DNA of 64,000 nt from Cyanobium sp. ATX 6A2 (lineage in GTDB: Bacteria; Cyanobacteriota; Cyanobacteriia; PCC-6307; Cyanobiaceae): NCBI RefSeq assembly GCF_024346355.1, contig NZ_JAGQCU010000003.1, forward strand, positions 124,001 to 188,000. Direction: 5' to 3'. Below are positions 1 to 64,000 of the stretch, piece by piece. A program made the translations under genes and the position numbers. The notes beneath the pieces are model-generated. The model made no database searches and was not told the origin of the DNA. It saw nothing but the letters and a program-made list of their open reading frames with translations. Position 1 is the stretch's first letter; each line of letters starts with the position of its first letter.

Positions 1-14
1 CGCTCCCACACCCC

Positions 15-52
15 AGACCCAGTCGAGATCCTCTCGACTGGGTCTTTCTTTT
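15..52 (+). terminator. Rho-independent terminator at left window edge
   Basis: A perfect 14-bp stem (positions 15-28 pairing with 32-45) with a 3-nt loop is followed directly by a T-rich run (TTCTTTT) on the plus strand. This is a textbook intrinsic terminator. It must end a plus-strand transcript whose gene lies outside the window. The few bases before it are too short to say whether that gene is a protein, tRNA or other RNA. Confidence 0.9.
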
Positions 53-453
53 AGACCAGGCTCGAGACGCATCCGCGACACAGGAGACGCTGAGCATGTT
101 GGGTCTGAGTGCGGGCTCGCATGGCCGCTGGAGGCCGGAGTTGGAACGCGGGCAGGCCTGACTCGAGCCTGCTCAGGTCGCGCAGATAGGTCCTATCACT
201 GGACTTGCCAAGAGATGCATACGCGACTTCTGCGACAGACCTCCTGGGGCTCAACGGCGAAGGGGATGGGGGCACCTACAGCCCACGACCAGCACAACTG
301 GCTCGTCACGCTAGTCTCGACGGAGACACGCAGCAGGACTGGAGCAGAGTCTCCAATGATACGGCTGATCCTATGGGCCAGGCCCGGTGGCGCGACCGTA
401 AGACGACCGCCGCCGGGAGGCGTGCCGCTTGCACATCTCACGCCGGAACGACG

Positions 454-482
454 TGCGTACCTGTGTTTGAAACAGGTACGCA
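454..482. repeat. Strong hairpin (11-bp stem)
   Basis: Positions 454-464 (TGCGTACCTGT) pair perfectly with 472-482 (ACAGGTACGCA) around a 7-nt loop. No T-run follows on either strand, so it is not a typical intrinsic terminator. It lies in the gene-free stretch, where it could be part of an RNA structure or a protein-binding palindrome. Confidence 0.7.
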
Positions 483-519
483 GGACCCAGCAACGCAGTG
501 CCGGCAGTGCTTCTTGCGG

Positions 520-541
520 CCTGTCCAGGGGCTTGGACAGG
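520..541. repeat. Inverted repeat CCTGTCCA/TGGACAGG with an extra copy
   Basis: CCTGTCCA (520-527) and TGGACAGG (534-541) form an 8-bp stem with a 6-nt loop. A further direct copy of TGGACAGG occurs at 557-564, so alternative pairings are possible. There is no associated gene. Function unknown. Confidence 0.6.
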
Positions 542-775
542 GTCTACCTGCGTATCTGGACAGGCACCGACCCTGGGCCATCCACCGTCAACCCTGCCCA
601 GCGGCGACAGGGCGGAGAACAGGCCCCAAGGTGGCGGGTGTGTGGGACCCGTGGCCAACAATCAAAATCACCACAAATCCACGTTTCGCGGCGCGCCAGT
701 GTGGGTGTTGACTATCCCGTCTGAGACGCGCTCTGGGTCTTGATGCGCTGCTTAGGTGCGACAGCCGGGAACTGC

Positions 776-1933
776 TCAGGGATTTCGGTAGAGCTCCTTC
801 AGCATCTGGTAGGCCTCGTTCAGGCGGCGCATCGTCTCCTCTGAGCCCCCGGAGTCGGGATGGTGGGCCAGTGCCATCTCCCGGTAGGCCTCGCGAATCG
901 CGCCGAGGGTGAGCCGATGCCCTGGGGCCGTGGGCAGCTGCAACTGCTTGAGGGCACCCTGGAGCGTCATCGTGTGCTCCAGGGTCTGGAAGGAGGTGCC
1001 CCGGCGGCGGCGGCGGAATCGGTGCACAAAGCGGCGGATCAGCGTGGGCAGACGCAGATCCAGCGTGGAAGCGCTGAAGGGATCCTCCAGGATCCCGGCC
1101 ACCACCATCACCCGCTCGAAGCTGGCGGGGCCCGGCGGCCAGGCCGGGGAGAGGCCGCTCATCACCAGGCCGATCAGCGTCCAGCTGAACGGCCTGCCCT
1201 CGCTCTGGTCGCACTGGGGCCAAATGTCCTGGGCCAGCCACACCATCGCCGCCTCCAGCACCGCCGGGTGGGCCGGCTTGCCGTAGAGCTCCTGCCAGTG
1301 GGTTGCGGCCCGCTCCAGGGCGCGATCAATCACCTCGGATCCCAGTTGGGGCAGCGGTTCGGACGACTCCGCCGGGCCTTCCGCCGGGGGCTGCAGGCTG
1401 CGTCGCACCTGCTCGGAGCGGCGGCGCACGAATCCGGGCAGATCAATCCCCCGGCCACCACCTGAGCGTGTGTCCCGCTGGGAGTGCTCCGCTTCGCCCC
1501 AGCTGGCGGGGGCAACACGATCGGCCCTGGCGGGGCCGGCGTCGAACTCCAGATCCAGCGCCAGCTCACCACTGCCCTCGCGGGCCACGAGCACCAGGCT
1601 GCCCCGTTCATCGAACAGTCCCGGCTGCTCCACAGCGGCCTCAGTGCTCCTTCCCGAGTCGGGGGTGTCGCCGTCAGCCGGGGACTCCTCAGCGCCGGTG
1701 GCTGCAGCAGCGCCAATACCGTCGTCCCCGGCCGGCACAGCCGCTGCCGCCATCTCGTCAAGGCCGCCATCGTCGGGTTCGAGGATGTTGCGCAGCAGTC
1801 GCTCCACGATCGCGCCGCGGCTGCGCAGGCCGTATTCCCCCTTCAGGGCATCGAGGCGGGCCACCAGCTCGGCACTGAGCTTGAGCTGGATACTGCGCTG
1901 GGGCGGATCGCCCCGCAAGTCGTCATCACGCAC
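776..1933 (-). CDS. RHH-like N-terminus plus C-terminal J-domain protein
   Basis: 385 aa. Residues about 13-50 (RSIQLKLSAELVARLDALK onward) resemble a ribbon-helix-helix DNA-binding or dimerisation segment. A long acidic, low-complexity linker and a helical middle region (about 200-315) follow. The last 65 residues form a J-domain with the diagnostic HPD triad (H358-P359-D360), which would stimulate an Hsp70 (DnaK) ATPase. It lacks the Gly/Phe and zinc-finger regions of DnaJ, so it is a J-domain-only co-chaperone with a private N-terminus. It starts 20 bp after the DUF3370 gene and is probably cotranscribed with it. The J-domain is clear; the RHH call is an inference from pattern. Confidence 0.8.
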   Translation of the reverse strand: MRDDDLRGDPPQRSIQLKLSAELVARLDALKGEYGLRSRGAIVERLLRNILEPDDGGLDEMAAAAVPAGDDGIGAAAATGAEESPADGDTPDSGRSTEAAVEQPGLFDERGSLVLVAREGSGELALDLEFDAGPARADRVAPASWGEAEHSQRDTRSGGGRGIDLPGFVRRRSEQVRRSLQPPAEGPAESSEPLPQLGSEVIDRALERAATHWQELYGKPAHPAVLEAAMVWLAQDIWPQCDQSEGRPFSWTLIGLVMSGLSPAWPPGPASFERVMVVAGILEDPFSASTLDLRLPTLIRRFVHRFRRRRRGTSFQTLEHTMTLQGALKQLQLPTAPGHRLTLGAIREAYREMALAHHPDSGGSEETMRRLNEAYQMLKELYRNP

Positions 1934-1953
1934 GGGCCTGGAGTCGCGACGGG

Positions 1954-3546
1954 TCAGTTCCTCAACAGACCGCGCATCACCTCCTGCTGGGCCTCCACCG
2001 CCTCCTGGTAGCGCTCAAGCAACCCGGGATTGACGCCCTGCATGCGCACCGGGGCGGCCTGGGGGAGGTTGGCGGGCGGACGCTGGAGCTGGCCCTGGTG
2101 GGGAATGGGGGCCTGCTGCCGGGGAGCCGCAGGCAGAACAGGGGGCGCTGGACGGCGCTCGGGCTGGGGTTGGGGACGGGGAGCCAGCGCAGCCGGAGCC
2201 GCCGCGGGCGTGATCACGGACTGCTCAGCGGCCTGGCGGGCCTGCACCATGGCCAGCTGGCTGGAGGGCACCACACTGAGTAGGTGGCCCGGGGTGGCAT
2301 CGGCCGGGTAGACCATGCTGATGCGCACCGGATTGCTCACATTCGGCTGCAGGTTGAGGGTGGTGAGGGCGTGACTGTCACCTGACTGCATGCCCAGGTG
2401 CATCTCCTCGAGCCCATCGCGGGTGCGGACCTGGAGTGACCCCCGGAAGGCCGTGAAACGGGAGGTGCCCGCACGACTGGTGGGATGGCTCATCACCAGT
2501 TCGTAGGGGCCGTTGCCGTAGAGATCCAGGTCGATGTCGAACCGCACCCCGTAGGTACCCACGTTATCGAGGGAGGAATCAATCATCCGCACCGCCAGGG
2601 GGTTGACCTGGATGTCACGGGTACCGAAGTGGGTGCGGTTGGTGCTGGTGAAGGGCACGTGCAGGGGGCCCTGGCTGCGCAGGTCGTGGCGCAAACTGGC
2701 CTGGTAGGTATCGCCGATGGCCACCCCACCGACGCGGGAGAACACCCGCCCGCTCTGGATGTCGCTCAGCATGTTCAGGTAGACCCGGCCGGGCGCCAGC
2801 TGTCGGCGGTCCAGCACCGCCACCAGCTCGGCATCGCTGCGGGGGTTTGAGGCCGCCACCACGGCCATCTGGAAGGGACCATCGCTGCTGCCGCGCAGCA
2901 GGGCATTGGCGATGCCGAGTGCCGGAAGCTGGGTGCGCAGCAGCACGATGCGGCTGCGGGGGGGAACCCGCACAGCCTGGATCAGATCACGATCCAGGCT
3001 GCCGCGCAACATCTGCACCGCAGTGGCATCGCCGGGGCCGGTGTTCCAGGGCCGGGGTCCCAGGGGCCTGACTCCCATCTTGTGGGTGCCGAGGTAGGGG
3101 GCCTGGAAACTGTTGCGAACGGCACCCCGTTCGAACCGCACCGTCACCGGGCGGGTGCCGGGATTGATCAGGATCAGTCCCAGGGTGAGTTCGGTGCGAC
3201 GGTCCTGCGGCCGGATCTGGGCGCGGTAGTCGGGAAAATACTTGTGGTGCAGATGGACCCCGAAGTCTCCGTTGAAGGTGTATTCGGCGTTCTGCATGGC
3301 CCGGCCGGTCTCCGCGGCGTAGGAGACCCCCGACTCGGTGGTGATCAGGATCCCCGGCCCGGCCACCTCCTCCGGCTGGTTGGAGTGGAGCACCGGCACC
3401 GAGTTGAAGGTGCCAGCCAGGGGGCGAGCCCGCTGGCCGGCCATCAGGGCCACGTAGGCCTGGGCGGGACTCGCCGGTGCCAGCACGGCCACCGCGAGGA
3501 GTGTGGACGCCAAGGGGCGCAGGGGGAATGGTGCGATGGAAATCAA
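1954..3546 (-). CDS. DUF3370 exported protein
   Basis: 530 aa from a TTG start, giving an N-terminal signal peptide that ends near the APASPAQA motif (about residue 30). The body matches the cyanobacterial DUF3370 family as I know it, around HSNQPEEVAGPGILITTESG and the following GDFGVHLHHKY segment. The last 100 residues are Pro/Gln/Ala-rich and probably disordered. Function is unknown; family members are thought to be periplasmic or cell-surface proteins. No ATG is available near the signal peptide, which supports the TTG. It is first in a two-gene minus-strand unit with the J-domain protein. Confidence 0.8.
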   Translation of the reverse strand: MISIAPFPLRPLASTLLAVAVLAPASPAQAYVALMAGQRARPLAGTFNSVPVLHSNQPEEVAGPGILITTESGVSYAAETGRAMQNAEYTFNGDFGVHLHHKYFPDYRAQIRPQDRRTELTLGLILINPGTRPVTVRFERGAVRNSFQAPYLGTHKMGVRPLGPRPWNTGPGDATAVQMLRGSLDRDLIQAVRVPPRSRIVLLRTQLPALGIANALLRGSSDGPFQMAVVAASNPRSDAELVAVLDRRQLAPGRVYLNMLSDIQSGRVFSRVGGVAIGDTYQASLRHDLRSQGPLHVPFTSTNRTHFGTRDIQVNPLAVRMIDSSLDNVGTYGVRFDIDLDLYGNGPYELVMSHPTSRAGTSRFTAFRGSLQVRTRDGLEEMHLGMQSGDSHALTTLNLQPNVSNPVRISMVYPADATPGHLLSVVPSSQLAMVQARQAAEQSVITPAAAPAALAPRPQPQPERRPAPPVLPAAPRQQAPIPHQGQLQRPPANLPQAAPVRMQGVNPGLLERYQEAVEAQQEVMRGLLRN

Positions 3547-3780
3547 GCGCGGCAGTGATCGGGGAGCAGTGGCAGATGGGGGGAGGGTGAATCCGTTCGG
3601 GGCCAGGAACCGGGGGCCTCAGGGCCCTACCCTCCAGTTCCGGACCCCCCGCCCGACCCACGGCACCGGCTAGAACCATGGGACCTGAGCAAGTGTGCCA
3701 TGTTTCCCCCACTGGGTTGCTGCCGCGATGAAGGACCGGCGGGCAGTGGTCTGCGTCGCCACCAGGAGCGCAAGCTGAGG

Positions 3781-3894
3781 ATGCTGCGCTTCTGGCGGGA
3801 TGGGGCCGAGCGTCAGCTGGCCGCCTTGGAGGCCGCAATCAGCACCCTGGAGCGCCAGATGCAGCGAGACGAGGGCCAGCAGCCCCAGGGCTGA
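3781..3894 (+). CDS. Possible small coiled-coil protein
   Basis: 37 aa from the ATG at 3781 (MLRFWRDGAERQLAALEAA onward); an in-frame ATG at 3700 would lengthen it to 64 aa with an unconvincing N-terminus. The sequence has heptad-like Leu/Ala spacing and charged ends. Its last 56 bp overlap the 3' end of the convergent sigma-factor gene. I do not recognise a family. It is kept because its composition looks like a real short helical protein rather than a GC-shadow, but it could be noncoding. Confidence 0.4.
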   Translation: MLRFWRDGAERQLAALEAAISTLERQMQRDEGQQPQG

Positions 3895-4591
3895 GCAGCC
3901 GGCGCAGTTGCTCCAACCCCCTGCGCAGCCGCCGCTGCACGGTCATCGGACTCACCTGCAACAGCTCAGCGGTGCGGCGATAGCTCCAACCGGCCAGTAC
4001 CACCCGCTCCACCACCGTGCGCAGCGGCTCCTCCAGCTGCCTGAGCAGGGCCGTGGCTTCCGGCCCCGTGGACTCCATCTCCTCCGCTGCTGCCGTGCAG
4101 CCTTCAATCCCCTGCCAGTCTTCTGGGAGGGCCTCGTCGAGGCTGAGGGGACGCTGCAGCGGCAGGGAGCCCTCCAGGATCTGCCACTGGCTCAGGTTCA
4201 GGCCCATCGCCTGCCGCAGCTGCTCGGCGCTGGGTTCCCCGGCAGCACGGCAGGGCCACTCGCGGCGCAGGCGGCTCAGTTGCTGACGACGCTCCTCCAC
4301 TCGCCGGGGCAAGCGCACCGGAGCGGCCAGATCCCGCAGGTAGTGGAGGATGGCACCGCGAACATGGGGTCTGGCAAAGGCACTGAAGGGTGTGCTGCTG
4401 GCCGGGCGATAGAGCTCCGCAGCCCTCAGCAGGCCCAGCAGGCCCACCTGGATGAGGTCGTCGAGCGGTTCGGCGCAGCGCTGCTGATAGTGGAGAGCGA
4501 TCGGCCGCACCAGATCGCGATACTGCTCGATGCGGCGGTTGCGCCGCTGGATGCATCGGGGCAGTGCCGGGGTGGTGGAGAGGGTGGACAT
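3839..4591 (-). CDS. Group 3 (SigF-like) RNA polymerase sigma factor
   Basis: 250 aa from the ATG at 4591 (MSTLSTTPALP); an upstream ATG at 4666 would add 25 unlikely residues. Sigma region 2 is visible as the LDDLIQVGLLGLLRAAELY segment followed by FSAFARPHVRGAILHYLRD, which would contact the -10 element and core polymerase. A region 4 helix-turn-helix lies near the C-terminus (WSYRRTAELLQVSPMTVQRR). Region 1.1 is absent, as expected for group 3 sigma factors. SigF members direct motility, pilus or stress genes in other cyanobacteria; the target here cannot be read. It is last in the minus-strand run after the Ap4A phosphorylase-like gene (90-bp gap). Confidence 0.85.
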   Translation of the reverse strand: MSTLSTTPALPRCIQRRNRRIEQYRDLVRPIALHYQQRCAEPLDDLIQVGLLGLLRAAELYRPASSTPFSAFARPHVRGAILHYLRDLAAPVRLPRRVEERRQQLSRLRREWPCRAAGEPSAEQLRQAMGLNLSQWQILEGSLPLQRPLSLDEALPEDWQGIEGCTAAAEEMESTGPEATALLRQLEEPLRTVVERVVLAGWSYRRTAELLQVSPMTVQRRLRRGLEQLRRLLSPGAAGPRLAASGAPGC

Positions 4592-4681
4592 AACAGCAGA
4601 TGGAAAGACGTGGTGACGGTCCCGGTTGGGGTCGTCTCTTTCCACAGAGCTGCAGATGACGGGCAATCCGCAACCGTGAAA

Positions 4682-5584
4682 TCACGGAATCTGAGCTGAG
4701 CCTCGGTCTCTCAGACGGGCCGGGGGGGACACCTGGCGCAGCAGTTCCCAGGGTCCGTGCTGCAACAGCCAGGGCAGGTTGGAGCCCTCGCTGAGCAGCA
4801 GATAGCCGGCGAAGCCGAGGGCATTGAGGCTGAACCCGGCGCAGTGCTCCCGCGTGCGGCGCACCGAGAGGAACCAGTGGTCGTCGAACAGCAGGTTGTA
4901 GGGATGGCGGGGCTGGGGATCGTGGTGCAGATCACCCAGCTCCAACGCCACGGCATGGGCCCGGTAGAGCCGCAGCAGCTCCTCCGCCCTGACCTCCTCG
5001 CTGGCGGATCGGTGGCCCTGTTCACGGGCGCTGAGGGCGTAGCGCCAGGGCCAGGGGCCAGTGCCGATGGCTGCCGCTGAGCCGTTGATCTGCTTGAGAA
5101 ACAGGGGGGCCAGGGGACAGCTGGGCTCCCCGCCATGGCGTGGCAGCAGCTGCAGATGGCGATGGGGCTGGCTGGCGCCGGCGGCTGCGCAGCTGTTGAA
5201 GAACCACAGTCCGCCGGTATCCGTCGCCACATGCGCCACCGCCGCCCAGTCAAGGGGCCGCAGCCAGCCCGACTGAGGCTGCCACTGCTGGGTAATCACC
5301 AACACATGGCCAGGCTGAACCGGGTACTTGTTGAGCAGCACCACATGCTGATCCGCCAGGCGGCGCACCTCCAGCTCCGGCTCCCAGGGCAGGAAGGGAT
5401 TGGGTTTGGGCCCGCCGCCGCGCAGATGCTTGGGGGCACGGCTGAGCAGACGCCGCAGGCTGAAGGGCTCCAGCTCGGCATAGGTCAGGGTTTCGGTGCG
5501 CAGGGGCACCAAAGCCCCATCGCCCCGGGCCTGCCGGGACCGCTCCAGAGCCTCCTGCCAGATCCGCTCAGCTCGCGCCACCAC
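4682..5584 (-). CDS. ATP adenylyltransferase / Ap4A phosphorylase-like protein
   Basis: 300 aa from a GTG start that overlaps the end of the SpoIID-like gene by 17 bp. Members of this HIT-superfamily group phosphorolyse diadenosine tetraphosphate to ATP plus ADP. The catalytic HxHxQ segment is present (SQPHRHLQLLPR; H141, H143, Q145), as are the upstream substrate-binding NKYPVQPGHVLVITQQ strand and a C-terminal NLLFDDHWFL region typical of Ap4A phosphorylases. Length is normal. It probably limits Ap4A alarmone levels. Its position before a sigma factor is suggestive but proves nothing. Confidence 0.88.
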   Translation of the reverse strand: MVARAERIWQEALERSRQARGDGALVPLRTETLTYAELEPFSLRRLLSRAPKHLRGGGPKPNPFLPWEPELEVRRLADQHVVLLNKYPVQPGHVLVITQQWQPQSGWLRPLDWAAVAHVATDTGGLWFFNSCAAAGASQPHRHLQLLPRHGGEPSCPLAPLFLKQINGSAAAIGTGPWPWRYALSAREQGHRSASEEVRAEELLRLYRAHAVALELGDLHHDPQPRHPYNLLFDDHWFLSVRRTREHCAGFSLNALGFAGYLLLSEGSNLPWLLQHGPWELLRQVSPPARLRDRGSAQIP

Positions 5585-6554
5585 CGGCCTGGAGGCGGGC
5601 CAGGGAGGCGCCCTGGTAATAGTGCCCGAGGATCTGGTTGTAAGTGTGGCCCTTAAGGGCCAGATCCTGGGCGCCGTGCTGGCTCATGCTGGCCCCATAA
5701 CGACCGTGGGCCTCCTGGGTGAGCTGGTAGGTGGCGGCGTAGAGGCTCTCCACGATCGCCCCCTGGTAGCTGAGGATCAGCCCGGCGGTGCTGTCGGCCG
5801 CCTGGCGGGTGCGGTCGTTGACGCTGCTCTGGCCCCGGTAGGCCTGCCAGCGGGTGGTGTCGCCCAGGTGCCAGTGGGGGTCGGCGGGGCGAGCCATGTG
5901 GGCCAGGGCATAGGAGCGGGCGGCCACAGCCTGGGCGCGCAGGGCCTCCATCGACCAGCTGCTCGGCATCTCGGCACCCACCACCGAGCTGATGTAGCGC
6001 TCCAGGCCCAGGTGGTTCACAACCCGCAGGCGCCCACCTTGCTGCAGCAGTCGCAGGCGGCCGGCGTAGGGCTGGCCGTTCACCAGCAGTGCCGGCCCAC
6101 TGGTCTGCAGCCAGGCCTCAGGCCCGGCGACCCAGAGGCCACCGAGCTGCACGGTGTCGCCGGCAGCACCCTGCTGAAGCACGGCGCCATCCCGGCTGAG
6201 CAGCTGCCAGGGTCCCTGGGCCGAGAGGCTGGGGGAGGCTCCCGCCCCCAGCAGGGCCACCCGGATCTCCAGGTCCACCGCGGCGGCGGCGGCCGGCTCC
6301 ACGAGGCTGGGTACACCGGAGCCGGAGGCCGCTGTCGCCTCCACCGCCGTGGCCTCGACGCCGGCCCGCTGGGCCTCCAGGTCGCGCAGCTGCTGGGCGG
6401 CGCTGAAGGTGTCGATCTGGCTGGTCGGCGCCGGCATCTCCAGCAGGGTGTCGAGCAGGTCTCCCTGGCTCACGGCGTGGGGCCTGGGGGCCAGGCTCTG
6501 GGCCACATAGCCCACGCTCACGGCGAACAGCGCCAGGGGCGTCAGCACCAGCAT
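5568..6554 (-). CDS. SpoIID/LytB-domain exported protein
   Basis: 328 aa from the ATG at 6554, 26 nt after the upstream PhzF gene; a GTG at 6692 inside that gene would give a more basic n-region. A hydrophobic N-terminal segment (MLVLTPLALFAVSVGYVAQ) is a signal peptide or anchor. The SpoIID core is clear: LERYISSVVGAEMPSSWSME, LRAQAVAARSYAL, then YHSTYQ-like YAATYQ and GASMSQHGAQDLA. SpoIID of spore formers is a lytic transglycosylase. Cyanobacterial members are widespread, are presumed to act on or bind septal or peripheral peptidoglycan, and are not linked to sporulation. Confidence 0.85.
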   Translation of the reverse strand: MLVLTPLALFAVSVGYVAQSLAPRPHAVSQGDLLDTLLEMPAPTSQIDTFSAAQQLRDLEAQRAGVEATAVEATAASGSGVPSLVEPAAAAAVDLEIRVALLGAGASPSLSAQGPWQLLSRDGAVLQQGAAGDTVQLGGLWVAGPEAWLQTSGPALLVNGQPYAGRLRLLQQGGRLRVVNHLGLERYISSVVGAEMPSSWSMEALRAQAVAARSYALAHMARPADPHWHLGDTTRWQAYRGQSSVNDRTRQAADSTAGLILSYQGAIVESLYAATYQLTQEAHGRYGASMSQHGAQDLALKGHTYNQILGHYYQGASLARLQAGGGAS

Positions 6555-6580
6555 CTGCAGCGCGAAGGGCGACCGCAGCC

Positions 6581-7513
6581 TCAGGGCAGCAGGGAGCGCC
6601 AGCCGGCCACGGAAGCCGGCGGCTCCAGACCGCAGGCGGCCGAAGACGGCTCGCCCCCGGGCCAGGGATCCAGTCGCAAGCTTCCATCCCACAGCAGGTG
6701 ACCCGCTCCGCACAGGCGGATCATGCCTGAAGATGCCGCTTCGCACACCATCCCCCCTGGCCGGTGGGAACACTGCCAGCCCACCACCTCGTTCAGGCCC
6801 AGCCGCTGCAACCACCAGGGAGCCACCAGGGCGTGGGCCGATCCGGTCACGGGATCCTCCGGGATGCCCAGGCCCGGGGCCAGAAAACGCAGCTGGTAAT
6901 GGCAGGGCCTGCCCAGCACCGTGTGGGTTGCGCCCTCCGGCAGGGCCTGCATGAGCACCAGTCCCGGCCGCACCTCCTCGGGCAGCTCTGCGGCCGGCAG
7001 CTGGGCGCCCGCCAGCGGCGCCGTGGAGGGCAGCAGCAGCACTCGGTAGTTGAGTGAGGAGTGCCAGCAGGCCTCAAGGGCGGCCACGCCCAGGTGGCGA
7101 TGGAGGTAAGCCCGCAATTCAGGCTCGGCGGCTACGGGCTGCAGCACGCCGGCGGGCAGCTCGATGTGGGCGGCGCCCTGGCGCCCAGCCTCGAGTTCCA
7201 CCACCAGGGGCCCACTGCGGCTGTGCAGGGCCAGGCTCGTCCCCGGTCGCAGCATCCGCCAGTGCCCCAGGGCCAGGGTGGCGGCGAGGGTGGCGTGGCC
7301 GCAGAGGTTCACTTCGCAGCTGGGGGTGAACCAGCGCAGCAACCAGTGCTCGCCATCACGCAGCAGAAATGCCGTTTCCGACTGCTTGAGGCTGGCGGCC
7401 AGGGCCTGCAGCACGGCGGCGTCCAGGGGCTGGCGCAGCAGCACCACGGCGGCCCCGTTGCCGCTGCAGGGACGCTCCGCAAAAGCCTCCACCAGCACGG
7501 CGGGCACAGTCAT
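6581..7513 (-). CDS. PhzF-family isomerase/epimerase-like protein
   Basis: 310 aa. The ATG at 7513 overlaps the gpsA stop in an ATGA, implying translational coupling. PhzF hallmarks are the N-terminal DAFAERPCSGN-like motif (VEAFAERPCSGNGAAVV), SLKQSETAFLL with the catalytic Glu, the CGHATLAA segment, and the second-half ITSxA-like EDPVTGSAH motif. The fold is a pseudo-twofold diaminopimelate-epimerase-like barrel. Members isomerise small metabolites (phenazine precursor in pseudomonads), but most, including this one, have no assigned substrate. Confidence 0.88.
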   Translation of the reverse strand: MTVPAVLVEAFAERPCSGNGAAVVLLRQPLDAAVLQALAASLKQSETAFLLRDGEHWLLRWFTPSCEVNLCGHATLAATLALGHWRMLRPGTSLALHSRSGPLVVELEAGRQGAAHIELPAGVLQPVAAEPELRAYLHRHLGVAALEACWHSSLNYRVLLLPSTAPLAGAQLPAAELPEEVRPGLVLMQALPEGATHTVLGRPCHYQLRFLAPGLGIPEDPVTGSAHALVAPWWLQRLGLNEVVGWQCSHRPGGMVCEAASSGMIRLCGAGHLLWDGSLRLDPWPGGEPSSAACGLEPPASVAGWRSLLP

Positions 7514-8451
7514 GGCTGGCTGAGCAGGGCCTCGGCTCGCAGCTGCCGCTCCATCAGCGCCCGGGCGGCCTCCTGCGGTGTGCTGCGGCCGTCGATCACG
7601 GCCACCACCTGCTCGCAGATCGGCAGGCTCCAACCGCGGGGGCCGGCCAGGGTCAGCGCGGCCCGGGCGGTGCGGGGGCCCTCCACAGTGGCGCCGATGC
7701 GCACGCCGGCGGCCTCCAGCCCCAAGCCTTCGGCCAGCAGCAGGCCGCAGCGATAGTTGCGGCTCAGGGTGCTGGTGGCGGTGGCCAGCAGATCGCCGAG
7801 GCCGGCCAGGCCGTAGAGGCTGGCGGGCGAGCCCCCCAGCCCCTCCAGCACCACCCCCATCTCCGCCAGGCCACGGGTGAGCAGGGAGGCGCGGGCGTTG
7901 GCGCCCAGCTGCAGGCCATCGCAGAGACCGGCCGCCAGGGCCATCACATTCTTGAGCGCGCCGGCCACCTCGGTGCCCAAGGGGTCGTCGTTGATGTAGA
8001 GGCGCAGATTGCCGCCGCTCAGGCGGCCCTGCAGATGGGACGCCACCGCCAGCTGGGTGCAGGCAAGCACGCTGGCGGCCGGCAGGCCCTGGGCCAGTTC
8101 GGCGGCCAGGTTGGGACCGCTCAGCACCAGCAGGGGAGCCTGCAGACCGTGCTCGAGCCAGATGCGGCTGGCGGTGGTGAGGCATTCCAGGTCGATGCCC
8201 TTGCTGCAGCTCAGCAACGGCAGGGTGGCAGGCCAACGGGGAGCGAGGGCTGCGGCCAGGGGGGCGACACCGGCCATCGACACGGCCACCACCCCCAGAT
8301 CAGCGCCCTGCAGCAGGTCTGCCGGATCACCGCCATCGCGCCGCGACCAGGAGCGCAGCCCATGGCCCTGGTCCTGCCAGAGCTGCGCCAGGGTGCCGCC
8401 CCAGGCCCCACGGCCCAGCACGGAGATGCGCAGGGGAGTGCGCGCGGGCAT
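7510..8451 (-). CDS. gpsA: Glycerol-3-phosphate dehydrogenase [NAD(P)+]
   Basis: 313 aa. It reduces dihydroxyacetone phosphate to sn-glycerol 3-phosphate, the backbone of membrane glycerolipids. The N-terminal Rossmann motif is ISVLGRGAWGGTLAQ, LLSCSKGID and VLSGPNLAAELAQG are the conserved middle strands, and EVAGALKNVMALAAG carries the catalytic lysine. GLAGLGDLLATATS belongs to the C-terminal helical domain. It heads the minus-strand run gpsA-phzF-like-spoIID-like, 74 bp from the divergent SDR gene, so its promoter should lie in that gap. Confidence 0.95.
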   Translation of the reverse strand: MPARTPLRISVLGRGAWGGTLAQLWQDQGHGLRSWSRRDGGDPADLLQGADLGVVAVSMAGVAPLAAALAPRWPATLPLLSCSKGIDLECLTTASRIWLEHGLQAPLLVLSGPNLAAELAQGLPAASVLACTQLAVASHLQGRLSGGNLRLYINDDPLGTEVAGALKNVMALAAGLCDGLQLGANARASLLTRGLAEMGVVLEGLGGSPASLYGLAGLGDLLATATSTLSRNYRCGLLLAEGLGLEAAGVRIGATVEGPRTARAALTLAGPRGWSLPICEQVVAVIDGRSTPQEAARALMERQLRAEALLSQP

Positions 8452-8525
8452 CGGGGGACATGGCAGCGGAGGGGGATTGCCATCATGCGTCCTGAGCCCT
8501 GTTCACCCTCAACCCGAACGCCGCT

Positions 8526-9284
8526 GTGAGCACACCGCCTGACTGGCATCTGCCCCGCTGGCGGGGCCGGGCCCTGGTGGTGGGCTGCGGCGGAATCGGC
8601 CGGGCCCTGCTGGCGGCCCTGGCCCGCCGCGCTCCCCAGCTGGAGCTGGTGGGCGCCAGCCGCCAGCCGCTGCCCCTAAGCGGGCCAGAGCTGGGGGCTG
8701 TGCCCGTGCTGCCGCTCGATCTGGAGCGGGACGCCAGCCTGGCCGCACTGGCAGTGCAGTTGGCCGGTGGTGCGCCGTTGCGCCTGGTGATTCACACCGC
8801 CGGCGTGCTGCAGGACGGGGAGCTGAAACCGGAGAAGCGCCTGGCCCAGGTGCGGCGCTGCCATCTGGAGCGCAGCTTCGCGGTGAATGCCTTCGCGCCG
8901 CTGCTGCTGGCCCAGGCGATCGAACCGCTGCTGCCGCGGGACCAGCCGTTTCACTTCGCCAGCCTCTCGGCCCGGGTGGGGAGTATCGGCGACAACCGGC
9001 TGGGCGGCTGGTACGCCTACAGGGCCGCCAAGGCTGCCCAGAACCAGCTGCTGCACACCCTGGCGCTGGAGTGGGGCAGGCGCCTGCCGCTGGGCTGCGT
9101 GAGCCTGCTCCATCCCGGCACCACCGCCACTGCCCTGTCCGCTCCGTTCCGGGCCAACGTGCCCGAGCGCCAGCTGTTCAGCACCGAGCGGGCCGCGGGC
9201 CATCTGCTGGATGTGCTCGGGCAGCGCCGGGCCGAGGACAGCGGTGGGTTCTGGGCCTGGGACGGCCAGCCGATCCCCTGGTGA
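8526..9284 (+). CDS. Short-chain dehydrogenase/reductase
   Basis: 252 aa from a GTG. The dinucleotide-binding turn is degenerate (VVGCGGIGRALLAAL rather than TGxxxGxG). VIHTAGVL replaces the usual NNAG, the catalytic Tyr/Lys pair is YxxxK (YAYRAAKAA), and the preceding Ser is in FASLSARVGSI. The overall pattern resembles the CsgA/YciK-like SDR subgroup common in cyanobacteria. Substrate unknown. The active-site residues are intact, so it should be an active NAD(P)-dependent oxidoreductase. Confidence 0.85.
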   Translation: MSTPPDWHLPRWRGRALVVGCGGIGRALLAALARRAPQLELVGASRQPLPLSGPELGAVPVLPLDLERDASLAALAVQLAGGAPLRLVIHTAGVLQDGELKPEKRLAQVRRCHLERSFAVNAFAPLLLAQAIEPLLPRDQPFHFASLSARVGSIGDNRLGGWYAYRAAKAAQNQLLHTLALEWGRRLPLGCVSLLHPGTTATALSAPFRANVPERQLFSTERAAGHLLDVLGQRRAEDSGGFWAWDGQPIPW

Positions 9285-9320
9285 CCGCCAGCCGTGAACG
9301 CCGGAGATGGAAACAGGAGC

Positions 9321-9698
9321 TCAGGCGGCGTGCTGTCGCAGCAGCTCCAGGGGAATCACCTCCAGGGTGCTCTGCTCGGTGGCGACCAGGCGCACGGGTG
9401 GGGCCATGCCGTCCTGGTGGGCCTCCAGCCAGCGGGGGGCGCAGACGCACCAGTGATCGCCTGGTTTCAGGCCGGGGAAGCCGTACTGGGGAGCCGGTGT
9501 GGAGAGGTCGTTGCCCTGGGCCCGGCTGTAGCTGAGAAAGGCCTCGTTGAGCACACAACACACGGTGTGGCGGCCCATGTCGGCGCCGTTGGTGCGGCAG
9601 CTGCCATCGCGGAACCAGCCCGTCATCGGCTCGCAGCTGCACAGCTCCAGGGGCTCACCGAGCACATTGAGAGCCTGGGTGAGGGTGGACTCGACCAT
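9321..9698 (-). CDS. DUF2237 family protein
   Basis: 125 aa. The conserved NVLGEPLELCSCEPMTGWFRDG and HTVCCVLNEAFLSYS segments, followed by GLKPGDHWCVCAPRW, match the DUF2237 family of small bacterial and plant proteins of unknown function. Several Cys residues (CSC, CC, CVC) are conserved and could bind metal or form disulphides. It is convergent with the SDR gene. Confidence 0.85.
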   Translation of the reverse strand: MVESTLTQALNVLGEPLELCSCEPMTGWFRDGSCRTNGADMGRHTVCCVLNEAFLSYSRAQGNDLSTPAPQYGFPGLKPGDHWCVCAPRWLEAHQDGMAPPVRLVATEQSTLEVIPLELLRQHAA

Positions 9699-9847
9699 GG
9701 GTCACGGCAACGGGAAGGATCAGTCTGGTGAGGGCGTCGCGGAATCGGGACCGGGCACCAACCTGGCCCAGAAGGTTGACGGACTGCGGGGGTGAGGCGT
9801 TAAAGGTCGATGACGCGTTTCACACCGTCTTTCAGCGCGCCCGTTTC

Positions 9848-10075
9848 ATGAGCTGGGAATTCACCGAAGATGCGGCCTTTCTGGCCCTGTGCGACGCCTA
9901 CAAGGAAAGCGGTGAACCCTCTGCCGTGGAATTTCTGGCCCACGGCGAAGGCGCCTTTCACTTTCAGGAACTCACCCAGAACGCGGCCGGAGAAGGCCTC
10001 GATCTGAGCGATTCCACCAACCTGGAGGAGTTCCAGCAGGAGGTGATCGACGCCCTCGAGGAGATGTGCAGCTGA
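9848..10075 (+). CDS. Small conserved acidic protein
   Basis: 75 aa from the ATG at 9848 (MSWEFTEDAAFLALCDAY onward); a longer frame from 9728 gives implausible N-terminal residues. The protein is acidic, mostly helical and ends in EEFQQEVIDALEEMCS. I recognise the type as a cyanobacterial conserved hypothetical but know of no function. It is monocistronic and convergent with the next small gene. Confidence 0.7.
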   Translation: MSWEFTEDAAFLALCDAYKESGEPSAVEFLAHGEGAFHFQELTQNAAGEGLDLSDSTNLEEFQQEVIDALEEMCS

Positions 10076-10091
10076 GGGGCGGGCCGGGGCC

Positions 10092-10364
10092 TCAGCCGTA
10101 GAAGAAGCCAATCTCCCTGTCCTTCAGCCCCTCCCAGCCCGCAGCCTTGAGGCGGGCATCGAGGCTGGCCTGATCGAAGTGCTTGGAGCCGGTCTTCACC
10201 ACCCGGTTGCGCATCGATTTCTTCACACCACTGCGGGCCCGGCGGCTTTCCAGCTCCATCACCTCGCTGTAGAGGGCAAGCATCTCTGGGGGGATCGGGG
10301 TGCCATCGAGATCGATGCCCGCCTGGATGGCGGCATCCACACCGTCGGGTCCGGCAATGGCCAT
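10092..10364 (-). CDS. Small conserved basic protein
   Basis: 90 aa from the ATG at 10364 (MAIAGPDGVDAAIQAGIDLD onward). The central stretch SRRARSGVKKSMRNRVVKTG is strongly basic and the C-terminus is WEGLKDREIGFFYG. It starts 22 bp downstream of the metH stop on the same strand, so it may be read through from metH. No family function is known to me. The basic core suggests nucleic-acid or ribosome contact, which is inference only. Confidence 0.7.
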   Translation of the reverse strand: MAIAGPDGVDAAIQAGIDLDGTPIPPEMLALYSEVMELESRRARSGVKKSMRNRVVKTGSKHFDQASLDARLKAAGWEGLKDREIGFFYG

Positions 10365-10386
10365 GGTGAGATCGGGGGGTAAGGGG

Positions 10387-13300
10387 TCAGGCTGAGAAGT
10401 AGCGCGCCCTGCTGTGCAGGGCCACCAGAGCGGTGGTGCTCTGCTCGGGATGGAGTTGATCGCTCTCATCCATCGACAGGCCGATGCGCTCGGCCCCGAG
10501 CCAGAGCAGCTGCTGGCGGGAGTCGGCCACATTGGGGCAGGCGGGGTAGCCGAAGGAGTAGCGACTGCCGCGGTAGCGCTGGGCGAGCACGTCGCGCAGG
10601 GGCATGTCCTGGGGATCGCCATGGCCGAGTTCGCGGCGGATACGGGCATGCACCCACTCCGCCAGGGCCTCGGCCATCTGCACGGCCAGGCCGTGGAAAT
10701 AGAGATAGTCGCTGTAACGATCAGCGGCGAAGAGCTCCTGGGCAAAGGCCGTGGCCCGCTCGCCCATGGTCACCGCCTGCATCGGCAACCCATCGGCGGC
10801 CTGTGGTTCACCAGCGGACCCGACGCTGAGATCGCGGGAGAAATCGGCGATGCAGTAGCGGTTACCGGCGCGCTGGCGCGGCAGATTGAAGCGCCCCAGC
10901 TCCCGGCCGGCGCCGCAGGGGTCGGATCCATCGGGCAGGCCGGCGGGGTCGAACACCACCACCGCGTTGCCGCGACGGCCGCAGGGGAAGTAGCCATAGG
11001 CCACCCGGGGCCTGAGCAGCTGCTCGGAGCCGCAACGCTCGATCCACTGCTGCAGCACCGGTTCGGCCTTGCTCGCCAGCATCGCCTCGTAGTCGTGGCG
11101 CGACTGCTGCTGGCTCTTGCGCAGCTGCCACTGGCCGGCGAACAGGGCGTTGCGATCGAGGTAGGCGAACACCTCCGCCAGCGGGATCTCACTCTCGTCG
11201 AGCACCCTGCTGCCCCAGAACGGGGGCGTGAGGGCCGCCTCCTCGGCCACGCTCTCGGAGCGCTGGTCGTTGGGGCTGGCGGCAACGGCGGCGCCATCGC
11301 CAGTGCCAATGTCGGCAGCAGCGGGGAGCGGGCCGGCATCGGCGTCCTCTGCGGGGGCCGCGTCCGTGGCCGGGGAGCTGCTGTCCACGGCGTCAGCGAG
11401 GCCCAGCCCTTCTGGGGGCCCCTGCAGGAAACCGTTTCGGTCATCCCAGGCCTCGGCGGCCTTGGCTTCCATCAGGGCGTCCATGAAGCGCAGGTCGGCA
11501 AAGGCGTCGCGGCCATAGATCACCTGGCCGCGGTAGGCCGCACGGCAGTCGCCGTGCACAAAGCGGGGCGTGAGGGCGGCACCACCGAGGATCACCGGCA
11601 CAGCGATGCCGGCCTGGTTGAACGCCTCCAGGTTGTCCTTCATGAAGGCGGTGGACTTCACCAGAAGCCCGCTCATGGCGACGCAATCGGCCTGATGCTG
11701 CTGTTGGGCCTCGATGATCGCCTCGCAGCTCTGTTTGATGCCGAGATTGATGACCTCATAGCCATTATTGGTGAGGATGATGTCAACTAGATTCTTGCCA
11801 ATATCATGAACATCGCCCTTCACCGTGGCGATCAGGAACTTGCCCTTGCTGCTGCTTTTCCCCTCCACCTTCTCCATGTGGGGTTCAAGATAGGCCACAG
11901 CGCTCTTCATGGTTTCAGCGCTCTGCAGTACGAAGGGCAGCTGCATCTGCCCGGAGCCAAATAGTTCACCCACAACCTTCATGCCATCAAGCAAGAAGGA
12001 ATTGATGATCTGCAGTGGCGGATAGCTGTGCATCGCCTCATCGAGGGCCGGCTCGAGACCGATACGCTCGCCATCGATGATGTGCTGCGTGAGCCGTTTC
12101 TCCACCGGCAGATCGGCCAGGGACGGACCGGAGGCCCGCGCCTCCCTGGCACTCACCCCCTCGAACAGCGTGGTGAGCTCGGTGAGGGGGTCGTAGCTGC
12201 AGATGGCACCGGGCGCATCACTCTCGAAGCGCCTCCGATCGTTAATCAGATCACGGCACACCTGCAGCTGCTGCTCGCTGATCTTGGCCAGGGGCAGGAT
12301 CTTGGCGGGGCTCACGATCGCCGCATCCATGCCTGCCTCGCAGCAGGCATGCAGAAACACCGAATTCAGCACGATGCGCGCCGCCGGCGACAGTCCAAAG
12401 CTGACATTGCTGACCCCCAGAACCACATGCACACCCGGCAGGCGTTCACGGATCCGGCGGATCGCCTCCACCGTGGCCTGGGCATTCCTGCGGTCTTCCT
12501 CGATTCCGGTGGAGATCGGCAGGGCCAGGGGGTCGTAGAAGAGTTCCCGGGCCGGGATGCCGAACTCCAAAGCGTCGCGGTAGGCCCGTTGGGCAATGGC
12601 GAACTTCTTCTCGGCCGTGCGCGCCATGCCCTCCTCATCGATGGTGCCGATCACCACAGCGGCGCCATAGGCGCGGGCCAGCTCCAGCACCTTGAAGAAG
12701 CGCTCAGGGCCATCTTCATAGTTGGTGGAGTTGAGGATGCACTTGCCACCGGCCACCTTCAGGCCGGCCTCCATCTTCTGCCACTCGGTGGAATCGAGCA
12801 TCAGCGGCAGATTCACATTCGTCACCAGCCGGCTCACCAGCTCGTGCATGTCGCGCTCGCCGTCGCGGCCCACGTAGTCGACATTGACATCAAGCACATG
12901 GGCGTTTTCCTTCACCTGGCCGCGGGCCACCGCCACGAGGCCGTCCCAGTCCTCCTCGGCCAGCAGCTCCCTCACCTTCCTGGAGCCGCTGGCGTTGAGG
13001 CGCTCGCCGATGATCAGAAAGGAGTTGTCCTGGTGGTAGGGCGTGGTGCCATAGAGCGAGGCGGCGGCAGGCTCGTAGTGCAGCGCAGGGCGCGGTTCGC
13101 CAGCGCTCAGCTCCCTGCCATCGGGATCACAGCTGCCGCCTCGCACCGGGCGCTCCGCCGGTCTGAGGTCGGCAGCCAGCTCGGCCAGGGCGCGGATGTG
13201 GGCGGGAGTGGTGCCGCAGCAGCCTCCGATCACCTGCACCCCGAGATCCTCCACGAAGTGCATCAGCTGCATCTTCATCTCGATCGGGGTGAGCCGGTAG

Positions 13301-14145
13301 TGGGCCACCCCGCCCACGTTCTCCGGCAGCCCGGCGTTGGGGATACAGCTCACCACAAAGGGGCTGTGCTCACTCAGGTAGCGGATGTGCTCCTTCATCT
13401 GCTCCGGACCGGTGGCGCAGTTGAGGCCCAGCACATCGATCGGAAAGGGCTCGAGGATCGCCACCACCGCGGCGATGTCGGACCCCACCAGCATCGTGCC
13501 GGTGGTCTCCATGGTCACGCTCACCATCAGCGGTCGACGCAGACCGGTTTTGGCGAAGGCCGCCTCGATGCCATGCAGGGCGGCCTTGATCTGCAGCACG
13601 TCCTGGCAGGTTTCCACGATGAACAGATCCACATCGCCGGCCAGCAACCCCTCCGCCTGCTCGGCAAAGGAGGCCTTCATCGTGTCGAAGTCGACATGGC
13701 CGAGCGTGGGCAGCTTGGTGGTGGGGCCCATGGAGCCGGCCACGAAGCGCGGTTTCTCGGGTGTGGAGAAGGCAGCGGCCATCTCCCGCGCCAGCTCGGC
13801 CGCCCGACGGTTGAGGGCAAAGGCCTGATCGGCGATGTCGTATTCGGCCAGCACCAGGGAGGTGGCGCCGAAGGTGTCGGTTTCGATCACATCGGCGCCG
13901 GCCTCCAGGAACTGGCGGTGCACCTCCAGCACGGCCTCGGGTTTGCTGAACACCAGCACCTCATTGCAGCCCTCCAGGGCCGGTCCGCCGAAATCGGCGG
14001 CCGTGAGATCCATCTGCTGCAGGGAGGTGCCGGTGGCACCGTCGAACACGATCACCGGCCGCTGGGGAGCATGCAAACGCTCCAGAAACCCCCCATGGCC
14101 GGCGGCTGGGGATCCAGGGGGAGCGGAAGCCGTGCTGCTGGCCAT
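10387..14145 (-). CDS. metH: Cobalamin-dependent methionine synthase
   Basis: 1252 aa from the ATG at 14145. Transfers a methyl group from methyltetrahydrofolate via methylcobalamin to homocysteine. Domains in order: homocysteine-binding (zinc Cys near 241 in LNCATGPEQ and the CC pair near 307 in [11 protein letters not shown]); pterin-binding ([17 protein letters not shown]); cap; B12-binding with the DxHxxG motif (DVHDIGKN, about 775-780); and C-terminal SAM/activation domain ([14 protein letters not shown] near 1195). A low-complexity Ala/Asp/Pro linker of about 50 residues (about 917-968) precedes the activation domain. It overlaps the ilvE stop by one base (TGATG), so coupled translation is likely. 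Confidence 0.97.
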
Positions 14146-15062
14146 CAGCCGTCGAGACGCACGCGGGTGACCCAATGGTCATAGTCCGGATCGCGCCCTT
14201 CTGTGATCGCCGTCAGGCGCTCCCGCAGGCGGGCCATCACCGGCCGGTCGCCACCCAGGTCGGTGGCCTCCACCCGGCGCACCGGCGTGACCTTGGCGGC
14301 GGTGCCGCTGAGGAACACCTCATCGGCGATGAACAGTTCACTCTTGTCCACCGCTCGCTCCAGCACCGTGATGCCCATGGCCCGGGCCAGCTCGATCACA
14401 CTGGCTCTGGTGATGCCCTCAAGGATGTCCTGATCCACCCCCGGTGTGATCAGCACCCCGTCGCGCACGATGAACAGATTCATGCCGCTGGCCTCGCTCA
14501 CCTTGCCGCGACTGTTCATCAGGATCGCCTCGTCGAAGCCGCTCTTCACCGCTTCGGTCTTGGCCAGGGAACTGGTGATGTAGGCGCCGCTGATCTTGCC
14601 GCGCAGGGGCAGGGAGCGGTCTTCCTGGCGGACCCAGGAGCTGATCCGGCAGCTCACACCGTCGGGGGAGAGATAGTCGCCCAGCTCGATCCCATAGATC
14701 AGGAAGTCAGTTTCGATGTTGTGCAGCCGAGGCGCGATCCCCAGATCGGAGGTGTAAACAAAAGGCCGCAGGTACACCGGGCAGGTGGGCCGGTTGGCCC
14801 GCAGAACCGCAGCGATGGCCTGGTGGATCGTGGCCTCGCTCAGCTCCGTGAGCAGCAGCCTGGCGCTCTGGCTCAGGCGGCGGGCGTGACGCTCGGCCCG
14901 GAACAGCAGGATCTCGCCAGGGTCGGCGGGATTGGGCAGGGCACGCATGCCCCCGAAGGCGCCGGTGCCGTAGTGCAGGGCGTGGGTGGCCACCGACAGG
15001 GTGGCTTCAGCGAACGGCACACAGCGGCCACGGAACCAGGCTTGGGGCAGGAACTGGTGCAT
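14145..15062 (-). CDS. ilvE: Branched-chain amino acid aminotransferase
   Basis: 305 aa from the ATG at 15062. A class IV PLP aminotransferase for the last step of Val/Leu/Ile synthesis. K156 in [11 protein letters not shown] is the expected PLP lysine, and [17 protein letters not shown] and [15 protein letters not shown] are family signatures; [14 protein letters not shown] closes the active site. The frame stays open far upstream through antisense cobN, but homology clearly starts at [12 protein letters not shown]. It overlaps metH by one base. Family members can also transaminate ketomethylthiobutyrate in methionine salvage, a possible reason for the pairing. Confidence 0.95.
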
Positions 15063-15128
15063 GGGTGAGCGCTGCGACCAGGATGGCAAGGGACTCGATC
15101 TTCTCACCGCACCCAGCAGGATGGGGCC

Positions 15129-18100
15129 ATGCACAGGCTGGCGGCGATCCCGGGCGACACAGCGGCGGCAGACAGCTGCGCCTTCGTCGAGCAGCCGCCC
15201 GCACCGGTGCTGCTGCTCACCAGCGCCGACACCGACCTGCTGACGCTGGAAGCGCTGCTGGAGGCCGAACCGGCGCTGCTCGGGGGAGAGCTGCGTGGGC
15301 TCAACCTGGCGGCCCTGGCCCACCCGGCCGTGATCGACCACTACCTCAGCAGCACCGTGGCGGCTGCCCAGCTGGTGGTGGTGCGGCTGCTGGGGGGCCG
15401 GGGCCACTGGAGTTACGGACTGGAGCGGCTGCGGCTCTGGGCGGCCGAGAGGACGGACCGCCAGCTGCTGGTGCTGGCCGGCACCGCCGAGGAGGAGGAG
15501 AGCCTGGCCGCGCTGGGCAATGGCGAGCCGGAGCTGGCGATCGCCCTGGCCCGCTGCCTGCGGGTGGGCGGACCGGAGAACGGACGGCTGCTGCTGCAGT
15601 GCCTGGCCGCCCTGCTGCGGGGGGAGACTCCGCAACCGCCGCAGCCCCTGCCCCTGGCCGATCCCTGCCCCCATGACTGGCGCCAGGAGAGCGGCCCGCG
15701 AGTGGGTGTGGTGGCCTACCGGGCCCTGTTGCAGGCGGGAAACGTGGGCTGGCTGGAGGCCACCCTGGAGGCCCTGCGCGCCCGAGGCCTGTGTCCGCGG
15801 ACGCTGTGGGTGAGCGGCCTGCGCGATGGTGCCGTGCAGCACGGGGTGGCCGACCTGCTGGAGCGCGAGCGGGTGGAGGCGGTGGTGTGCAGCACCGCCT
15901 TCGCCTCGGTGCAGTTCGAGGAGGCAGGCCTGGGGGCGCCGCTGTGGGAGCGGCTGGCCGTGCCGGTGCTGCAGCTGCTCTGCAGCAGCCAGCCGCGCCA
16001 GCGCTGGCAGACCAGCAGCATCGGCCTGTCGCCCACCGACCTCACCCTGCAGGTGGCCCTGCCGGAACTGGACGGGCGGATCACCACCCGCATCGGAGCC
16101 TTCAAGGAGTGCCGGGGGGCCAGCGCCAGGCTGGCGTCGGGGCTGCAGCGGCTGGAGCCAGACCTGGAGCGCCTGGCCTGGATCAGCGCGCTCACAGCCA
16201 ACTGGATCGCCCTGGCCCGCACGCCGGCCGAGCAGCGCCGGATCGGCCTGGTGCTGGCCAACTACCCCACCCGCAACAGCCGACTGGCCAACGGCGTGGG
16301 CCTCGACACCCCGGCCTCGGCCGCCGCCATGCTGCGCTGGCTGCGGGAGGCGGGCTATGGCCTGGACCACGGGGCCGGGGGGGCTGGCGTGGACCTGCCG
16401 GGGGACGGTGAGGCCCTGATTCAGGCCCTGCTGGCGGGCCGCAGCAACGATCCGGAGAGCACCCACCGGCCGGCACTCGACCATCTGTCCCTGGAGGACT
16501 ACCAGCGCTGGTACCTGCAGCTGCCGCTGGCGGGCCGGCAGCGGCTGGAGGCGGTGTGGGGTGCGCCGGAGGCCGATGCCGGCCTCGAGAGCTGGAACCT
16601 CGGCGGGCGGAGTGAACCCGGCTTCCCGATCCCCGGTCTGCGCTTCGGCAACGTGGCGCTGCTGATTCAGCCAGCCCGGGGCTACGACCGCGATCCCAGC
16701 CTCAGTTACCACGCGCCGGATCTGCCCCCCACCCATGCCTATCTGGCCGTCTACCTCTGGCTGCGGCAGCAGTTCGGGGCCCAGGTGGTGGTGCATGTGG
16801 GCAAGCACGGCAACCTGGAGTGGCTGCCGGGGAAGGGGCTCGGCCTCTCCGACCACTGCTATCCGGAGTGGGCCCTGGGCCCGCTGCCCCACCTCTACCC
16901 GTTCATCGTCAACGACCCCGGAGAGGGCTCCCAGGCCAAACGCCGCAGCCAGGCGGTGATCCTCGATCACCTCACCCCGCCCCTGGGCCGCGCCGGCCTG
17001 CACGGGGAGCTCCAGCAGCTCGAATCCCTGCTGGATGAATACTGGGAAGCCACCCAGCTGGGCGGCGGCGAGCGGGCCGCCGTGCTGCGCCGCACCCTGG
17101 ACCGGCGGCTGGCCGAGCTGGAGCTGCCACTCACCGCCAGCGGCGCAGAGGCCACCGGCGACGTCGATGGCTTGACGGCAGCGGATGGAGCCGCCCGCCT
17201 GGAGGCCCGCCTCGATGCCGCCGACGGCTACCTCTGCGAGCTCAAGGAGGCCCAGATCCGGCTGGGGCTGCACACCTACGGCCACCTGCCGGAGCCCCAG
17301 CAGCTGGCCGAACTGCTGCTCTGCCTGGCGCGAGCGCCCCAGGCCGGTCTGGCCGGCCTCACCCAGGCTCTCGCCCGTGACCGGGGCCTGACACTGGACC
17401 CCTGGGCCGACCCGGAGGAGGCGCCGCTGGCCGAAAGCGACCGGCGGCAGCTGGCGCCGGCGCGCAAGGTGGGCGATGGCGTGGCGCTGCTGGAGGAGCA
17501 GGCCCTGGTCCACTGCCGGGCGCTGCTGGAGCAGCCCGCGTCGGTGGCTGAAGCGGGTCCTTGCACCGGGCCGGTGCTGGACCATGCCCGGCGGGTGCTG
17601 GTGCCCCGCCTGCTGGCCTGCGCCGAGGCGGAGAAGGAGGCCTTCCTGGCCGGGCTGGCGGGGCGCCGCATCGCCGCCGGGCCCTCAGGGGCGCCCACCC
17701 GCGGGCGACCCGATCTGCTGCCCACCGGGCGCAATTTCTATTCGGTGGATCTGCGCGGCCTGCCCAGCGAGGCGGCCTGGGACCTGGGCCGGCGCAGCGC
17801 CGAGCTGCTGCTGGAGCTGCACCTGCAGGAGCAGGGGGAACACCTGCGCACCCTGGCCCTCTCGGTGTGGGGCACGAGCACGATGCGCAACGGCGGCGAG
17901 GACATCGGCCAGGCCCTGGCGCTGTTGGGGGTGCGGCCGGTGTGGGATGGCCCCACCCGGCGCCTGGTGGACCTGGAGGTGATTCCCCTCAGCCTGCTGG
18001 GGCGGCCGCGGGTGGATGTGACCCTGCGCATCTCCGGCCTGTTCCGCGACGCCTTCCCCCAGCTGGTGGGCTGGATGGACCGGGCCACGGCGCTGGTGGC

Positions 18101-18938
18101 GGCCCTGGATGAGGCGGAGCCCGACAACCCCCTGGCGGCGGCGGCCCGGCGGGAGGGCCACTGCGCCCGTGTGTACGGCTCAGCTCCAGGCGCCTACGGC
18201 GCCGGCCTGCAGGGACTGATCGACAGCGGCCAGTGGGAGCGGCGCGCCGACCTGGGGGAGGCGTTTCTGAACTGGAGCAGTTGGCGCTATGGCGAAAGCC
18301 GGCCGCAGGGCCAGGCCGGTGGAGCTGGCGGGAGTGCTGCCGGAGCCGGAGCGATCGAGGCCAGCGCCGACCGCAGCGGCCTGGAGCAGCGCCTGGCGGC
18401 GGTGCAGGTGGTGCTGCACAACCAGGACAACCGCGAGCACGACCTGCTCGACTCCGACGACTACTACCAGTTCCAGGGCGGCCTCAGCGCCGCTGCCGAA
18501 ACCCTCCAGGGAAAGGCACCGGCGCTGTGGTTCGGCGACCACTCCCGCCATGCCCGCCCGCGGCTGCACCGGGTGGAAAAGGAGTTCGACAAGGTGCTGC
18601 GCTCACGCCTGCTCAATCCCCGCTGGATCGAGGCCATGCAGCGCCACGGCTACAAGGGTGGCTTCGAAATGGCCGCCAGCCTCGACTACCTCTTTGCCTA
18701 CGACGCCAGCACCGGACGGGTGCCCGACTGGGGCTATGGCGCTGTCTGCGAGCGCTGGCTGGGGGATGGTGCGGTGCGGGCCTTTCTGGAGCGCAGCAAC
18801 CCCTGGGCCCTGCGGGACATGGCCGAACGACTCCTGGAGGCCCACCACCGGGTGCTGTGGACGGGTGCGCAGTCAGGACAGCTGGAGTGGTTGCGCCAGC
18901 TGGTGCTACACAGCGAGGGTCTGATCGAAAGCCGCTGA
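15129..18938 (+). CDS. cobN: Cobaltochelatase subunit CobN
   Basis: 1269 aa. The large subunit of the ATP-dependent chelatase that inserts cobalt in corrin synthesis. Family blocks: KHGNLEWLPGKG about 560 residues in, LPTGRNFYSVDLRGLPSEAAWDLG, WGTSTMRNGGEDIGQALALLG, and the C-terminal YKGGFEMAASLDYLFAYDAS signature. It lacks the N-terminal DUF3479 domain of ChlH, so I call CobN rather than magnesium chelatase H. In cyanobacteria the ChlI/ChlD subunits are thought to serve both chelatases. It is divergent from ilvE-metH by 66 bp, next to the B12-dependent enzyme. A Gly/Ala insert at about 1055-1080 is strain-like low complexity. Confidence 0.94.
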   Translation: MHRLAAIPGDTAAADSCAFVEQPPAPVLLLTSADTDLLTLEALLEAEPALLGGELRGLNLAALAHPAVIDHYLSSTVAAAQLVVVRLLGGRGHWSYGLERLRLWAAERTDRQLLVLAGTAEEEESLAALGNGEPELAIALARCLRVGGPENGRLLLQCLAALLRGETPQPPQPLPLADPCPHDWRQESGPRVGVVAYRALLQAGNVGWLEATLEALRARGLCPRTLWVSGLRDGAVQHGVADLLERERVEAVVCSTAFASVQFEEAGLGAPLWERLAVPVLQLLCSSQPRQRWQTSSIGLSPTDLTLQVALPELDGRITTRIGAFKECRGASARLASGLQRLEPDLERLAWISALTANWIALARTPAEQRRIGLVLANYPTRNSRLANGVGLDTPASAAAMLRWLREAGYGLDHGAGGAGVDLPGDGEALIQALLAGRSNDPESTHRPALDHLSLEDYQRWYLQLPLAGRQRLEAVWGAPEADAGLESWNLGGRSEPGFPIPGLRFGNVALLIQPARGYDRDPSLSYHAPDLPPTHAYLAVYLWLRQQFGAQVVVHVGKHGNLEWLPGKGLGLSDHCYPEWALGPLPHLYPFIVNDPGEGSQAKRRSQAVILDHLTPPLGRAGLHGELQQLESLLDEYWEATQLGGGERAAVLRRTLDRRLAELELPLTASGAEATGDVDGLTAADGAARLEARLDAADGYLCELKEAQIRLGLHTYGHLPEPQQLAELLLCLARAPQAGLAGLTQALARDRGLTLDPWADPEEAPLAESDRRQLAPARKVGDGVALLEEQALVHCRALLEQPASVAEAGPCTGPVLDHARRVLVPRLLACAEAEKEAFLAGLAGRRIAAGPSGAPTRGRPDLLPTGRNFYSVDLRGLPSEAAWDLGRRSAELLLELHLQEQGEHLRTLALSVWGTSTMRNGGEDIGQALALLGVRPVWDGPTRRLVDLEVIPLSLLGRPRVDVTLRISGLFRDAFPQLVGWMDRATALVAALDEAEPDNPLAAAARREGHCARVYGSAPGAYGAGLQGLIDSGQWERRADLGEAFLNWSSWRYGESRPQGQAGGAGGSAAGAGAIEASADRSGLEQRLAAVQVVLHNQDNREHDLLDSDDYYQFQGGLSAAAETLQGKAPALWFGDHSRHARPRLHRVEKEFDKVLRSRLLNPRWIEAMQRHGYKGGFEMAASLDYLFAYDASTGRVPDWGYGAVCERWLGDGAVRAFLERSNPWALRDMAERLLEAHHRVLWTGAQSGQLEWLRQLVLHSEGLIESR

Positions 18939-18962
18939 CCGCGGCCCTCTGCAGGTCAGGCC

Positions 18963-19505
18963 TCAGCTGGTTACGTCCTTCACCATCTGGCGGAAGGGAT
19001 CGATGGTGCCGGGCTTGGCGCTGTCCAGGGAGGAGGGCTGGCTCTGGGGCTGGGCAGCCGGGGTGGCTGGCGCTGGCTTGGCGGCGGCGGGCTGGTTCAC
19101 CGGGTTCACGGCGGTGCCCTTCTGGCGCTGCATCAGCTCGGCCTGGGACATCTGCTGGGCGAAGGTCTTCTTCACGGGCTTGGGGACGCCGTCATTGAGG
19201 CCTCTTGCCTTGGCAGCGCTCTGGGCGTCGCCCAGGCCCTCGGAGGCCTTCTCGATCCGGGCCTGCATCGAGTCCACCTCAGCCACCATCTCCTTCTGGC
19301 CGGGGCTGCTGGCACTGCCGGGGAAGGTGCGTCGGATGGTGTTGGAGCGACGCATGAAATTGACGTTGCCCATGCTGGAGGACTCGTCGGGGTCGAGGTA
19401 CACCGCCTCGGCGGCTTTTTTGGGCTTGGGCTTGGATGCGGGGGTTCCGGACTGGGCGCTGCCGCTGCCGGAACCAAAGGAGAGCAGACGATCGAACAGA
19501 CCCAT
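18963..19505 (-). CDS. Conserved hypothetical, low-complexity
   Basis: 180 aa from the ATG at 19505 (MGLFDRLLSFG); an ATG 27 nt upstream adds unlikely residues. Ser/Pro/Ala/Lys-rich, with a short conserved-looking core (YLDPDESSSMGNVNFMRRSN and FPGSASSPGQKEMVAEVDSM) and a Gln/Ala/Pro tail. No membrane segment or catalytic motif. The SSSMGNVNFMRRSNTIRRTF stretch is the part most likely to be functional. It follows the PHP gene on the same strand by 30 bp and is convergent with cobN. Confidence 0.65.
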   Translation of the reverse strand: MGLFDRLLSFGSGSGSAQSGTPASKPKPKKAAEAVYLDPDESSSMGNVNFMRRSNTIRRTFPGSASSPGQKEMVAEVDSMQARIEKASEGLGDAQSAAKARGLNDGVPKPVKKTFAQQMSQAELMQRQKGTAVNPVNQPAAAKPAPATPAAQPQSQPSSLDSAKPGTIDPFRQMVKDVTS

Positions 19506-19535
19506 CGGTGTGGCGGGGGAACATGTCAGCAAACC

Positions 19536-20228
19536 CTAGCGGCCGTGCAGCTCCAGCCCATGGGTATCCGTACCGCAACTGCTCAGCAGTCCCCGCCGCT
19601 CCAGGTCCCGGGCGATCGCCTCGCACACCACCGGCGTGGGCTGCCAGCTGGGTTGCATGCCGTAGTCGTACCAGGCCTCAGCACCATCGAAGCCGAGCTC
19701 GGCCGCCGCGGCGATCAAGCGCTGGAAGGGCAGCCGGTAGCGGGCCGGGTGGGCAAGCACAGCCAGACCATTGGCGGCCCGGATCGCCTCCAGCACCGCC
19801 TCGGCACGCAGCGCCGGTCCCACCACGCTGCAGCCCTGCAGGTAGGGATGCAGGGGATCGTGCTCGGCCTCGAAGCCCAGGGCCAGCACATGCACCAGGC
19901 AGCCCTCCAGCAGGCAGCTGATCTCCACGCCCCGCCAGAGCACGGGCACGGCCTGGCCCCGGGCGGCCGCCGCCGCGAAGCAGTCGGCCACCGCGCCGTG
20001 GGCACCGAGGGCGTGGTGGTCGGTGACCGCCAGATGCTCGAGACCCAGGGCCATGGCCTGGGCCGCCAGCTGGGCGGGCTGCAGGCTGCCGTCACTGCAG
20101 GTGGTGTGGCAGTGGAGATTCACCCGGCCGGGGCAGCATTGCGGGGTGATCGACGCCAGCACCGGCGCCAGGGGATGGCGCCGGTGCTGCGGGCTGACCC
20201 ACTGGTGCAGGGACGCGGCCTCAACCAC
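19536..20228 (-). CDS. PHP-domain phosphoesterase
   Basis: 230 aa from a GTG that overlaps the hemJ stop by 8 nt. Metal-ligand motifs of the PHP fold are visible: NLHCHTTCSDG (HxH plus Asp), VTDHHALG, GVEIS, AHPARY and, near the C-terminus, CGTDTHG. The size and motif order match the TrpH/YciV-like group, whose members include 3',5'-nucleotide bisphosphatases and a 5'-3' exoribonuclease for short RNAs. The exact substrate cannot be read. Confidence 0.88.
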   Translation of the reverse strand: MVEAASLHQWVSPQHRRHPLAPVLASITPQCCPGRVNLHCHTTCSDGSLQPAQLAAQAMALGLEHLAVTDHHALGAHGAVADCFAAAAARGQAVPVLWRGVEISCLLEGCLVHVLALGFEAEHDPLHPYLQGCSVVGPALRAEAVLEAIRAANGLAVLAHPARYRLPFQRLIAAAAELGFDGAEAWYDYGMQPSWQPTPVVCEAIARDLERRGLLSSCGTDTHGLELHGR

Positions 20229-20823
20229 CGGCCGCCTCCGCCGTGAGCCGCTCGGCCCGCAGCCGCCGCCAGCGCGCATAGAACTGAATCGAGGCCGCCA
20301 TGAACACCACCAGAGCCACGATCACCCAGGTGGCGGCCCCGGTGGGGAACTGGTTCTTGAACACCACCAGCATCACCACCAGCACCAGCAGCAGGGTGGG
20401 CAATTCGTTGAGGGCGCGCAGCTGCCGGCCGCTCCAGCTGCAGGCGCCCCGCTGCAGCTGCCCCATCAGGCGGTAGCAGAACCAGTGATAGAGCAGCAGG
20501 GCCGCCACCAGGGCGAGCTTGGCGTGCATCCAGCCCTGTTTCAGCCAGGCGGGGTTCACGCTCAGCAGGCCGGCGGCGCAGACCACCGCCACCACCATCC
20601 CAGGGGTGGTGATGATGTTGGCCAGCCGGCGCTCCATCAGGGCGTACTGGTCTTCGAAAGCCTGGCGCAGGGGGGGCTCCAGCTCGGCCGCCTCGCGGTG
20701 GTAGATGAACAGCCGCACCAGATAAAAGAGCCCCGCGAACCACACCACCACCCCCACGATGTGCAGGGTCTTGAACCAGAGGTAGGCCTCCGGGGGCCAG
20801 GTGAGAGCAAACACAGTGAACAA
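20221..20823 (-). CDS. hemJ: Protoporphyrinogen IX oxidase HemJ
   Basis: 200 aa from a TTG at 20823 (a GTG at 20814 is an alternative). Integral membrane enzyme that oxidises protoporphyrinogen IX to protoporphyrin IX for heme and chlorophyll. Four or so hydrophobic helices are visible, with the family's conserved LHIVGVVVWFAGLFYLVRLF helix followed by a conserved His, TTPGMVVAVVCAAGLL, and GWMHAKLALVAALLLYHW. It is the usual cyanobacterial replacement for HemG/HemY. Overlap with the PHP gene suggests cotranscription. Confidence 0.92.
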   Translation of the reverse strand: MFTVFALTWPPEAYLWFKTLHIVGVVVWFAGLFYLVRLFIYHREAAELEPPLRQAFEDQYALMERRLANIITTPGMVVAVVCAAGLLSVNPAWLKQGWMHAKLALVAALLLYHWFCYRLMGQLQRGACSWSGRQLRALNELPTLLLVLVVMLVVFKNQFPTGAATWVIVALVVFMAASIQFYARWRRLRAERLTAEAAGG

Positions 20824-20835
20824 TTGGCTGGGGGA

Positions 20836-21111
20836 TCAGGGGCCGATGAATCTGTCGAGGATCGTGAGCTCATCACCGCCGCCAGGACCGCCACCCTCGC
20901 GGGTCACCACCAGCTTGGTGCTTCCGCCCCAACGAAAGATCAGGGTGGGGCCGTGGTGGTGCAGGGCCAACGGCTGGGTGACGCCAGGAGCGAGGCTGTG
21001 CAAGAGCCCGGAGCCGATGCGGGAGAGAGCAGTTCCGCCTGCGACCCCATCTGCACGTTGGAGGCCTGGCCTGGGCAGGGGCGGACAGGGCGAACAGGCG
21101 GGGCATGACAA
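20836..21111 (-). CDS. Small hypothetical upstream of hemJ
   Basis: Up to 91 aa from a TTG; an internal TTG would give about 56 aa (HSLAPGVTQPLALHHHGPTL onward). The C-terminal half (LIFRWGGSTKLVVTREGGG then DELTILDRFIGP) looks like a compact beta-rich sequence, while the N-terminal half is unconvincing. It ends 12 bp before hemJ on the same strand, which supports it as a real first gene of the hemJ unit. No family recognised; start uncertain. Confidence 0.45.
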   Translation of the reverse strand: MSCPACSPCPPLPRPGLQRADGVAGGTALSRIGSGLLHSLAPGVTQPLALHHHGPTLIFRWGGSTKLVVTREGGGPGGGDELTILDRFIGP

Positions 21112-21314
21112 AGGGGGAGGGAGTGGGCCCGATCGATCAAGTCCTGGCGATTCTGCCGTGGGTCCAAGGTCCGCGAAAAGCCACCGGTCGGCAAAGCCTG
21201 GGGGCAGGGCGCCTGTTCAGGGGTGGATTGGGCAGCCGCAACAGCTGGACAAAACAGGTTGTGCCGCCCTCGTCGTCGGCTCCGCCTGGCAGGAGTGTGG
21301 CAGCGCAGTGAGCA

Positions 21315-22004
21315 TCAGGCCGCCAGCCACGGCACCCACTGCGGCAGCACAGTGGCGCTGCCATACCAGCGCTCGGCGAACCAGCCGCCGTGACCCACGC
21401 CCTCCAGCAGCCGCTGCTCGGAGCCGGCGAGCAATGCGGAGCTGATGGGCACGAGGCCGTCGCCCCGACTGCCGGGGTCGTTGTTGATGGCGCCGAAGGA
21501 GCGGGCCATGAGCCGGCGGGCGCGGGGGCGTAGCTGCTCCGGCGCGATGGCGCCGGCCACCGACAAGTAGCGCACACTGCCGGCGAAGAAGGCCCCCGGG
21601 TAGCGCTGATCCACCAGGCGGCGCAGGGCCGTGCCGCGGATGGCGCTGTGGGGGCTCCCCAGGCTGAGCAGGGTGTCCACCCGATGACGGAGGCCATAGA
21701 CGCGGCCCGCGAAGGGCTCATCGCCGAGCAGCAGGCGCAGCATCACCCCACCGGAGCTGTGGCCCACGAGATTCACCTTGCCGCTGGGGGAGCCTGCAGC
21801 CAGGCCCTCCAGCAGCGCCTGGCTGCGATCCAGCAGGCGCCGCCAGCCGAGGCTCCAACTGGTGAGCAGCCAGTCGCCACGGCTCGCGGGCACCACCTGC
21901 ACCGGCTGGTGGCTGTGGGCAGCGATGGCGGCAGCCATCGGGGCGTAGGCCTCAGGGGTGATCAGAAAGCCCCCCAGGATCAACGTGGGCGAGGGGCCGC
22001 TCAC
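21315..22004 (-). CDS. Alpha/beta hydrolase, lipase-like
   Basis: 229 aa from a GTG overlapping the rhomboid stop by 4 nt (GTGA). The nucleophile elbow is GHSSGG with Ser83 in GxSxG. LILGGFLITPEAY is the oxyanion-hole strand, and the C-terminal GDGLVPISSALL and GVGHGGWF segments carry the probable Asp and His of the triad. No signal peptide, so cytoplasmic. Related cyanobacterial proteins are annotated as lipases or esterases without a proven substrate. Tightly coupled to the rhomboid gene. Confidence 0.82.
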   Translation of the reverse strand: MSGPSPTLILGGFLITPEAYAPMAAAIAAHSHQPVQVVPASRGDWLLTSWSLGWRRLLDRSQALLEGLAAGSPSGKVNLVGHSSGGVMLRLLLGDEPFAGRVYGLRHRVDTLLSLGSPHSAIRGTALRRLVDQRYPGAFFAGSVRYLSVAGAIAPEQLRPRARRLMARSFGAINNDPGSRGDGLVPISSALLAGSEQRLLEGVGHGGWFAERWYGSATVLPQWVPWLAA

Positions 22005-22588
22005 TCGCGATACACCGCAAAGGCCGCCAACACGCCGCCGAGAAAGCCGCTGAGGTGGCCGATCCAGCTCACCCCCGCCGGCGAAAACAGCGGGATGAGG
22101 CTGGGCAGCACCGCGCCGTAGCTGACCAGACAGACCAGCGACAGCAGCAGGGAGAAGGGCCGCTTCTCCAGCCAGCCGATCAAGAGCAGGTAGCCCAGCA
22201 GTCCGTAGACCACCCCGGAGAGCCCGTGGCTGCCGACAGGCCAGAACAACCACACCGGGATGGCGCAGACGTAGACCCCGATCCACACGGCCAGGTAGTC
22301 GCACCGGCCGCGCAGCAGCACCAGCCAGGAGAGCGGCAGGAACAGCATCGAGTTGGCCAGCAGATGGCCGAAGCCGCTGTGGCTGAAGGGAGCCGTGAGC
22401 ACCCCCAGAAACGAGCCTCTGGGAAGCATCGGCAGGTTCCAACGGCCGCCGAACACCAGCTGATCCAGCAACTCCTGACCCCAGGCGATCGCCAGGATCA
22501 AGATCGGCACCATCGCCTTGACGCCCAGCCGGGCCAGGCTGCGATCGAGCCGCTGGGGCAGGGATGGTTGGGGCAGGGGGTCGCTCAA
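22001..22588 (-). CDS. Rhomboid-family intramembrane serine protease
   Basis: 195 aa with about six hydrophobic helices. The catalytic Ser124 sits in the GLSG motif (SHGLSGVVYGLLGY) and the partner His178 in SWIGHLSGFLGG; the HSGFGHLLANS segment matches the rhomboid HxxxxHxxxN helix. Cleaves transmembrane substrates within the thylakoid or plasma membrane; target unknown. First in a two-gene unit with the hydrolase. Confidence 0.9.
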   Translation of the reverse strand: MSDPLPQPSLPQRLDRSLARLGVKAMVPILILAIAWGQELLDQLVFGGRWNLPMLPRGSFLGVLTAPFSHSGFGHLLANSMLFLPLSWLVLLRGRCDYLAVWIGVYVCAIPVWLFWPVGSHGLSGVVYGLLGYLLLIGWLEKRPFSLLLSLVCLVSYGAVLPSLIPLFSPAGVSWIGHLSGFLGGVLAAFAVYRE

Positions 22589-22645
22589 GCCGCTGAACCT
22601 GCGCTGGGTTGACCCTATCGCCGTTCCGGGGCCGAGGCAGGCGGT

Positions 22646-23116
22646 TTACTGCACCGGCGCGTGCAGCACCTCCATCACCTCCAGCACGGGGGCGGTGGCG
22701 TCATCGTCAAGCTGAAGCGTGGCGGCCAGGGTGCTGAGGATGTTGCACTCATCGGGCTGGAGCACGCCATCGGAGCGCATGATCTCGGCGGCGACGGCAT
22801 AGGCGGAGCGGCGCAGATCAGGACTGAGAGACTGAGCTGACTCCAGCATCAGATGCTGGGCGCCACGCAGGCGCAGACGCTCAAGCAGGCTGTTGATCAG
22901 CAGCGCCACTTGTGCGTCGCCCAGCTCGCGGTAGGGCGTGCGGTAATCGATGGCGTGGCGCAGGGCCCTGGTGCCGGGGGCGGTCAGAGTGCCGTCCCAG
23001 GACACGGCCGCCAGGGCCACGGCCAGAAAGGCATCCGCAACGGGCATCGGGTCGCCCGGCAGAGACTCCGGGGCCAGGTCGGCGGACTGGGCTGGCCGGG
23101 GCGGGGAAATCGTCAT
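22646..23116 (-). CDS. TerB-like helical protein
   Basis: 156 aa, all-helical. The second half (AYAVAAEIMRSDGVLQPDE then LSTLAATLQLDDD) resembles the TerB fold, which has acidic metal-binding positions in two helical repeats. The first 25 residues are Pro/Ala-rich. TerB proteins occur in tellurite-resistance clusters but also singly in many cyanobacteria with no known role. No other ter genes are nearby. Confidence 0.65.
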   Translation of the reverse strand: MTISPPRPAQSADLAPESLPGDPMPVADAFLAVALAAVSWDGTLTAPGTRALRHAIDYRTPYRELGDAQVALLINSLLERLRLRGAQHLMLESAQSLSPDLRRSAYAVAAEIMRSDGVLQPDECNILSTLAATLQLDDDATAPVLEVMEVLHAPVQ

Positions 23117-23215
23117 GCTGTCGCTGCCGGTGATGAAAGCCGGTGATGAAACTTGAGCAGTTCCACTCCAGACAGCGAGCCACCTGCACGTCAGTGCCGA
23201 ATCACACCGAAACCG

Positions 23216-23241
23216 GCAGTTGAGTGGATCTACTCAACTGC
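23216..23241 (-). other. Hairpin spanning the 2OG-oxygenase stop codon
   Basis: GCAGTTGAGT (23216-23225) and ACTCAACTGC (23232-23241) form a perfect 10-bp stem with a 6-nt loop. The stop codon of the minus-strand oxygenase gene lies in the first transcribed arm. It is placed like a terminator, but the following transcribed bases contain only a short T triplet, so it would be weak or act as an RNA-stability element. Confidence 0.5.
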
Positions 23242-24199
23242 GCGATGACGTGAGCAGATTGATGTCATAGAGCACGGCCTCCAGGGCATCGGCAGCCATC
23301 ACGGCAGCGTGGTGCTGGGGGTGGCCGGCATCGATGCAGCTGACCAGCGGAGCCAGCACCGTGGAGGGCCGCGGGTGACAGAACTGCACCACACTCAGGC
23401 GCTCAGCGCTCCACCCCGGTGGGGCCACCACCCGGTGCCAACCGGTGGGGATGCGGCCGTTGCTCAGCCACTCCAGCATCAGGCCGCTGTTGAGGATCAC
23501 CTGGCCCTCGGGGGCCACCGCCTCCACCCAGCGCTCGCCCACGCGCACCTGCAGGCCGGGGGCAGTGGCCCGCGGCAACGCGGTGATCAGGTTGATGTCG
23601 CCGTGGGCCGCAGCCCAGACATGGCCGGGCTCGGGCGCCTGATCCATGGGCGGATAGCGCACGGCCCGGGTGAGGGTGGGGCCCTCCGCCACCACGGCAT
23701 CGAAGAACTGGGGATGGGCCCCCAGGCCAGTGGCGATCACCCGCAGGAAGCGGCGCTGCAGCTCGGCGATGGCGCGATGGAAGCGACCCAGCACCGCCGT
23801 GATGCCCGGCACCAGGGGCTCCGGCAGCACCTGCTCCGGATAGAGGAGGGGGAAGCGGCGGCGCAGGGGGTGCTGGGGCGGCAGCGGCTGCGCCCAGTTG
23901 AGCATCTCCTTCCAGTCGGCCCGCTGCTCGCCGGCGGCGGTCTCCACCAGCACGCCCGTGTAGCCGGTCTGACCGCAGGATCCAGGGGCCGAGAAGGTCG
24001 CCTTGAGCAGCGCCGGCTGGACGAAGAAGCGCTCCAGCAGGCCGTAGGCCTCATCGAGCAGATCGGCCGGAAGATCGCTTCTGGTGACCACAAAGCCAGT
24101 GGCCAGGCTGCGCATCACCCCGTCCACCACCGCCTGCCGCTGGCGGTCGGTTCCCTGCTCGAAGGCGAGCAGGTCAACGTCCAGAATCGCCGGCTCCAT
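23234..24199 (-). CDS. 2-oxoglutarate/Fe(II) oxygenase, isopenicillin-N-synthase type
   Basis: 321 aa from the ATG at 24199 (MEPAILDVDLLAFEQG). The iron-binding His-x-Asp is in AAHGDINLITALP, the distal His in PTGWHRVVAPPGW, and the 2OG-binding Arg-x-Ser in ERLSVVQFCHP. The N-terminal VDGVMRSLATGFVVTRSDLP matches the non-heme dioxygenase N domain. Substrate unknown; cyanobacterial homologues are usually annotated only by fold. Its start overlaps the end of the gamma-glutamylcyclotransferase-like gene by 26 bp. Confidence 0.86.
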   Translation of the reverse strand: MEPAILDVDLLAFEQGTDRQRQAVVDGVMRSLATGFVVTRSDLPADLLDEAYGLLERFFVQPALLKATFSAPGSCGQTGYTGVLVETAAGEQRADWKEMLNWAQPLPPQHPLRRRFPLLYPEQVLPEPLVPGITAVLGRFHRAIAELQRRFLRVIATGLGAHPQFFDAVVAEGPTLTRAVRYPPMDQAPEPGHVWAAAHGDINLITALPRATAPGLQVRVGERWVEAVAPEGQVILNSGLMLEWLSNGRIPTGWHRVVAPPGWSAERLSVVQFCHPRPSTVLAPLVSCIDAGHPQHHAAVMAADALEAVLYDINLLTSSRS

Positions 24200-25064
24200 G
24201 GGGATCGTCGCCACTTCGGCCCAGGATGCCGCCCCCGCTTCCAGCCTGCTCCCGCCGCTGGCGCAGCTGGCGGCGCAGCCAGAACCGCCAGCCTTCCGGC
24301 AGGCCGTGGTGTTCGGCTCCCCGCAGGATGCGGCCGGCATAGCCGGGGCTGGGCCGCAGGCCGGCGGCCACCACCCCCGGCTGGGGCACATAGGTGAGCA
24401 CAGGCAGCCGCTCCACGCCGCACACCACCTCAACGCTGTGGTGCCGGTACTGGCCGATCGCCACACCCTCGATCAGGTCAAGCACGGCCCGGTCGCGGTG
24501 ACTGAGGTGGTGCACCAGCCCCCAGCAGCTGGCACCGGGGTGGGGACAGATGCCGGCATAGCCCTCGAGGGGATCGTGCAGGGCACGCTTGTTGATCCCC
24601 CAGCGCCAGTGCTCCAGGCGGGCCACCAGGCCGGAGCCGTCCCAGCCGGCGCAGCGCTGCCGCAGCTGGCTGGGGTCGAGATTGGAGCCGTAGCTGAACA
24701 CCGGTGTGGCCCCCCAGTCGTTGAAGGGCACCCGCCGGCAGCCACGCACCTGATCGGCCCGCCCCAGGTAGATCCAGGCGAGCCGGCCATCGGCGCTCCG
24801 CAGTCGGCGGCGGTCGTAGAGGTGGGGGTAGTCCTCGAGCACATCCAGCCGGGCCAGGCCCGCCGCATCCACCCGGTAGAGCTCGGCGTGAATGCGGGCC
24901 CGGGGATCCGGGCTGGGCACGGCCATCGGGTAGTCGCCCAGGTTGTAGAGCTCGAGCCCTGGCACCCGGGTACGTCCCAGGAACGGCGCCCCCGCCAGCC
25001 AGTGGTGGTTGCATTCCCCCCGCTTGAGGGTGCCGTAGACGGCCACGCGCAGCCCGTCGGCCAT
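24174..25064 (-). CDS. Tandem gamma-glutamylcyclotransferase-like protein
   Basis: 296 aa with two GGCT/AIG2-type modules. The first begins VAVYGTLKRGECNHHWL and carries LDVLEDYPHLYDRR; the second begins VFSYGSNLDPSQLRQRC (about residue 122) and carries DLIEGVAIGQYRHHSVEV. Each has the YGT/YGSN substrate loop and a candidate catalytic Glu. Single-domain members release 5-oxoproline from gamma-glutamyl amines or glutathione. Two non-identical copies in one chain suggest either a duplicated ancestor or division of labour. It overlaps the downstream oxygenase. Confidence 0.85.
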   Translation of the reverse strand: MADGLRVAVYGTLKRGECNHHWLAGAPFLGRTRVPGLELYNLGDYPMAVPSPDPRARIHAELYRVDAAGLARLDVLEDYPHLYDRRRLRSADGRLAWIYLGRADQVRGCRRVPFNDWGATPVFSYGSNLDPSQLRQRCAGWDGSGLVARLEHWRWGINKRALHDPLEGYAGICPHPGASCWGLVHHLSHRDRAVLDLIEGVAIGQYRHHSVEVVCGVERLPVLTYVPQPGVVAAGLRPSPGYAGRILRGAEHHGLPEGWRFWLRRQLRQRREQAGSGGGILGRSGDDPHGAGDSGR

Positions 25065-25068
25065 GGCC

Positions 25069-27612
25069 TCACACCGCGCTGGCGCCGCCGGACTGGGGCG
25101 CGGCGACCGGCACTGGCTGCAGGTGCAGGCGCCCCTGCAGCGGCTCCAGCCACACCAGCACCGCCAGCCAGTGGATCAGCACCGGAGGCCAGAGGGAACC
25201 GGTGACCACAAAAACCAATGCGCAGGCCAGCCCCAGCAGGGTGCACTGCACCAGAAAGCGGGGATCGTGGAACAGCGGCCGTGCCTGCTGATACCAGAGC
25301 CGCGCCGCCAGGGGGTGATAAAGCACGAACAGGCCCACGCTGAGGGCGATCCAGGCCAGCAGAGCGCCGCCGTGCACGCCCTCGAGGGGATGGGGCAGCA
25401 GGGCGACGCGGAAGATCAGCTCCTCCACCAGGGCCGGCAGCAGCAGCAGGCCGGCGGCCCTGGGCAGCAGTTGCTGCAGGGGAGGCCAGGTTGCGGGACC
25501 GGAAAGAAAGCCGCTGCGCAAGCCATGGCCGAGCGCCAAGGCGCTGTAGACCCCCAGCACCAGCAGGCTGAAGCCCTGGGCGCTGGGCAGCAGGGGCGGG
25601 AACAGGCTGTCCAGCAGGCGTTGCAGCAGGGTGCCCAGCACCGGCAGCTGGCCCAGCACCGTGGTGGGGGCCAGGGGCTCCAGGCGGGGATCGGCACCGG
25701 GGATCTGGTTGCTGCGCAGCACCCACAGGGGCAGGCCGGCCGTCAGAAACTCGCGGGCCATGGCGTCGTGGGCACGGCGGGGCAGCATCGAGCGCCAGCT
25801 GAGCAGCACATCAACAAGGCGCTGACTGGCCTCGAAGGGGCTGCGAGCGCCCTCGCCGGGGTCGCCGGCACTGAGCCGGCCGGTGCCGGCGCTGAAGGTC
25901 ACCTCGGCATTCCCACGCCAGTCGCCGCGCACCCGGCCGAAGGGGGTGAGCAGCCGATCCAGCGCATCGGCCAGCTGCAGCCGGCGTTCCCTCCCGGCCG
26001 CGGGCAGGTCGTCCAGGTCGCTGTCCTGCCGCAGCTGCTGAAGCGCGATCCAGAGCGCCTGCATGGAGTCCTGCACGCAGGACGTCGACGGGGTCCCCAG
26101 CGCCAGGCCGTCCCCATCGCCGCTGCGGTAGCGGGCGGCCAGGATCTCCGCCTGCAGGGCAATGGCATCGAGGGCCGGGCCATCCACCCGCACCAGCACA
26201 TCGGAGATCGGTCGGGTGCCGATCCAGCCGCGTTGGAGGCTGCCGGCGTAGGCACTGGCGTGCAGGGAGCCAGAGACAATGCCGTTGGGGTTGTTCGTGT
26301 AGATCTGGAAGTAGCGCAGATCAAGGCGCGGCTCAGCACTGATCGGATCGCGCACCACCTCGGCCTCGCCGAAGGAGAAATGACCGGGCACGGTCCAGGG
26401 GACCGGGCTGGCTTCACCATCGGCACCACCGATGCCGCCGAACAGGTGGATCAGCAGGGCCCGGTCACCCACCGCCCAGTCGGCGGCCCCGCGCTCATCG
26501 AGCCTGCGGCGGTCGGGAACCAGCAGCGTGGTGTGCAGGCTGCCGCGCTGCAGCTGTCCTGGACCCCAGTTGCGGCGGCTGATGTGCTCCAGGCCCGCCG
26601 CCGTGCCGCTGATCCGGCGCTGGGGCGTGAGGCTCAGCAGGGCGCGGGGCTCGATGGACTGCACCGTGAACACCCCATCGGCCGCCGGAGCGCCATGGAT
26701 CAGCCAGCCGCCCGGATTGAGCGCCGAAGCCGCCAGGCCGCGGGGATCGAACAGACGGCGGCCGAAGCGATCGGGCGGCAGCAGGGGGATGCGGACGCGC
26801 TCTTCAGGGCCGTCGAATGCGCCGCTGGCGGCATTGAAGTGGCGCACACGCACCAGGTCGGGATCGGCACCGGAACCCGCCGTGAGATCTGAGGCGGCCT
26901 CTGGAGCGGCATCTGGGGGAGCGCCTGGGGGAGAGGCATGGCCCAGAACAGTCACCAGCGCTGTCCAGCGGCCGCTGGTCTGCACCGGCGGGCGGGCGAT
27001 GCGCAGCTCGCCGTCCCCCACGCTGACGCCGTCGAGACGCACGATCACGTCGTCCCGCGGCCGGGCGCCGGCCAGCGACTGCAGCGGCCCCACCTTCCGG
27101 CGGCCGTCGAGGCGGGTGGGCACCACATTGGCGGCGGCGGCGGCCTGGCGGGCCGGCTCACCCAGGCTGATGTCGGTGGTCACCAGGCGCACCAGCCGCT
27201 GCAACTCGGGCTGATCCGCCCAGCGCAGGCGCAGGCGCTCCCCGAGCAGCTCCTGGCGCTCGGCCGGCGCCTGCTCCAGCTCGATCCACACCCAGTCGCC
27301 ATCGGCAGCGGCCTCCTCGGCTGAGGGCAGGATCAGCCGGCCGATCCACTCGGCGCTGGGGCGATAGAGACCGGGGTCGGGGCGCTTGTCGAGGGGGTAC
27401 GACGCGGGACGGGTCCAGGGGGAGCGGCTGGCGAGCTCCTCGCTGCTCTCGGGCAGGGGCTCGCGGGGGGTACCGGCGGCGGCGTGGCCGGGCCGGGGGG
27501 CCAGGGCGGGCAGCAGCACCGCCGCCACCAGCAGGGCTGCCAGCAGGGCGGGGAACAGGGCCGACAGGCGCCGGGCCAGGGGAGCCGAGAGCCTGCGGGG
27601 GAAGGGGAGCAC
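25069..27612 (-). CDS. CPBP (CAAX/Abi-type) intramembrane protease with large N-terminal region
   Basis: 847 aa from a GTG at 27612, 28 bp after the sbcC stop. A hydrophobic signal or anchor (LFPALLAALLVAAVLLPALA) is followed by about 580 mostly hydrophilic residues, probably extracytoplasmic. The last 250 residues form several membrane helices with the CPBP motifs EELIFR (near 729) and a late WPPVLIHWLAVLVW segment with the metal-binding His. CPBP proteins are glutamyl or metallo-type intramembrane proteases. The large N-terminal region is unknown to me. Downstream of sbcCD on the same strand. Confidence 0.8.
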   Translation of the reverse strand: MLPFPRRLSAPLARRLSALFPALLAALLVAAVLLPALAPRPGHAAAGTPREPLPESSEELASRSPWTRPASYPLDKRPDPGLYRPSAEWIGRLILPSAEEAAADGDWVWIELEQAPAERQELLGERLRLRWADQPELQRLVRLVTTDISLGEPARQAAAAANVVPTRLDGRRKVGPLQSLAGARPRDDVIVRLDGVSVGDGELRIARPPVQTSGRWTALVTVLGHASPPGAPPDAAPEAASDLTAGSGADPDLVRVRHFNAASGAFDGPEERVRIPLLPPDRFGRRLFDPRGLAASALNPGGWLIHGAPAADGVFTVQSIEPRALLSLTPQRRISGTAAGLEHISRRNWGPGQLQRGSLHTTLLVPDRRRLDERGAADWAVGDRALLIHLFGGIGGADGEASPVPWTVPGHFSFGEAEVVRDPISAEPRLDLRYFQIYTNNPNGIVSGSLHASAYAGSLQRGWIGTRPISDVLVRVDGPALDAIALQAEILAARYRSGDGDGLALGTPSTSCVQDSMQALWIALQQLRQDSDLDDLPAAGRERRLQLADALDRLLTPFGRVRGDWRGNAEVTFSAGTGRLSAGDPGEGARSPFEASQRLVDVLLSWRSMLPRRAHDAMAREFLTAGLPLWVLRSNQIPGADPRLEPLAPTTVLGQLPVLGTLLQRLLDSLFPPLLPSAQGFSLLVLGVYSALALGHGLRSGFLSGPATWPPLQQLLPRAAGLLLLPALVEELIFRVALLPHPLEGVHGGALLAWIALSVGLFVLYHPLAARLWYQQARPLFHDPRFLVQCTLLGLACALVFVVTGSLWPPVLIHWLAVLVWLEPLQGRLHLQPVPVAAPQSGGASAV

Positions 27613-27640
27613 GGAGCCGAGCGGGGCTGCTGGGCGGACC

Positions 27641-30600
27641 CTAGGCGCCGTCCCCGGTGGGGCCCACCCGCAGGCGCGAGCCGCGCTCACCGGCCACCAC
27701 CTCGATGCCGCTGCGGATGCGCTCGCGCAGGGCCGAGACATGGCTGATCAGGCCGATCATCCGTCCCCCCTCCCGCAGGCGGTCGAGCTCGTCCATCGCC
27801 AGCTGCAGGTTGTCGGGATCGAGGCTGCCGAAACCCTCATCGATGAACAGGGCATCGAGCCCCACCCCGCCGCTGTGGGCCTGCACCGTGTCGGCCACCC
27901 CCAGGGCCAGGGCCAGGGAGGCCTGGAAGGTCTCACCGCCCGAGAGGCTGGCCACCTCCCGCTCCTCGCCGGTGAAGGCATCGAGCACCCGCAGCCCCAG
28001 GCCCGCCTTGCTGCCCTTGCGCTGGCCGCTGTCGTCGCTGAGCAGCAGCTGGTAGCGGCCGCTGGTCATCTGCTCGAGGCGCTGGTTGGCATGGGTGCAG
28101 ATCTCCTCCAGGTAGGCCGAGAGCACCCAGCGCTGCAGGGAGATGTGGGGGGCGCTGCGGCCCCGGCAGCGGTCGGCCACGGCCGCCAGGCGGTCGGCGC
28201 GGGCCTGGGCGGCCGCCAGCGCCTCAGCGCCGGCCCGGTGGCGCTGGGCCAGATCGGCCAGGGCCGCAGCGGCGGCAGCGGCCTGGGCGCGGCGCTCCAC
28301 GGCGGCAGTGCGCTGGGCGTCGGCCTGCTCCAGGGCGGCGGCGGCGGCGGCCGTGTCGGGGCGCTCGATGGGCAGGTCCTGCAGCTCCGCGGCGGCCAGC
28401 ACCCCCTGCCAGCGCTGCCGCTCCTGATCGTGACCCTGAAGCGTCTGCTCCCAGCGCTGGCGCTGGGCGGGGTCCACCAGGGCGGCCTCCAGGGCCTCGC
28501 TGCTCTCGAACCCGGTTGCGGCAAGGTCGCCCGTGAGGCGCCGCAGCGCCTCAGCGCTGCGGCTGCGGGCGGCGGTGAGGGGTTCGAGCTGGCCAGCGAG
28601 CCCCTCCAGCAGGGGCTGCAGGGCATCCACGGTCGCCAGGGCGGCGGGCGGATCGAGGCCATCCGGCAGCCGGGCGGCCAGCCGCGCCTCGAGGCTGGCG
28701 CGGCGCTGCTGCTCCGCGCGCACCCGTTCGCCGGCCGCTGCCTGCTCCTGGCACACCTCCTGGAGGCGGGTTTCAAAGCTGGCCAGCTGCCGCTGCGCCG
28801 CCTCCAGGGCCGCCTCGCGGGCGGGCAGCGCCCGTGCCAGCAGGCGCGCCTGCTCGGAGGCCGCCCTGGCGGCGGCCAGGGCGCTGGTGGCAGCCAGGGC
28901 ATCGGCGTCAGCCACCTGGGCCTCAAGGGCGGCGCGCTGCCCCTGAACCCGGGCGAATGCCGCCTGCTCCCGGGCCTGCTGCTGCTCCGCCTGCGCAACG
29001 CGGGCGCGGGCGGCATCGATCGTCGCTGTCGCCACCGGGGCGGCACCGCCAGTGGCCGGTCGGGGATGGTCGAGGGAGCCGCACACGGGGCAGGGATCCC
29101 CGGCCTGCAAGCCACCCGCCAGCTGGGCGGCCATACCGGCGATCTGCTGTTCGCGGAGCTGCAGCTCCCGCTGCCGGCAGCTGAGCAGCTCCCGTTCGGC
29201 GTTCTGGTGGTGCTCCTGGGCCTGTTGCTCGTGGCGCACGGCCGCCTGCAGGGCCGCAAAGGCCTCCACCAGCGTCTGCGCCCGGACCTGGCGCTGCTCC
29301 AGGCCCTCCAGGCCGTCGCGGGCGCTGCGGGCCTGAAGCAGTTGCTGCTCCAGCTGCGGCAGTTGGCTGCGGCAATCGGCCACATGCTGCTGGCCGCGCA
29401 GCACGCGGTCGCTGCGGTCGGCCAATTCCGCCTCAGCCGCAGCCAGGGACTGGCTGGCCTGATGCACATCCGCCTGCAGGGCCAGCAGCACGTCAAGGGC
29501 GCCGCGATGGGCGGCCAGGGCGGTGAGGGCGGCGGTGAGGGCGCTGGGGGGGGGCAGTTGCAGGAGTTCGAGGGCCACCAGCACATCGGGCAGGCCCGCC
29601 CCCTGATCCCGGCAGCGGCGCGCGCGCTGGAGCAGATCGGAGCCGCGCTGCTCCAGCTGCTGCTGCTGGCTGCGGGCCTGCCGCCAGCCCAGCAGGCTGG
29701 CCCGCAGCGCCTCGGCCTGCTGGGCGCGGTCGAATTGCCGCCGGCTGGCGGCAATGGCGTCCGCCTGCAGATCGAGATCCTGCAGACGCCGCCGGGCCTC
29801 GGCGCGGCGATCCCAGCGTTCGGCAGCGGCCAGCAGCTCCAGCTGCTGGCGTCGCGCCTGCTCCCAGGCGGCATCTAGCCGCTGCCGCAGGCCCTCGGCC
29901 TGCTGGCGCTGGAGATCCACGGCGGCGAGCAGGGTCTCAATCTTGCCCTGATCGGCCGGCACTGCGGTGGGCTCATCGATGGCCCCAGCCTCGGGCTCAG
30001 CGGCTGGAACCCAGGGTTCAGCCAGGCGCCAGGCCTCCTGCCGCCAGGCCTCCAGCTGGCGGAGGCCATTGAGCACCTCGCCCACGGCTGCGCGCGCCTG
30101 CTCCTCCAGCCAGGCCGCGGCCCGCTCGTACAGCCCGGTGTCGAACAGGGTCTGAAGGAGGGCCTCGCGATCCTCCGGCCGGGCGCGCAGCACCTCCGCG
30201 AAGCGCCCCTGGGGCAGCAGGATCACCTGGCGAAACTGGTCGGCGTCGAGCCCCACCAGATCCACCACCTCGCGCAGCACCTCCGCCACCCCACCGGCCA
30301 CCGCCTCCTCACCATCGCTCCCGAGGCGGAACAGCGCGGCGCGGGCGGCGCGGGTGGTGGTGCCGCTGCCGCGCACCTTGGCCACCTCGCAGGCCGGCTG
30401 GCGTTCCACCCGCCAGCGGCCAGCGGGGGTGGAGAACTCCAGCAGCACCCGCGGCACCGCTGTGGGCGGGGCGTGCTGGGAGCGCAGGCCGCGCACACTG
30501 CGCTCGCCCGACACCACGCCGTAGAGCGCAAAGCAGAGGGCATCCAGCAGGTAGGTCTTGCCGGCGCCGGTGGTGCCATGGATCAGGAACAGGCCCTCGC

Positions 30601-30679
30601 GGGCGAGGGGATCGAAGTCGATCAGCACCGGCGCGGCATAGGGCCCGAAGGCCTCCAGCTCCAGGCGGTGGGGTCTCAC
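27641..30679 (-). CDS. sbcC: Exonuclease subunit SbcC
   Basis: 1012 aa from a GTG overlapping the sbcD stop by 4 nt (GTGA). A Rad50-like ATPase of the SbcCD nuclease that opens hairpins and processes blocked DNA ends. Walker A is GTTGAGKT (35-42), the zinc-hook CPVC is near residue 531 (GDPCPVCGSLDHP), the ABC signature is SLSGGETFQASLALALG (about 912-928), and Walker B is LFIDEGFGSLD (about 943). Long Gln/Ala/Arg-rich coiled coils flank the hook. Length is typical. Confidence 0.95.
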   Translation of the reverse strand: MRPHRLELEAFGPYAAPVLIDFDPLAREGLFLIHGTTGAGKTYLLDALCFALYGVVSGERSVRGLRSQHAPPTAVPRVLLEFSTPAGRWRVERQPACEVAKVRGSGTTTRAARAALFRLGSDGEEAVAGGVAEVLREVVDLVGLDADQFRQVILLPQGRFAEVLRARPEDREALLQTLFDTGLYERAAAWLEEQARAAVGEVLNGLRQLEAWRQEAWRLAEPWVPAAEPEAGAIDEPTAVPADQGKIETLLAAVDLQRQQAEGLRQRLDAAWEQARRQQLELLAAAERWDRRAEARRRLQDLDLQADAIAASRRQFDRAQQAEALRASLLGWRQARSQQQQLEQRGSDLLQRARRCRDQGAGLPDVLVALELLQLPPPSALTAALTALAAHRGALDVLLALQADVHQASQSLAAAEAELADRSDRVLRGQQHVADCRSQLPQLEQQLLQARSARDGLEGLEQRQVRAQTLVEAFAALQAAVRHEQQAQEHHQNAERELLSCRQRELQLREQQIAGMAAQLAGGLQAGDPCPVCGSLDHPRPATGGAAPVATATIDAARARVAQAEQQQAREQAAFARVQGQRAALEAQVADADALAATSALAAARAASEQARLLARALPAREAALEAAQRQLASFETRLQEVCQEQAAAGERVRAEQQRRASLEARLAARLPDGLDPPAALATVDALQPLLEGLAGQLEPLTAARSRSAEALRRLTGDLAATGFESSEALEAALVDPAQRQRWEQTLQGHDQERQRWQGVLAAAELQDLPIERPDTAAAAAALEQADAQRTAAVERRAQAAAAAAALADLAQRHRAGAEALAAAQARADRLAAVADRCRGRSAPHISLQRWVLSAYLEEICTHANQRLEQMTSGRYQLLLSDDSGQRKGSKAGLGLRVLDAFTGEEREVASLSGGETFQASLALALGVADTVQAHSGGVGLDALFIDEGFGSLDPDNLQLAMDELDRLREGGRMIGLISHVSALRERIRSGIEVVAGERGSRLRVGPTGDGA

Positions 30680-31875
30680 GGGCGGCGGGCGGCCGCCTGG
30701 GCCAGGGCCTGACGCAGCAAACGCTCCTCCTCGCCGTCCGCAGGCCGGCCCTGCTGGTCGGCGAAGAAGGCCAGGGTGCGCTGCAGCGGATCGGCGGCCT
30801 GAAGGATGCGCTGCCTGCGTTCGCTGGCGCCGGCCCGGGGCTGCTCGGGTGGCTGGTGGCGCAGCTCCACGGCGTGGGGGAAGCGCTGCCGCAGGCGCGC
30901 CATGGCCTGGCGGGGCAGCTGTTCGTCGCTGAGCAGGGCCCGCACCCAGGCGCCGCGGGCCTCCTCCAGCCGGGGATCGCTGAGCAGCTGCTCCAGCGGC
31001 CCCGTGAGGGTGCGCAGGGGGCGGCCCACCCCCAGCGGCACCACCTCCAGCGTGGGACTGCCCTGGGGATCGAGCTCCACCACCCGCACGCTCTTCACCT
31101 GATCCTGCTCGGAGAAGGAGTAGGGGAGGGGTGTGCCGCTGTAGGCGAGCCGCGGGCCATCGAGCTGCTGGGCGCCGTGCAGATGGCCCAGGGCCACGTA
31201 GTTGAAGCCGGCGAAGGTGGGCACCGCCACGGCCTCCGCGTTGCCCACGGAGAGGTCGCGTTCCGATTCGCTGCTGCGGCCACCGGCCACGAAGGCGTGG
31301 GCCACCAGCACCGAGCGCACCCCTGGGCGACGGGCCAGATCGGCGCGGACCGGCAGCAGGGCCAGCTCCATCGCCAGCTGGTGGTCGACTCGGGCGGGGC
31401 GCTGGGGCTCCAGCTGCCCAGCAGCCGTGGCGGCGGCGAGCAGCTGCAGGGCAGGCCCCTCCAGCAGGGGCTCGAGATAGGGCAGGGGGTACACCGCCAC
31501 CGGCGCTCCGCCGCCACGGGGGGTCACCAGCACCGGCTCGGCGGCCCGCTGCCAACGGCCGCGGATGGTCACCCCCTGGGCGGCCAGCAGCTCGTCGTAC
31601 ACCGACACGCGCACGTGGGAATCGTGGTTGCCGGCGATCGCCACCACCGCCGCGCCCCCGGCGCGCAAGCGCGCCAGGGTGTCTGTGAACAGGCGCACCG
31701 CGTCGGCCGGGGGGATGGCACGGTCGTAGAGATCGCCGGCGATCACCACCAGATCCACCGCCGCCTCGCCGGCCAGCTCCACCAGCCGGTCCATGGCCCG
31801 GGCCTGCTCATCGAGCAACGAGAGGCCGTGGAACTGGCGGCCGAGGTGCCAGTCGGAGGTGTGCAGCAGGCGCAA
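30676..31875 (-). CDS. sbcD: Exonuclease subunit SbcD
   Basis: 399 aa. The start is a TTG at 31875, giving (M)RLLHTSDWHLGRQF exactly at the family N-terminus; no ATG fits. Mre11-type metallophosphoesterase motifs follow: SDWHLG, VIAGDLYDRAIPP, IAGNHDSH, LVAHAF and ALGHLHGAQ, which bind two Mn ions. It works with SbcC as a DNA end-processing nuclease. It is 4 nt from the preceding small membrane-protein gene and overlaps sbcC by 4 nt, forming a tight unit. Confidence 0.95.
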   Translation of the reverse strand: MRLLHTSDWHLGRQFHGLSLLDEQARAMDRLVELAGEAAVDLVVIAGDLYDRAIPPADAVRLFTDTLARLRAGGAAVVAIAGNHDSHVRVSVYDELLAAQGVTIRGRWQRAAEPVLVTPRGGGAPVAVYPLPYLEPLLEGPALQLLAAATAAGQLEPQRPARVDHQLAMELALLPVRADLARRPGVRSVLVAHAFVAGGRSSESERDLSVGNAEAVAVPTFAGFNYVALGHLHGAQQLDGPRLAYSGTPLPYSFSEQDQVKSVRVVELDPQGSPTLEVVPLGVGRPLRTLTGPLEQLLSDPRLEEARGAWVRALLSDEQLPRQAMARLRQRFPHAVELRHQPPEQPRAGASERRQRILQAADPLQRTLAFFADQQGRPADGEEERLLRQALAQAAARRP

Positions 31876-31879
31876 GGGT

Positions 31880-32218
31880 TCAGGCGCGGCTGCGGCGCAC
31901 GGCCACCCCGGCCTCGATGGCGGTGACCAGGGCCAGCACGAGGAAGCCCGCCAGCCCCACCAGCTGGTTGCGGGCCACCACATCGGCCATCAGCTCCGGG
32001 TCGATGTCGGCGGCCTGCGCCGCCCCGAGGGCGAACCAGCCCGCCGCCGCGGCGGAGGTGATCCAGTAGGCCCGCCAGCGACGTTGATAGATGTAGCCCG
32101 TGCCGAGCCCGGGCACCACGTTGAGCAGCACCGCCACCCAGGTGCTGGAGGCCGAGAGCAGCTGCTGGCGGCTGGGAAACTGGGGGGTGGGGTCCATCGG
32201 CTCAGCGGGCATGGGCAC
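31880..32218 (-). CDS. Small membrane protein
   Basis: 112 aa; an internal ATG would shorten it to about 105 (MDPTPQFPSRQQLL). Hydrophobic helices at about 27-42 (TWVAVLLNVVPGLGTGYIYQ), 50-68 and 85-107. The PGLGTGYIYQRRWRAYWIT segment recalls TM2-type or similar small cyanobacterial membrane proteins. The stop lies 4 bp before the sbcD TTG, so translation may be coupled. Function unknown. Confidence 0.75.
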   Translation of the reverse strand: MPMPAEPMDPTPQFPSRQQLLSASSTWVAVLLNVVPGLGTGYIYQRRWRAYWITSAAAAGWFALGAAQAADIDPELMADVVARNQLVGLAGFLVLALVTAIEAGVAVRRSRA

Positions 32219-32261
32219 AGAAGGCAGGGGCGCGGTGTCCCATGCCTAGCGCAACCGGCGC

Positions 32262-32675
32262 TCAGGCCAGCAAAGCCTCCCACTGGCGCAGGAGTCCGCC
32301 GGGCAGCGGGCGCGGCTGATAATCGCGCGGGTCGCTGGGGCCGTGGCGAATCACGGCGTTCACCAGCACCGCGGCGCTGCTGCTGCGGTTGATGGCGCCG
32401 TGGGGCACACCGGGGGGGATGCGCACCCAGGTGGGTTCATCTTCGCGCAGGGTGATGCGCCGCAGCTGACGGTTCTCGAGCACCACCAGCTCCAGCGAGC
32501 CGCGCAGCACGCGCAGCTGATCGGTCTGGCGGCGGTGGCAGAAGAGGGTGCAGCTGGTGTCGGTGCTGATCTCGGCGATCAGGGTTTCATCACTGCTGAG
32601 GGGATCGGAGAACAGAGTGGCGCCGGCGCGGTTGTGCGCCACCGAGGCCACCTCGATGCGTCGTGACAGGGCCAT
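32262..32675 (-). CDS. Cupin-fold protein, dTDP-rhamnose epimerase-related
   Basis: 137 aa. A single cupin or jelly-roll barrel is suggested by LFCHRRQTDQLRVLRGSLEL, ITLREDEPTWVRIPPGVPHG and the final VLVNAVIRHG strand; IPPGVPHG is the RmlC-like turn. Short for a true RmlC epimerase and lacking its catalytic His/Asp context, so probably a binding or regulatory cupin. Cyanobacterial homologues are annotated as epimerase-related. Divergent from the PfkB kinase by 149 bp. Confidence 0.7.
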   Translation of the reverse strand: MALSRRIEVASVAHNRAGATLFSDPLSSDETLIAEISTDTSCTLFCHRRQTDQLRVLRGSLELVVLENRQLRRITLREDEPTWVRIPPGVPHGAINRSSSAAVLVNAVIRHGPSDPRDYQPRPLPGGLLRQWEALLA

Positions 32676-32824
32676 GACGACTGGTGTGTAGTTCTTGAAG
32701 AATCACAACGGGTTTGCGGTGTTGGCGTGCCGTCGGACACCAATCGCTGCAGCGGTGTGCAAGGCCTCACAAAAGCGCCCCGCCTCCACGGCCCCGACCG
32801 CCCAGCCCCCAGCACCGCCCAGCC

Positions 32825-33760
32825 ATGGCCGCCCCGATTCCCCTGAAGCCCATTCCCCTGGAGCAGCTGCCGAGCCTGCCTCCCCTGCGCCTGGCCGTGG
32901 TGGGGCACGTGGAGGTGGTGAGCTTTGTGATGGTGGAGCGGTTGCCGCAGGCCGGCCTGGTGCAGACGGCCTGCCAGTGCCTGGAGCTGCCGGGCGGCGC
33001 CGGTGCCGTGGCGGCGGTGCAGCTGGCACGGCTCACCGGTGCGCCGGTGCGTTTCTTCACGGCCCTGGGCCGTGACGCGCTGGGCGAGGCGGCGGCCCTG
33101 ACCCTGAGCGAACTGGGCCTCGACCTGCAGGTGGCCTGGCGTGATGCCCCCACCCGCCGTGGCATCAGCCTCTGCGATCGCTCCGGTGAGCGCAGCATCG
33201 TGGTGATCGGAGAGCGGCTGGGGCCGCAGGCCGACGATCCCCTGCCCTGGCACGAGCTGGCCCACTGCGATGGCCTCTTCGCCAGCGCCGCCGATGCCGG
33301 GGCCCTGCACCTGGCCCGGGCCGCCCGCGTGCTTACGGCCACACCACGGCTGCGGCTGCAGGTGCTGCAGGAGGCGGGGGTGGCAGTCGATGCCCTGATC
33401 GGCAGCGCGCTGGATCCGGCCGAGCAGGTGCCTGCCGGCGCCCTGCAGCCCCCACCGACCCTGCGCATCGCCACCGCCGGGGCCGCGGGAGGCCAGGCGG
33501 AGCCGCTGGGTCCGTTCGCCGCGCCGCCGCGGCAGCAACCGGTGGTGGACAGCTACGGCGCCGGCGACAGCTTCGCGGCAGGCGTGACTGCAGGCCTGGC
33601 TGCCGGCTGGAGCCCGGAGCAGGCGATCAGCCTGGGCTGTCACTGCGGCAGCGCCTGCCTTGATGGCCTGGGGCCCTATGCCAGCCAGCTGTGCTGGCAG
33701 GGCGGAGCCTGGCGTCAGGCCGGTATCGGCACGACGTCCCCATCCAGGCGGGCGAAGTAG
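32825..33760 (+). CDS. PfkB-family sugar/nucleoside kinase
   Basis: 311 aa from the ATG at 32825. The N-terminal VVGHVEVVSFVMVERLPQ and GGAGAVAAVQLARL segments form the ribokinase substrate site, and DSYGAGDSFAAG near residue 249 is the PfkB signature with the catalytic Asp and anion hole. The substrate is not predictable; sugars and nucleosides are both possible. The 3' end overlaps the convergent carbonic-anhydrase-like gene by 46 bp. Confidence 0.87.
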   Translation: MAAPIPLKPIPLEQLPSLPPLRLAVVGHVEVVSFVMVERLPQAGLVQTACQCLELPGGAGAVAAVQLARLTGAPVRFFTALGRDALGEAAALTLSELGLDLQVAWRDAPTRRGISLCDRSGERSIVVIGERLGPQADDPLPWHELAHCDGLFASAADAGALHLARAARVLTATPRLRLQVLQEAGVAVDALIGSALDPAEQVPAGALQPPPTLRIATAGAAGGQAEPLGPFAAPPRQQPVVDSYGAGDSFAAGVTAGLAAGWSPEQAISLGCHCGSACLDGLGPYASQLCWQGGAWRQAGIGTTSPSRRAK

Positions 33761-34326
33761 AGCTGCACCGAGAGCTGCGGCTCCCGGGCCAGGATCTGGT
33801 CCCGTGCGCGCCGCAGGGTGCGGGCATGGAACTCCTGCTCGGCCTGCAGGTCGAAGAAGGGTTCCGGGTGGATGGCGGCGTAGGCGCCGCAGTCCTGGTG
33901 ATCCACCAGGATCACCTCAGGGATGTGATGGAGAGAGCGCGAGAGCTGCAGCTGATCCCAGAAGGCGCGGGCGTCGGCGCGGTGGGGGAAGCCTGTGAGG
34001 GCCAGGGAAGCCCCCGCCAGGGCCACCCAGTCGACGGCGCCGCTGAGCTGCTGCCGGGCCAGGAAGGCGTGCTCCTGCTCCACGAAGCGGAAGTCGATGC
34101 AGCTGAGCACCAGGGCTCTGGCCTGCTCAACAGGGGGCGCCGGATCCTCGGCCCCCGCCCGCCGGGGCAGCAGCAGGCCGGCGCCACCGGCCAGGGCGAC
34201 GCCGGCGAGCCGGCCAAGCAGCTGCCGCCGGGAGAGCGCATCGCTGCCGCCGCGCCTGGGACGGCAGCAGGGGCAGCGGCAAGGGATGGGTTGCACCGGC
34301 TGGTGCGGGGACGTTCCGGCCTCCAT
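33715..34326 (-). CDS. Beta-carbonic-anhydrase-like protein with Tat-type signal
   Basis: 203 aa. The N-terminus is Cys-rich (CRCPCCRP) then SRRQLLGRLAGVALAGGAGL, a twin-arginine-like signal with R33-R34 and an AGA cleavage-like site near 59. The mature part has a beta-carbonic-anhydrase zinc pattern: C76 with the Asp-x-Arg dyad (SCIDFRF; D78, R80) and H143-x-x-C146 (DHQDCGAYA). That is what a Cys/His/Cys zinc site with the Asp-Arg dyad requires. The chain is short and the rest is divergent, so activity is uncertain. It may be exported to the periplasm or thylakoid lumen. Confidence 0.7.
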   Translation of the reverse strand: MEAGTSPHQPVQPIPCRCPCCRPRRGGSDALSRRQLLGRLAGVALAGGAGLLLPRRAGAEDPAPPVEQARALVLSCIDFRFVEQEHAFLARQQLSGAVDWVALAGASLALTGFPHRADARAFWDQLQLSRSLHHIPEVILVDHQDCGAYAAIHPEPFFDLQAEQEFHARTLRRARDQILAREPQLSVQLYFARLDGDVVPIPA

Positions 34327-34364
34327 GGCGGCCAGGCTATGGAGCAGCAGGGTTGAAGCGGGCT

Positions 34365-35843
34365 ATGGGCAAACGACGGCGACCGCTGATCGGGGTGATG
34401 GGGGCCGGCGAGGGGGCCAGCCCCAGGGATCTGTCGCTGGCGGAGGAGCTGGGCCGGGCCATCGCCCGGCAGGGCTGGGGCCTGCTCAGCGGCGGGCGGC
34501 CCTGCGGGGTGATGGCGGCGGCCAGCCGCGGCGCCATGGCCGTGGACGGCCACCTGGTGGTGGGCCTGCTGCCGGATGACGGCGCCGGCGGCCGACGGGA
34601 GGAGACCGCGGCGGAGCTCGACGTGGCCCTGTTCACCGGCATGGGCCAGGCCCGCAACGTGATCAACGTGCTCAGCAGCGACGTGGTGGTGGTGTGCGGC
34701 GCGGGCGGTGCCGGCACCGCGTCGGAGGCGGCCCACGCGCTCAAGGCCGGTCGGCCGCTGCTGCTGCTGGCGACCGCGCAGCCCTGGATCGAGCTGTTCT
34801 CCTACCTCGATGCGGGCGTGTTGGTGTGCGCCACGGTGGAGGAGGCCATCGCCGCCATCGCCAACCGGCTGACCGGCGCGGCGGAGCCAGAGGCCGCCGC
34901 GGCATCCGGCGCTGCCAGCTCAGTGGGCCGAGAGGGCGGGCGCCTGCCCGTGGCCCTGGTGCAGCTGCAGGCCGGCGAGGACGCCGCCGCCAACCGCCGC
35001 CACGCCGAAGCCTGGCTGGAGCGGGCCCTGCAGCCCCGCCCGGGCCTCCCGGCGCCGCGGCTGCTGATGCTGCCGGAGATCTGGAACGCCCCCTACGCGG
35101 CAGAGCGGTTCACGGACTTCGCCGAGCCCATTCCCGAACCCGGCAGCTCCCTGCTCGATGGGCCCTCAGCATCGCTTTCGATGGTGGCGCGGCTGGCGCG
35201 GCGCCACGGCGTGGCGGTGATCGCCGGTTCGATCCCCGAGCGCGGCGCCGATGGACGGCTCTACAACACCGGCACCGTGATCGACGCGCAGGGGCGGCTG
35301 CTGGCGAAGCACCGCAAGCTGCACCTCTTCGATGTGGACGTACCAGGCGGCATCCGCTTCCGCGAATCCGACAGCCTCAGCCCCGGCCAGCGGCTCACGG
35401 TGCTGCCGGGGGAGGGCGACCCGCTGGCCACGGGTCTCGCCGAACCGCCGAGCCTGGGCCTGCTGATCTGCTACGACATCCGCTTCCCGGAGCTGGCCCT
35501 GCTGATGCGACAACGCCACGGCTGCGCGCTGCTGGCCTGTCCCGCGGCCTTCAACACCACCACCGGCCCGCGCCACTGGCACCTGCTGATGCGTGCCCGT
35601 GCGGTGGATAGCCAGTGCTTCCTGCTGGCCTGCTCCAGCGCCCGCCCGCTCGGTGGCGAGGGCTATCCGAGCTACGGCCATTCGCTGGTGGTGGACCCCT
35701 GGGGCACGGTGATCGCCGAAGCCGGCATCGGCGAGCAGGTGCTGCATGCCGAGCTGGATCTTGAGCAGGTGGCCCTGGCCCGCCAGGCGATCCCCACCGG
35801 CTCCCAGCGCCGCCGCGATCTCTACCGCCTGGAGCCCGCGTGA
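34365..35843 (+). CDS. Fused SLOG (LOG/TIGR00725-like) and nitrilase-superfamily protein
   Basis: 492 aa from the ATG at 34365. Residues 1-170 form a Rossmann SLOG domain: LIGVMGAGEG, GWGLLSGGRPCGVMAAASRG and the GAGGAGTASEAAHAL loop that replaces the PGGxGTxxE motif of cytokinin-activating LOG enzymes. After a short Ala-rich linker, 194-492 form a carbon-nitrogen hydrolase with the full triad E238 (MLPEIW), K318 (KHRKLHLFD) and C369 (LLICYDIRFPE), like omega-amidase/Nit2. Both halves look functional. The next gene starts on the last base of this stop codon (TGATG). Confidence 0.88.
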   Translation: MGKRRRPLIGVMGAGEGASPRDLSLAEELGRAIARQGWGLLSGGRPCGVMAAASRGAMAVDGHLVVGLLPDDGAGGRREETAAELDVALFTGMGQARNVINVLSSDVVVVCGAGGAGTASEAAHALKAGRPLLLLATAQPWIELFSYLDAGVLVCATVEEAIAAIANRLTGAAEPEAAAASGAASSVGREGGRLPVALVQLQAGEDAAANRRHAEAWLERALQPRPGLPAPRLLMLPEIWNAPYAAERFTDFAEPIPEPGSSLLDGPSASLSMVARLARRHGVAVIAGSIPERGADGRLYNTGTVIDAQGRLLAKHRKLHLFDVDVPGGIRFRESDSLSPGQRLTVLPGEGDPLATGLAEPPSLGLLICYDIRFPELALLMRQRHGCALLACPAAFNTTTGPRHWHLLMRARAVDSQCFLLACSSARPLGGEGYPSYGHSLVVDPWGTVIAEAGIGEQVLHAELDLEQVALARQAIPTGSQRRRDLYRLEPA

Positions 35844-37084
35844 TGGCCGGCACAGCCCTGACCGGTACGGTCCTGGTCTGGTCCCTGCTGCTGCTGAGCG
35901 CCGCGGCGGCCCTGGGGCTGTCGATCCTGCTGGGGGGCCTGGCCTGGGTGTTTGCGCGGGCGCCAAGGCTGGCGGCGCTGCCCGAGCCGGATGAGCAGGC
36001 CCAGCCACCGGAGGGCTCACTCACGGTCGTGGTGCCCGCCTACAACGAGGCCGCCAACATCGGCCCCTGCCTCAGCAGCCTGCTGGCGAGCGCGGCGCCC
36101 TGCTCCCACTGGCGGGTGCTGCTGGTGGACGACGGCTCCAGTGACGACACGGTGACGATCGGGCGCCAGGCGTCGGCACAAGCGCTGAACGAGGCGGACG
36201 CTTCGGCGGAGCGCTTCGCGGTGCTGGATGCCGGCCCGCGGCCGGCGGGGGAGCGCTGGGTGGGCAAGACCTGGCCCTGCACGCGGGTGATGGAGGAGGT
36301 GGACAGTGACTGGGTGCTGTTCGTGGATGCCGATGTGCGCCTGCAGCCCACGGCCCTGCGCCGCGCCCTCGGCCAGGCGGTGGCCGAGCAGGCCGATCTG
36401 CTCAGCCTGGCGCCAAGGCTGAGCTGCGGCTGCCTGGCCGAGTGGATGGTGCAGCCGATCATGGTGAGCCTTCTGGGGCTGGGCTTTCCAATCGAGGCGG
36501 CCAACGATCCGGCCAGTGCGGTGGCCTTCGCGGCCGGGCCGTTCATGCTGTTCAGGCGTTCGGCCTACGAGGCCATCGGCGGCCACCGCGCCCTGGCGGG
36601 GGAGGTGGTGGAGGATCTGGCCCTGGCGCGGCGGATCAAGGACACGGGCCACCGCCTGCGCTACCTGCTGGGCCTGGATGCGGCCGAGCTGCGCATGTAC
36701 GCCAACTTCCCCGCCCTGTGGGAGGGCTGGACCAAGAACTGGCTGCTGGGCCTGGGCGGCAATGTGCCCGCTGCCCTGGGCGCCGCCGCCGTGGTGCCGC
36801 TGATGTTCAGCGGCCCCTGGCTGCTGGCTCCGGCAGCGGCGATCGCGGCGCTGGCGCTGCCCGCTGAGCGGATGCTGCTGCTGGCGGCCCTGGCGCTGAC
36901 GGTGCTGTGCATCGGCCTGCAACTGGCCCTGCGGCTGTGGATGCGATGGCAGTTCGCCCTGCCCCTGCGTCACTGGTGGCTGATGGGAGCCGGCGGCCTG
37001 GTGGTGGCGGGCATCGGCCCCACCTCGGTGTGGCGCACGCTCACCGGCCGGGGGTGGACCTGGAAGGGCCGGCCCCTGGGCTGA
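35843..37084 (+). CDS. Membrane glycosyltransferase family 2
   Basis: 413 aa from the ATG overlapping the previous stop by one base. One N-terminal membrane helix, then a GT-A domain: VVVPAYNEAANIGPCLSSLL, VLLVDDGSSDDT, the DxD-type FVDADVRL, AGPFMLFRRSAYEAIGGH, and the acceptor-site ED in VVEDLALARRIKD. Three or four C-terminal helices follow. The layout resembles HpnB- and carotenoid-type GT2 enzymes that glycosylate lipids; the acceptor is not predictable. Probably cotranscribed with the SLOG-nitrilase gene. Confidence 0.85.
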   Translation: MAGTALTGTVLVWSLLLLSAAAALGLSILLGGLAWVFARAPRLAALPEPDEQAQPPEGSLTVVVPAYNEAANIGPCLSSLLASAAPCSHWRVLLVDDGSSDDTVTIGRQASAQALNEADASAERFAVLDAGPRPAGERWVGKTWPCTRVMEEVDSDWVLFVDADVRLQPTALRRALGQAVAEQADLLSLAPRLSCGCLAEWMVQPIMVSLLGLGFPIEAANDPASAVAFAAGPFMLFRRSAYEAIGGHRALAGEVVEDLALARRIKDTGHRLRYLLGLDAAELRMYANFPALWEGWTKNWLLGLGGNVPAALGAAAVVPLMFSGPWLLAPAAAIAALALPAERMLLLAALALTVLCIGLQLALRLWMRWQFALPLRHWWLMGAGGLVVAGIGPTSVWRTLTGRGWTWKGRPLG

Positions 37085-37188
37085 GGCCTGGGGGGCCCAG
37101 GTCTGTCAGGTGAGCCGGTGCCAACAGCGACAGGCAGCCTCCGCTGGTCCTCCATAGGGTCTGGGAGACCCCAGGCCGGTGAAGGCCC

Positions 37189-38607
37189 ATGGAACGGTTC
37201 TTCCTGGAGCTCGAACCGCCCGCCGAAGCGATGCGGCAGTGGCCCCATGTGGTGATCGTGGGTGGTGGTTTCGCAGGCCTCAAGGCCTGCCATGCCTTTG
37301 CCCGCCAGTCGGTGCGGGTGACCCTGATCGACAAGCGCAACTTCAACCTGTTCCAGCCGCTGCTGTATCAGGTGGCCTCGGGGCTGGTGTCGGAGGCCGA
37401 CGTGGCCTCCCCCCTGCGCCAGATGGTGGGCCATGCCCCCAACGTGCAGATATTGCTGGGAGAGGTGACGGACATCGACCCCGAGGCCCGGGAGGTGGTG
37501 TTCAACAACCAGCGCTACGGCTATGACCAGCTGATCCTGGCCAGCGGTTCAGGCAGCACCTACTTCGGGCGGGAGGAGTGGCGGCCGTTGGCGCCGCCGA
37601 TGAAGATCCTCGAGCACGCCGATGAGATCCGCCGGCGGCTGCTGATGGCCCTGGAGGAGGCCGAGCAGACCCCCGATCCCCAGCGCCGCCGCTTCCTGCA
37701 GACCGTGGTGGTGGTGGGTGCCGGGCCGGCCGGCTGCGAGCTGGCGGGGTCGCTGATCGAGCTGATGCACCGGGCGGTGCAGCACGAGTTCAAGCAGCTG
37801 AGCCAGCACGACTGCTCGGTGATCCTGGTGGATGTGGTGGATCGGGTGCTGCCCACCATGGCCGAACCGCTGGGGGCCGCCGCCGCGCGCTACCTGGAGG
37901 CCGCCGGCGTGGAGCTGCGCCTGGGGGCGAAGGTGGAGGCGATCGCCCCAGGCCGGGTGCGGCTGGGCGGAGCAACCGGCGAGCAGGAGCTGGAGGCCGC
38001 CACGATCTGCTGGACCGCGGGGGTGCGCGCCTCCCGCCTCGGCCGGCTGCTGGCCGAGCGCAGCGGCTGTCCGGTGGACCGCGGCGGCCGGCTGGTGGTG
38101 GAGCCGGATTTCTCGATTCCCGGCCATCCGGAAATCCGCGCCGTGGGCGATCTCTGCGCCTACGCCCATACGCCCGATGCGCGGCCCCTGCCTGGCATGG
38201 CCGGCCCCGCGGTGCAGATGGGCGGCTGGGTGGCGCGCGACATCCTCGCCCGCCTGCAGGGCAACACGAGCACGCCCTTCCGCTGGCTGGATCTGGGCAG
38301 CATGGCGGTGATCGGCCCCTGGTATGCCGTGGCCGATCTGCGTGGCTGGCATGTGACGGGGTTGCCGGGCTGGATCTTCTGGGCCCTGGCCCACCTGGCC
38401 TTCATTCCCGACACCGAGAACCGCATCGCCCTGTTCAGCAAGTGGATGTGGCAGATCGCCACGCGCCAGCGCACCGCCCTGCTGATCACCGGCCGCCCCG
38501 ACCAGCACATCGGCGTGGATGTGGGGTTGTATCGAGCGCCTCGGGATGAGGAATGGCCGGGTGGGGATGGCCAGGACGATGCATCCCAGATTCAGGCAGT
38601 GGCCTGA
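37189..38607 (+). CDS. Type II NADH dehydrogenase (NDH-2)
   Basis: 472 aa. A non-proton-pumping, FAD-containing NAD(P)H:quinone oxidoreductase. The FAD motif is VVIVGGGFAGLKACHAF (GxGxxG at 25-30), RNFNLFQPLLYQVASG is the family signature, and VVVVGAGPAGCELAGSL (about 173-189) binds NAD(P)H. IRAVGDLCAYA is the second FAD contact and the C-terminal amphipathic segment would associate with the membrane. It may act mainly as a redox sensor, as proposed for other cyanobacterial NDH-2s. 104 bp after the glycosyltransferase. Confidence 0.92.
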   Translation: MERFFLELEPPAEAMRQWPHVVIVGGGFAGLKACHAFARQSVRVTLIDKRNFNLFQPLLYQVASGLVSEADVASPLRQMVGHAPNVQILLGEVTDIDPEAREVVFNNQRYGYDQLILASGSGSTYFGREEWRPLAPPMKILEHADEIRRRLLMALEEAEQTPDPQRRRFLQTVVVVGAGPAGCELAGSLIELMHRAVQHEFKQLSQHDCSVILVDVVDRVLPTMAEPLGAAAARYLEAAGVELRLGAKVEAIAPGRVRLGGATGEQELEAATICWTAGVRASRLGRLLAERSGCPVDRGGRLVVEPDFSIPGHPEIRAVGDLCAYAHTPDARPLPGMAGPAVQMGGWVARDILARLQGNTSTPFRWLDLGSMAVIGPWYAVADLRGWHVTGLPGWIFWALAHLAFIPDTENRIALFSKWMWQIATRQRTALLITGRPDQHIGVDVGLYRAPRDEEWPGGDGQDDASQIQAVA

Positions 38608-38641
38608 ACCGCAACGGCGGTGCGACTGACCGCCCCTCGCC

Positions 38642-40192
38642 CTAGAGATCGTGGTGTGACGCGCGGTGTGCAGCGGCCGTGGACCGGATGGCCGCCAGCT
38701 CCTCAGGCGGAATTTTCTCCAGTTGCTTCATCACCAGGGCCATGCGCGGATTGCGCCCCAGCTGCTCACGGTGCCGGGCCAGGAAGTCCCAGTAGAGGGC
38801 GTTGAAGGGGCAGGCGTCAGGGCCGCTGCGCTGTTTCACGTTGTAGCGGCAGCCCTTGCAGTAGCTGCTCATGCGGTTGATGTAGTTGCCGCTGGCGGCG
38901 TAGGGCTTGCTGGCCAGCAGGCCACCATCGGCGAAGAGGCCCATGCCGATCACGTTGGTCTGCATCACCCAGTCGTAGCCATCGATGAACAGGCGCGAAA
39001 ACCAGGCGGTGAAGGCCTGGGGATCCAGGCCGGCGATCAGGCCGTAGTTGGCCAGCACCATCAGCCGCTGGATGTGGTGGGAATAGCCGCTGGCCTCCAG
39101 CTCCCCCAGCACTGTGTCCATGCAGGCCATGCCGCTGCCCCCCAGCCGCTCCAGCCAGTCCGGCAGCGGCTGAGCGGCGCCGAAGTGGTTGCGGGCCGGG
39201 TAGTCGGGCCCGAACCACCAGTAGAGGCCGTGGGTGTACTCCCGCCAGCCGAGGATCTGGCGGATCACCCCCTCCAGCCCCGCCAGCGGACTGCCGCGCT
39301 CCCGCCCCGCCGCCTCGAGCCGCCGGATCACCTCCAGCGGGTGCAGCAGCCCCAGGTTCAGGTAGGGCGAGAGCAGCGCATGCCAGAGGGTGGGCTCGCC
39401 GCCCACCATGGCGTCCTGATAGGGCCCGAAGCCATCCAGGCGGGTGGCGATGAAATGCTCCAGCACCGCCAGGGCCTGAGCGCGGGTCACGCCCCAGCGG
39501 AAGCGGCGGCCATCGCCGGGCAGCCGCGGGCCGCCACCAGCCTCCAGCTGCGCCGCCAAGTCCTCCACCTTGGCGATCACGTCCGCGGTGATGGCGTCGG
39601 GCTCGAACCACAGCGGCTCAGGCCCCTTGAGCCCCTTGGGCGGTGGCTTGCGGTTGGCCTGGTCGTAGTTCCACTTCCCGCCCAGGGGCTGGCCATCGGG
39701 GTCCATCAGCACCCCGAAGCGCCGGCGGCCCTCCCGGTAGAACAGCTCCATACGCAGCTGTTTGTAGGGGCGCGCCCAAGCGGCGAAGTCGTCCCGGCTC
39801 CAGAGAAAGGCATTGGAGGGGTGCCACACCAACCGCGGGGCCCCGGCGCCCATCGCCTCCACCGCCGCCACGATCGCCGCGCGGAAGGGCCGCTCCGCCG
39901 GCTCCATCAGGCGCAGTTCCGTGATGCCGTGCTCGGCGGTCCAGGCCGCCAGCCCGGCGCGAAAGCTCTCCGCCTGCCGGTGGTCCACCGTCCAGCCGGC
40001 CGCCGCAAGCTCGGCGGCGAAGTGGCGCATGGCGCTCCACACGAGCACCAGCTTCTGGCGGTGGCAGCGCCGCCGGCGCAGCACCGAAGCGCTCTCCAGC
40101 AGCAGCACCCGGGCCGAGCCGGGCGGCTGTGCAGCGAGTGCCGCCTGGCTGGCCGAGAGCTGGTCGCCCAGCACCCAGAGGCCCTTCACCAC
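38642..40192 (-). CDS. FeS-type photolyase/cryptochrome-related protein
   Basis: 516 aa from a GTG at 40192 (another at 40189), 11 nt after the upstream stop. A deoxyribodipyrimidine photolyase-related protein of the prokaryotic (6-4)/FeS-BCP class: N-terminal LWVLGDQLS, the C-terminal FAD domain with REYTHGLYWWFGPDYPA and NVIGMGLFADGG, and four cysteines placed as in the [4Fe-4S] site of Agrobacterium PhrB (C357, C445, C448, C461; spacing 88-3-13). PhrB repairs (6-4) photoproducts. Either a repair enzyme or a blue-light sensor. Confidence 0.9.
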   Translation of the reverse strand: MVKGLWVLGDQLSASQAALAAQPPGSARVLLLESASVLRRRRCHRQKLVLVWSAMRHFAAELAAAGWTVDHRQAESFRAGLAAWTAEHGITELRLMEPAERPFRAAIVAAVEAMGAGAPRLVWHPSNAFLWSRDDFAAWARPYKQLRMELFYREGRRRFGVLMDPDGQPLGGKWNYDQANRKPPPKGLKGPEPLWFEPDAITADVIAKVEDLAAQLEAGGGPRLPGDGRRFRWGVTRAQALAVLEHFIATRLDGFGPYQDAMVGGEPTLWHALLSPYLNLGLLHPLEVIRRLEAAGRERGSPLAGLEGVIRQILGWREYTHGLYWWFGPDYPARNHFGAAQPLPDWLERLGGSGMACMDTVLGELEASGYSHHIQRLMVLANYGLIAGLDPQAFTAWFSRLFIDGYDWVMQTNVIGMGLFADGGLLASKPYAASGNYINRMSSYCKGCRYNVKQRSGPDACPFNALYWDFLARHREQLGRNPRMALVMKQLEKIPPEELAAIRSTAAAHRASHHDL

Positions 40193-40203
40193 CTCAGCAC
40201 CGC

Positions 40204-40491
40204 TCAGCGCTGGAAGCGGGGGTCGTTCTCCAGCCAGCGCTCGAACGCCGCCAGCCCCTCGATCAGTGCCCACACGCTGAGCCCAAAGGCCAGCACCCCA
40301 CCGGCGGCCATCAACACCGCCAGCAGCACCGGGATCGCCGCCAGGGCCACCAGGGGCACCACCACCATCGCGCCCACGGCCGCCAGCCCCAGGATCGGCG
40401 CCACCAGCGCCGACGGTGGCCCATTGCGCAACGCCCCGTTGCGCAACCGCTCGATCGAGGCCATGGCGAGATCACCCAACACGATTTTCAT
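40204..40491 (-). CDS. Small two-helix membrane protein
   Basis: 95 aa. Two hydrophobic helices at about 28-55 and 55-78 (LGLAAVGAMVVVPLVALAAI and VLLAVLMAAGGVLAFGLSVW) and a charged C-terminus (ERWLENDPRFQR). The stop is 11 nt before the photolyase GTG, so they share a transcript. No family recognised. Confidence 0.65.
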   Translation of the reverse strand: MKIVLGDLAMASIERLRNGALRNGPPSALVAPILGLAAVGAMVVVPLVALAAIPVLLAVLMAAGGVLAFGLSVWALIEGLAAFERWLENDPRFQR

Positions 40492-40560
40492 TGTGGGACT
40501 GGACCGCCGCCGGTGCTGCCGGCAGGAGGGGCGGAAAACCGGTGGTGGTGGTGGCCGGGT

Positions 40561-41619
40561 TCAGGGCGCCGGCCGGCAACCTTCCCCCTGCAGCGCCACC
40601 AGCTGGGCCACCCGGCTGGCCTGCAGGGGGTTGAGGTTGTCGTCGCTCACCAGCAGCAGGCTGGGACGGCCGTCGGCCAGTGGCGGGCCGGGCGTCAGGC
40701 CCTCCCAGTTGTCGGGAGTGAGGCCGGCGGCGATCAGGTCCCACGCCGCCACTGGCTCCGCCGGCGGGTCGTCGGCGGAGCTCGCCAGGGGATAGACGGC
40801 CAGGCGGATGTGCCAGCGCAGCGGAGGCTCAAAGCGGCGCAGCAGGGCCAGCACCCGCCCGGAATCGAGCGCCAGCAGCTCGGTGAGCCCCCAGCCCGCT
40901 TCCTCCGGCAGCAGCAGCGATCCCTGGGGCTGGGCCTGGGGCGTGTCGCGGCGCGGATCCTGGCCAGGCTCCCAGCTCCAGCGCAGCAGCCGCACCTCAC
41001 GGGGCGGATCCTGCAGCAGCGGTTTCTCAGCGGCCATCAACAGCGCCGGGGGGCCATCCCCCTGCGACAGCAGCGCCAGCGACTCCGGCCCGGCGTTGCT
41101 GGCCAGTCCTCGGCCCTGGCCCGGTTGCCAGTCGGCTGGCAGCTCCAGCGCCTGCTGCAGCAGGCCGCTGCGTTCATCGAAGCGCAGCAGCTGGGCCGGA
41201 AACTCAGGCAGGCGCCGCCCTTCGCTGGCCACCCACAGCTCCCCGGCCAGCCGCACCATCCCCTCGCCATCGATCACCGGCGGCAGTGGCTGCTCCAGAC
41301 CACTGCGCAGCTCCAGCGTGCGCTCCAGCCGCAGGGGCGCCGCTCCCGTGAGGGCGGCGTTCAGGCCGCTCCAGATCGCCACCGATCCCAGGGGCAGATC
41401 GCTCAGCAACCAGAGCCGGTCGGTCCCGGGGGCGTGATGGGCGGCGGAAAAGCCACCGATCCGCTGGCCGTCCGGCGTCCGGCGGGGCAGCTCCAACTCC
41501 CGCACCACCTCCCAGCCGGCTGCAGGGGGGCAGGGCAACGGCAGGGATCCGGCAACGGCGCCCGCAGAACCGTGAACGGCTGCCGCCAGGGCGAGGGCCA
41601 CGGCGAGGGCTGAGCGCAT
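40561..41619 (-). CDS. Exported esterase-like/phytase-like protein
   Basis: 352 aa from the ATG at 41619 with a signal peptide (MRSALAVALALAAAVHGSAG). The body has the GFSAAHHAPGTDRLWLLSD, PVIDGEGMVRLAGELWVASE, NAGPESLALL and DNWEGLTPGPPLADG blocks of the esterase-like-activity-of-phytase family (beta-propeller). Some members are called phosphatases or esterases, but the substrate is unproven. Likely periplasmic. Divergent from the repeat protein by 77 bp. Confidence 0.8.
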   Translation of the reverse strand: MRSALAVALALAAAVHGSAGAVAGSLPLPCPPAAGWEVVRELELPRRTPDGQRIGGFSAAHHAPGTDRLWLLSDLPLGSVAIWSGLNAALTGAAPLRLERTLELRSGLEQPLPPVIDGEGMVRLAGELWVASEGRRLPEFPAQLLRFDERSGLLQQALELPADWQPGQGRGLASNAGPESLALLSQGDGPPALLMAAEKPLLQDPPREVRLLRWSWEPGQDPRRDTPQAQPQGSLLLPEEAGWGLTELLALDSGRVLALLRRFEPPLRWHIRLAVYPLASSADDPPAEPVAAWDLIAAGLTPDNWEGLTPGPPLADGRPSLLLVSDDNLNPLQASRVAQLVALQGEGCRPAP

Positions 41620-41696
41620 GGAACGGTCTGCCGATGAGCACGGGACGGTCCGTTCATCCCCCACCTGCATAGCGTGAGAAGAAGGGAGAAAGTGCC

Positions 41697-43016
41697 ATGG
41701 ACCAGATCACCCAGGAAGGGCTCCAGGTGGCCCAGGAGCTCGGCCAGCGCCACGGGTTCAGTGCCGGCGCCGTGGCCCACATGATGCAGGCGATGCTGCG
41801 CAGCCGCGGCGGCATGGCCCAGTTCAACCATCCCGAGTTCGGGGGCTCCGGCCAGTGGATGCCCGGCGGGATGCTGATGATCAGCGACATGTTCAACAAC
41901 GCCCTCAAGGCCCGGGTCGACGGGCTCTGCCGTGACGTTTCGGCGGCCCTCGCCGGCCAGCCGATGGCGGCCCCAGGCGCCAGCCACAGCTTCCAGCAGC
42001 AGAGCGGCGGCGGTTTCCAGCAGCAGAGCGGCGGCGCTTCACCCTCCGGCTATCCGCCGATGCCGGCCATGGCGGCCATGGCGGCGCCGTCGTCGGCACC
42101 CTTGTTCGTGCCCGACCCCCGTGACACCTGGTGGCCGGCGGAGCTGGGGGCCCCCACCGCCACCGGCGAGCAGAACAACGTGCGCTATGCCCTCTTCCCC
42201 GATGCCGGCAGGCTGGCGGTGGACATCAACGGCCAGGTGAGCGTCTACGACACCGGCGGCCACCAGATCGCCGGCTTCTCCCAGCAACAGGGCGGCGGCG
42301 GCGTGGTGTTCTCCACCCCGTCAGGCCATGTGAGCCTGAGCAGCTTCTCGCCCAGCGGCGGCTTCGGCCAGCAACAGCAGAGCGGTGCCGGCGCTCAGCA
42401 GCAGAGCAGTGGCGGTGGCTCCCAGCAGCAGAGCAGCGCTGGCGGCCTGCACCAGCAGAGCAGCAGCAGTTTCGCCTCCCAGCAGGCCGCGGCGATGGCG
42501 CCCATGACCATGGCCCCGATGTCGATGGCGCCCATGGCCGGGATGCAGCCCATGGCGGCCATGCCGGCCATGCAGCAGCAGAGCTGGTGGCCGGCTGAGC
42601 TCGGTGAGCCCGCGTCCTGCGGCGCCCAGAACGATCTGCGCTACGCCACCTTCCCCGCCAGGGGCCGGCTGGCCGTGGAGCACAGCGGCCACTGCCGCGT
42701 GTTCGACGTGGGAAGCGAGACGATCAGCGGCCTGTCCCTGAACAGCGCCTCCGGCGAGCTGATGCTCTCCACCCCGAAGGGTGAGCGGCCGCTCGCCCAG
42801 TTCCCGGAGGTGGGTGTGGCAGCACAGCCCGCACCTGAACCACCCCCCGCGTCCGAGCCGACAGCCGCTTCTGCCACTCCTGCCGCCGCCCCTGCCGCCA
42901 GCGGTTCGGACGATCCCTATGCCGCCCTGGAGCGCCTTGGCGAACTCAAGGCCAAGGGAATCCTCACCGAGGAGGAATTCAGCCGCAAGAAGGCCGAACT
43001 GCTGGCACGGCTCTGA
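41697..43016 (+). CDS. Repeat protein with SHOCT-like C-terminus
   Basis: 439 aa. An N-terminal helical region (about 1-85) is followed by two copies of an approximately 70-residue module starting WWPAELG (42130 and 42587) with shared LRYA/FP and GRLAV then V(Y/F)D(T/V)G. The modules are joined by Gln/Ser/Gly and Met/Pro/Ala low-complexity linkers (QQQSGG repeats, MAPM repeats). The last 35 residues match a SHOCT domain (DDPYAALERLGELKAKGILT then EEEFSRKKAELL), usually an oligomerisation or binding tail. No signal peptide. The duplicated module is unknown to me; a self-assembling role is inference. Confidence 0.78.
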   Translation: MDQITQEGLQVAQELGQRHGFSAGAVAHMMQAMLRSRGGMAQFNHPEFGGSGQWMPGGMLMISDMFNNALKARVDGLCRDVSAALAGQPMAAPGASHSFQQQSGGGFQQQSGGASPSGYPPMPAMAAMAAPSSAPLFVPDPRDTWWPAELGAPTATGEQNNVRYALFPDAGRLAVDINGQVSVYDTGGHQIAGFSQQQGGGGVVFSTPSGHVSLSSFSPSGGFGQQQQSGAGAQQQSSGGGSQQQSSAGGLHQQSSSSFASQQAAAMAPMTMAPMSMAPMAGMQPMAAMPAMQQQSWWPAELGEPASCGAQNDLRYATFPARGRLAVEHSGHCRVFDVGSETISGLSLNSASGELMLSTPKGERPLAQFPEVGVAAQPAPEPPPASEPTAASATPAAAPAASGSDDPYAALERLGELKAKGILTEEEFSRKKAELLARL

Positions 43017-43032
43017 CAGCTGGCCCCATGGA

Positions 43033-43350
43033 TCACGCCAACCGACAGGCCCGCCGCGCCACGGCCGCGGCGTAGCCCCGGTCCACGGCCCCGTCCTGGG
43101 GGCTGATCTGCCCGTTGCGGCAGTCCACCACCAGGCGTTCGCGATGGCCCTGCTGATCGCTCAGCCGCAGCCGCAGTTGCCAGTGGTGCTTGGCGCTGCG
43201 GGTGATCTCATCGCCGCACACCGGACCCACACACAGGCCCGGCGCAGCCAGGGCAGGTGGGGAGGTGGCCGCCCCGCGCAGGGGGAGCGGTGTCAGCAGC
43301 AGGCCCAGCAGCAGGCCGAGCAGCAGCAGTGCGCGCAGCAGGGCCCTCAA
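43033..43350 (-). CDS. Small exported protein
   Basis: 105 aa with a strong signal peptide ([20 protein letters not shown]). The mature part has four cysteines ([22 protein letters not shown]) likely to form two disulphides. The ATG overlaps the uvrC stop by 4 nt. No family recognised, though the [20 protein letters not shown] pattern looks conserved. Function unknown. Confidence 0.75.
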
Positions 43351-45356
43351 CTGGCCAGCTCGCTGAGCACGGGATCGGATTCGGGCGCATCGCCCCCCGA
43401 GCGATCGCTTTCAGACCGATCGCTCTGGGGATGGAAGTACTCCCACACCTGGCGGGCCAGGGCTGGGCCCATGCCGGGAGCGGCGGCGATCTGCTCCACC
43501 CCGGCGAGCTGGATGGCATCAATGGAGCGGAAGTGGGCCAGCAGGTCGCGCACCCGTTTGGGGCCGAGGCCGGGGATGTCGGACAGGCGGGAGCGCTTCA
43601 TGCGCTCACCCCGCTGCTGGCGGTGGAAGCTCACGGCGAAACGGTGGGCCTCATCCCGCAGCCGACGGAGCAGCTGCACCCCCAGCTGCTCGGGCTCGCT
43701 CTCCAGGGGCTGGCCGGCACCGGGCACAAACACCTCCTCGCGCTGCTTGGCCAGGGAGCACACCACCAGGTCCTCCGCCAGATCCAGCTCCCTCAGGGCC
43801 TCCATCACCGCTGAGAGCTGCCCCTTGCCGCCGTCGATCATCACCACATCGGGCCAGTCGCCCATGCCATCGGTGTGCAGGCTGGTGGCGGCGTTGCGGC
43901 GCAGCTCAGCCAGGTCGGCCCCCTCCGCCTTGGCCTGGGCCCAGCGGCGGAAGCGGCGGCGCATAATCTCGGCCATGGCCATGAAGTCGTCGGAGTGGCC
44001 GGCGTGGATCGAGCTGCTGCGGATCCGGTATTTGCGGTAGTGCTGCTTGGCGGGCAGGCCATCGATGAACACCACCTGGGAGGCCACCGCGTCGCTGCCC
44101 TGGATGTGGCTGATGTCGTAGCCCTCGATCCGCCGCGGCGGAATCGTGAGGTCGAGCAGCTGGGCCAGGTCCTCGGTGGCCAGCAGGTTCTGTTCGCTGG
44201 CCCGCTGGGCGCGCTGCAGCTCGTAGCTGGCGTTGCGCACCACCAGCTCGATCAGCTCAGCCTTCTGCTGCCGCTGGGGCACCGCCAGCTTCACCCTGCG
44301 CCCGCGCTGCTCACTCAGCCAGTCCTCGATCAGCTGCTGCTGCGGCAGGGGGTGCTGCAGCAGCAGCTGGGGCGGGATCTCCACTCCCTCAACCTGGCTG
44401 TAGTGCTCCTCGATCACGCGCTGCAGGATCAGGCCCGGTGACTCCAGGCCATGCACAGCATCGGCCAGATAGCCCAGCCGCCCCACCAGCTTGCCGGCGC
44501 GCATCTGGAACAGTTGCACCGCCGCCACCCGATCGTCGGCGGCCAGGGCGATCACATCGCGGCTCACCGAGCTGTCGCCCACGCTCATCTTCTGGTCGGC
44601 GGTGAGCGTGTCGAGCCCCTGGATCTGGTCGCGCACCCGGGCGGCGCTCTCGAAATCCAGCCGCTCGGCATAGCGCTCCATCTGCTCACGCAGCAAGAGC
44701 AGCAGCTCTTCGTTGCGACCCTGGAAGACCATCGCCACCTGGCGCAGGGTGTGGTGGTAGTCGTCGGAACTGATCTTCTGCCGGCACACGCCCGGGCAGC
44801 GGCCGATGTCAAAGTTCAGGCAGGTGCGGTCGCGGTAGAGCGGCTGGGGGCGCTGGCGCAGGGGAAACACCCGCTTCACCAGGGCCAGGGTGCGGCGCAG
44901 CAGGCCCACATCCACGTAGGGGCCGTAGAAGCGATCCAGGGGGGAACGGAACCGACGGCGGCGGGTGATGAAGATGCGCGGATAGGGCTCGCTCCAGGTG
45001 ATGCACAGGTAGGGGTATTTCTTGTCGTCCTTGAGCAGCACGTTGAAGTGTGGCTGGTTCTGCTTGATCAGGTTCGACTCCAGCGCCAGCGCCTCGGCTT
45101 CGCTGTCGGTGACGATGAATTCGATCTCGCACACCTGCCGCACCATCAGGCGGATGCGGGGGCTGTGGCCGTGGGCGTTACCGCTCTGGAAGTAGCTGCG
45201 CACGCGGTTGCGCAGCACCTTGGCCTTGCCGATGTAGAGGATGCGGTCCTCGCCGTCCCGCATCAGGTAACATCCCGGCTCCCCGGGCAGCTCCGCCAGC
45301 CGGCCCCGCAGACGTTCGGGCTCCTGGATCAGCGGGGGCCGGGGCACCGGCTTCAA
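43347..45356 (-). CDS. uvrC: Excinuclease ABC subunit C
   Basis: 669 aa. Makes both incisions in nucleotide excision repair. GIY-YIG nuclease at about 28-60 ([18 protein letters not shown]), UVR domain near 215-250 ([18 protein letters not shown]), RNase H-like endonuclease near 412 ([18 protein letters not shown]), and a C-terminal helix-hairpin-helix pair near 590-640 ([19 protein letters not shown]). Length is standard. It overlaps the flavin reductase upstream and the small exported protein downstream by 4 nt each. Confidence 0.96.
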
Positions 45357-45835
45357 CCGCCGTACTGCCAGCCGGTGCTCGACAGCTCCAGAGCCTCCCC
45401 ATCGCGGTTGAGCACGGCGCTCTTCACTTCGCCCACGAACACGGTGTGATCACCGTGGGCCACGTGGCCCACCAGCTCGCACTCCACGGCTCCGAGGGCG
45501 GCATCGAGCACCGGCAGACCGAGCTCACCCAGGCTGAAGGGGGCGGCGTCGAAACGGCCGCCGATGGCCTTCTGGGGCTTGAAGAACACGGCCGCCAGGT
45601 CCTTCTGGTCGGCGGCGAGCACATTCAGGGAGAACTTGCCGGTGCGCTGGATGATGCCGTTGCTGGTGCTGTCGGCCCGCACCGCCATCACCACCAGGGG
45701 CGGCTCGAAGGAGCCCTGAGTCACCCAGCTGGCCGTGAAGCCGTTCACCTCCTCGCCCTCGGCCACACCGCAGATGAACACCCCATGGGGGATCTTGCGC
45801 AGCAGCGTCTTCTTGGCGTCAGCGTTGAGGGCCAT
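45353..45835 (-). CDS. Flavin reductase-like (FMN-binding) protein
   Basis: 160 aa. Flavin-reductase-like domain: [35 protein letters not shown] and [14 protein letters not shown] are the FMN-binding strands, and [19 protein letters not shown] is the conserved C-terminal block. In cyanobacteria this domain is also the C-terminal part of flavodiiron proteins, but here it stands alone. Probably supplies reduced FMN or reduces a small substrate. ATG start; overlaps uvrC by 4 nt, so cotranslated. Confidence 0.85.
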
Positions 45836-45896
45836 CGGGCGGGAGAGAAGGGCCCCAGGACTCTAGAAACCACCGGAAGACCCATAGGCTGCCCCC

Positions 45897-46400
45897 ATGC
45901 GAGCCCTCTATCCCGGCAGCTTCGACCCCCTCACCCTCGGCCACCTCGACCTGATCGAGCGGGCCAGCAGCCTGTTCGAGGGGGTGGTGGTGGCTGTGCT
46001 GCGCAATCCGCTGAAAACGCCGGCCTTCAGCCTCGAGCAGCGGCTGCACCAGATCCGCCAGGCCACCGGCCACCTCCAGGGCGTGGAGGTGGGCAGCTTC
46101 GAGGGGCTCACCGTGAGCTTCGCCCAGCAGCAGCGCACCGAAGTGATCCTGCGCGGTCTGCGGGCTATGAGCGACTTCGAATACGAGCTGCAGATCGCCC
46201 ACACCAACAAGAGCCTGGCCCCGGATGTGGAAACCTTGTTCCTGGCCACGGCCGTCCACCACAGCTTTCTCAGCAGTTCGGTGGTGAGGGAGGTGGCCCG
46301 CTTCGGTGGCGATGTCAGTCATCTGGTGCCCACCGGAGTGGCAGACGACCTCACCAGGCTCTTTAATCGGATGAATTCGAGCCAGAACCGCAATGGCTGA
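45897..46400 (+). CDS. coaD: Phosphopantetheine adenylyltransferase
   Basis: 167 aa. Adenylates 4'-phosphopantetheine in coenzyme A synthesis. The nucleotidyltransferase motif TLGH is at 13-16 ([19 protein letters not shown]), with the [19 protein letters not shown] and [19 protein letters not shown] blocks in the C-terminal half. Normal length. Overlaps the coiled-coil gene by 8 nt; divergent from the flavin reductase by 61 bp. Confidence 0.96.
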
Positions 46401-47346
46401 GGCCAGCATCACCGTTCTCGACCAGCTCGATCAGCTCGAGGAAGTCGTGCTGGAGGGCACCCGCGTTCCCTTCAGCGGCGGCCGGCTCGTGAACGAGCAG
46501 GACGCCATCGAGATGATGGATGCGGTGCGGGAGGCGCTGCCAAGCCAGATCAACCAGGCCGCCGATCTGCTCCGTCAGCGCGAGGAGTTCATTGCCCAGG
46601 CCCGCCGCCAGGCCGAGGAGATCGTGGCCAATGCCCAGCGGGAACGGGAGCAGCTGATCAGCAACTCCTCGGTGCGCCAGGATGCCGAGCGGCAGGTGGC
46701 CGAACTGCGGGAGCAGACCCGCCAGCAGTGCGAACAGCTGCTGCTCCAGGGCCGGCAGCAAGCCGCCCAGGCCGAGCAGGAGCACCAGACCCGCCTGGCC
46801 CAGATGGAGCAGCAGTTCGCCGCCCGGCGCCAGCAGCTCGAGCAGGAGATTGGCGAGCGCAACCGCCAGCTGGTGGAGCAGCACGAGCGCAGCCGCCAGC
46901 AGGCCATGACCGAACTGGAGCAGATCCGCCAGGAGGGACTGCGCCTGCAGCGCGACAGCCAGGCCGAGGCCGAGCGCCTGCACAACGACGCCCTGCAGTT
47001 CCGTCAGCAGACGCAGCAGCAGTGCGACCAGCTTGTGGCCCGCACCCGTCACGAGGCCGTGGAGATCAGCGAGGGCGCCAACCGCTACGCCGAGCAGGTG
47101 CTGGGTGAACTGGAGGGCCGCATCAAGGAGCTGGCCCAGGTGGTGATCGCCGGCCGCCGTGAGCTGGTGCGCTTCCAGGTGCCTGAAGTGGTGAGCGGCA
47201 ACAGCTCCTCCCTGTCCGGCGACGCCAGCGGCGGCGATACCCTGATTCGGGCCGCCAATGGCAAGGGCAGCAAGGGCCCAGCCGCGCGCACCCCCGGCAG
47301 CCGCCGCCGCCGGATGGCGAACAGCCTGCGCCAGTTGGCGGGCTGA
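46393..47346 (+). CDS. Long coiled-coil protein (DivIVA/SMC-like composition)
   Basis: 317 aa. A short conserved N-terminal block ([20 protein letters not shown] then [20 protein letters not shown]) leads into a Gln/Arg/Glu-rich coiled coil over about 55-250 and a basic Gly/Ser tail ending [14 protein letters not shown]. The N-terminus resembles DivIVA-type membrane-targeting segments but I cannot make a firm assignment. No membrane helix. Start overlaps the coaD stop by 8 nt. Possible scaffold or cell-division role is inference. Confidence 0.75.
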
Positions 47347-47394
47347 CGCGGTATCAGCCTCCGCACAGGAGGCCTCTGCTCTAATCGGCTCAGT

Positions 47395-48729
47395 TCAGAG
47401 AGGGCAGAGGCTTGTACCGCTCTGCACCTGACGCAGCACCTGACCGATGACCGTATTCGGTTGGGCGCTGCCATTGCTGATGGCGGCCACGTAGCGGGCC
47501 CCATCTGACGTGAGCAGCACACCGCTGATCGCGCGCACACCACGCAGCGTGCCCGTCTTGGCGTAAAAGCGCCCCTGCAGCGCCGGATCGGTGAAGAGAT
47601 TGCGCAGGGTGCCGCGCTGGCCGGACACCGCCATCGAGGCCAGATAGTTACGGGCGTAGGGGTGCTGATCCATGCGCAGCAGCAGGGCCGCGATGAAGTG
47701 GCTGGTGAGCCGGTTGGAGCGGTCCAGACCACTGCCATCAATGATGCGGATGCCCTGCAGCGGGAGGCCCTGGCTCATCAGCCAGGTGGTGGTGCGCTGC
47801 TGGGCCTGAGCCAGATCCCAGCTGCCGGCGGTCTGGCGCATCAGCACCTCGGCGGTGAAGTTGTGGCTCTCGCTGTTGGCCAGGCTGAGCAGGTTGTGCA
47901 TCGGTGCCGAGGGCTGCTCGTAGAGCAGCACCGCGCCATCAGGCAGGGGTGAACGCGACGACACCAGCTGCAGTTGGGCCTGGCCACCCTGCTGGGTGAT
48001 GGAGCGCTGCAGGAGCGTCTGCAAGCGGGCGGGCGGGTTCTGCACCGCATCCTGGATGGCGTTGCTGGTCACCGCCAGACGCGTGATCGGAGCGCCGTAG
48101 GCGTAGGCGCGGTCGGCAGGATTCCAGCCGCTGGGCCACCACACCTGGCTGGGTTCCTCGGCCAGCTCCAGCCGCACCACGCCGGTGGCGGTGCCGCTGG
48201 AGCCACCATTGCGCAGGGCCAGCTGGGCGAAGCGCTGCAGGTGCGGCAGGGCCAGATCCGGATCGCCTTCCCCGGTGAGCCGGAAGCGGCCATCGGGCAG
48301 TTGCCAGAGGCGGGTGGAGAGGCGGTGGTCGGGACCGAGCTGGTCGAGGGCGAAGGCGGTGGTGATCAGTTTCTGGTTGGAGGCCGGCACCCGGGGGGTG
48401 CGGCCGTTCACCTCCGCCAGCAGGCGACCGCTGGGGTCAGCCACGCTGATGCTCCAGGCGCCGGCCTCACCGCCCAGGGTGGCCTGGATGCGCTGCTGCA
48501 GTGCCGGGCAGCTCACCTGGCTCTGCAGCTGCGGCAGCCCCGAGGGCGGTGGGGGTGCCGGCAGTCGAGCCAGGGCCGGCGGGGTGACAGGGCCAGGAGC
48601 GGGAACGGCCGGGCGGGTCTGGGCCAGGGCTGCGGCCGGCTGCAGGGCCAGCAGCAGCGCCAGCCCACTGAAACCGGAGCTGGCGAAGCGCAGCCGGCGG
48701 GGGCCGGAGATGGCGAAAGGGAACGTCAT
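47395..48729 (-). CDS. dacB: D-alanyl-D-alanine carboxypeptidase/endopeptidase (PBP4 type)
   Basis: 444 aa from the ATG at 48729, one base after the DUF4330 stop. Signal peptide to about residue 36. Serine penicillin-binding fold of class C: SxxK at S117-K120 (VPASNQKLITTAFAL), SxN in NSESHNFTAEVLMRQ and KTG in FYAKTGTLRGVRAISG. Trims D-Ala or cleaves cross-links in periplasmic peptidoglycan. Convergent with the coaD unit. Confidence 0.92.
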   Translation of the reverse strand: MTFPFAISGPRRLRFASSGFSGLALLLALQPAAALAQTRPAVPAPGPVTPPALARLPAPPPPSGLPQLQSQVSCPALQQRIQATLGGEAGAWSISVADPSGRLLAEVNGRTPRVPASNQKLITTAFALDQLGPDHRLSTRLWQLPDGRFRLTGEGDPDLALPHLQRFAQLALRNGGSSGTATGVVRLELAEEPSQVWWPSGWNPADRAYAYGAPITRLAVTSNAIQDAVQNPPARLQTLLQRSITQQGGQAQLQLVSSRSPLPDGAVLLYEQPSAPMHNLLSLANSESHNFTAEVLMRQTAGSWDLAQAQQRTTTWLMSQGLPLQGIRIIDGSGLDRSNRLTSHFIAALLLRMDQHPYARNYLASMAVSGQRGTLRNLFTDPALQGRFYAKTGTLRGVRAISGVLLTSDGARYVAAISNGSAQPNTVIGQVLRQVQSGTSLCPL

Positions 48730-48730
48730 C

Positions 48731-49261
48731 TCAGGCCCCATTGTTGAGTTGGATGCCGGTCACCGTGCCGGTGACGCGGAAGGTGTCGCCCTCGATCTCC
48801 ACCGGGGCGCCCACCTTGATGCTCTGGTTGCCGAACACCACGCCCCCCTCACCGCGGCGCCCCTGGCCCTGGAGCACGAAGCGCGCATCAAGGTTGGGGA
48901 AGGCGCCGCTCGGGGCCGTGGCGGTGACCACACTGCCATCGGGTTGCAGGGCCACCAGCTGGCGCTCAAGCGGGATGATCTCTTCCACGCTGACGCTGCC
49001 GTGGGGCTGGTTGCGGATCACGATCGCCACCCGGCCCTCGCGACGGGAGGCCTCGATCAAGCCCTCCGGATCGGCCACCGGGATGCCGCGCACGTCCACC
49101 AGCACCGTCACGGGCACCAGGCCACCGGTGGCCTGGGCCACGGTGCTGGAGAGCTTGGGACTCCACACCACCCCGACAGCCGCCACCAGCACCGCGCCGA
49201 TGGCCGCCACGTCCACCAGGCCGAAGCGCAGAGGAGACGGCTGGGAAGACTCCGAAGGCAT
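48731..49261 (-). CDS. DUF4330 family protein
   Basis: 176 aa. One N-terminal membrane helix (LVDVAAIGAVLVAAVGVVW) then a small beta-rich exterior domain: VTVLVDVRGIPVADPEGLIE and DARFVLQGQGRRGEGGVVFG. This pattern fits the cyanobacterial DUF4330 family. Function unknown; its stop and the dacB ATG are separated by one base (TGAGATG), pointing to an envelope role. Confidence 0.8.
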   Translation of the reverse strand: MPSESSQPSPLRFGLVDVAAIGAVLVAAVGVVWSPKLSSTVAQATGGLVPVTVLVDVRGIPVADPEGLIEASRREGRVAIVIRNQPHGSVSVEEIIPLERQLVALQPDGSVVTATAPSGAFPNLDARFVLQGQGRRGEGGVVFGNQSIKVGAPVEIEGDTFRVTGTVTGIQLNNGA

Positions 49262-49341
49262 GGGCGCGCACCGGCGGAGCCGGACAGAACGGTGGTGGCC
49301 GAAGTGTACGGAGGGCAGCCCGTTCCGACGAGGCCCAACCC

Positions 49342-50091
49342 TCAGCTGCGCAGTCCCTCGATGAACGTCTCCAGGGAGCGCAGGTTGGCCCCCACCCCCA
49401 GGCCGCCCTCACCGGCGAGGGCCTCAGCCTGGGCCTCGCCATCGGGCTTCTGCTCGAAGCGGGCCGCCAGCCGGAACCCGTCGGCGTCCTGGCGGTAGAG
49501 CTCCCACGCTCCGGGGTAGGCCCGGCACAGGGCGCTGCCCGCCAGAGGCTGCAGCCAGTAGGCCGCCTGCCACTCGGCCACGAATCCCCGCCGCCGTTCC
49601 CGGGCGACGCTGCCGATGCCCACAGCGGCATCCTCGAGGCGGCCGTTGAGCATCACCACCGGTCCGCGGTGGACGGCGCAGAGCTGCTCGAACTCCTCGT
49701 AGTCGGGCAGGGCCGGTGCCACGGCCAGCAGGAGATCGCTGGCGCCTTCTTGCTCGGTTTCGCCTTCCGTCCCGGTTTCGCCTTCGGTCCCGGTGGTGCC
49801 GTCTGCGGTGTCCGCACTGCGGCGCTTCTGGCCGCGGAAGTCGGTGATCACCGCCGCCAGATCGGGAGCATCGCGCTTGGCCAGGGCGCAGGCGCCGGCA
49901 TCGGGAAACACCAGCCGGGTGGACTGGCCGGCCTCCAGCAGCGACTGGCAGAAACGCAGCGCCACCGGCAGCAGCCGCAGCCCCTCGAAGCGCCAATCGA
50001 CGCTCCAGCGGCCACGCTCGCTGCTGGGCAGGGCCTCCAGCAGTGCCGCCAGGGCCTGGCTCTCGGCCTGGCGCAGATCCGCAGGAAGCAT
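49342..50091 (-). CDS. DUF1995 family protein
   Basis: 249 aa from the ATG at 50091. DUF1995 occurs in cyanobacteria and plastids. Blocks ALRFCQSLLEAGQSTRLVFP, DLLLAVAPALPDYEEFEQL and VVMLNGRLEDA match its nucleotide-binding-like core, with GANLRSLETFIEGLRS at the end. A tandem repeat (Gly-Thr-Glu-Gly-Glu-Thr) interrupts the middle; see the findings. Plastid relatives have been linked to photosystem or phosphate functions without a settled activity. 25 bp after the cysteine desulfurase. Confidence 0.78.
   Translation of the reverse strand: MLPADLRQAESQALAALLEALPSSERGRWSVDWRFEGLRLLPVALRFCQSLLEAGQSTRLVFPDAGACALAKRDAPDLAAVITDFRGQKRRSADTADGTTGTEGETGTEGETEQEGASDLLLAVAPALPDYEEFEQLCAVHRGPVVMLNGRLEDAAVGIGSVARERRRGFVAEWQAAYWLQPLAGSALCRAYPGAWELYRQDADGFRLAARFEQKPDGEAQAEALAGEGGLGVGANLRSLETFIEGLRS
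49741..49800. repeat. In-gene tandem repeat, 18-bp unit
   Basis: Nearly three copies of an 18-bp unit (on the coding strand GGGACCGAAGGCGAAACC and variants) in frame inside the DUF1995 gene, encoding Gly-Thr-Glu-Gly-Glu-Thr repeats. A multiple of three keeps the frame, so copy number could vary between strains without breaking the protein. Confidence 0.8.
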
Positions 50092-50116
50092 GGCTGGGCT
50101 TCGGGGCAGCCCGACC

Positions 50117-51313
50117 CTACGGGGCGGCGACCAGGCGCTGGCGGGCCCGCTCCAAGGCCGCCGGCAGCCCCTCCAGATCCGCCGCTGCCAGCCAGGGGCC
50201 AAACCCCAGCCGCAGCCCGCTGGCCGCCTCCACCTCCCCAAACCCCAGGGCCCGCAGCACCGGGCTGGCGGCCGAGCCGCTGCTGCTGCAGGCTGAGCCG
50301 CTGCTGGCGGCATAGCCCTCCCGCCACAGGGCCCGCACCAGCGGGCGGCCTTGCAGAGGCACCCCGTCAGGGGTGGACACCAGCAGGCTGAGGTGGTGGG
50401 GCAGGCGAGCCGAGGGGGTGAGGCGGGGGTCGGGACCGCTCAACCGCAGACCGCTCAGCGGCAGCAGTCGCTCCAGGGCGGCGTCCCTCAGGGCTGCCAG
50501 CGGATCGCTTCCACCATGGCGCTGCAGCCGCTCGCCGGCCAGCTCCAGGGCCCGGGCAAGCCCGGCCGCCAAAGCCACAGGTTCGGTGCCGCTGCGCCGG
50601 CCACCCTCCTGGCCGCCGCCGGCGATCTGGGGCACCAGCGCCACCCCGGAGCGCACCAGAAGGGCGCCGACGCCTCGCGGCCCCTGCAGCTTGTGGGCCG
50701 CCAGGCTGAGCAGATCCACGGACAGGGCCTGGAAATTGAGGGGCCGGTGGCCCACCACCTGCACCGCATCCACGTGCAGCAGCACGCCGGCGCAACGGCA
50801 GCGGGCGGCGATGGCCTCCAGGGGCTGCAGGCTGCCCACCTCGCTCTGTCCCCAGATCAGCGACACCAGCCGGGTGGGGGGCTCCAGCCAGCGCTCCAGG
50901 GCCTGGAGATCCAGCAGGCCCTCCCGGTTCACCGGCAGCCGCTGCAGCTGCCAGCCCTGGCGCTGCAGCGCGGCGGCGGCCGCCTCGGTGGCGGGGTGTT
51001 CCACCGCTGAGATCAGCAGCCGGCCGGGCGGCAGGGCGGCGCCTGCCCCCAGCAGGGCGAGATGGATGGCCTCGCTGCCACCGGAGGTGAACACCAGCTC
51101 CTCGGGCCAGCAGCCGAGCAGGGCGGCGCAGCGCCAGCGGGCGCGCTCCAGGGCCTCCGCCGCCGCCAGGCCGTAGCCATGCAGGCTGGAGGGATTGGCC
51201 CAGGCCTCCGCCTGCACCGCCGCCATGGCCACCAGCACCTCCTCAGCCGGGGGCGAGCTGGCGCAGGCGTCCAGGTACACTCCCGCGGCGGCTGGGGTCG
51301 GGACGGCCGTCAT
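50117..51313 (-). CDS. Cysteine desulfurase (NifS/IscS-like)
   Basis: 398 aa from the ATG at 51313, overlapping the dapF stop in ATGA. PLP enzyme that takes sulfur from cysteine for Fe-S clusters and thio-cofactors. PLP lysine K208 in LLSLAAHKLQGPRGVG, PLP-contacting SAVEHPATE, and catalytic C342 in ASSGSACSSSGSA. The N-terminal VYLDACASSPP replaces the usual LDNNATT, so it is a divergent cyanobacterial member. Class I length. It sits between dapF and DUF1995. Confidence 0.92.
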   Translation of the reverse strand: MTAVPTPAAAGVYLDACASSPPAEEVLVAMAAVQAEAWANPSSLHGYGLAAAEALERARWRCAALLGCWPEELVFTSGGSEAIHLALLGAGAALPPGRLLISAVEHPATEAAAAALQRQGWQLQRLPVNREGLLDLQALERWLEPPTRLVSLIWGQSEVGSLQPLEAIAARCRCAGVLLHVDAVQVVGHRPLNFQALSVDLLSLAAHKLQGPRGVGALLVRSGVALVPQIAGGGQEGGRRSGTEPVALAAGLARALELAGERLQRHGGSDPLAALRDAALERLLPLSGLRLSGPDPRLTPSARLPHHLSLLVSTPDGVPLQGRPLVRALWREGYAASSGSACSSSGSAASPVLRALGFGEVEAASGLRLGFGPWLAAADLEGLPAALERARQRLVAAP

Positions 51314-52485
51314 TCCAGCGGCCGGCCCATCTCCCGCTCGAAGCGGGCCTTGGTGCGCGCCTCCAGGGACCTGGTGGCGAGCGCCACCAGGTCGTCGAGG
51401 GAGCTGCTGCTGAGCAGGGCCTCCACCCGCGAGCGCGCCTCCGCCGAGGGGCAGGCTTCGGGGCGGATGCAGCCATTGACGCAGGCGGTGGCGCAGTCGA
51501 TCGGCGGCACCTCGGCTGCAGGGACTGCGGCGGTGGCAGTGGCAGTCGCAGTGGCAGTGGGAAGCTCCGCAGAGCTCGTGCTGACGCACGCGGCGGCCGC
51601 ACGGTCATCTCCAAAAGGGTCATCACCCCACAGGGCCGGAGTCACCACGGCGTCGAACACCGCCTCGGCCGGACCGGTCATGAACAGATGGTCGCTGGCC
51701 TGGTCCCAGTCGATCCACAGGGGACCTCCGGGCAGGTCGAGCCGGGCGCTTCGCTCCACCAGGCCGAGGCGGTGGCACACCACCAGGGTGGCGCAGGCAC
51801 CAGTGCCGCAGGCCAGGGTGGGGCCGGCACCCCGTTCCCACACCCGCATCACCAGATGATCGGGGGCCAGGGCCTGCACGAAGTGCACGTTGGTGCGGGC
51901 CGGGAAGGCGGGATGCACCTCCAGGGCCGCCCCCAGCCGTTCCAGATCCACCGCCGCCACCTGGTCCACGGGGATGACCACGTGGGGATTGCCCATCCCG
52001 GCCGCGCCCACCGCCAGCATCTGGCCATCCACCTCCAGCTGGCCCTGGGGAATGCCGGCCTCTCCCCTCGCCAGGGTGGTGGGCACGGCCTCAGGGGCCA
52101 GGAACGGCGCTCCCATGTCCACCCGCACCGTGCCGTCCTCCTGCAGCTCAGGCACGATCCGGCCCGCCAGGGTCTCCACCTGCCACCGGCGCCCGGCCGC
52201 ATCGCCGTCGCTGTCGGCCAGGAAGCGGGCCAGGCAGCGGATGCCGTTGCCGCACATCTCCGGCTCGCTGCCATCGGCATTGAAGATGCGCATGCGCAGC
52301 TCTCCGTCGGCCTGGGGGGGCAGCGCCAGGATCAGGCCATCGGCCCCCACCCCGAAGCGGCGATCACAGATGCGGCGGATGCGCTCGGGGGTCAGGCCCA
52401 GGCTGTCGTCGGCGCCGGCCGATCCGCGGCCGTCGACCATCAGGAAATCATTTCCCAGACCCTGGTATTTGCTGAACTGGAGCAC
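51310..52485 (-). CDS. dapF: Diaminopimelate epimerase with C-terminal extension
   Basis: 391 aa from a GTG at 52485; usual DapF is about 275-290 aa. Residues 1-285 are a normal epimerase converting LL- to meso-diaminopimelate for lysine and peptidoglycan, with the catalytic cysteines C78 (EMCGNGIRC) and C226 (LACGTGACAT). The extra 100 residues contain an (Ala-Thr)n run (310-320), a CX3CX3CX5C cluster (C331, C335, C339, C345) and a helical end (SLDDLVALATRSLEARTKAR). The frame runs through without a stop. The divergent hfq gene starts only 31 bp away. Confidence 0.94.
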   Translation of the reverse strand: MLQFSKYQGLGNDFLMVDGRGSAGADDSLGLTPERIRRICDRRFGVGADGLILALPPQADGELRMRIFNADGSEPEMCGNGIRCLARFLADSDGDAAGRRWQVETLAGRIVPELQEDGTVRVDMGAPFLAPEAVPTTLARGEAGIPQGQLEVDGQMLAVGAAGMGNPHVVIPVDQVAAVDLERLGAALEVHPAFPARTNVHFVQALAPDHLVMRVWERGAGPTLACGTGACATLVVCHRLGLVERSARLDLPGGPLWIDWDQASDHLFMTGPAEAVFDAVVTPALWGDDPFGDDRAAAACVSTSSAELPTATATATATAAVPAAEVPPIDCATACVNGCIRPEACPSAEARSRVEALLSSSSLDDLVALATRSLEARTKARFEREMGRPLE

Positions 52486-52516
52486 GATTGAGTCACGGCA
52501 ACCGGGCTGAAATCCT

Positions 52517-52768
52517 ATGCAGAGCTTTTTCGAAGCACGCACGCCCAACCGCGGCGCCAGCCTCGACACCGACCAACCCAGCACCCGGCACATCCAGACC
52601 CTGATCCGCCGCAAGGCCGCCGTGCTGCTGGAGATGGATGCCGGCCGGCAGCTGGAGGGGGTGATCCGCTGGCAGGATCTGCACTTCCTGGCCCTCGATC
52701 CCGGTGGTGACCAACAGCTCACCCTGGTGAACCGCCAGGCCGTGGTTCTGCTGCGGGAACAGGCCTGA
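52517..52768 (+). CDS. hfq: Hfq-like Sm protein
   Basis: 83 aa. Cyanobacterial-type Hfq: after a 15-residue N-terminal lead, [20 protein letters not shown] and [13 protein letters not shown] match the shortened Sm1/Sm2 pattern of Synechocystis Hfq. Cyanobacterial Hfq lacks most proximal-face RNA-binding residues of the E. coli protein and is linked to pilus-base function and motility rather than sRNA pairing. It precedes leuS by 43 bp and diverges from dapF; I recall the same order in marine Synechococcus and Prochlorococcus. Confidence 0.82.
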
Positions 52769-52811
52769 AGCGGCCTGTGGCACCATCGCTGATCTCAGCA
52801 CCGGGCCTGTC

Positions 52812-55415
52812 GTGAGCGAGAGCAGCCGCTACCAACCCCAGGCCATCGAGCGGCAGTGGCAGGAGCGCTGGAACGACGCCCGGCTGCACCACACTCCCGA
52901 TCCCGGCGAGGCCTCCTACATGGCCCTCTCGATGTTCCCCTATCCCTCGGGGAACCTGCACATGGGCCATGTGCGCAACTATGTGATCACCGACGTGATC
53001 GCCCGGGTGGCGCGCATGCGCGGCCACCAGGTGCTTCACCCGATGGGCTGGGACGCCTTCGGGCTGCCGGCGGAGAACGCGGCGATCGAGCGTGGTGTGG
53101 ACCCCGGCGACTGGACGGATCAGAACATCGCCTCCATGCGCAGCCAGCTGCAGCGCCTGGGGCTCTCGATCGACTGGGACCGGGAGATCACCACCTGCCA
53201 CACCGACTACTACCGCTGGACCCAGTGGTTGTTTCTGCAGTTCCTGGAAGCCGGTCTGGCCTACCAGAAGGAGGCCACCGTGAACTGGGACCCGATCGAC
53301 CAGACGGTGCTGGCCAATGAACAGGTGGATAGCGAGGGGCGCTCCTGGCGCTCAGGCGCCGTGGTGGAGAAGCGCCAGCTGCGCCAGTGGTTCCTGAAGA
53401 TCACGGCCTACGCCGACCAGCTGCTCGATGACCTCGACGGCCTGACGGGCTGGCCGGAGCGGGTGCGCACCATGCAGGCCAACTGGATCGGCCGCAGCCG
53501 CGGCGCCGAGATCAGCTTTGCGCTGGTGGATGCCGCCGGCCACGACAGCGGCGAGCAGATCAGCGTGTTCACCACCCGGCCAGACACCCTGCACGGGGTG
53601 AGCTACGTGGTGCTGGCCCCCGAGCATCAGCTGGTGGAGCGGCTCACCACGCCGGATCAGGCCCTGGCGGTGGCGGCATTCCGGGATCTGGTGAGCGGCC
53701 AGAGTGAGCAGGAACGCACCGCCGAGGACAAGCCCAAGCGCGGCATTCCCATCGGTGCCCAGGTGCGCAATCCCGCCAATGGCCAGCTGGTGCCGGTGTG
53801 GATCGCCGACTACGTGCTGGCCGAGTACGGCACCGGCGCGGTAATGGGGGTTCCCGCCCACGACCAGCGCGACTTCCTGTTCGCCCGCCAGTACGAGCTG
53901 CCGGTGCAGCAGGTGGTGATCCCCGCAGGCAGCGACGAGCACGCCTTCGAGGGCGGGGCCTGGTGCGCTGACGGCATCCTCATCCACTCCGGCCGCTTCG
54001 ATGGGCTGTCCAGCGCCTCGGCCAGGGACGCGATCGTGGTGGCGGCCGAACAGGAGGGCTGGGGGCGGGGCCGCACCACCTACCGACTTCGCGACTGGCT
54101 GATCTCCCGCCAGCGCTACTGGGGCTGCCCGATCCCGGTGATCCACTGCGAAAGCTGCGGCGTGGTGCCGGTGCCGGCCGACCAGCTGCCGGTGGAGCTG
54201 CCACGGAACGTGCCCCTCGAGGGCCGGGGCGGCTCCCCCCTGGCCCAGCTCGAAAGCTGGGTCACCGTGCCCTGTCCCTGCTGCGGCAAGCCCGCCCGGC
54301 GCGAGACCGACACCATGGACACGTTCATGTGCTCCAGCTGGTATTACCTGCGCTACAGCGACGCCCACAACGACACCCTGCCCTTCAGCCGTGCGGCGGT
54401 GGATCGCTGGCTGCCGGTGGATCAGTACGTGGGTGGAATCGAGCACGCGATCCTGCACCTGCTCTACGCCCGTTTCTTCACCAAGGTGCTGCGCGACCGC
54501 GGGCTGCTCGGTTTCTCCGAACCCTTCTCCCGCCTGCTCACCCAGGGGATGGTGCAGGGGATCACCTACCGCAACCCCCACACCGGCCGCCACATCGCCC
54601 CCGCCGATGTGGCCGACCCCAGTGATCCCCGCGACCCCGAGAGCGGTGAGCGGCTCGACACCTTCTACGAAAAGATGTCGAAGTCGAAGCACAACGGCGT
54701 GGATCCGGCCGTGGTGATCGACCGCTATGGCGCCGACACGGCGCGCATGTTCATCCTGTTCAAGGCGCCACCGGAAAAAGACCTGGAGTGGGACGACGCC
54801 GATGTGGAAGGCCAGTACCGCTTTCTGCAGCGGCTCTGGCGCCTGGTGGACGGCGCCCTTCAGCGGGGGCTGAGCCTCGCTGCCCAATCCGGTGGGGTGG
54901 CCTCTGATCGCCTGACTCCGACCTCCGCGGCAGACCGTGATCTGCGCCGGGCGGTGCACAGCGCGATCGTGGCGGTGAGCGACGACCTGCAGGGCGAGTT
55001 TCAGTTCAACACCGCGGTGGCAGAGCTGATGAAACTCAGCAATGCCATGGGCGAGCACCTGGCCAGTGCCTCCGATGCGCTGGCCCTCGAGGCTCTGCGC
55101 AGCCTGCTGCTGCTGCTCGCCCCCTTCGCCCCCCACATGGCCGAGGAACTCTGGAGCCGCCTGGACGCCGCCGGCAGCATTCATCGGCAGCACTGGCCGC
55201 AGGCCGACCCCGCCGCCCTGGTGCGCGACACCATCCCCCTGGTGATTCAGGTGAAGGGCAAGGTGCGCGGCAACCTGGAGGTGCCGGCCGATGCCGACCG
55301 GGCCACCCTCGAGCAGCTAGCCCTGAACAGCGACATCGCCGCCAAATGGCTGGAGGGCCGCCCCCCCAGCCGGGTGATCGTGGTGCCGGGCAAGCTGGTC
55401 AACCTCGTGCCCTGA
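52812..55415 (+). CDS. leuS: Leucyl-tRNA synthetase
   Basis: 867 aa from a GTG. Charges tRNA-Leu. The HIGH-like motif is HMGH (50-53, in [15 protein letters not shown]), KMSKS is near residue 620 ([15 protein letters not shown]), and the CP1 editing insert lies between, with the [19 protein letters not shown] signature. A cysteine-rich zinc-type segment ([17 protein letters not shown]) is present. Full length. Confidence 0.97.
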
Positions 55416-55440
55416 CTCCAGCGGCACGCCGCCGCCTGCC

Positions 55441-57219
55441 ATGGTCTCGCTTTCCCAGGTCTCTCCACACCAGGACGCCCAGCCACCCGATCCGCCGGTG
55501 CGCTTCACCGCCCTGCGCGGGCCGGCGCTGCTGGCCCAGCCGGCACTCAACAAGGACACCGCCTTCAGCCCCGACGAGCGCCACGCTCTGGAACTCGACG
55601 GCCTGCTGCCCGCCGCGGTGGAGACCATCGAACAGCAGGTGCGGCGGGTGTGGGACGGCTTCCAGCGTCTTGGCGATCCCCTGGCCCGCTTCCTCTACGT
55701 GAGCGGCCTGCGGCAGCGCAATCTCACCCTGTTTCACCACTTCCTGCAGCAGCACATCGACGCCGTGCTGCCGGTGGTGTACACCCCCACCGTGGGGGCG
55801 GTGATCGAGGCCTTCAGCCACACCGATCTGCCCGGCGCTCAGGGCCTCTACCTCACCCCTGAGCTGCTGCCGCAGCTTCCCGGGCTGTTGCGCCGCGCAG
55901 CCCCCGACGGGGTGGATCTGCTGCTGGTGACCGACTCGGAGGGGATCCTGGGCATCGGCGACCAGGGCATCGGCGGCATCCACATCTGCCAGGGCAAGCT
56001 GGCCGTGTACACCCTCTGCGCCGGCCTCAATCCCGAGCGGGTGCTGGCCGTGACCCTCGATGTGGGCACCGATCGCCCCAGCCTGCTCAGCGATCCCCTC
56101 TACCCCGGCCTGCGCCAGCGGCGGCTGCGGGGCCAGGCCTACGACGCGGTGCTGGACAGCTTCGTGGCCGCCGTGGACGCCGTGTTCCCGGGGGCATTCC
56201 TGCACTGGGAGGATTTCGGCAGCCCCCAGGCCCGGCAGGTGCTGGACCGTTACCGCCAGCGCCTGCCCAGCTTCAACGACGACATCCAGGGCACCAGCGT
56301 GGTGGCCGCAGCGGCTGTGCTCGCCGCCTGCCGGGGGCAGGGGGTACGGCTGGAGGACCAGCGCCTCGTGATCTTCGGGGCGGGCACCGCCGGCTGCGGG
56401 ATTGCCAAGCGGTTGCTGCGGCTGCTGCAGGCCCGGGGGCTGAGCCTCGAGGAGGCCCGCTCCCGGATCTGGGCCATCGACCGCCAGGGGCTGCTGCTGG
56501 AGAACCAGGAGGCCATCCCTCCGGTGGCCCGCCCCTACGCCCGGCCCGCCGGCGACGCTGCCGGCTTCGACACCGACGCCGAGGGCCGCATCGACCTGCT
56601 GGAGGTGGTGCGGCGGGTGCGACCCACCGTGCTGATCGGCACCTCGGCGGTGGCCGGGGCCTTCAACCAAGAGGTGGTGGAAACCATGACGGCGGGGCTG
56701 GGGGAGGAGCGCACCAGTGGCGGCCGACGGCCGGTGATCCTGCCCCTCTCCAACCCCACGGTCCTGGCCGAGGCCACTCCGGCGGATCTGATCGCCTGGA
56801 GCGGCGGCCAGGCCCTGGTGGCCAGCGGCAGTCCTTTTGCGCCGGTGCGGCATCAGGGGCGGGAGCGGCCGATCGGGCAGTGCAACAACTGCTTTGTGTT
56901 CCCGGGGCTGGGTTTTGCCTGCGTGGCCATAGGCGCCACCACGGTGAGTGAGGCGATGATCGATGCCGCCCTGGCGGCCCTGGTGGAGCAGATCCCCGCC
57001 AGCCGGGATCCCGAGCGGCCCTTGATGCCGCCCATGGCCCACAGTCAGGCGGTGGGGGCAGCGGTGGCCGAAGCGGTGGCCCTGGCGGCGGTGCAGGAGG
57101 GCGTGGCCCGGTTGGCCACCACAGCCGAAGAGGCCCGGGCCTGTCTGCAGCGGGCCCGCTGGCACCCCAGCTACCGGTCCATCCATCCCATCATGGGTGC
57201 AGCAACGGCAACACCATGA
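55441..57219 (+). CDS. Malic enzyme (malate dehydrogenase, decarboxylating)
   Basis: 592 aa. Converts malate to pyruvate and CO2 with reduction of NAD or NADP. The catalytic Tyr is in VVYTPTVGAV (near 114), the metal-binding NDDIQGTSVV near 278 and the Rossmann FGAGTAGCGIAKRLL near 310; PLSNPT and NNCFVFPGLGF are further signatures. A long-form enzyme; cofactor preference is not readable by eye. It ends in an ATGA overlap with the DUF427 gene, 25 bp after leuS. Confidence 0.95.
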   Translation: MVSLSQVSPHQDAQPPDPPVRFTALRGPALLAQPALNKDTAFSPDERHALELDGLLPAAVETIEQQVRRVWDGFQRLGDPLARFLYVSGLRQRNLTLFHHFLQQHIDAVLPVVYTPTVGAVIEAFSHTDLPGAQGLYLTPELLPQLPGLLRRAAPDGVDLLLVTDSEGILGIGDQGIGGIHICQGKLAVYTLCAGLNPERVLAVTLDVGTDRPSLLSDPLYPGLRQRRLRGQAYDAVLDSFVAAVDAVFPGAFLHWEDFGSPQARQVLDRYRQRLPSFNDDIQGTSVVAAAAVLAACRGQGVRLEDQRLVIFGAGTAGCGIAKRLLRLLQARGLSLEEARSRIWAIDRQGLLLENQEAIPPVARPYARPAGDAAGFDTDAEGRIDLLEVVRRVRPTVLIGTSAVAGAFNQEVVETMTAGLGEERTSGGRRPVILPLSNPTVLAEATPADLIAWSGGQALVASGSPFAPVRHQGRERPIGQCNNCFVFPGLGFACVAIGATTVSEAMIDAALAALVEQIPASRDPERPLMPPMAHSQAVGAAVAEAVALAAVQEGVARLATTAEEARACLQRARWHPSYRSIHPIMGAATATP

Positions 57220-57494
57220 AGGCCAGCTGGAACAACGGCGTGATCGCCAGCAGCGACGACATCGTGACCGTGGAGGGCAACGCCTACTTCCCGGCCGAGT
57301 CGCTCAGTGCCGATTGCTTCCGCCCCTCCGACCACCGCAGCGTCTGCGGCTGGAAGGGGGAAGCCCACTACTACGACGTCGTGGTGGACGGCCGGGTGAA
57401 CGCCAATGCCGCCTGGTTCTACCCCGATCCCAAGCCAGCGGCGGCCGAGATCAAAGGCCGCGTGGCCTTCTGGAAGGGCGTCACCGTCAACTGA
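57216..57494 (+). CDS. DUF427 family protein
   Basis: 92 aa. DUF427 small beta-barrel: VTVEGNAYFPAESL, CGWKGEAHYYDVVVDG and NAAWFYPDPKPAAAEIKGRV match the family, which often sits in one or two copies per protein. Function unknown. The ATG overlaps the malic enzyme stop by 4 nt, so translation is coupled. Confidence 0.9.
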   Translation: MKASWNNGVIASSDDIVTVEGNAYFPAESLSADCFRPSDHRSVCGWKGEAHYYDVVVDGRVNANAAWFYPDPKPAAAEIKGRVAFWKGVTVN

Positions 57495-57596
57495 GCCGGA
57501 TGGCCCGGCGCATGGCGAGGCCAACGGCGAGGCGGATGTCCCGCCTTGGCATGGCGGTAGAGGGGCACCAGAGTTCCTCAATCTGACCCCGCGCCA

Positions 57597-58199
57597 ATGC
57601 CACGCCTGCTCCTGGAGCTGCGCCGGCGGCTGGCCCAGCGCCTGCGTGGCTGGGCGACCGCCGTGGCGCCTCCCTCCAGTCCACGAACCCCACCGCCGCC
57701 TCGCCAGGATCCTGGCGAGGCCGCCTCTGCCCCCCCGATGCTTGCGCCCCTGGCCGCCTGCCCTGCCACCCGGGAGCCGCTGTCGGTGGAACAGGCGGTA
57801 CTGGAGCGCAGCCTCAGCGTGCTGCGCCGCGAGGCGGGCGACGCCCTGGCCGCCCTCGGATCGGCCCACGCCCTGGTGAGCTCGGCCCGCTTCAGCCAGT
57901 TGCAGGAGGTGCGCCAGCGGGTGGCCGACGGCCAGTTGCCCCAGGAAGCACTGCAGGCCATGGCGGCCGACTACCAGGGCTGGCAGAGCGACCAGGTACG
58001 CCTCTTCGATGCCCTGGCGCTGGTGCTGCGCATGCGCATTCCCAAGGGCATGGCCCTCGAGCAGGTGGGGGAGGACCTGGAGGAACAGGCCCGCCACCAC
58101 CTCACCAGCCTGGCGGTGGAATACCAGCGAGGCCTGCTGGCCCAGCAGTTCCGACCCTCCCAGAGGTCCGGCGGCGATCGCCCTGACGGCGCCGACTGA
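57597..58199 (+). CDS. Helical conserved hypothetical
   Basis: 200 aa, or about 153 from the ATG at 57738, which avoids a Pro-rich, unconserved-looking N-terminus. The confident part is helical: LSVEQAVLERSLSVLRREAG, FSQLQEVRQRVADGQLP and IPKGMALEQVGEDLEEQARH. No catalytic motif or membrane segment. A perfect 24-bp palindrome lies in the Pro-rich coding part. Unknown function; start uncertain. Confidence 0.6.
   Translation: MPRLLLELRRRLAQRLRGWATAVAPPSSPRTPPPPRQDPGEAASAPPMLAPLAACPATREPLSVEQAVLERSLSVLRREAGDALAALGSAHALVSSARFSQLQEVRQRVADGQLPQEALQAMAADYQGWQSDQVRLFDALALVLRMRIPKGMALEQVGEDLEEQARHHLTSLAVEYQRGLLAQQFRPSQRSGGDRPDGAD
57698..57721. repeat. Perfect 24-bp palindrome
   Basis: Twelve bases (GCCTCGCCAGGA) followed immediately by their exact reverse complement with no loop. 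It falls in the weakly supported N-terminal coding part of the helical hypothetical, upstream of its alternative ATG at 57738. Perfect and loopless, so a protein-binding site or cruciform is more likely than a terminator. Confidence 0.8.
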
Positions 58200-58207
58200 G
58201 GCCGCCC

Positions 58208-58912
58208 TCAGGCCGCCCCGGCTGTCGCCGGGTCGGGGCTGGGCGAACCCAGCGGCTCGGCAGCAACCCAGGGAATCAGCAGAGCGAGCAGCGCCGCCAT
58301 GAAGCACCACACCGATGTGAAGGCTTGGGTGGCGACGATCCAGCTCAGCACCACCGTCACGAGCAGGGCCAGGGCATACCAGGCAAGCCGGCGCCAGCCG
58401 CACAGCAGCAGCGGCGCCAGCACCACCAGGGCGTAGCTGCTCACCCCCAGCTCATGGGACAGCAGACCATCACCCAGCAGACGGGCCTGGTAGTTGATCG
58501 AGCCACCGGCGATGGCCGGCAGCACCCGGCTGGAATCCAGCAGCAGGGGGAGCCAGAGCCAGAGTCCCATCAGTACCCCGAGGGCGCAGCAGAAGCGCAG
58601 CAGCGGCAGCAGCTGGGGGCGCCGGGTCTGGGCCGCCCGCAGTGCGCACCAGGGCATCCAGGCGGGCCAGAAGCCATGGGCGAAGAACAGAAAGCCCACA
58701 GCGGCAGGATGGGCGAAGGCCTGTGGTGGCGGGGCATCCAGTCCAAGCCACACCAGCCCCTCCAGGGCCTGCTGCAGCGCAAACAGCCAGGGGCACAGGG
58801 CCAGGGGCAGCAGGTCGGGCCTTTGCCGGGCCTGGCACACCCTCAGCGCCCAGGCGCCGGCAGGAACCAGGGATCCCGCCGCGATGAAACTGGCCTCACT
58901 GGAAAAACACAT
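58208..58912 (-). CDS. DUF6629-type membrane protein
   Basis: 234 aa with about seven hydrophobic helices. The N-terminus MCFSSEASFIAAG is the hallmark of the DUF6629 family, which I know only as small multi-pass proteins of unknown function. LQQALEGLVWLGL and FWPAWMPWCALR are further conserved blocks. Convergent with the helical hypothetical (8-bp gap); divergent from the PPC-glutaredoxin gene. Confidence 0.75.
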   Translation of the reverse strand: MCFSSEASFIAAGSLVPAGAWALRVCQARQRPDLLPLALCPWLFALQQALEGLVWLGLDAPPPQAFAHPAAVGFLFFAHGFWPAWMPWCALRAAQTRRPQLLPLLRFCCALGVLMGLWLWLPLLLDSSRVLPAIAGGSINYQARLLGDGLLSHELGVSSYALVVLAPLLLCGWRRLAWYALALLVTVVLSWIVATQAFTSVWCFMAALLALLIPWVAAEPLGSPSPDPATAGAA

Positions 58913-59011
58913 GGCATGACCATCGCGGCAGGATCTCCATCACCAGGCTGGCAGAGCCCCGCGGCGGGCCCGGCGCGTAGCTTGGCCCTCTGAACGTCAT
59001 CGCCTCAGCCC

Positions 59012-59599
59012 ATGCGTGCCGTGCCGCTGCACCTCGATGCCGGGAGCGACGTGCTGCGCAGCCTGGCGGAGCTGGCCGCAGCCCAGCAGGCCGCGGGCTT
59101 CGTGCTCAGTGTGGTGGGCAACCTCTCCCAGGCCGCTTTCCAGTGTCCGGGGCAGAGCGCTCCCACCCTGGTGCGGGGGGAGCTGGAAATCATCACCCTG
59201 CAGGGCACGATCGCGCCGGCGGGCGTGCATCTGCACCTCAGCCTCTCCGATGGCAACTGTGAGGTGTGGGGAGGCCATCTGGAGCCGGGCACCCTGGTGC
59301 TCAAGGGCGCCGACGTGCTGGTGGGACTGCTCGAGGGAGCCGACCCGGCGGGCCAGGCGCCCACCCCCACCAGCCAGCGGCAGCAGGAGCCACGTGTGCA
59401 GATCGTGGTGGCCCGCGGCTGTCCCTACAGCGCCCGGGCCCTGCGCATGCTGCGCACCCTGGCCATTCCCCACAGCGTTGAGCACACCGACCGGGGGCCG
59501 GTGCCCCAGGTGTTCATCGACGGGATGAAGATCGGCGGCTATGACGCCCTGGCTGATCTGCACGGACGGGGGGAGCTCGAACCCCTCCGCCAGCGCTGA
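59012..59599 (+). CDS. PPC (DUF296) domain fused to glutaredoxin
   Basis: 195 aa. Residues 1-112 are a PPC/DUF296 domain with its HxHxSxxDGNxxVxGGHL signature (GVHLHLSLSDGNCEVWGGHL, 71-90). Residues 128-195 are a glutaredoxin with CPYS (137-140), cis-Pro in GPVPQVFIDG (P165) and the GG of IGGYDALADLHG. CPYS is a monothiol-type active site; the second position is Ser. The glutaredoxin half is short but has all core elements. The next gene starts 9 bp later. Confidence 0.85.
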   Translation: MRAVPLHLDAGSDVLRSLAELAAAQQAAGFVLSVVGNLSQAAFQCPGQSAPTLVRGELEIITLQGTIAPAGVHLHLSLSDGNCEVWGGHLEPGTLVLKGADVLVGLLEGADPAGQAPTPTSQRQQEPRVQIVVARGCPYSARALRMLRTLAIPHSVEHTDRGPVPQVFIDGMKIGGYDALADLHGRGELEPLRQR

Positions 59600-59608
59600 G
59601 CAGCGCCC

Positions 59609-60169
59609 ATGGAGCTGCAGCTCACCACCCTGCCCGGCTGCGCCCTGGCGATCGGGGCCTATCCACGCTTTGCCTACGACCCCCAGGGTGGAGGGGGCAT
59701 CGGCTGGCTGGGCGAGGCCGACGACCGCGGCCGGCCCCTGGAGTTCAGCCCCGGCGAGCTGCGCATCCCCCCCCTGAGCTGGCGCAGCACCCGCGTGCTC
59801 GGCCTGCCCCTGCCCCCCGGACTGACGATCGCCATCGAACCACGGCAGCTCAGCGGGCACCTGGAACCCCGCAGCGGTGAGCTGCGGTTGCGCTTCAGAG
59901 CCCGCTTCCACTGCAGCGCCCTGGGGGTCTACCGACCGGCGGCGCTGGCGATCGAAACGGAACTGAGCACCGGCTCGGTGAACAGCCGGCGCCACAGCTG
60001 CCGAGGCGCGGCGCTGGACAGCGACGGCAGGGGGGTGCTGGTGGGTGTGGCCCAGGTGCCCCCCAGCGGCGATGCCTGGCTGGACCGCTTCCTGGGGCTG
60101 CCGGATGAGGCCCTGGCGCTGCTGCGCTGCCGCCTCATCCCGGTGGAATCCCAGCTCAGGCGCGGCTGA
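59609..60169 (+). CDS. Conserved cyanobacterial hypothetical
   Basis: 186 aa, mainly beta: LPGCALAIGAYPRFAYDPQG, IGWLGEADDRGRPLEFSPGE, ALAIETELSTGS. No signal peptide, membrane helix or catalytic motif. Cotranscribed with the PPC-glutaredoxin gene (9-bp gap); overlaps the convergent pgi by 14 bp. I know similar cyanobacterial and plastid proteins only as hypotheticals. Confidence 0.65.
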   Translation: MELQLTTLPGCALAIGAYPRFAYDPQGGGGIGWLGEADDRGRPLEFSPGELRIPPLSWRSTRVLGLPLPPGLTIAIEPRQLSGHLEPRSGELRLRFRARFHCSALGVYRPAALAIETELSTGSVNSRRHSCRGAALDSDGRGVLVGVAQVPPSGDAWLDRFLGLPDEALALLRCRLIPVESQLRRG

Positions 60170-61730
60170 AGCGCAGGCTGGTCGGCTGGCCCCAGTGACC
60201 CTGCACCTGCAGGGCGGGATCGTTGACCGCTTGGTGGCGCAGGATCCAGAACAGGGATTCGGGGCTGTCGGTGCCCAGCTGCTGCTGCAGCTCCCCCAGG
60301 CTGCGGGCCTCACCATCGGCCAGCAGGCCGTCGAGGCGCTGCTGCAGGTCGAGCACCGCGGAGGCGGCCCGTTTGCCCGCCTCCACGCCGGGCTGGTCGT
60401 AGGCATTGATGTTCACCAGTTCGGCGTAGAGGCCCACCGCCCGCTCGAACAGGGCCACCAGGGCGCCGAGGGCGGTGGCATCAAAGCGCCGCAGGGTGAT
60501 CGAGAGGCTCTGGCGGCCGCCCTCGAGCAGGGCCGAGCGGGTGCCCTGGAGAAAGCCCTCGAGCACATCGCCGGGCTGTTCGCCGTTGATCGCCGGCAGA
60601 CCGCCGCTGTCCTCCAGCACCTCGATGAAGGTCACGAAGAAGTTGTCGATGCCGTCGCGCAGCTGCTGCACGTAGGCGTGCTGATCGGTGGAGCCCTTGT
60701 TGCCGTACACCGCCAGGCCCTGGTGCACCTCCTGGCCCTGGCGATCAACACGCTTACCCAGACTCTCCATCACCAGCTGCTGCAGGTAGCGGCTGAACAC
60801 CGCCAGCCGGTCGCGGTAGGGCAGTACCACCATGTCGCGCAGGCCGCGGCCCTCTCCGGCCGCAAACCAGGCGGCCGCCAGCAGGGCGGCGGGGTTGTCC
60901 TCCAGCTGCGGCCGACGGGTGAGGCAGTCCATGGCGGCGGCACCGGCCAGAAAGGCATGGATGTCCACACCGAGAAGGGCGGCGGGCAGCAGACCCACGG
61001 CACTGGTGATGCTGGTGCGGCCGCCCACCCAGTCGAACATGTCGAAGCGCTCCAGCCAGCCCTGCTGGCTGGCCAGCTGATCCAGGCGGCTGCCCGCCAT
61101 GGTGATGGCCACGGCCTGCTGGCTCCAGTGGCCGCCGAGGGCCTCCAGGCACCTGCGCACCTGCTCCATGCCGATGCGGGGCTCGGGGGTGCCGCCGGAC
61201 TTGCTCACCACCACCACCAGCGCCGTGCGCAGACGCTCACCGAGCGCCGCCAGGGTGTGGCTGATGCCCTCGGGATCCACATTGTCGATGAAGTGGAACG
61301 GCAGCCCCCTGCCCACCGTGCCCAGGGCCTCCACGATCAGCAGTGGCCCCAGCCCGGAGCCACCGATGCCGATCCATACCACATCGGTGAAGCGGTGGGC
61401 AGCGAGCTGCTCCCGCCCGAAGGCCGCGATCCGCTCCACCTCGGCGGCCACGTGCTTCGCCGTGGCGGCATCCGGGGCCAGCTCCGGCGCGCGCAGCCAG
61501 TAATGCCCCACCATGCGCTGCTCATCGGCATTGGCGATCGCCCCGGCCTCCAGGGCGGCCATGGCGTCGAAGGCCTGGGCAAAGCGCGGACGCAGGGATT
61601 CAAGGTGGGCCGGAGCGATCGCCATCCGGCTCACATCCAGCCAGACGCCGAGGCCGTCGTCGAACCAGAGCAGATCGCAGAAGCGTTGCCACTGGAGGCC
61701 GGGATCGGTGGGGTGGAACGCAGCGGTCAT
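60156..61730 (-). CDS. pgi: Glucose-6-phosphate isomerase
   Basis: 524 aa. Interconverts glucose 6-phosphate and fructose 6-phosphate. Signatures: FTDVVWIGIGGSGLGP, VVSKSGGTPEPRIG (near 177), GGRTSITSAVGLLPAA and VYGNKGSTDQHAYVQQLRDG (near 343). This is the cyanobacterial-type PGI. ATG start; 177-bp divergent gap to the next plus-strand gene. Confidence 0.95.
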   Translation of the reverse strand: MTAAFHPTDPGLQWQRFCDLLWFDDGLGVWLDVSRMAIAPAHLESLRPRFAQAFDAMAALEAGAIANADEQRMVGHYWLRAPELAPDAATAKHVAAEVERIAAFGREQLAAHRFTDVVWIGIGGSGLGPLLIVEALGTVGRGLPFHFIDNVDPEGISHTLAALGERLRTALVVVVSKSGGTPEPRIGMEQVRRCLEALGGHWSQQAVAITMAGSRLDQLASQQGWLERFDMFDWVGGRTSITSAVGLLPAALLGVDIHAFLAGAAAMDCLTRRPQLEDNPAALLAAAWFAAGEGRGLRDMVVLPYRDRLAVFSRYLQQLVMESLGKRVDRQGQEVHQGLAVYGNKGSTDQHAYVQQLRDGIDNFFVTFIEVLEDSGGLPAINGEQPGDVLEGFLQGTRSALLEGGRQSLSITLRRFDATALGALVALFERAVGLYAELVNINAYDQPGVEAGKRAASAVLDLQQRLDGLLADGEARSLGELQQQLGTDSPESLFWILRHQAVNDPALQVQGHWGQPTSLRFSRA

Positions 61731-61907
61731 GGCCTCGGCTGCTCCGGGGAGGGGAACGTCCCCGCAACCTAATCGTGGCTGAAACCCCGGGATTCAGGGC
61801 AAAACCGAGGGCTGAAGCCGGCGCCGCAACCGCTCCACAGCCGCAGACCGGCGCCGAAACAGTCCGTAAGATTCTCCATCTGCCCTTCCGCAGACCCCCT
61901 TGCAGCG

Positions 61908-62768
61908 GTGCGTCACCTGATCCAGCCCCCCCCCTCCCCCCGTGGCCATGCCAGCGGCCGTGCCGCAGCTGTCGCTCGCAGCGCCAGCCGGGCCCTGGGG
62001 GTGGGTGCGACCCTGATGGTCACGGTGAGCCTGCCCATGGCCGGGAAGGGGCCCCCGGTGTGGATGGAATCCCCTCTGGCATTGGCAGCCGATGGGGACG
62101 ACCTCACTGACGATCTGATGAGCGGCGACCCGCTGCGCTTCAGCCCCGAGGAACTGCAGGAACTGCATCGCCGCTTCGGGGTCCACGGCCCCCAGCCGCG
62201 CCTGGCCCAGTTGTTCAGCAGTGGCATCAATCAGCTGCAGCCGTTGCGCACCCGCACCCTCGGCCAGATCGAAACCCTGCGGCCGGTGATCCTGAGCGAA
62301 TGCGCCCGGGAGCAGATCAACCCGATGCTCGTCACGGCGATCCTGTTCGACGAGTTGCGCCACGCCAAGCCTGGAGAGGACCACCCCATCGCCGCCCATT
62401 CAGGGCTGTTCACCACCCATGGGCCCGCCCAGATCGGCGTGGGCGAACTGGTGCACCAGGGTCTGCTCAGCGAAGACCCCAGCGCCGAAGAGATCACGGT
62501 CGCCCGCAATCAGCTGCTCGACCCCGATCAGAATGTGGCGCTGCTGGTGGGCAAGTTTGCCCGGTTGAAGCGGGCCCTCGACCTCCCCAGCGACCGCATG
62601 CTCGAGGCCAGCGGCAGTGCCAGGGATGCCAAGGGTCTGGCCACCCTCGCCTACCTGCACAACGGCAAGCTCGACTATCCGCGGGGGATCCTGGCCCTGA
62701 TGCAGGACCCCGAACTCCACGCCCTGATCTACGGCCGCCAGAACCGCCCGGTGTCTCCACTCATCTGA
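61908..62768 (+). CDS. Exported lysozyme-fold (DUF1402-like) protein
   Basis: 286 aa from a GTG. N-terminal signal-like region to about 60. The core (INPMLVTAILFDELRHA, HSGLFTTHGPAQIGVGELVH and VALLVGKFARLKRAL, then LATLAYLHNGK) looks like a soluble-lytic-transglycosylase or DUF1402 lysozyme fold, with a Glu in FDELRH as candidate catalyst. Activity is inferred from fold pattern only. It may act on peptidoglycan, like the convergent amidase. Confidence 0.68.
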   Translation: MRHLIQPPPSPRGHASGRAAAVARSASRALGVGATLMVTVSLPMAGKGPPVWMESPLALAADGDDLTDDLMSGDPLRFSPEELQELHRRFGVHGPQPRLAQLFSSGINQLQPLRTRTLGQIETLRPVILSECAREQINPMLVTAILFDELRHAKPGEDHPIAAHSGLFTTHGPAQIGVGELVHQGLLSEDPSAEEITVARNQLLDPDQNVALLVGKFARLKRALDLPSDRMLEASGSARDAKGLATLAYLHNGKLDYPRGILALMQDPELHALIYGRQNRPVSPLI

Positions 62769-62805
62769 TCCCAGGTCTGATCCCGCTCCCAGGACAGCAG
62801 ATCAA

Positions 62806-63678
62806 TCAGCAGAGCAGACCCAGGGCTTCGAGGCGCACCCGCAGGGCCTCCCAGTCGAAGCTGCGCGGATCCGCCCGTTCGCCCCACAGATCCACGGCCC
62901 GGTGGGTGGTGATCTGATCGGGAGGGATGGGGAAGCGCTCCATCCACACCGCCAGCAGGGCCGCCAGTCCGTCGTACTGGGCGGCGCTGTAGCCACTGTG
63001 GACAGGCCCGGTGTGCTCGCCGTCGAAGGGGGTTTCCAGGCTCACATGCAGGGCGAAGTTGTTCACCGAGCCCCGAACCGTGGGATTGGTGATCGCCCAC
63101 TCGCCGCGGAAGGCGGAATTGCCGGCGCCATAGGCCCGCTGGGAGGGATCGAGCAGTTTCACCACTCGGCCGTCGAGGCCGATCACGGCGTGGTAGCTCA
63201 CCTGGTCCTCATCCCGTGGGTGGGGAGTGCGGAAGGTGTTGATGGCTGAATCCATGCTGTACACCGTCTCGTGCAGCACCACCAGCCGGGGGGTGGGATC
63301 GAGCGGATTGCCGTAGGCGTCCCGGCTGTGGCGCTGGCCGTAGTTGCTGGGATCGATGCGGATCCGCTCTGGAGCCGTGCGCAAGCGGCTGGCCAGGGCG
63401 AGCAGCTGCTTGCGGCGCTGGGGATCCACCGGCCGGCAGCCGGCGCGCAGGGGCGAGCTCCAGCTGGGGTGGGGGGGTGGCGGCGGTGCCGGATCCGCTG
63501 CCCCCTGCGGCTGGCTGGACGGTTGACGCACCTCGTCGAGCAGATCGAGCAGGGAGCGGCGGCCACCGGCACCGGCGAGCTGGACGGATCCATCGCGGGC
63601 CAGCCAGCCCAGACCGCCGAGGCCGATGACACCAACAGCCACCGCCGCCAGGACCAGGGGCTGATGGCGGCGGTTCAC
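62806..63678 (-). CDS. N-acetylmuramoyl-L-alanine amidase (Amidase_2)
   Basis: 290 aa from a GTG overlapping the PDZ-protein stop by 4 nt. An N-terminal membrane helix (LVLAAVAVGVIGLGGLGWLA) and Pro-rich linker precede a zinc amidase domain: LVVLHETVYSMDSAINTF (first metal His), VSYHAVIGLDGRVVKLLD, NNFALHVSLETPFDG and ITTHRAVDLWGERADP (second His and Asp). Cleaves the glycan-peptide bond in peptidoglycan. Membrane-anchored and periplasmic. Confidence 0.9.
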   Translation of the reverse strand: MNRRHQPLVLAAVAVGVIGLGGLGWLARDGSVQLAGAGGRRSLLDLLDEVRQPSSQPQGAADPAPPPPPHPSWSSPLRAGCRPVDPQRRKQLLALASRLRTAPERIRIDPSNYGQRHSRDAYGNPLDPTPRLVVLHETVYSMDSAINTFRTPHPRDEDQVSYHAVIGLDGRVVKLLDPSQRAYGAGNSAFRGEWAITNPTVRGSVNNFALHVSLETPFDGEHTGPVHSGYSAAQYDGLAALLAVWMERFPIPPDQITTHRAVDLWGERADPRSFDWEALRVRLEALGLLC

Positions 63679-64000
63679 GGCAGCTCCAGAGCCAGCCAGC
63701 GGCGCCGGCGCTCGGCGGCCTCGGCCGAGGCATCGGGCCGGGGCTCCAGCCGCCAGGCCTTCGCCCGGGCCGGTGCCGGCGTCAGCACTGTCGAGAGCAG
63801 GCGACCATCGCGGGCCACAAGCACCTCCAGCGGGGCGCCGGGCCAAACCTTCAGAACGGTGGACACGTCCTCCATCCGCTGCACCCGCTGGCCGGCCAGG
63901 GCGATCAGTTCGTCTCCGACCATCAATCCTGCCTGCTCGGCAGGAGAGTCCCGCAGGACCCGCCTGGTCGTCAAGCCCTGGGTGGCGATCTCCAGATGCC
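63675..64000 (-). CDS. PDZ domain, C-terminal part of a probable M61-type peptidase (partial)
   Basis: The frame runs to the window edge (upstream residues HLEIATQG then LTTRRVLRDS), so the N-terminal part is missing. The visible 100-plus residues form one PDZ domain (SPAEQAGLMVGDELIALAGQ) plus an Arg/Glu-rich end (AERRRRWLALELP). This matches the C-terminal PDZ of cyanobacterial M61 glycyl-type aminopeptidases, but HtrA-like or other PDZ proteins are possible. Cotranscribed with the amidase. Confidence 0.65.
   Translation of the reverse strand, partial: HLEIATQGLTTRRVLRDSPAEQAGLMVGDELIALAGQRVQRMEDVSTVLKVWPGAPLEVLVARDGRLLSTVLTPAPARAKAWRLEPRPDASAEAAERRRRWLALELP

Follow-up and report, generated by a model that had tools for sequence, protein, structure and literature searches.

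The Fused Gene and Its Surroundings

The window, meaning the whole stretch of DNA analysed here (64,000 nucleotides from Cyanobium sp. ATX 6A2), contains an open reading frame (ORF) in which a domain of the Moco carrier protein (MCP) type, bearing the SLOG fold, is followed by a nitrilase-type amidase. The parts of this ORF and its immediate neighbours are the following.

34365..35843, + strand: fused MCP-type/nitrilase ORF (ATG at 34365, stop at 35841-35843, 492 aa)
34377..34880, + strand: Moco-carrier-type SLOG domain, residues 5-172 (PF18306, phmmer, and predicted fold)
34497..34499, + strand: R45, equivalent of Arg42 in the anion/phosphate site of the Rippkaea orientalis MCP (mapped by hand on the alignment; role as given in the available text of PMC7470044)
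34653..34655, + strand: R97, equivalent of MCP Arg89 (alignment; available text of PMC7470044)
34698..34727, + strand: loop GAGGAGTASE, residues 112-121, at the position of the LOG motif PGGxGTxxE; T118 corresponds to MCP Thr109
34743..34745, + strand: K127, equivalent of MCP Lys118, which contacts the docked phosphate from the neighbouring protomer (alignment)
34881..34928, + strand: predicted flexible linker, residues 173-188 (pLDDT <50; alignment of the six fusions)
34941..35834, + strand: Nit2/Nit3-type nitrilase (omega-amidase-like) domain, residues 193-490 (PF00795; matches to 1f89 and 2w1v)
35076..35078, + strand: catalytic Glu E238, aligned with the LPEC Glu of 2w1v
35316..35318, + strand: catalytic Lys K318, aligned with 2w1v and 1f89
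35469..35471, + strand: catalytic Cys C369, aligned with 2w1v and 1f89
35840..37084, + strand: GT2-family glycosyltransferase, downstream neighbour whose start overlaps the stop of the fusion
32714..33760, + strand: PfkB-family sugar kinase, neighbour of the fusion
33715-34326, - strand: Pro_CA_2 gene (putative carbonic anhydrase), upstream of and divergent from the fusion

The reading frame is uninterrupted across the 492 codons, and a TTG at 34353 offers an alternative start. Pfam recognises LDcluster4/SLOG (PF18306) in residues 8-161 with 140.1 bits (cut-off 26.3, E 5.6e-41) and CN_hydrolase (PF00795) in residues 196-474 with 186 bits (cut-off 23.2, E 1e-54). Together with in-frame homologues in five other genomes, these matches bear out the sequence-only reading, which had described a genuine two-domain protein. 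A scan for promoters and terminators between 34200 and 36000 found nothing.

The glycosyltransferase gene is kept beside the fusion in two other genomes (G561 and G572) and does not adjoin it in G054. The Pro_CA_2 gene sits between the kinase gene and the fusion in the window's genome (G000) and in G561, and is absent from that place in G054.

The N-Terminal Half

The N-terminal domain belongs by its sequence to SLOG cluster 4, and within this cluster both sequence and predicted fold assign it to the MCP type. Among solved sequences, phmmer finds the MCP of R. orientalis (6y01, E 7e-35) and that of Chlamydomonas (2iz5, E 3e-30), followed by the unnamed or uncharacterised entries 1rcu and 3qua, with the first chain named as a LOG at E 4e-5. 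Because a fold search with the full-length model returned only nitrilase rows among the best 50, the MCP half was also folded alone (pLDDT 90.0). This model matches 6y01 with a Z of 28.1 (rmsd 1.4, 162 residues, 47% identity) and 2iz5 with 27.3, the best LOG entry reaching 19.9, and the order in Foldseek is the same, with the MCPs ahead of LOG. The likeness to the solved MCPs extends to the Rossmann fold, the order of its elements, the equivalents of Arg42, Arg89, and Thr109, and an identity of 46-47% across the aligned fold. However, these MCPs are stand-alone homotetrameric proteins of about 160 residues, as described in the available text of PMC7470044, whereas the fusion carries an amidase, and the positions of Ser67 and Lys118 differ or vary.

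The sequence-only reading had recognised a SLOG Rossmann domain here and linked it to the LOG glycosidases; the domain holds, but the glycosidase does not. Models of the LOG family score far under their cut-offs (NF058542, 31.5 of 300 bits; TIGR00730, 38.6 of 96.35; PF03641, 14.2 of 27). With the LOG cytokinin riboside 5'-monophosphate phosphoribohydrolases, the fusion has in common the SLOG fold and the GTxxE of the phosphate-binding loop, but the loop at residues 112-121 reads GAGGAGTASE, exactly as had been pointed out, so that PGG is missing and the motif PGGxGTxxE is incomplete. On the alignment, A96 precedes R97 in the same order as in the R. orientalis and Chlamydomonas MCPs. MCPs were excluded from the LOG family by Seo and Kim for not keeping the motif and the catalytic Arg, and they hold an Ala at that Arg and a different active site, according to the available part of their article (PMC5379747). 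The LOG label for this half was thus rejected on the sub-cut-off models, the missing PGG, and the nearer sequence and fold of the MCPs.

Two other matches deserve mention. TIGR00725, a hypothetical equivalog, gives 82.1 bits, under its cut-off of 106.9, as it also does for two stand-alone relatives (91.7 and 92.6). The sole match in a PADLOC defence search is PsyrA (19.1 bits, E 1.4e-4, residues 10-71), which was read as fold similarity, and a defence role was discarded.

Arg42, Arg89, Ser67, and Thr109 hold the chlorides bound in the R. orientalis MCP, with Lys118 of the neighbouring protomer joining them in docking, as reported in PMC7470044. Mapped by hand on the sequence alignment, these residues correspond to R45, R97, D71, T118, and K127. 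R45, R97, and T118, as well as E121, are invariant in all 20 aligned homologues, six fusions included, and the anion/phosphate site can thus be regarded as conserved at the level of the aligned residues; the concern that the SLOG half might lack any ligand pocket finds no support in the alignment. The Ser67 position is occupied by D71 in the fusion, without conservation of the Ser. The Lys118 position holds K in four fusions, G in G054, and R in G607, and among stand-alone MCPs it holds N in 10 family rows of the alignment and K in G079.

The C-Terminal Half

The C-terminal half is, by sequence and predicted fold, of the Nit2/Nit3 (omega-amidase) type and not of the Nit1 type. Its triad is complete, with E238, K318, and C369 at the positions where they had originally been proposed. 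Its relatives in sequence are yeast Nit3 (1f89, 246 bits) and mouse Nit2 (2w1v, 217), with worm NitFhit third (1ems, 150), and in predicted fold 2w1v (Z 40.0), 1f89 (36.9), and NitFhit (34.7). Fold, triad, and an identity of 43-44% are thus common to Nit2/Nit3 and the fusion, which adds the N-terminal MCP-type domain.

A paralogue encoded in the same genome (L001) behaves differently, finding 1ems first (190.6 bits) and 2w1v at 149.6; its nearness to NitFhit indicates that the Nit1- and Nit2-type enzymes are separate proteins in this genome. Nit1 models give the amidase half 127.3 of 500 bits (NF043013) and 106.9 of 355 (NF033621), but since the Nit1-type L001 falls short of both thresholds as well (193.7 and 166.1, respectively), the cut-off alone cannot discriminate, and it is the order of the solved relatives that does. 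On this basis, an identity as Nit1, or deaminated-glutathione amidase, was ruled out for the C-terminal half. Deaminated glutathione is the substrate of Nit1, and Nit2 is the omega-amidase, in the available text of PMC9913352; the substrate of omega-amidase is alpha-ketoglutaramate in the portions available of PMC6302742 and PMC12864753. The sequence-only reading, which had offered both substrates, was therefore right about the Nit2/omega-amidase sub-family, but the glutathione branch belongs to Nit1 and the separate L001.

NitFhit from Caenorhabditis elegans (1ems) resembles the fusion in joining a branch-10 nitrilase to a nucleotide-binding domain which other organisms encode separately, as described in PMC9913352. 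However, NitFhit combines a Nit1-type enzyme with a C-terminal Fhit, while the fusion combines a Nit2-type enzyme with an N-terminal MCP-type domain.

Distribution and Origin

The fusion is a real, rare, and lineage-restricted architecture. Among 400 genomes of Cyanobiaceae, 35 have a match, comprising 6 with the fusion, 12 with the amidase without a full MCP domain, and 17 with an MCP without this amidase, in a survey at E 1e-44 with three candidates scored per genome, where a weaker second half could be missed. The fused genomes are G000, G054, G561, and G572 of one genus (g1), and G644 and G607 of another (g8). The five other fusions are full-length, in frame, and 78-91% identical to the window's protein, which rules out an assembly or frame artefact; the suspicion of a lone misjoined copy, for which a search across cyanobacteria had been suggested, is dispelled by these two genera. 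In an order-level sample of 150 genomes, 2 are fused, and in a phylum-wide sample of 386, G000 and G054 are the full-length ones among the matches listed, near the top of which a fusion would rank.

Outside the fusions, no gene linkage ties the two families together. With three candidates scored per genome at E 1e-44, MCP and amidase were not seen as separate genes in any of the 400 family genomes, and a PF18306 search shows no MCP-grade match in 7 of the 12 amidase-only genomes. An MCP profile scan of 80 nitrilase loci, many of them short and with ORFs <80 aa left out, was positive at 2, both fusions, and found no MCP-type ORF near the nitrilase genes of the 78 others.

One amidase-only genome, G030, retains a stub of the MCP domain. 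Its amidase ORF carries 20 MCP residues in frame (80% identical, E 1.6e-5) and starts with RRPLIGVTGAGEGADPRAL, identical to G644 at 17 of 19 positions, continuing into the linker and the amidase. The distance between the DNA matches on either side of the break is 444 nt shorter than in G644 and 453 nt shorter than in G607, an in-frame difference, and the stub is best read as a loss of the MCP domain. For the other 11 amidase-only genes, a search of the 1.2 kb preceding each at E 1 detected no remnant of the MCP domain.

A single fusion event among Cyanobium-like picocyanobacteria is the probable origin, although the trees neither establish nor reject it. The six fused amidases fall together with weak support (67/72), and one-clade tests gave a p-AU of 0.309 for the six fused MCP halves and of 0.208 for the fused amidases plus G030, neither being rejected. 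Second trees were built for the MCP without G079, which fills 20% of the columns, and for the amidase without L092, L095, L109, L150, mouse Nit2, and the Nit1 paralogue. A PfkB kinase gene lies <=5 kb from the fusion in all five loci read, in both genera and in different orientation (the G572 flank is outside this count), which favours one origin. The kinase is found in 31 of 44 genomes examined, many of them without the fusion, and in G030 it lies far from the amidase.

Moco Genes and Neighbourhoods of Stand-Alone MCPs

Where the MCP match is strong (PF18306 E <1e-30), MoaA is encoded in 14/14 genomes, versus 79/136 others, and both the MoaA C-domain and a molybdopterin oxidoreductase (PF00384) were found in G000 and in all 16 genomes examined, namely 15 with an MCP domain plus G030. 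Such co-occurrence would fit a Moco role, but genome size and phylogeny confound the comparison. In the window's genome, the Moco locus lies on contig C42 and the fusion on C23, with no linkage between them. No Moco genes were found beside the stand-alone MCPs of other cyanobacteria among ten neighbours scanned at four loci; these encode transport proteins, DUF6714, UbiA, SodC, alpha/beta hydrolases, an exosortase, and one protein without a match. The three neighbours scanned at amidase-only loci (one without a match, a GST, and an epimerase) point to no common function.

A small Cys-rich ORF of about 95-110 aa, named c1, lies whole or in part directly upstream of 18 of the 21 stand-alone family MCP copies read, with its stop codon overlapping the start of the MCP gene or lying next to it (for example at L052:12141-12428; copies occur in loci L044-L055 and L183-L187). 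It forms a multi-copy family with many fragments, present in 40 of 48 genomes examined and with up to 11 matches in one of them, and Pfam recognises nothing in the two c1 ORFs that were scanned. As an operon clue to MCP function, c1 was rejected on account of its multi-copy nature, the lack of a Pfam match in the two scanned, and its absence beside the fusion.

In the window's genome, two c1 copies (L189:3053-4065 on contig C43 and L191:723-1732 on C26) are each followed downstream by an 88-aa ORF, identical at the two loci, and by a 78-aa ORF that differs little between them, which gives the impression of a segmental duplication; the 78-aa ORF we take to resemble a high-light-inducible (Hlip) protein. 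In several genomes the stand-alone MCP genes have multiplied, with two in G112, G107, and G137 and three matches in G567 and G516, and the multiplied genes (L052, L184, L049/L050, L045/L046) lie in places beside partial c1 copies. In G625 (L178:5576-8330), a different ORF precedes the MCP gene, and a 567-aa ORF, presumably similar to a GMC-type oxidoreductase, follows it.

Relationship Between the Two Halves

The full-length model (mean pLDDT 89.9) comprises two confident domains, joined by a linker (residues 173-188) with a pLDDT <50, and its pTM of 0.65 gives no firm relative placing of the domains. The structure prediction that had been suggested for the interdomain pocket thus yields both domains, but no defined interface between them. 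The linker varies in length and sequence among the six aligned fusions, all in frame. The six have no in-frame linker start codon in common (there is one GTG in G000 and one ATG in G644), but they do share two GTG codons where the amidase itself begins, from which a separate translation of the amidase could still take place.

Comparisons of dN/dS gave 0.28 (0.19-0.40) for the fused MCP core against 0.16 (0.11-0.23) for the stand-alone one, 0.70 (0.41-1.10) for the fused MCP C-lobe (residues 136-170) against 0.24 (0.13-0.35), and 0.23 (0.17-0.31) for the fused amidase against 0.13 (0.09-0.16), the ranges being codon bootstraps, the pairs non-independent, and the stand-alone sets comprising 11 of 21 MCP copies and, for the amidase, 6 of the 12 genes that lack the full MCP domain. 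The MCP core and the amidase are therefore under purifying selection, whereas the MCP C-lobe is relaxed and has drifted. Since the values of both halves are raised in the fusions by a similar factor, the MCP core is not singled out, and part of the rise in the fused MCP may be lineage-wide.

The protein can be interpreted as a Nit2-type omega-amidase with a tethered MCP-type domain, the two activities being largely independent, a reading given about an even chance of being correct. Sequences and models show two domains of identified sub-families, a complete catalytic triad, an anion/phosphate site with conserved residues, a linker predicted as disordered, and purifying selection on the MCP core and the amidase, and on these the reading builds. 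The amidase would hydrolyse alpha-ketoglutaramate and alpha-ketosuccinamate, derived from the transamination of glutamine and asparagine, with release of 2-oxoglutarate and ammonia. The MCP domain, judging from homology, would bind a phosphorylated ligand, for which Moco from the host's own synthesis is the likeliest candidate; the unlinked Moco locus, the absence of Moco genes among the ten neighbours scanned at stand-alone MCP loci, and the poor conservation of the Lys118 and Ser67 positions speak against Moco binding. Both halves would work largely independently on their tether, and the MCP domain would be dispensable to the amidase, as the stub in G030 is taken to suggest.

A rather unlikely alternative makes the MCP domain an allosteric or oligomerising sensor, in which the bound ligand, Moco or a different phosphorylated metabolite, acts as a switch for the amidase, or in which a tetramer of the domain assembles the amidase subunits. 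Signal nucleotides are ligands of SLOG domains elsewhere, for example in ThsA, which is among the fold matches here. The retention of the fusion in two genera, the invariance of R45, R97, T118, and E121, and an MCP core constrained about as strongly as the amidase (0.28 and 0.23) would all fit such a sensor. However, the variable, disordered linker and the pTM of 0.65 leave it without a defined interface, and the amidase dispenses with a full MCP domain in 12 of the 400 genomes, including G030 with its stub only.

Also improbable, though it accounts for several of the observations, is a near-neutral fusion, in which an MCP gene came to lie in frame ahead of an amidase gene, the MCP half being part-functional or decaying and the join biochemically meaningless. 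The G030 stub, the dN/dS of the MCP C-lobe (0.70 versus 0.24 in stand-alone copies), the absence of MCP-type ORFs near the 78 other nitrilase loci, and the narrow distribution speak for it; an MCP core at 0.28 (0.19-0.40) and site residues invariant in 20/20 rows, the six fusions among them, speak against it.

It is very unlikely that the MCP domain, Moco-loaded or empty, gates the omega-amidase and thereby couples Moco status to nitrogen signalling via 2-oxoglutarate, which is the nitrogen-status signal of cyanobacteria. The Moco would in that case be destined for nitrate reductase, and the gate would set the flow of glutamine-derived carbon into 2-oxoglutarate. Very unlikely, too, is the two-step enzyme of the sequence-only reading, a LOG-type hydrolase stripping a phosphoribosyl group before the nitrilase strips an amide, which could draw on the SLOG fold common with LOGs (Z up to 19.9), on the remaining GTxxE and an Arg near the motif, and on the PfkB sugar kinase near the fusion in 5/5 read loci, but for which no positive support emerged from an N-terminal half that is MCP-type by sequence and fold, with LOG models far under cut-off, PGG missing, A96 before R97 as in two solved MCPs, Ala reported at the LOG catalytic Arg of MCPs together with another active site (PMC5379747), and PfkB in 31/44 genomes, many fusion-free.

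Significance

The fusion represents a new architecture made of two known families. No paper on an MCP/SLOG-nitrilase fusion was found in the open PMC literature, and the words nitrilase and amidase are absent from PMC6147048.

A protein that naturally joins an MCP-type domain to a defined enzyme offers a handle for studying the cellular action of MCPs. Alongside NitFhit, it is another instance of a branch-10 nitrilase joined to a nucleotide-type binding domain, assembled from other parts, and in one relative, G030, the carrier half seems to have been lost. Should the two halves turn out to be uncoupled, the protein would usefully caution against inferring function from rare fusions.
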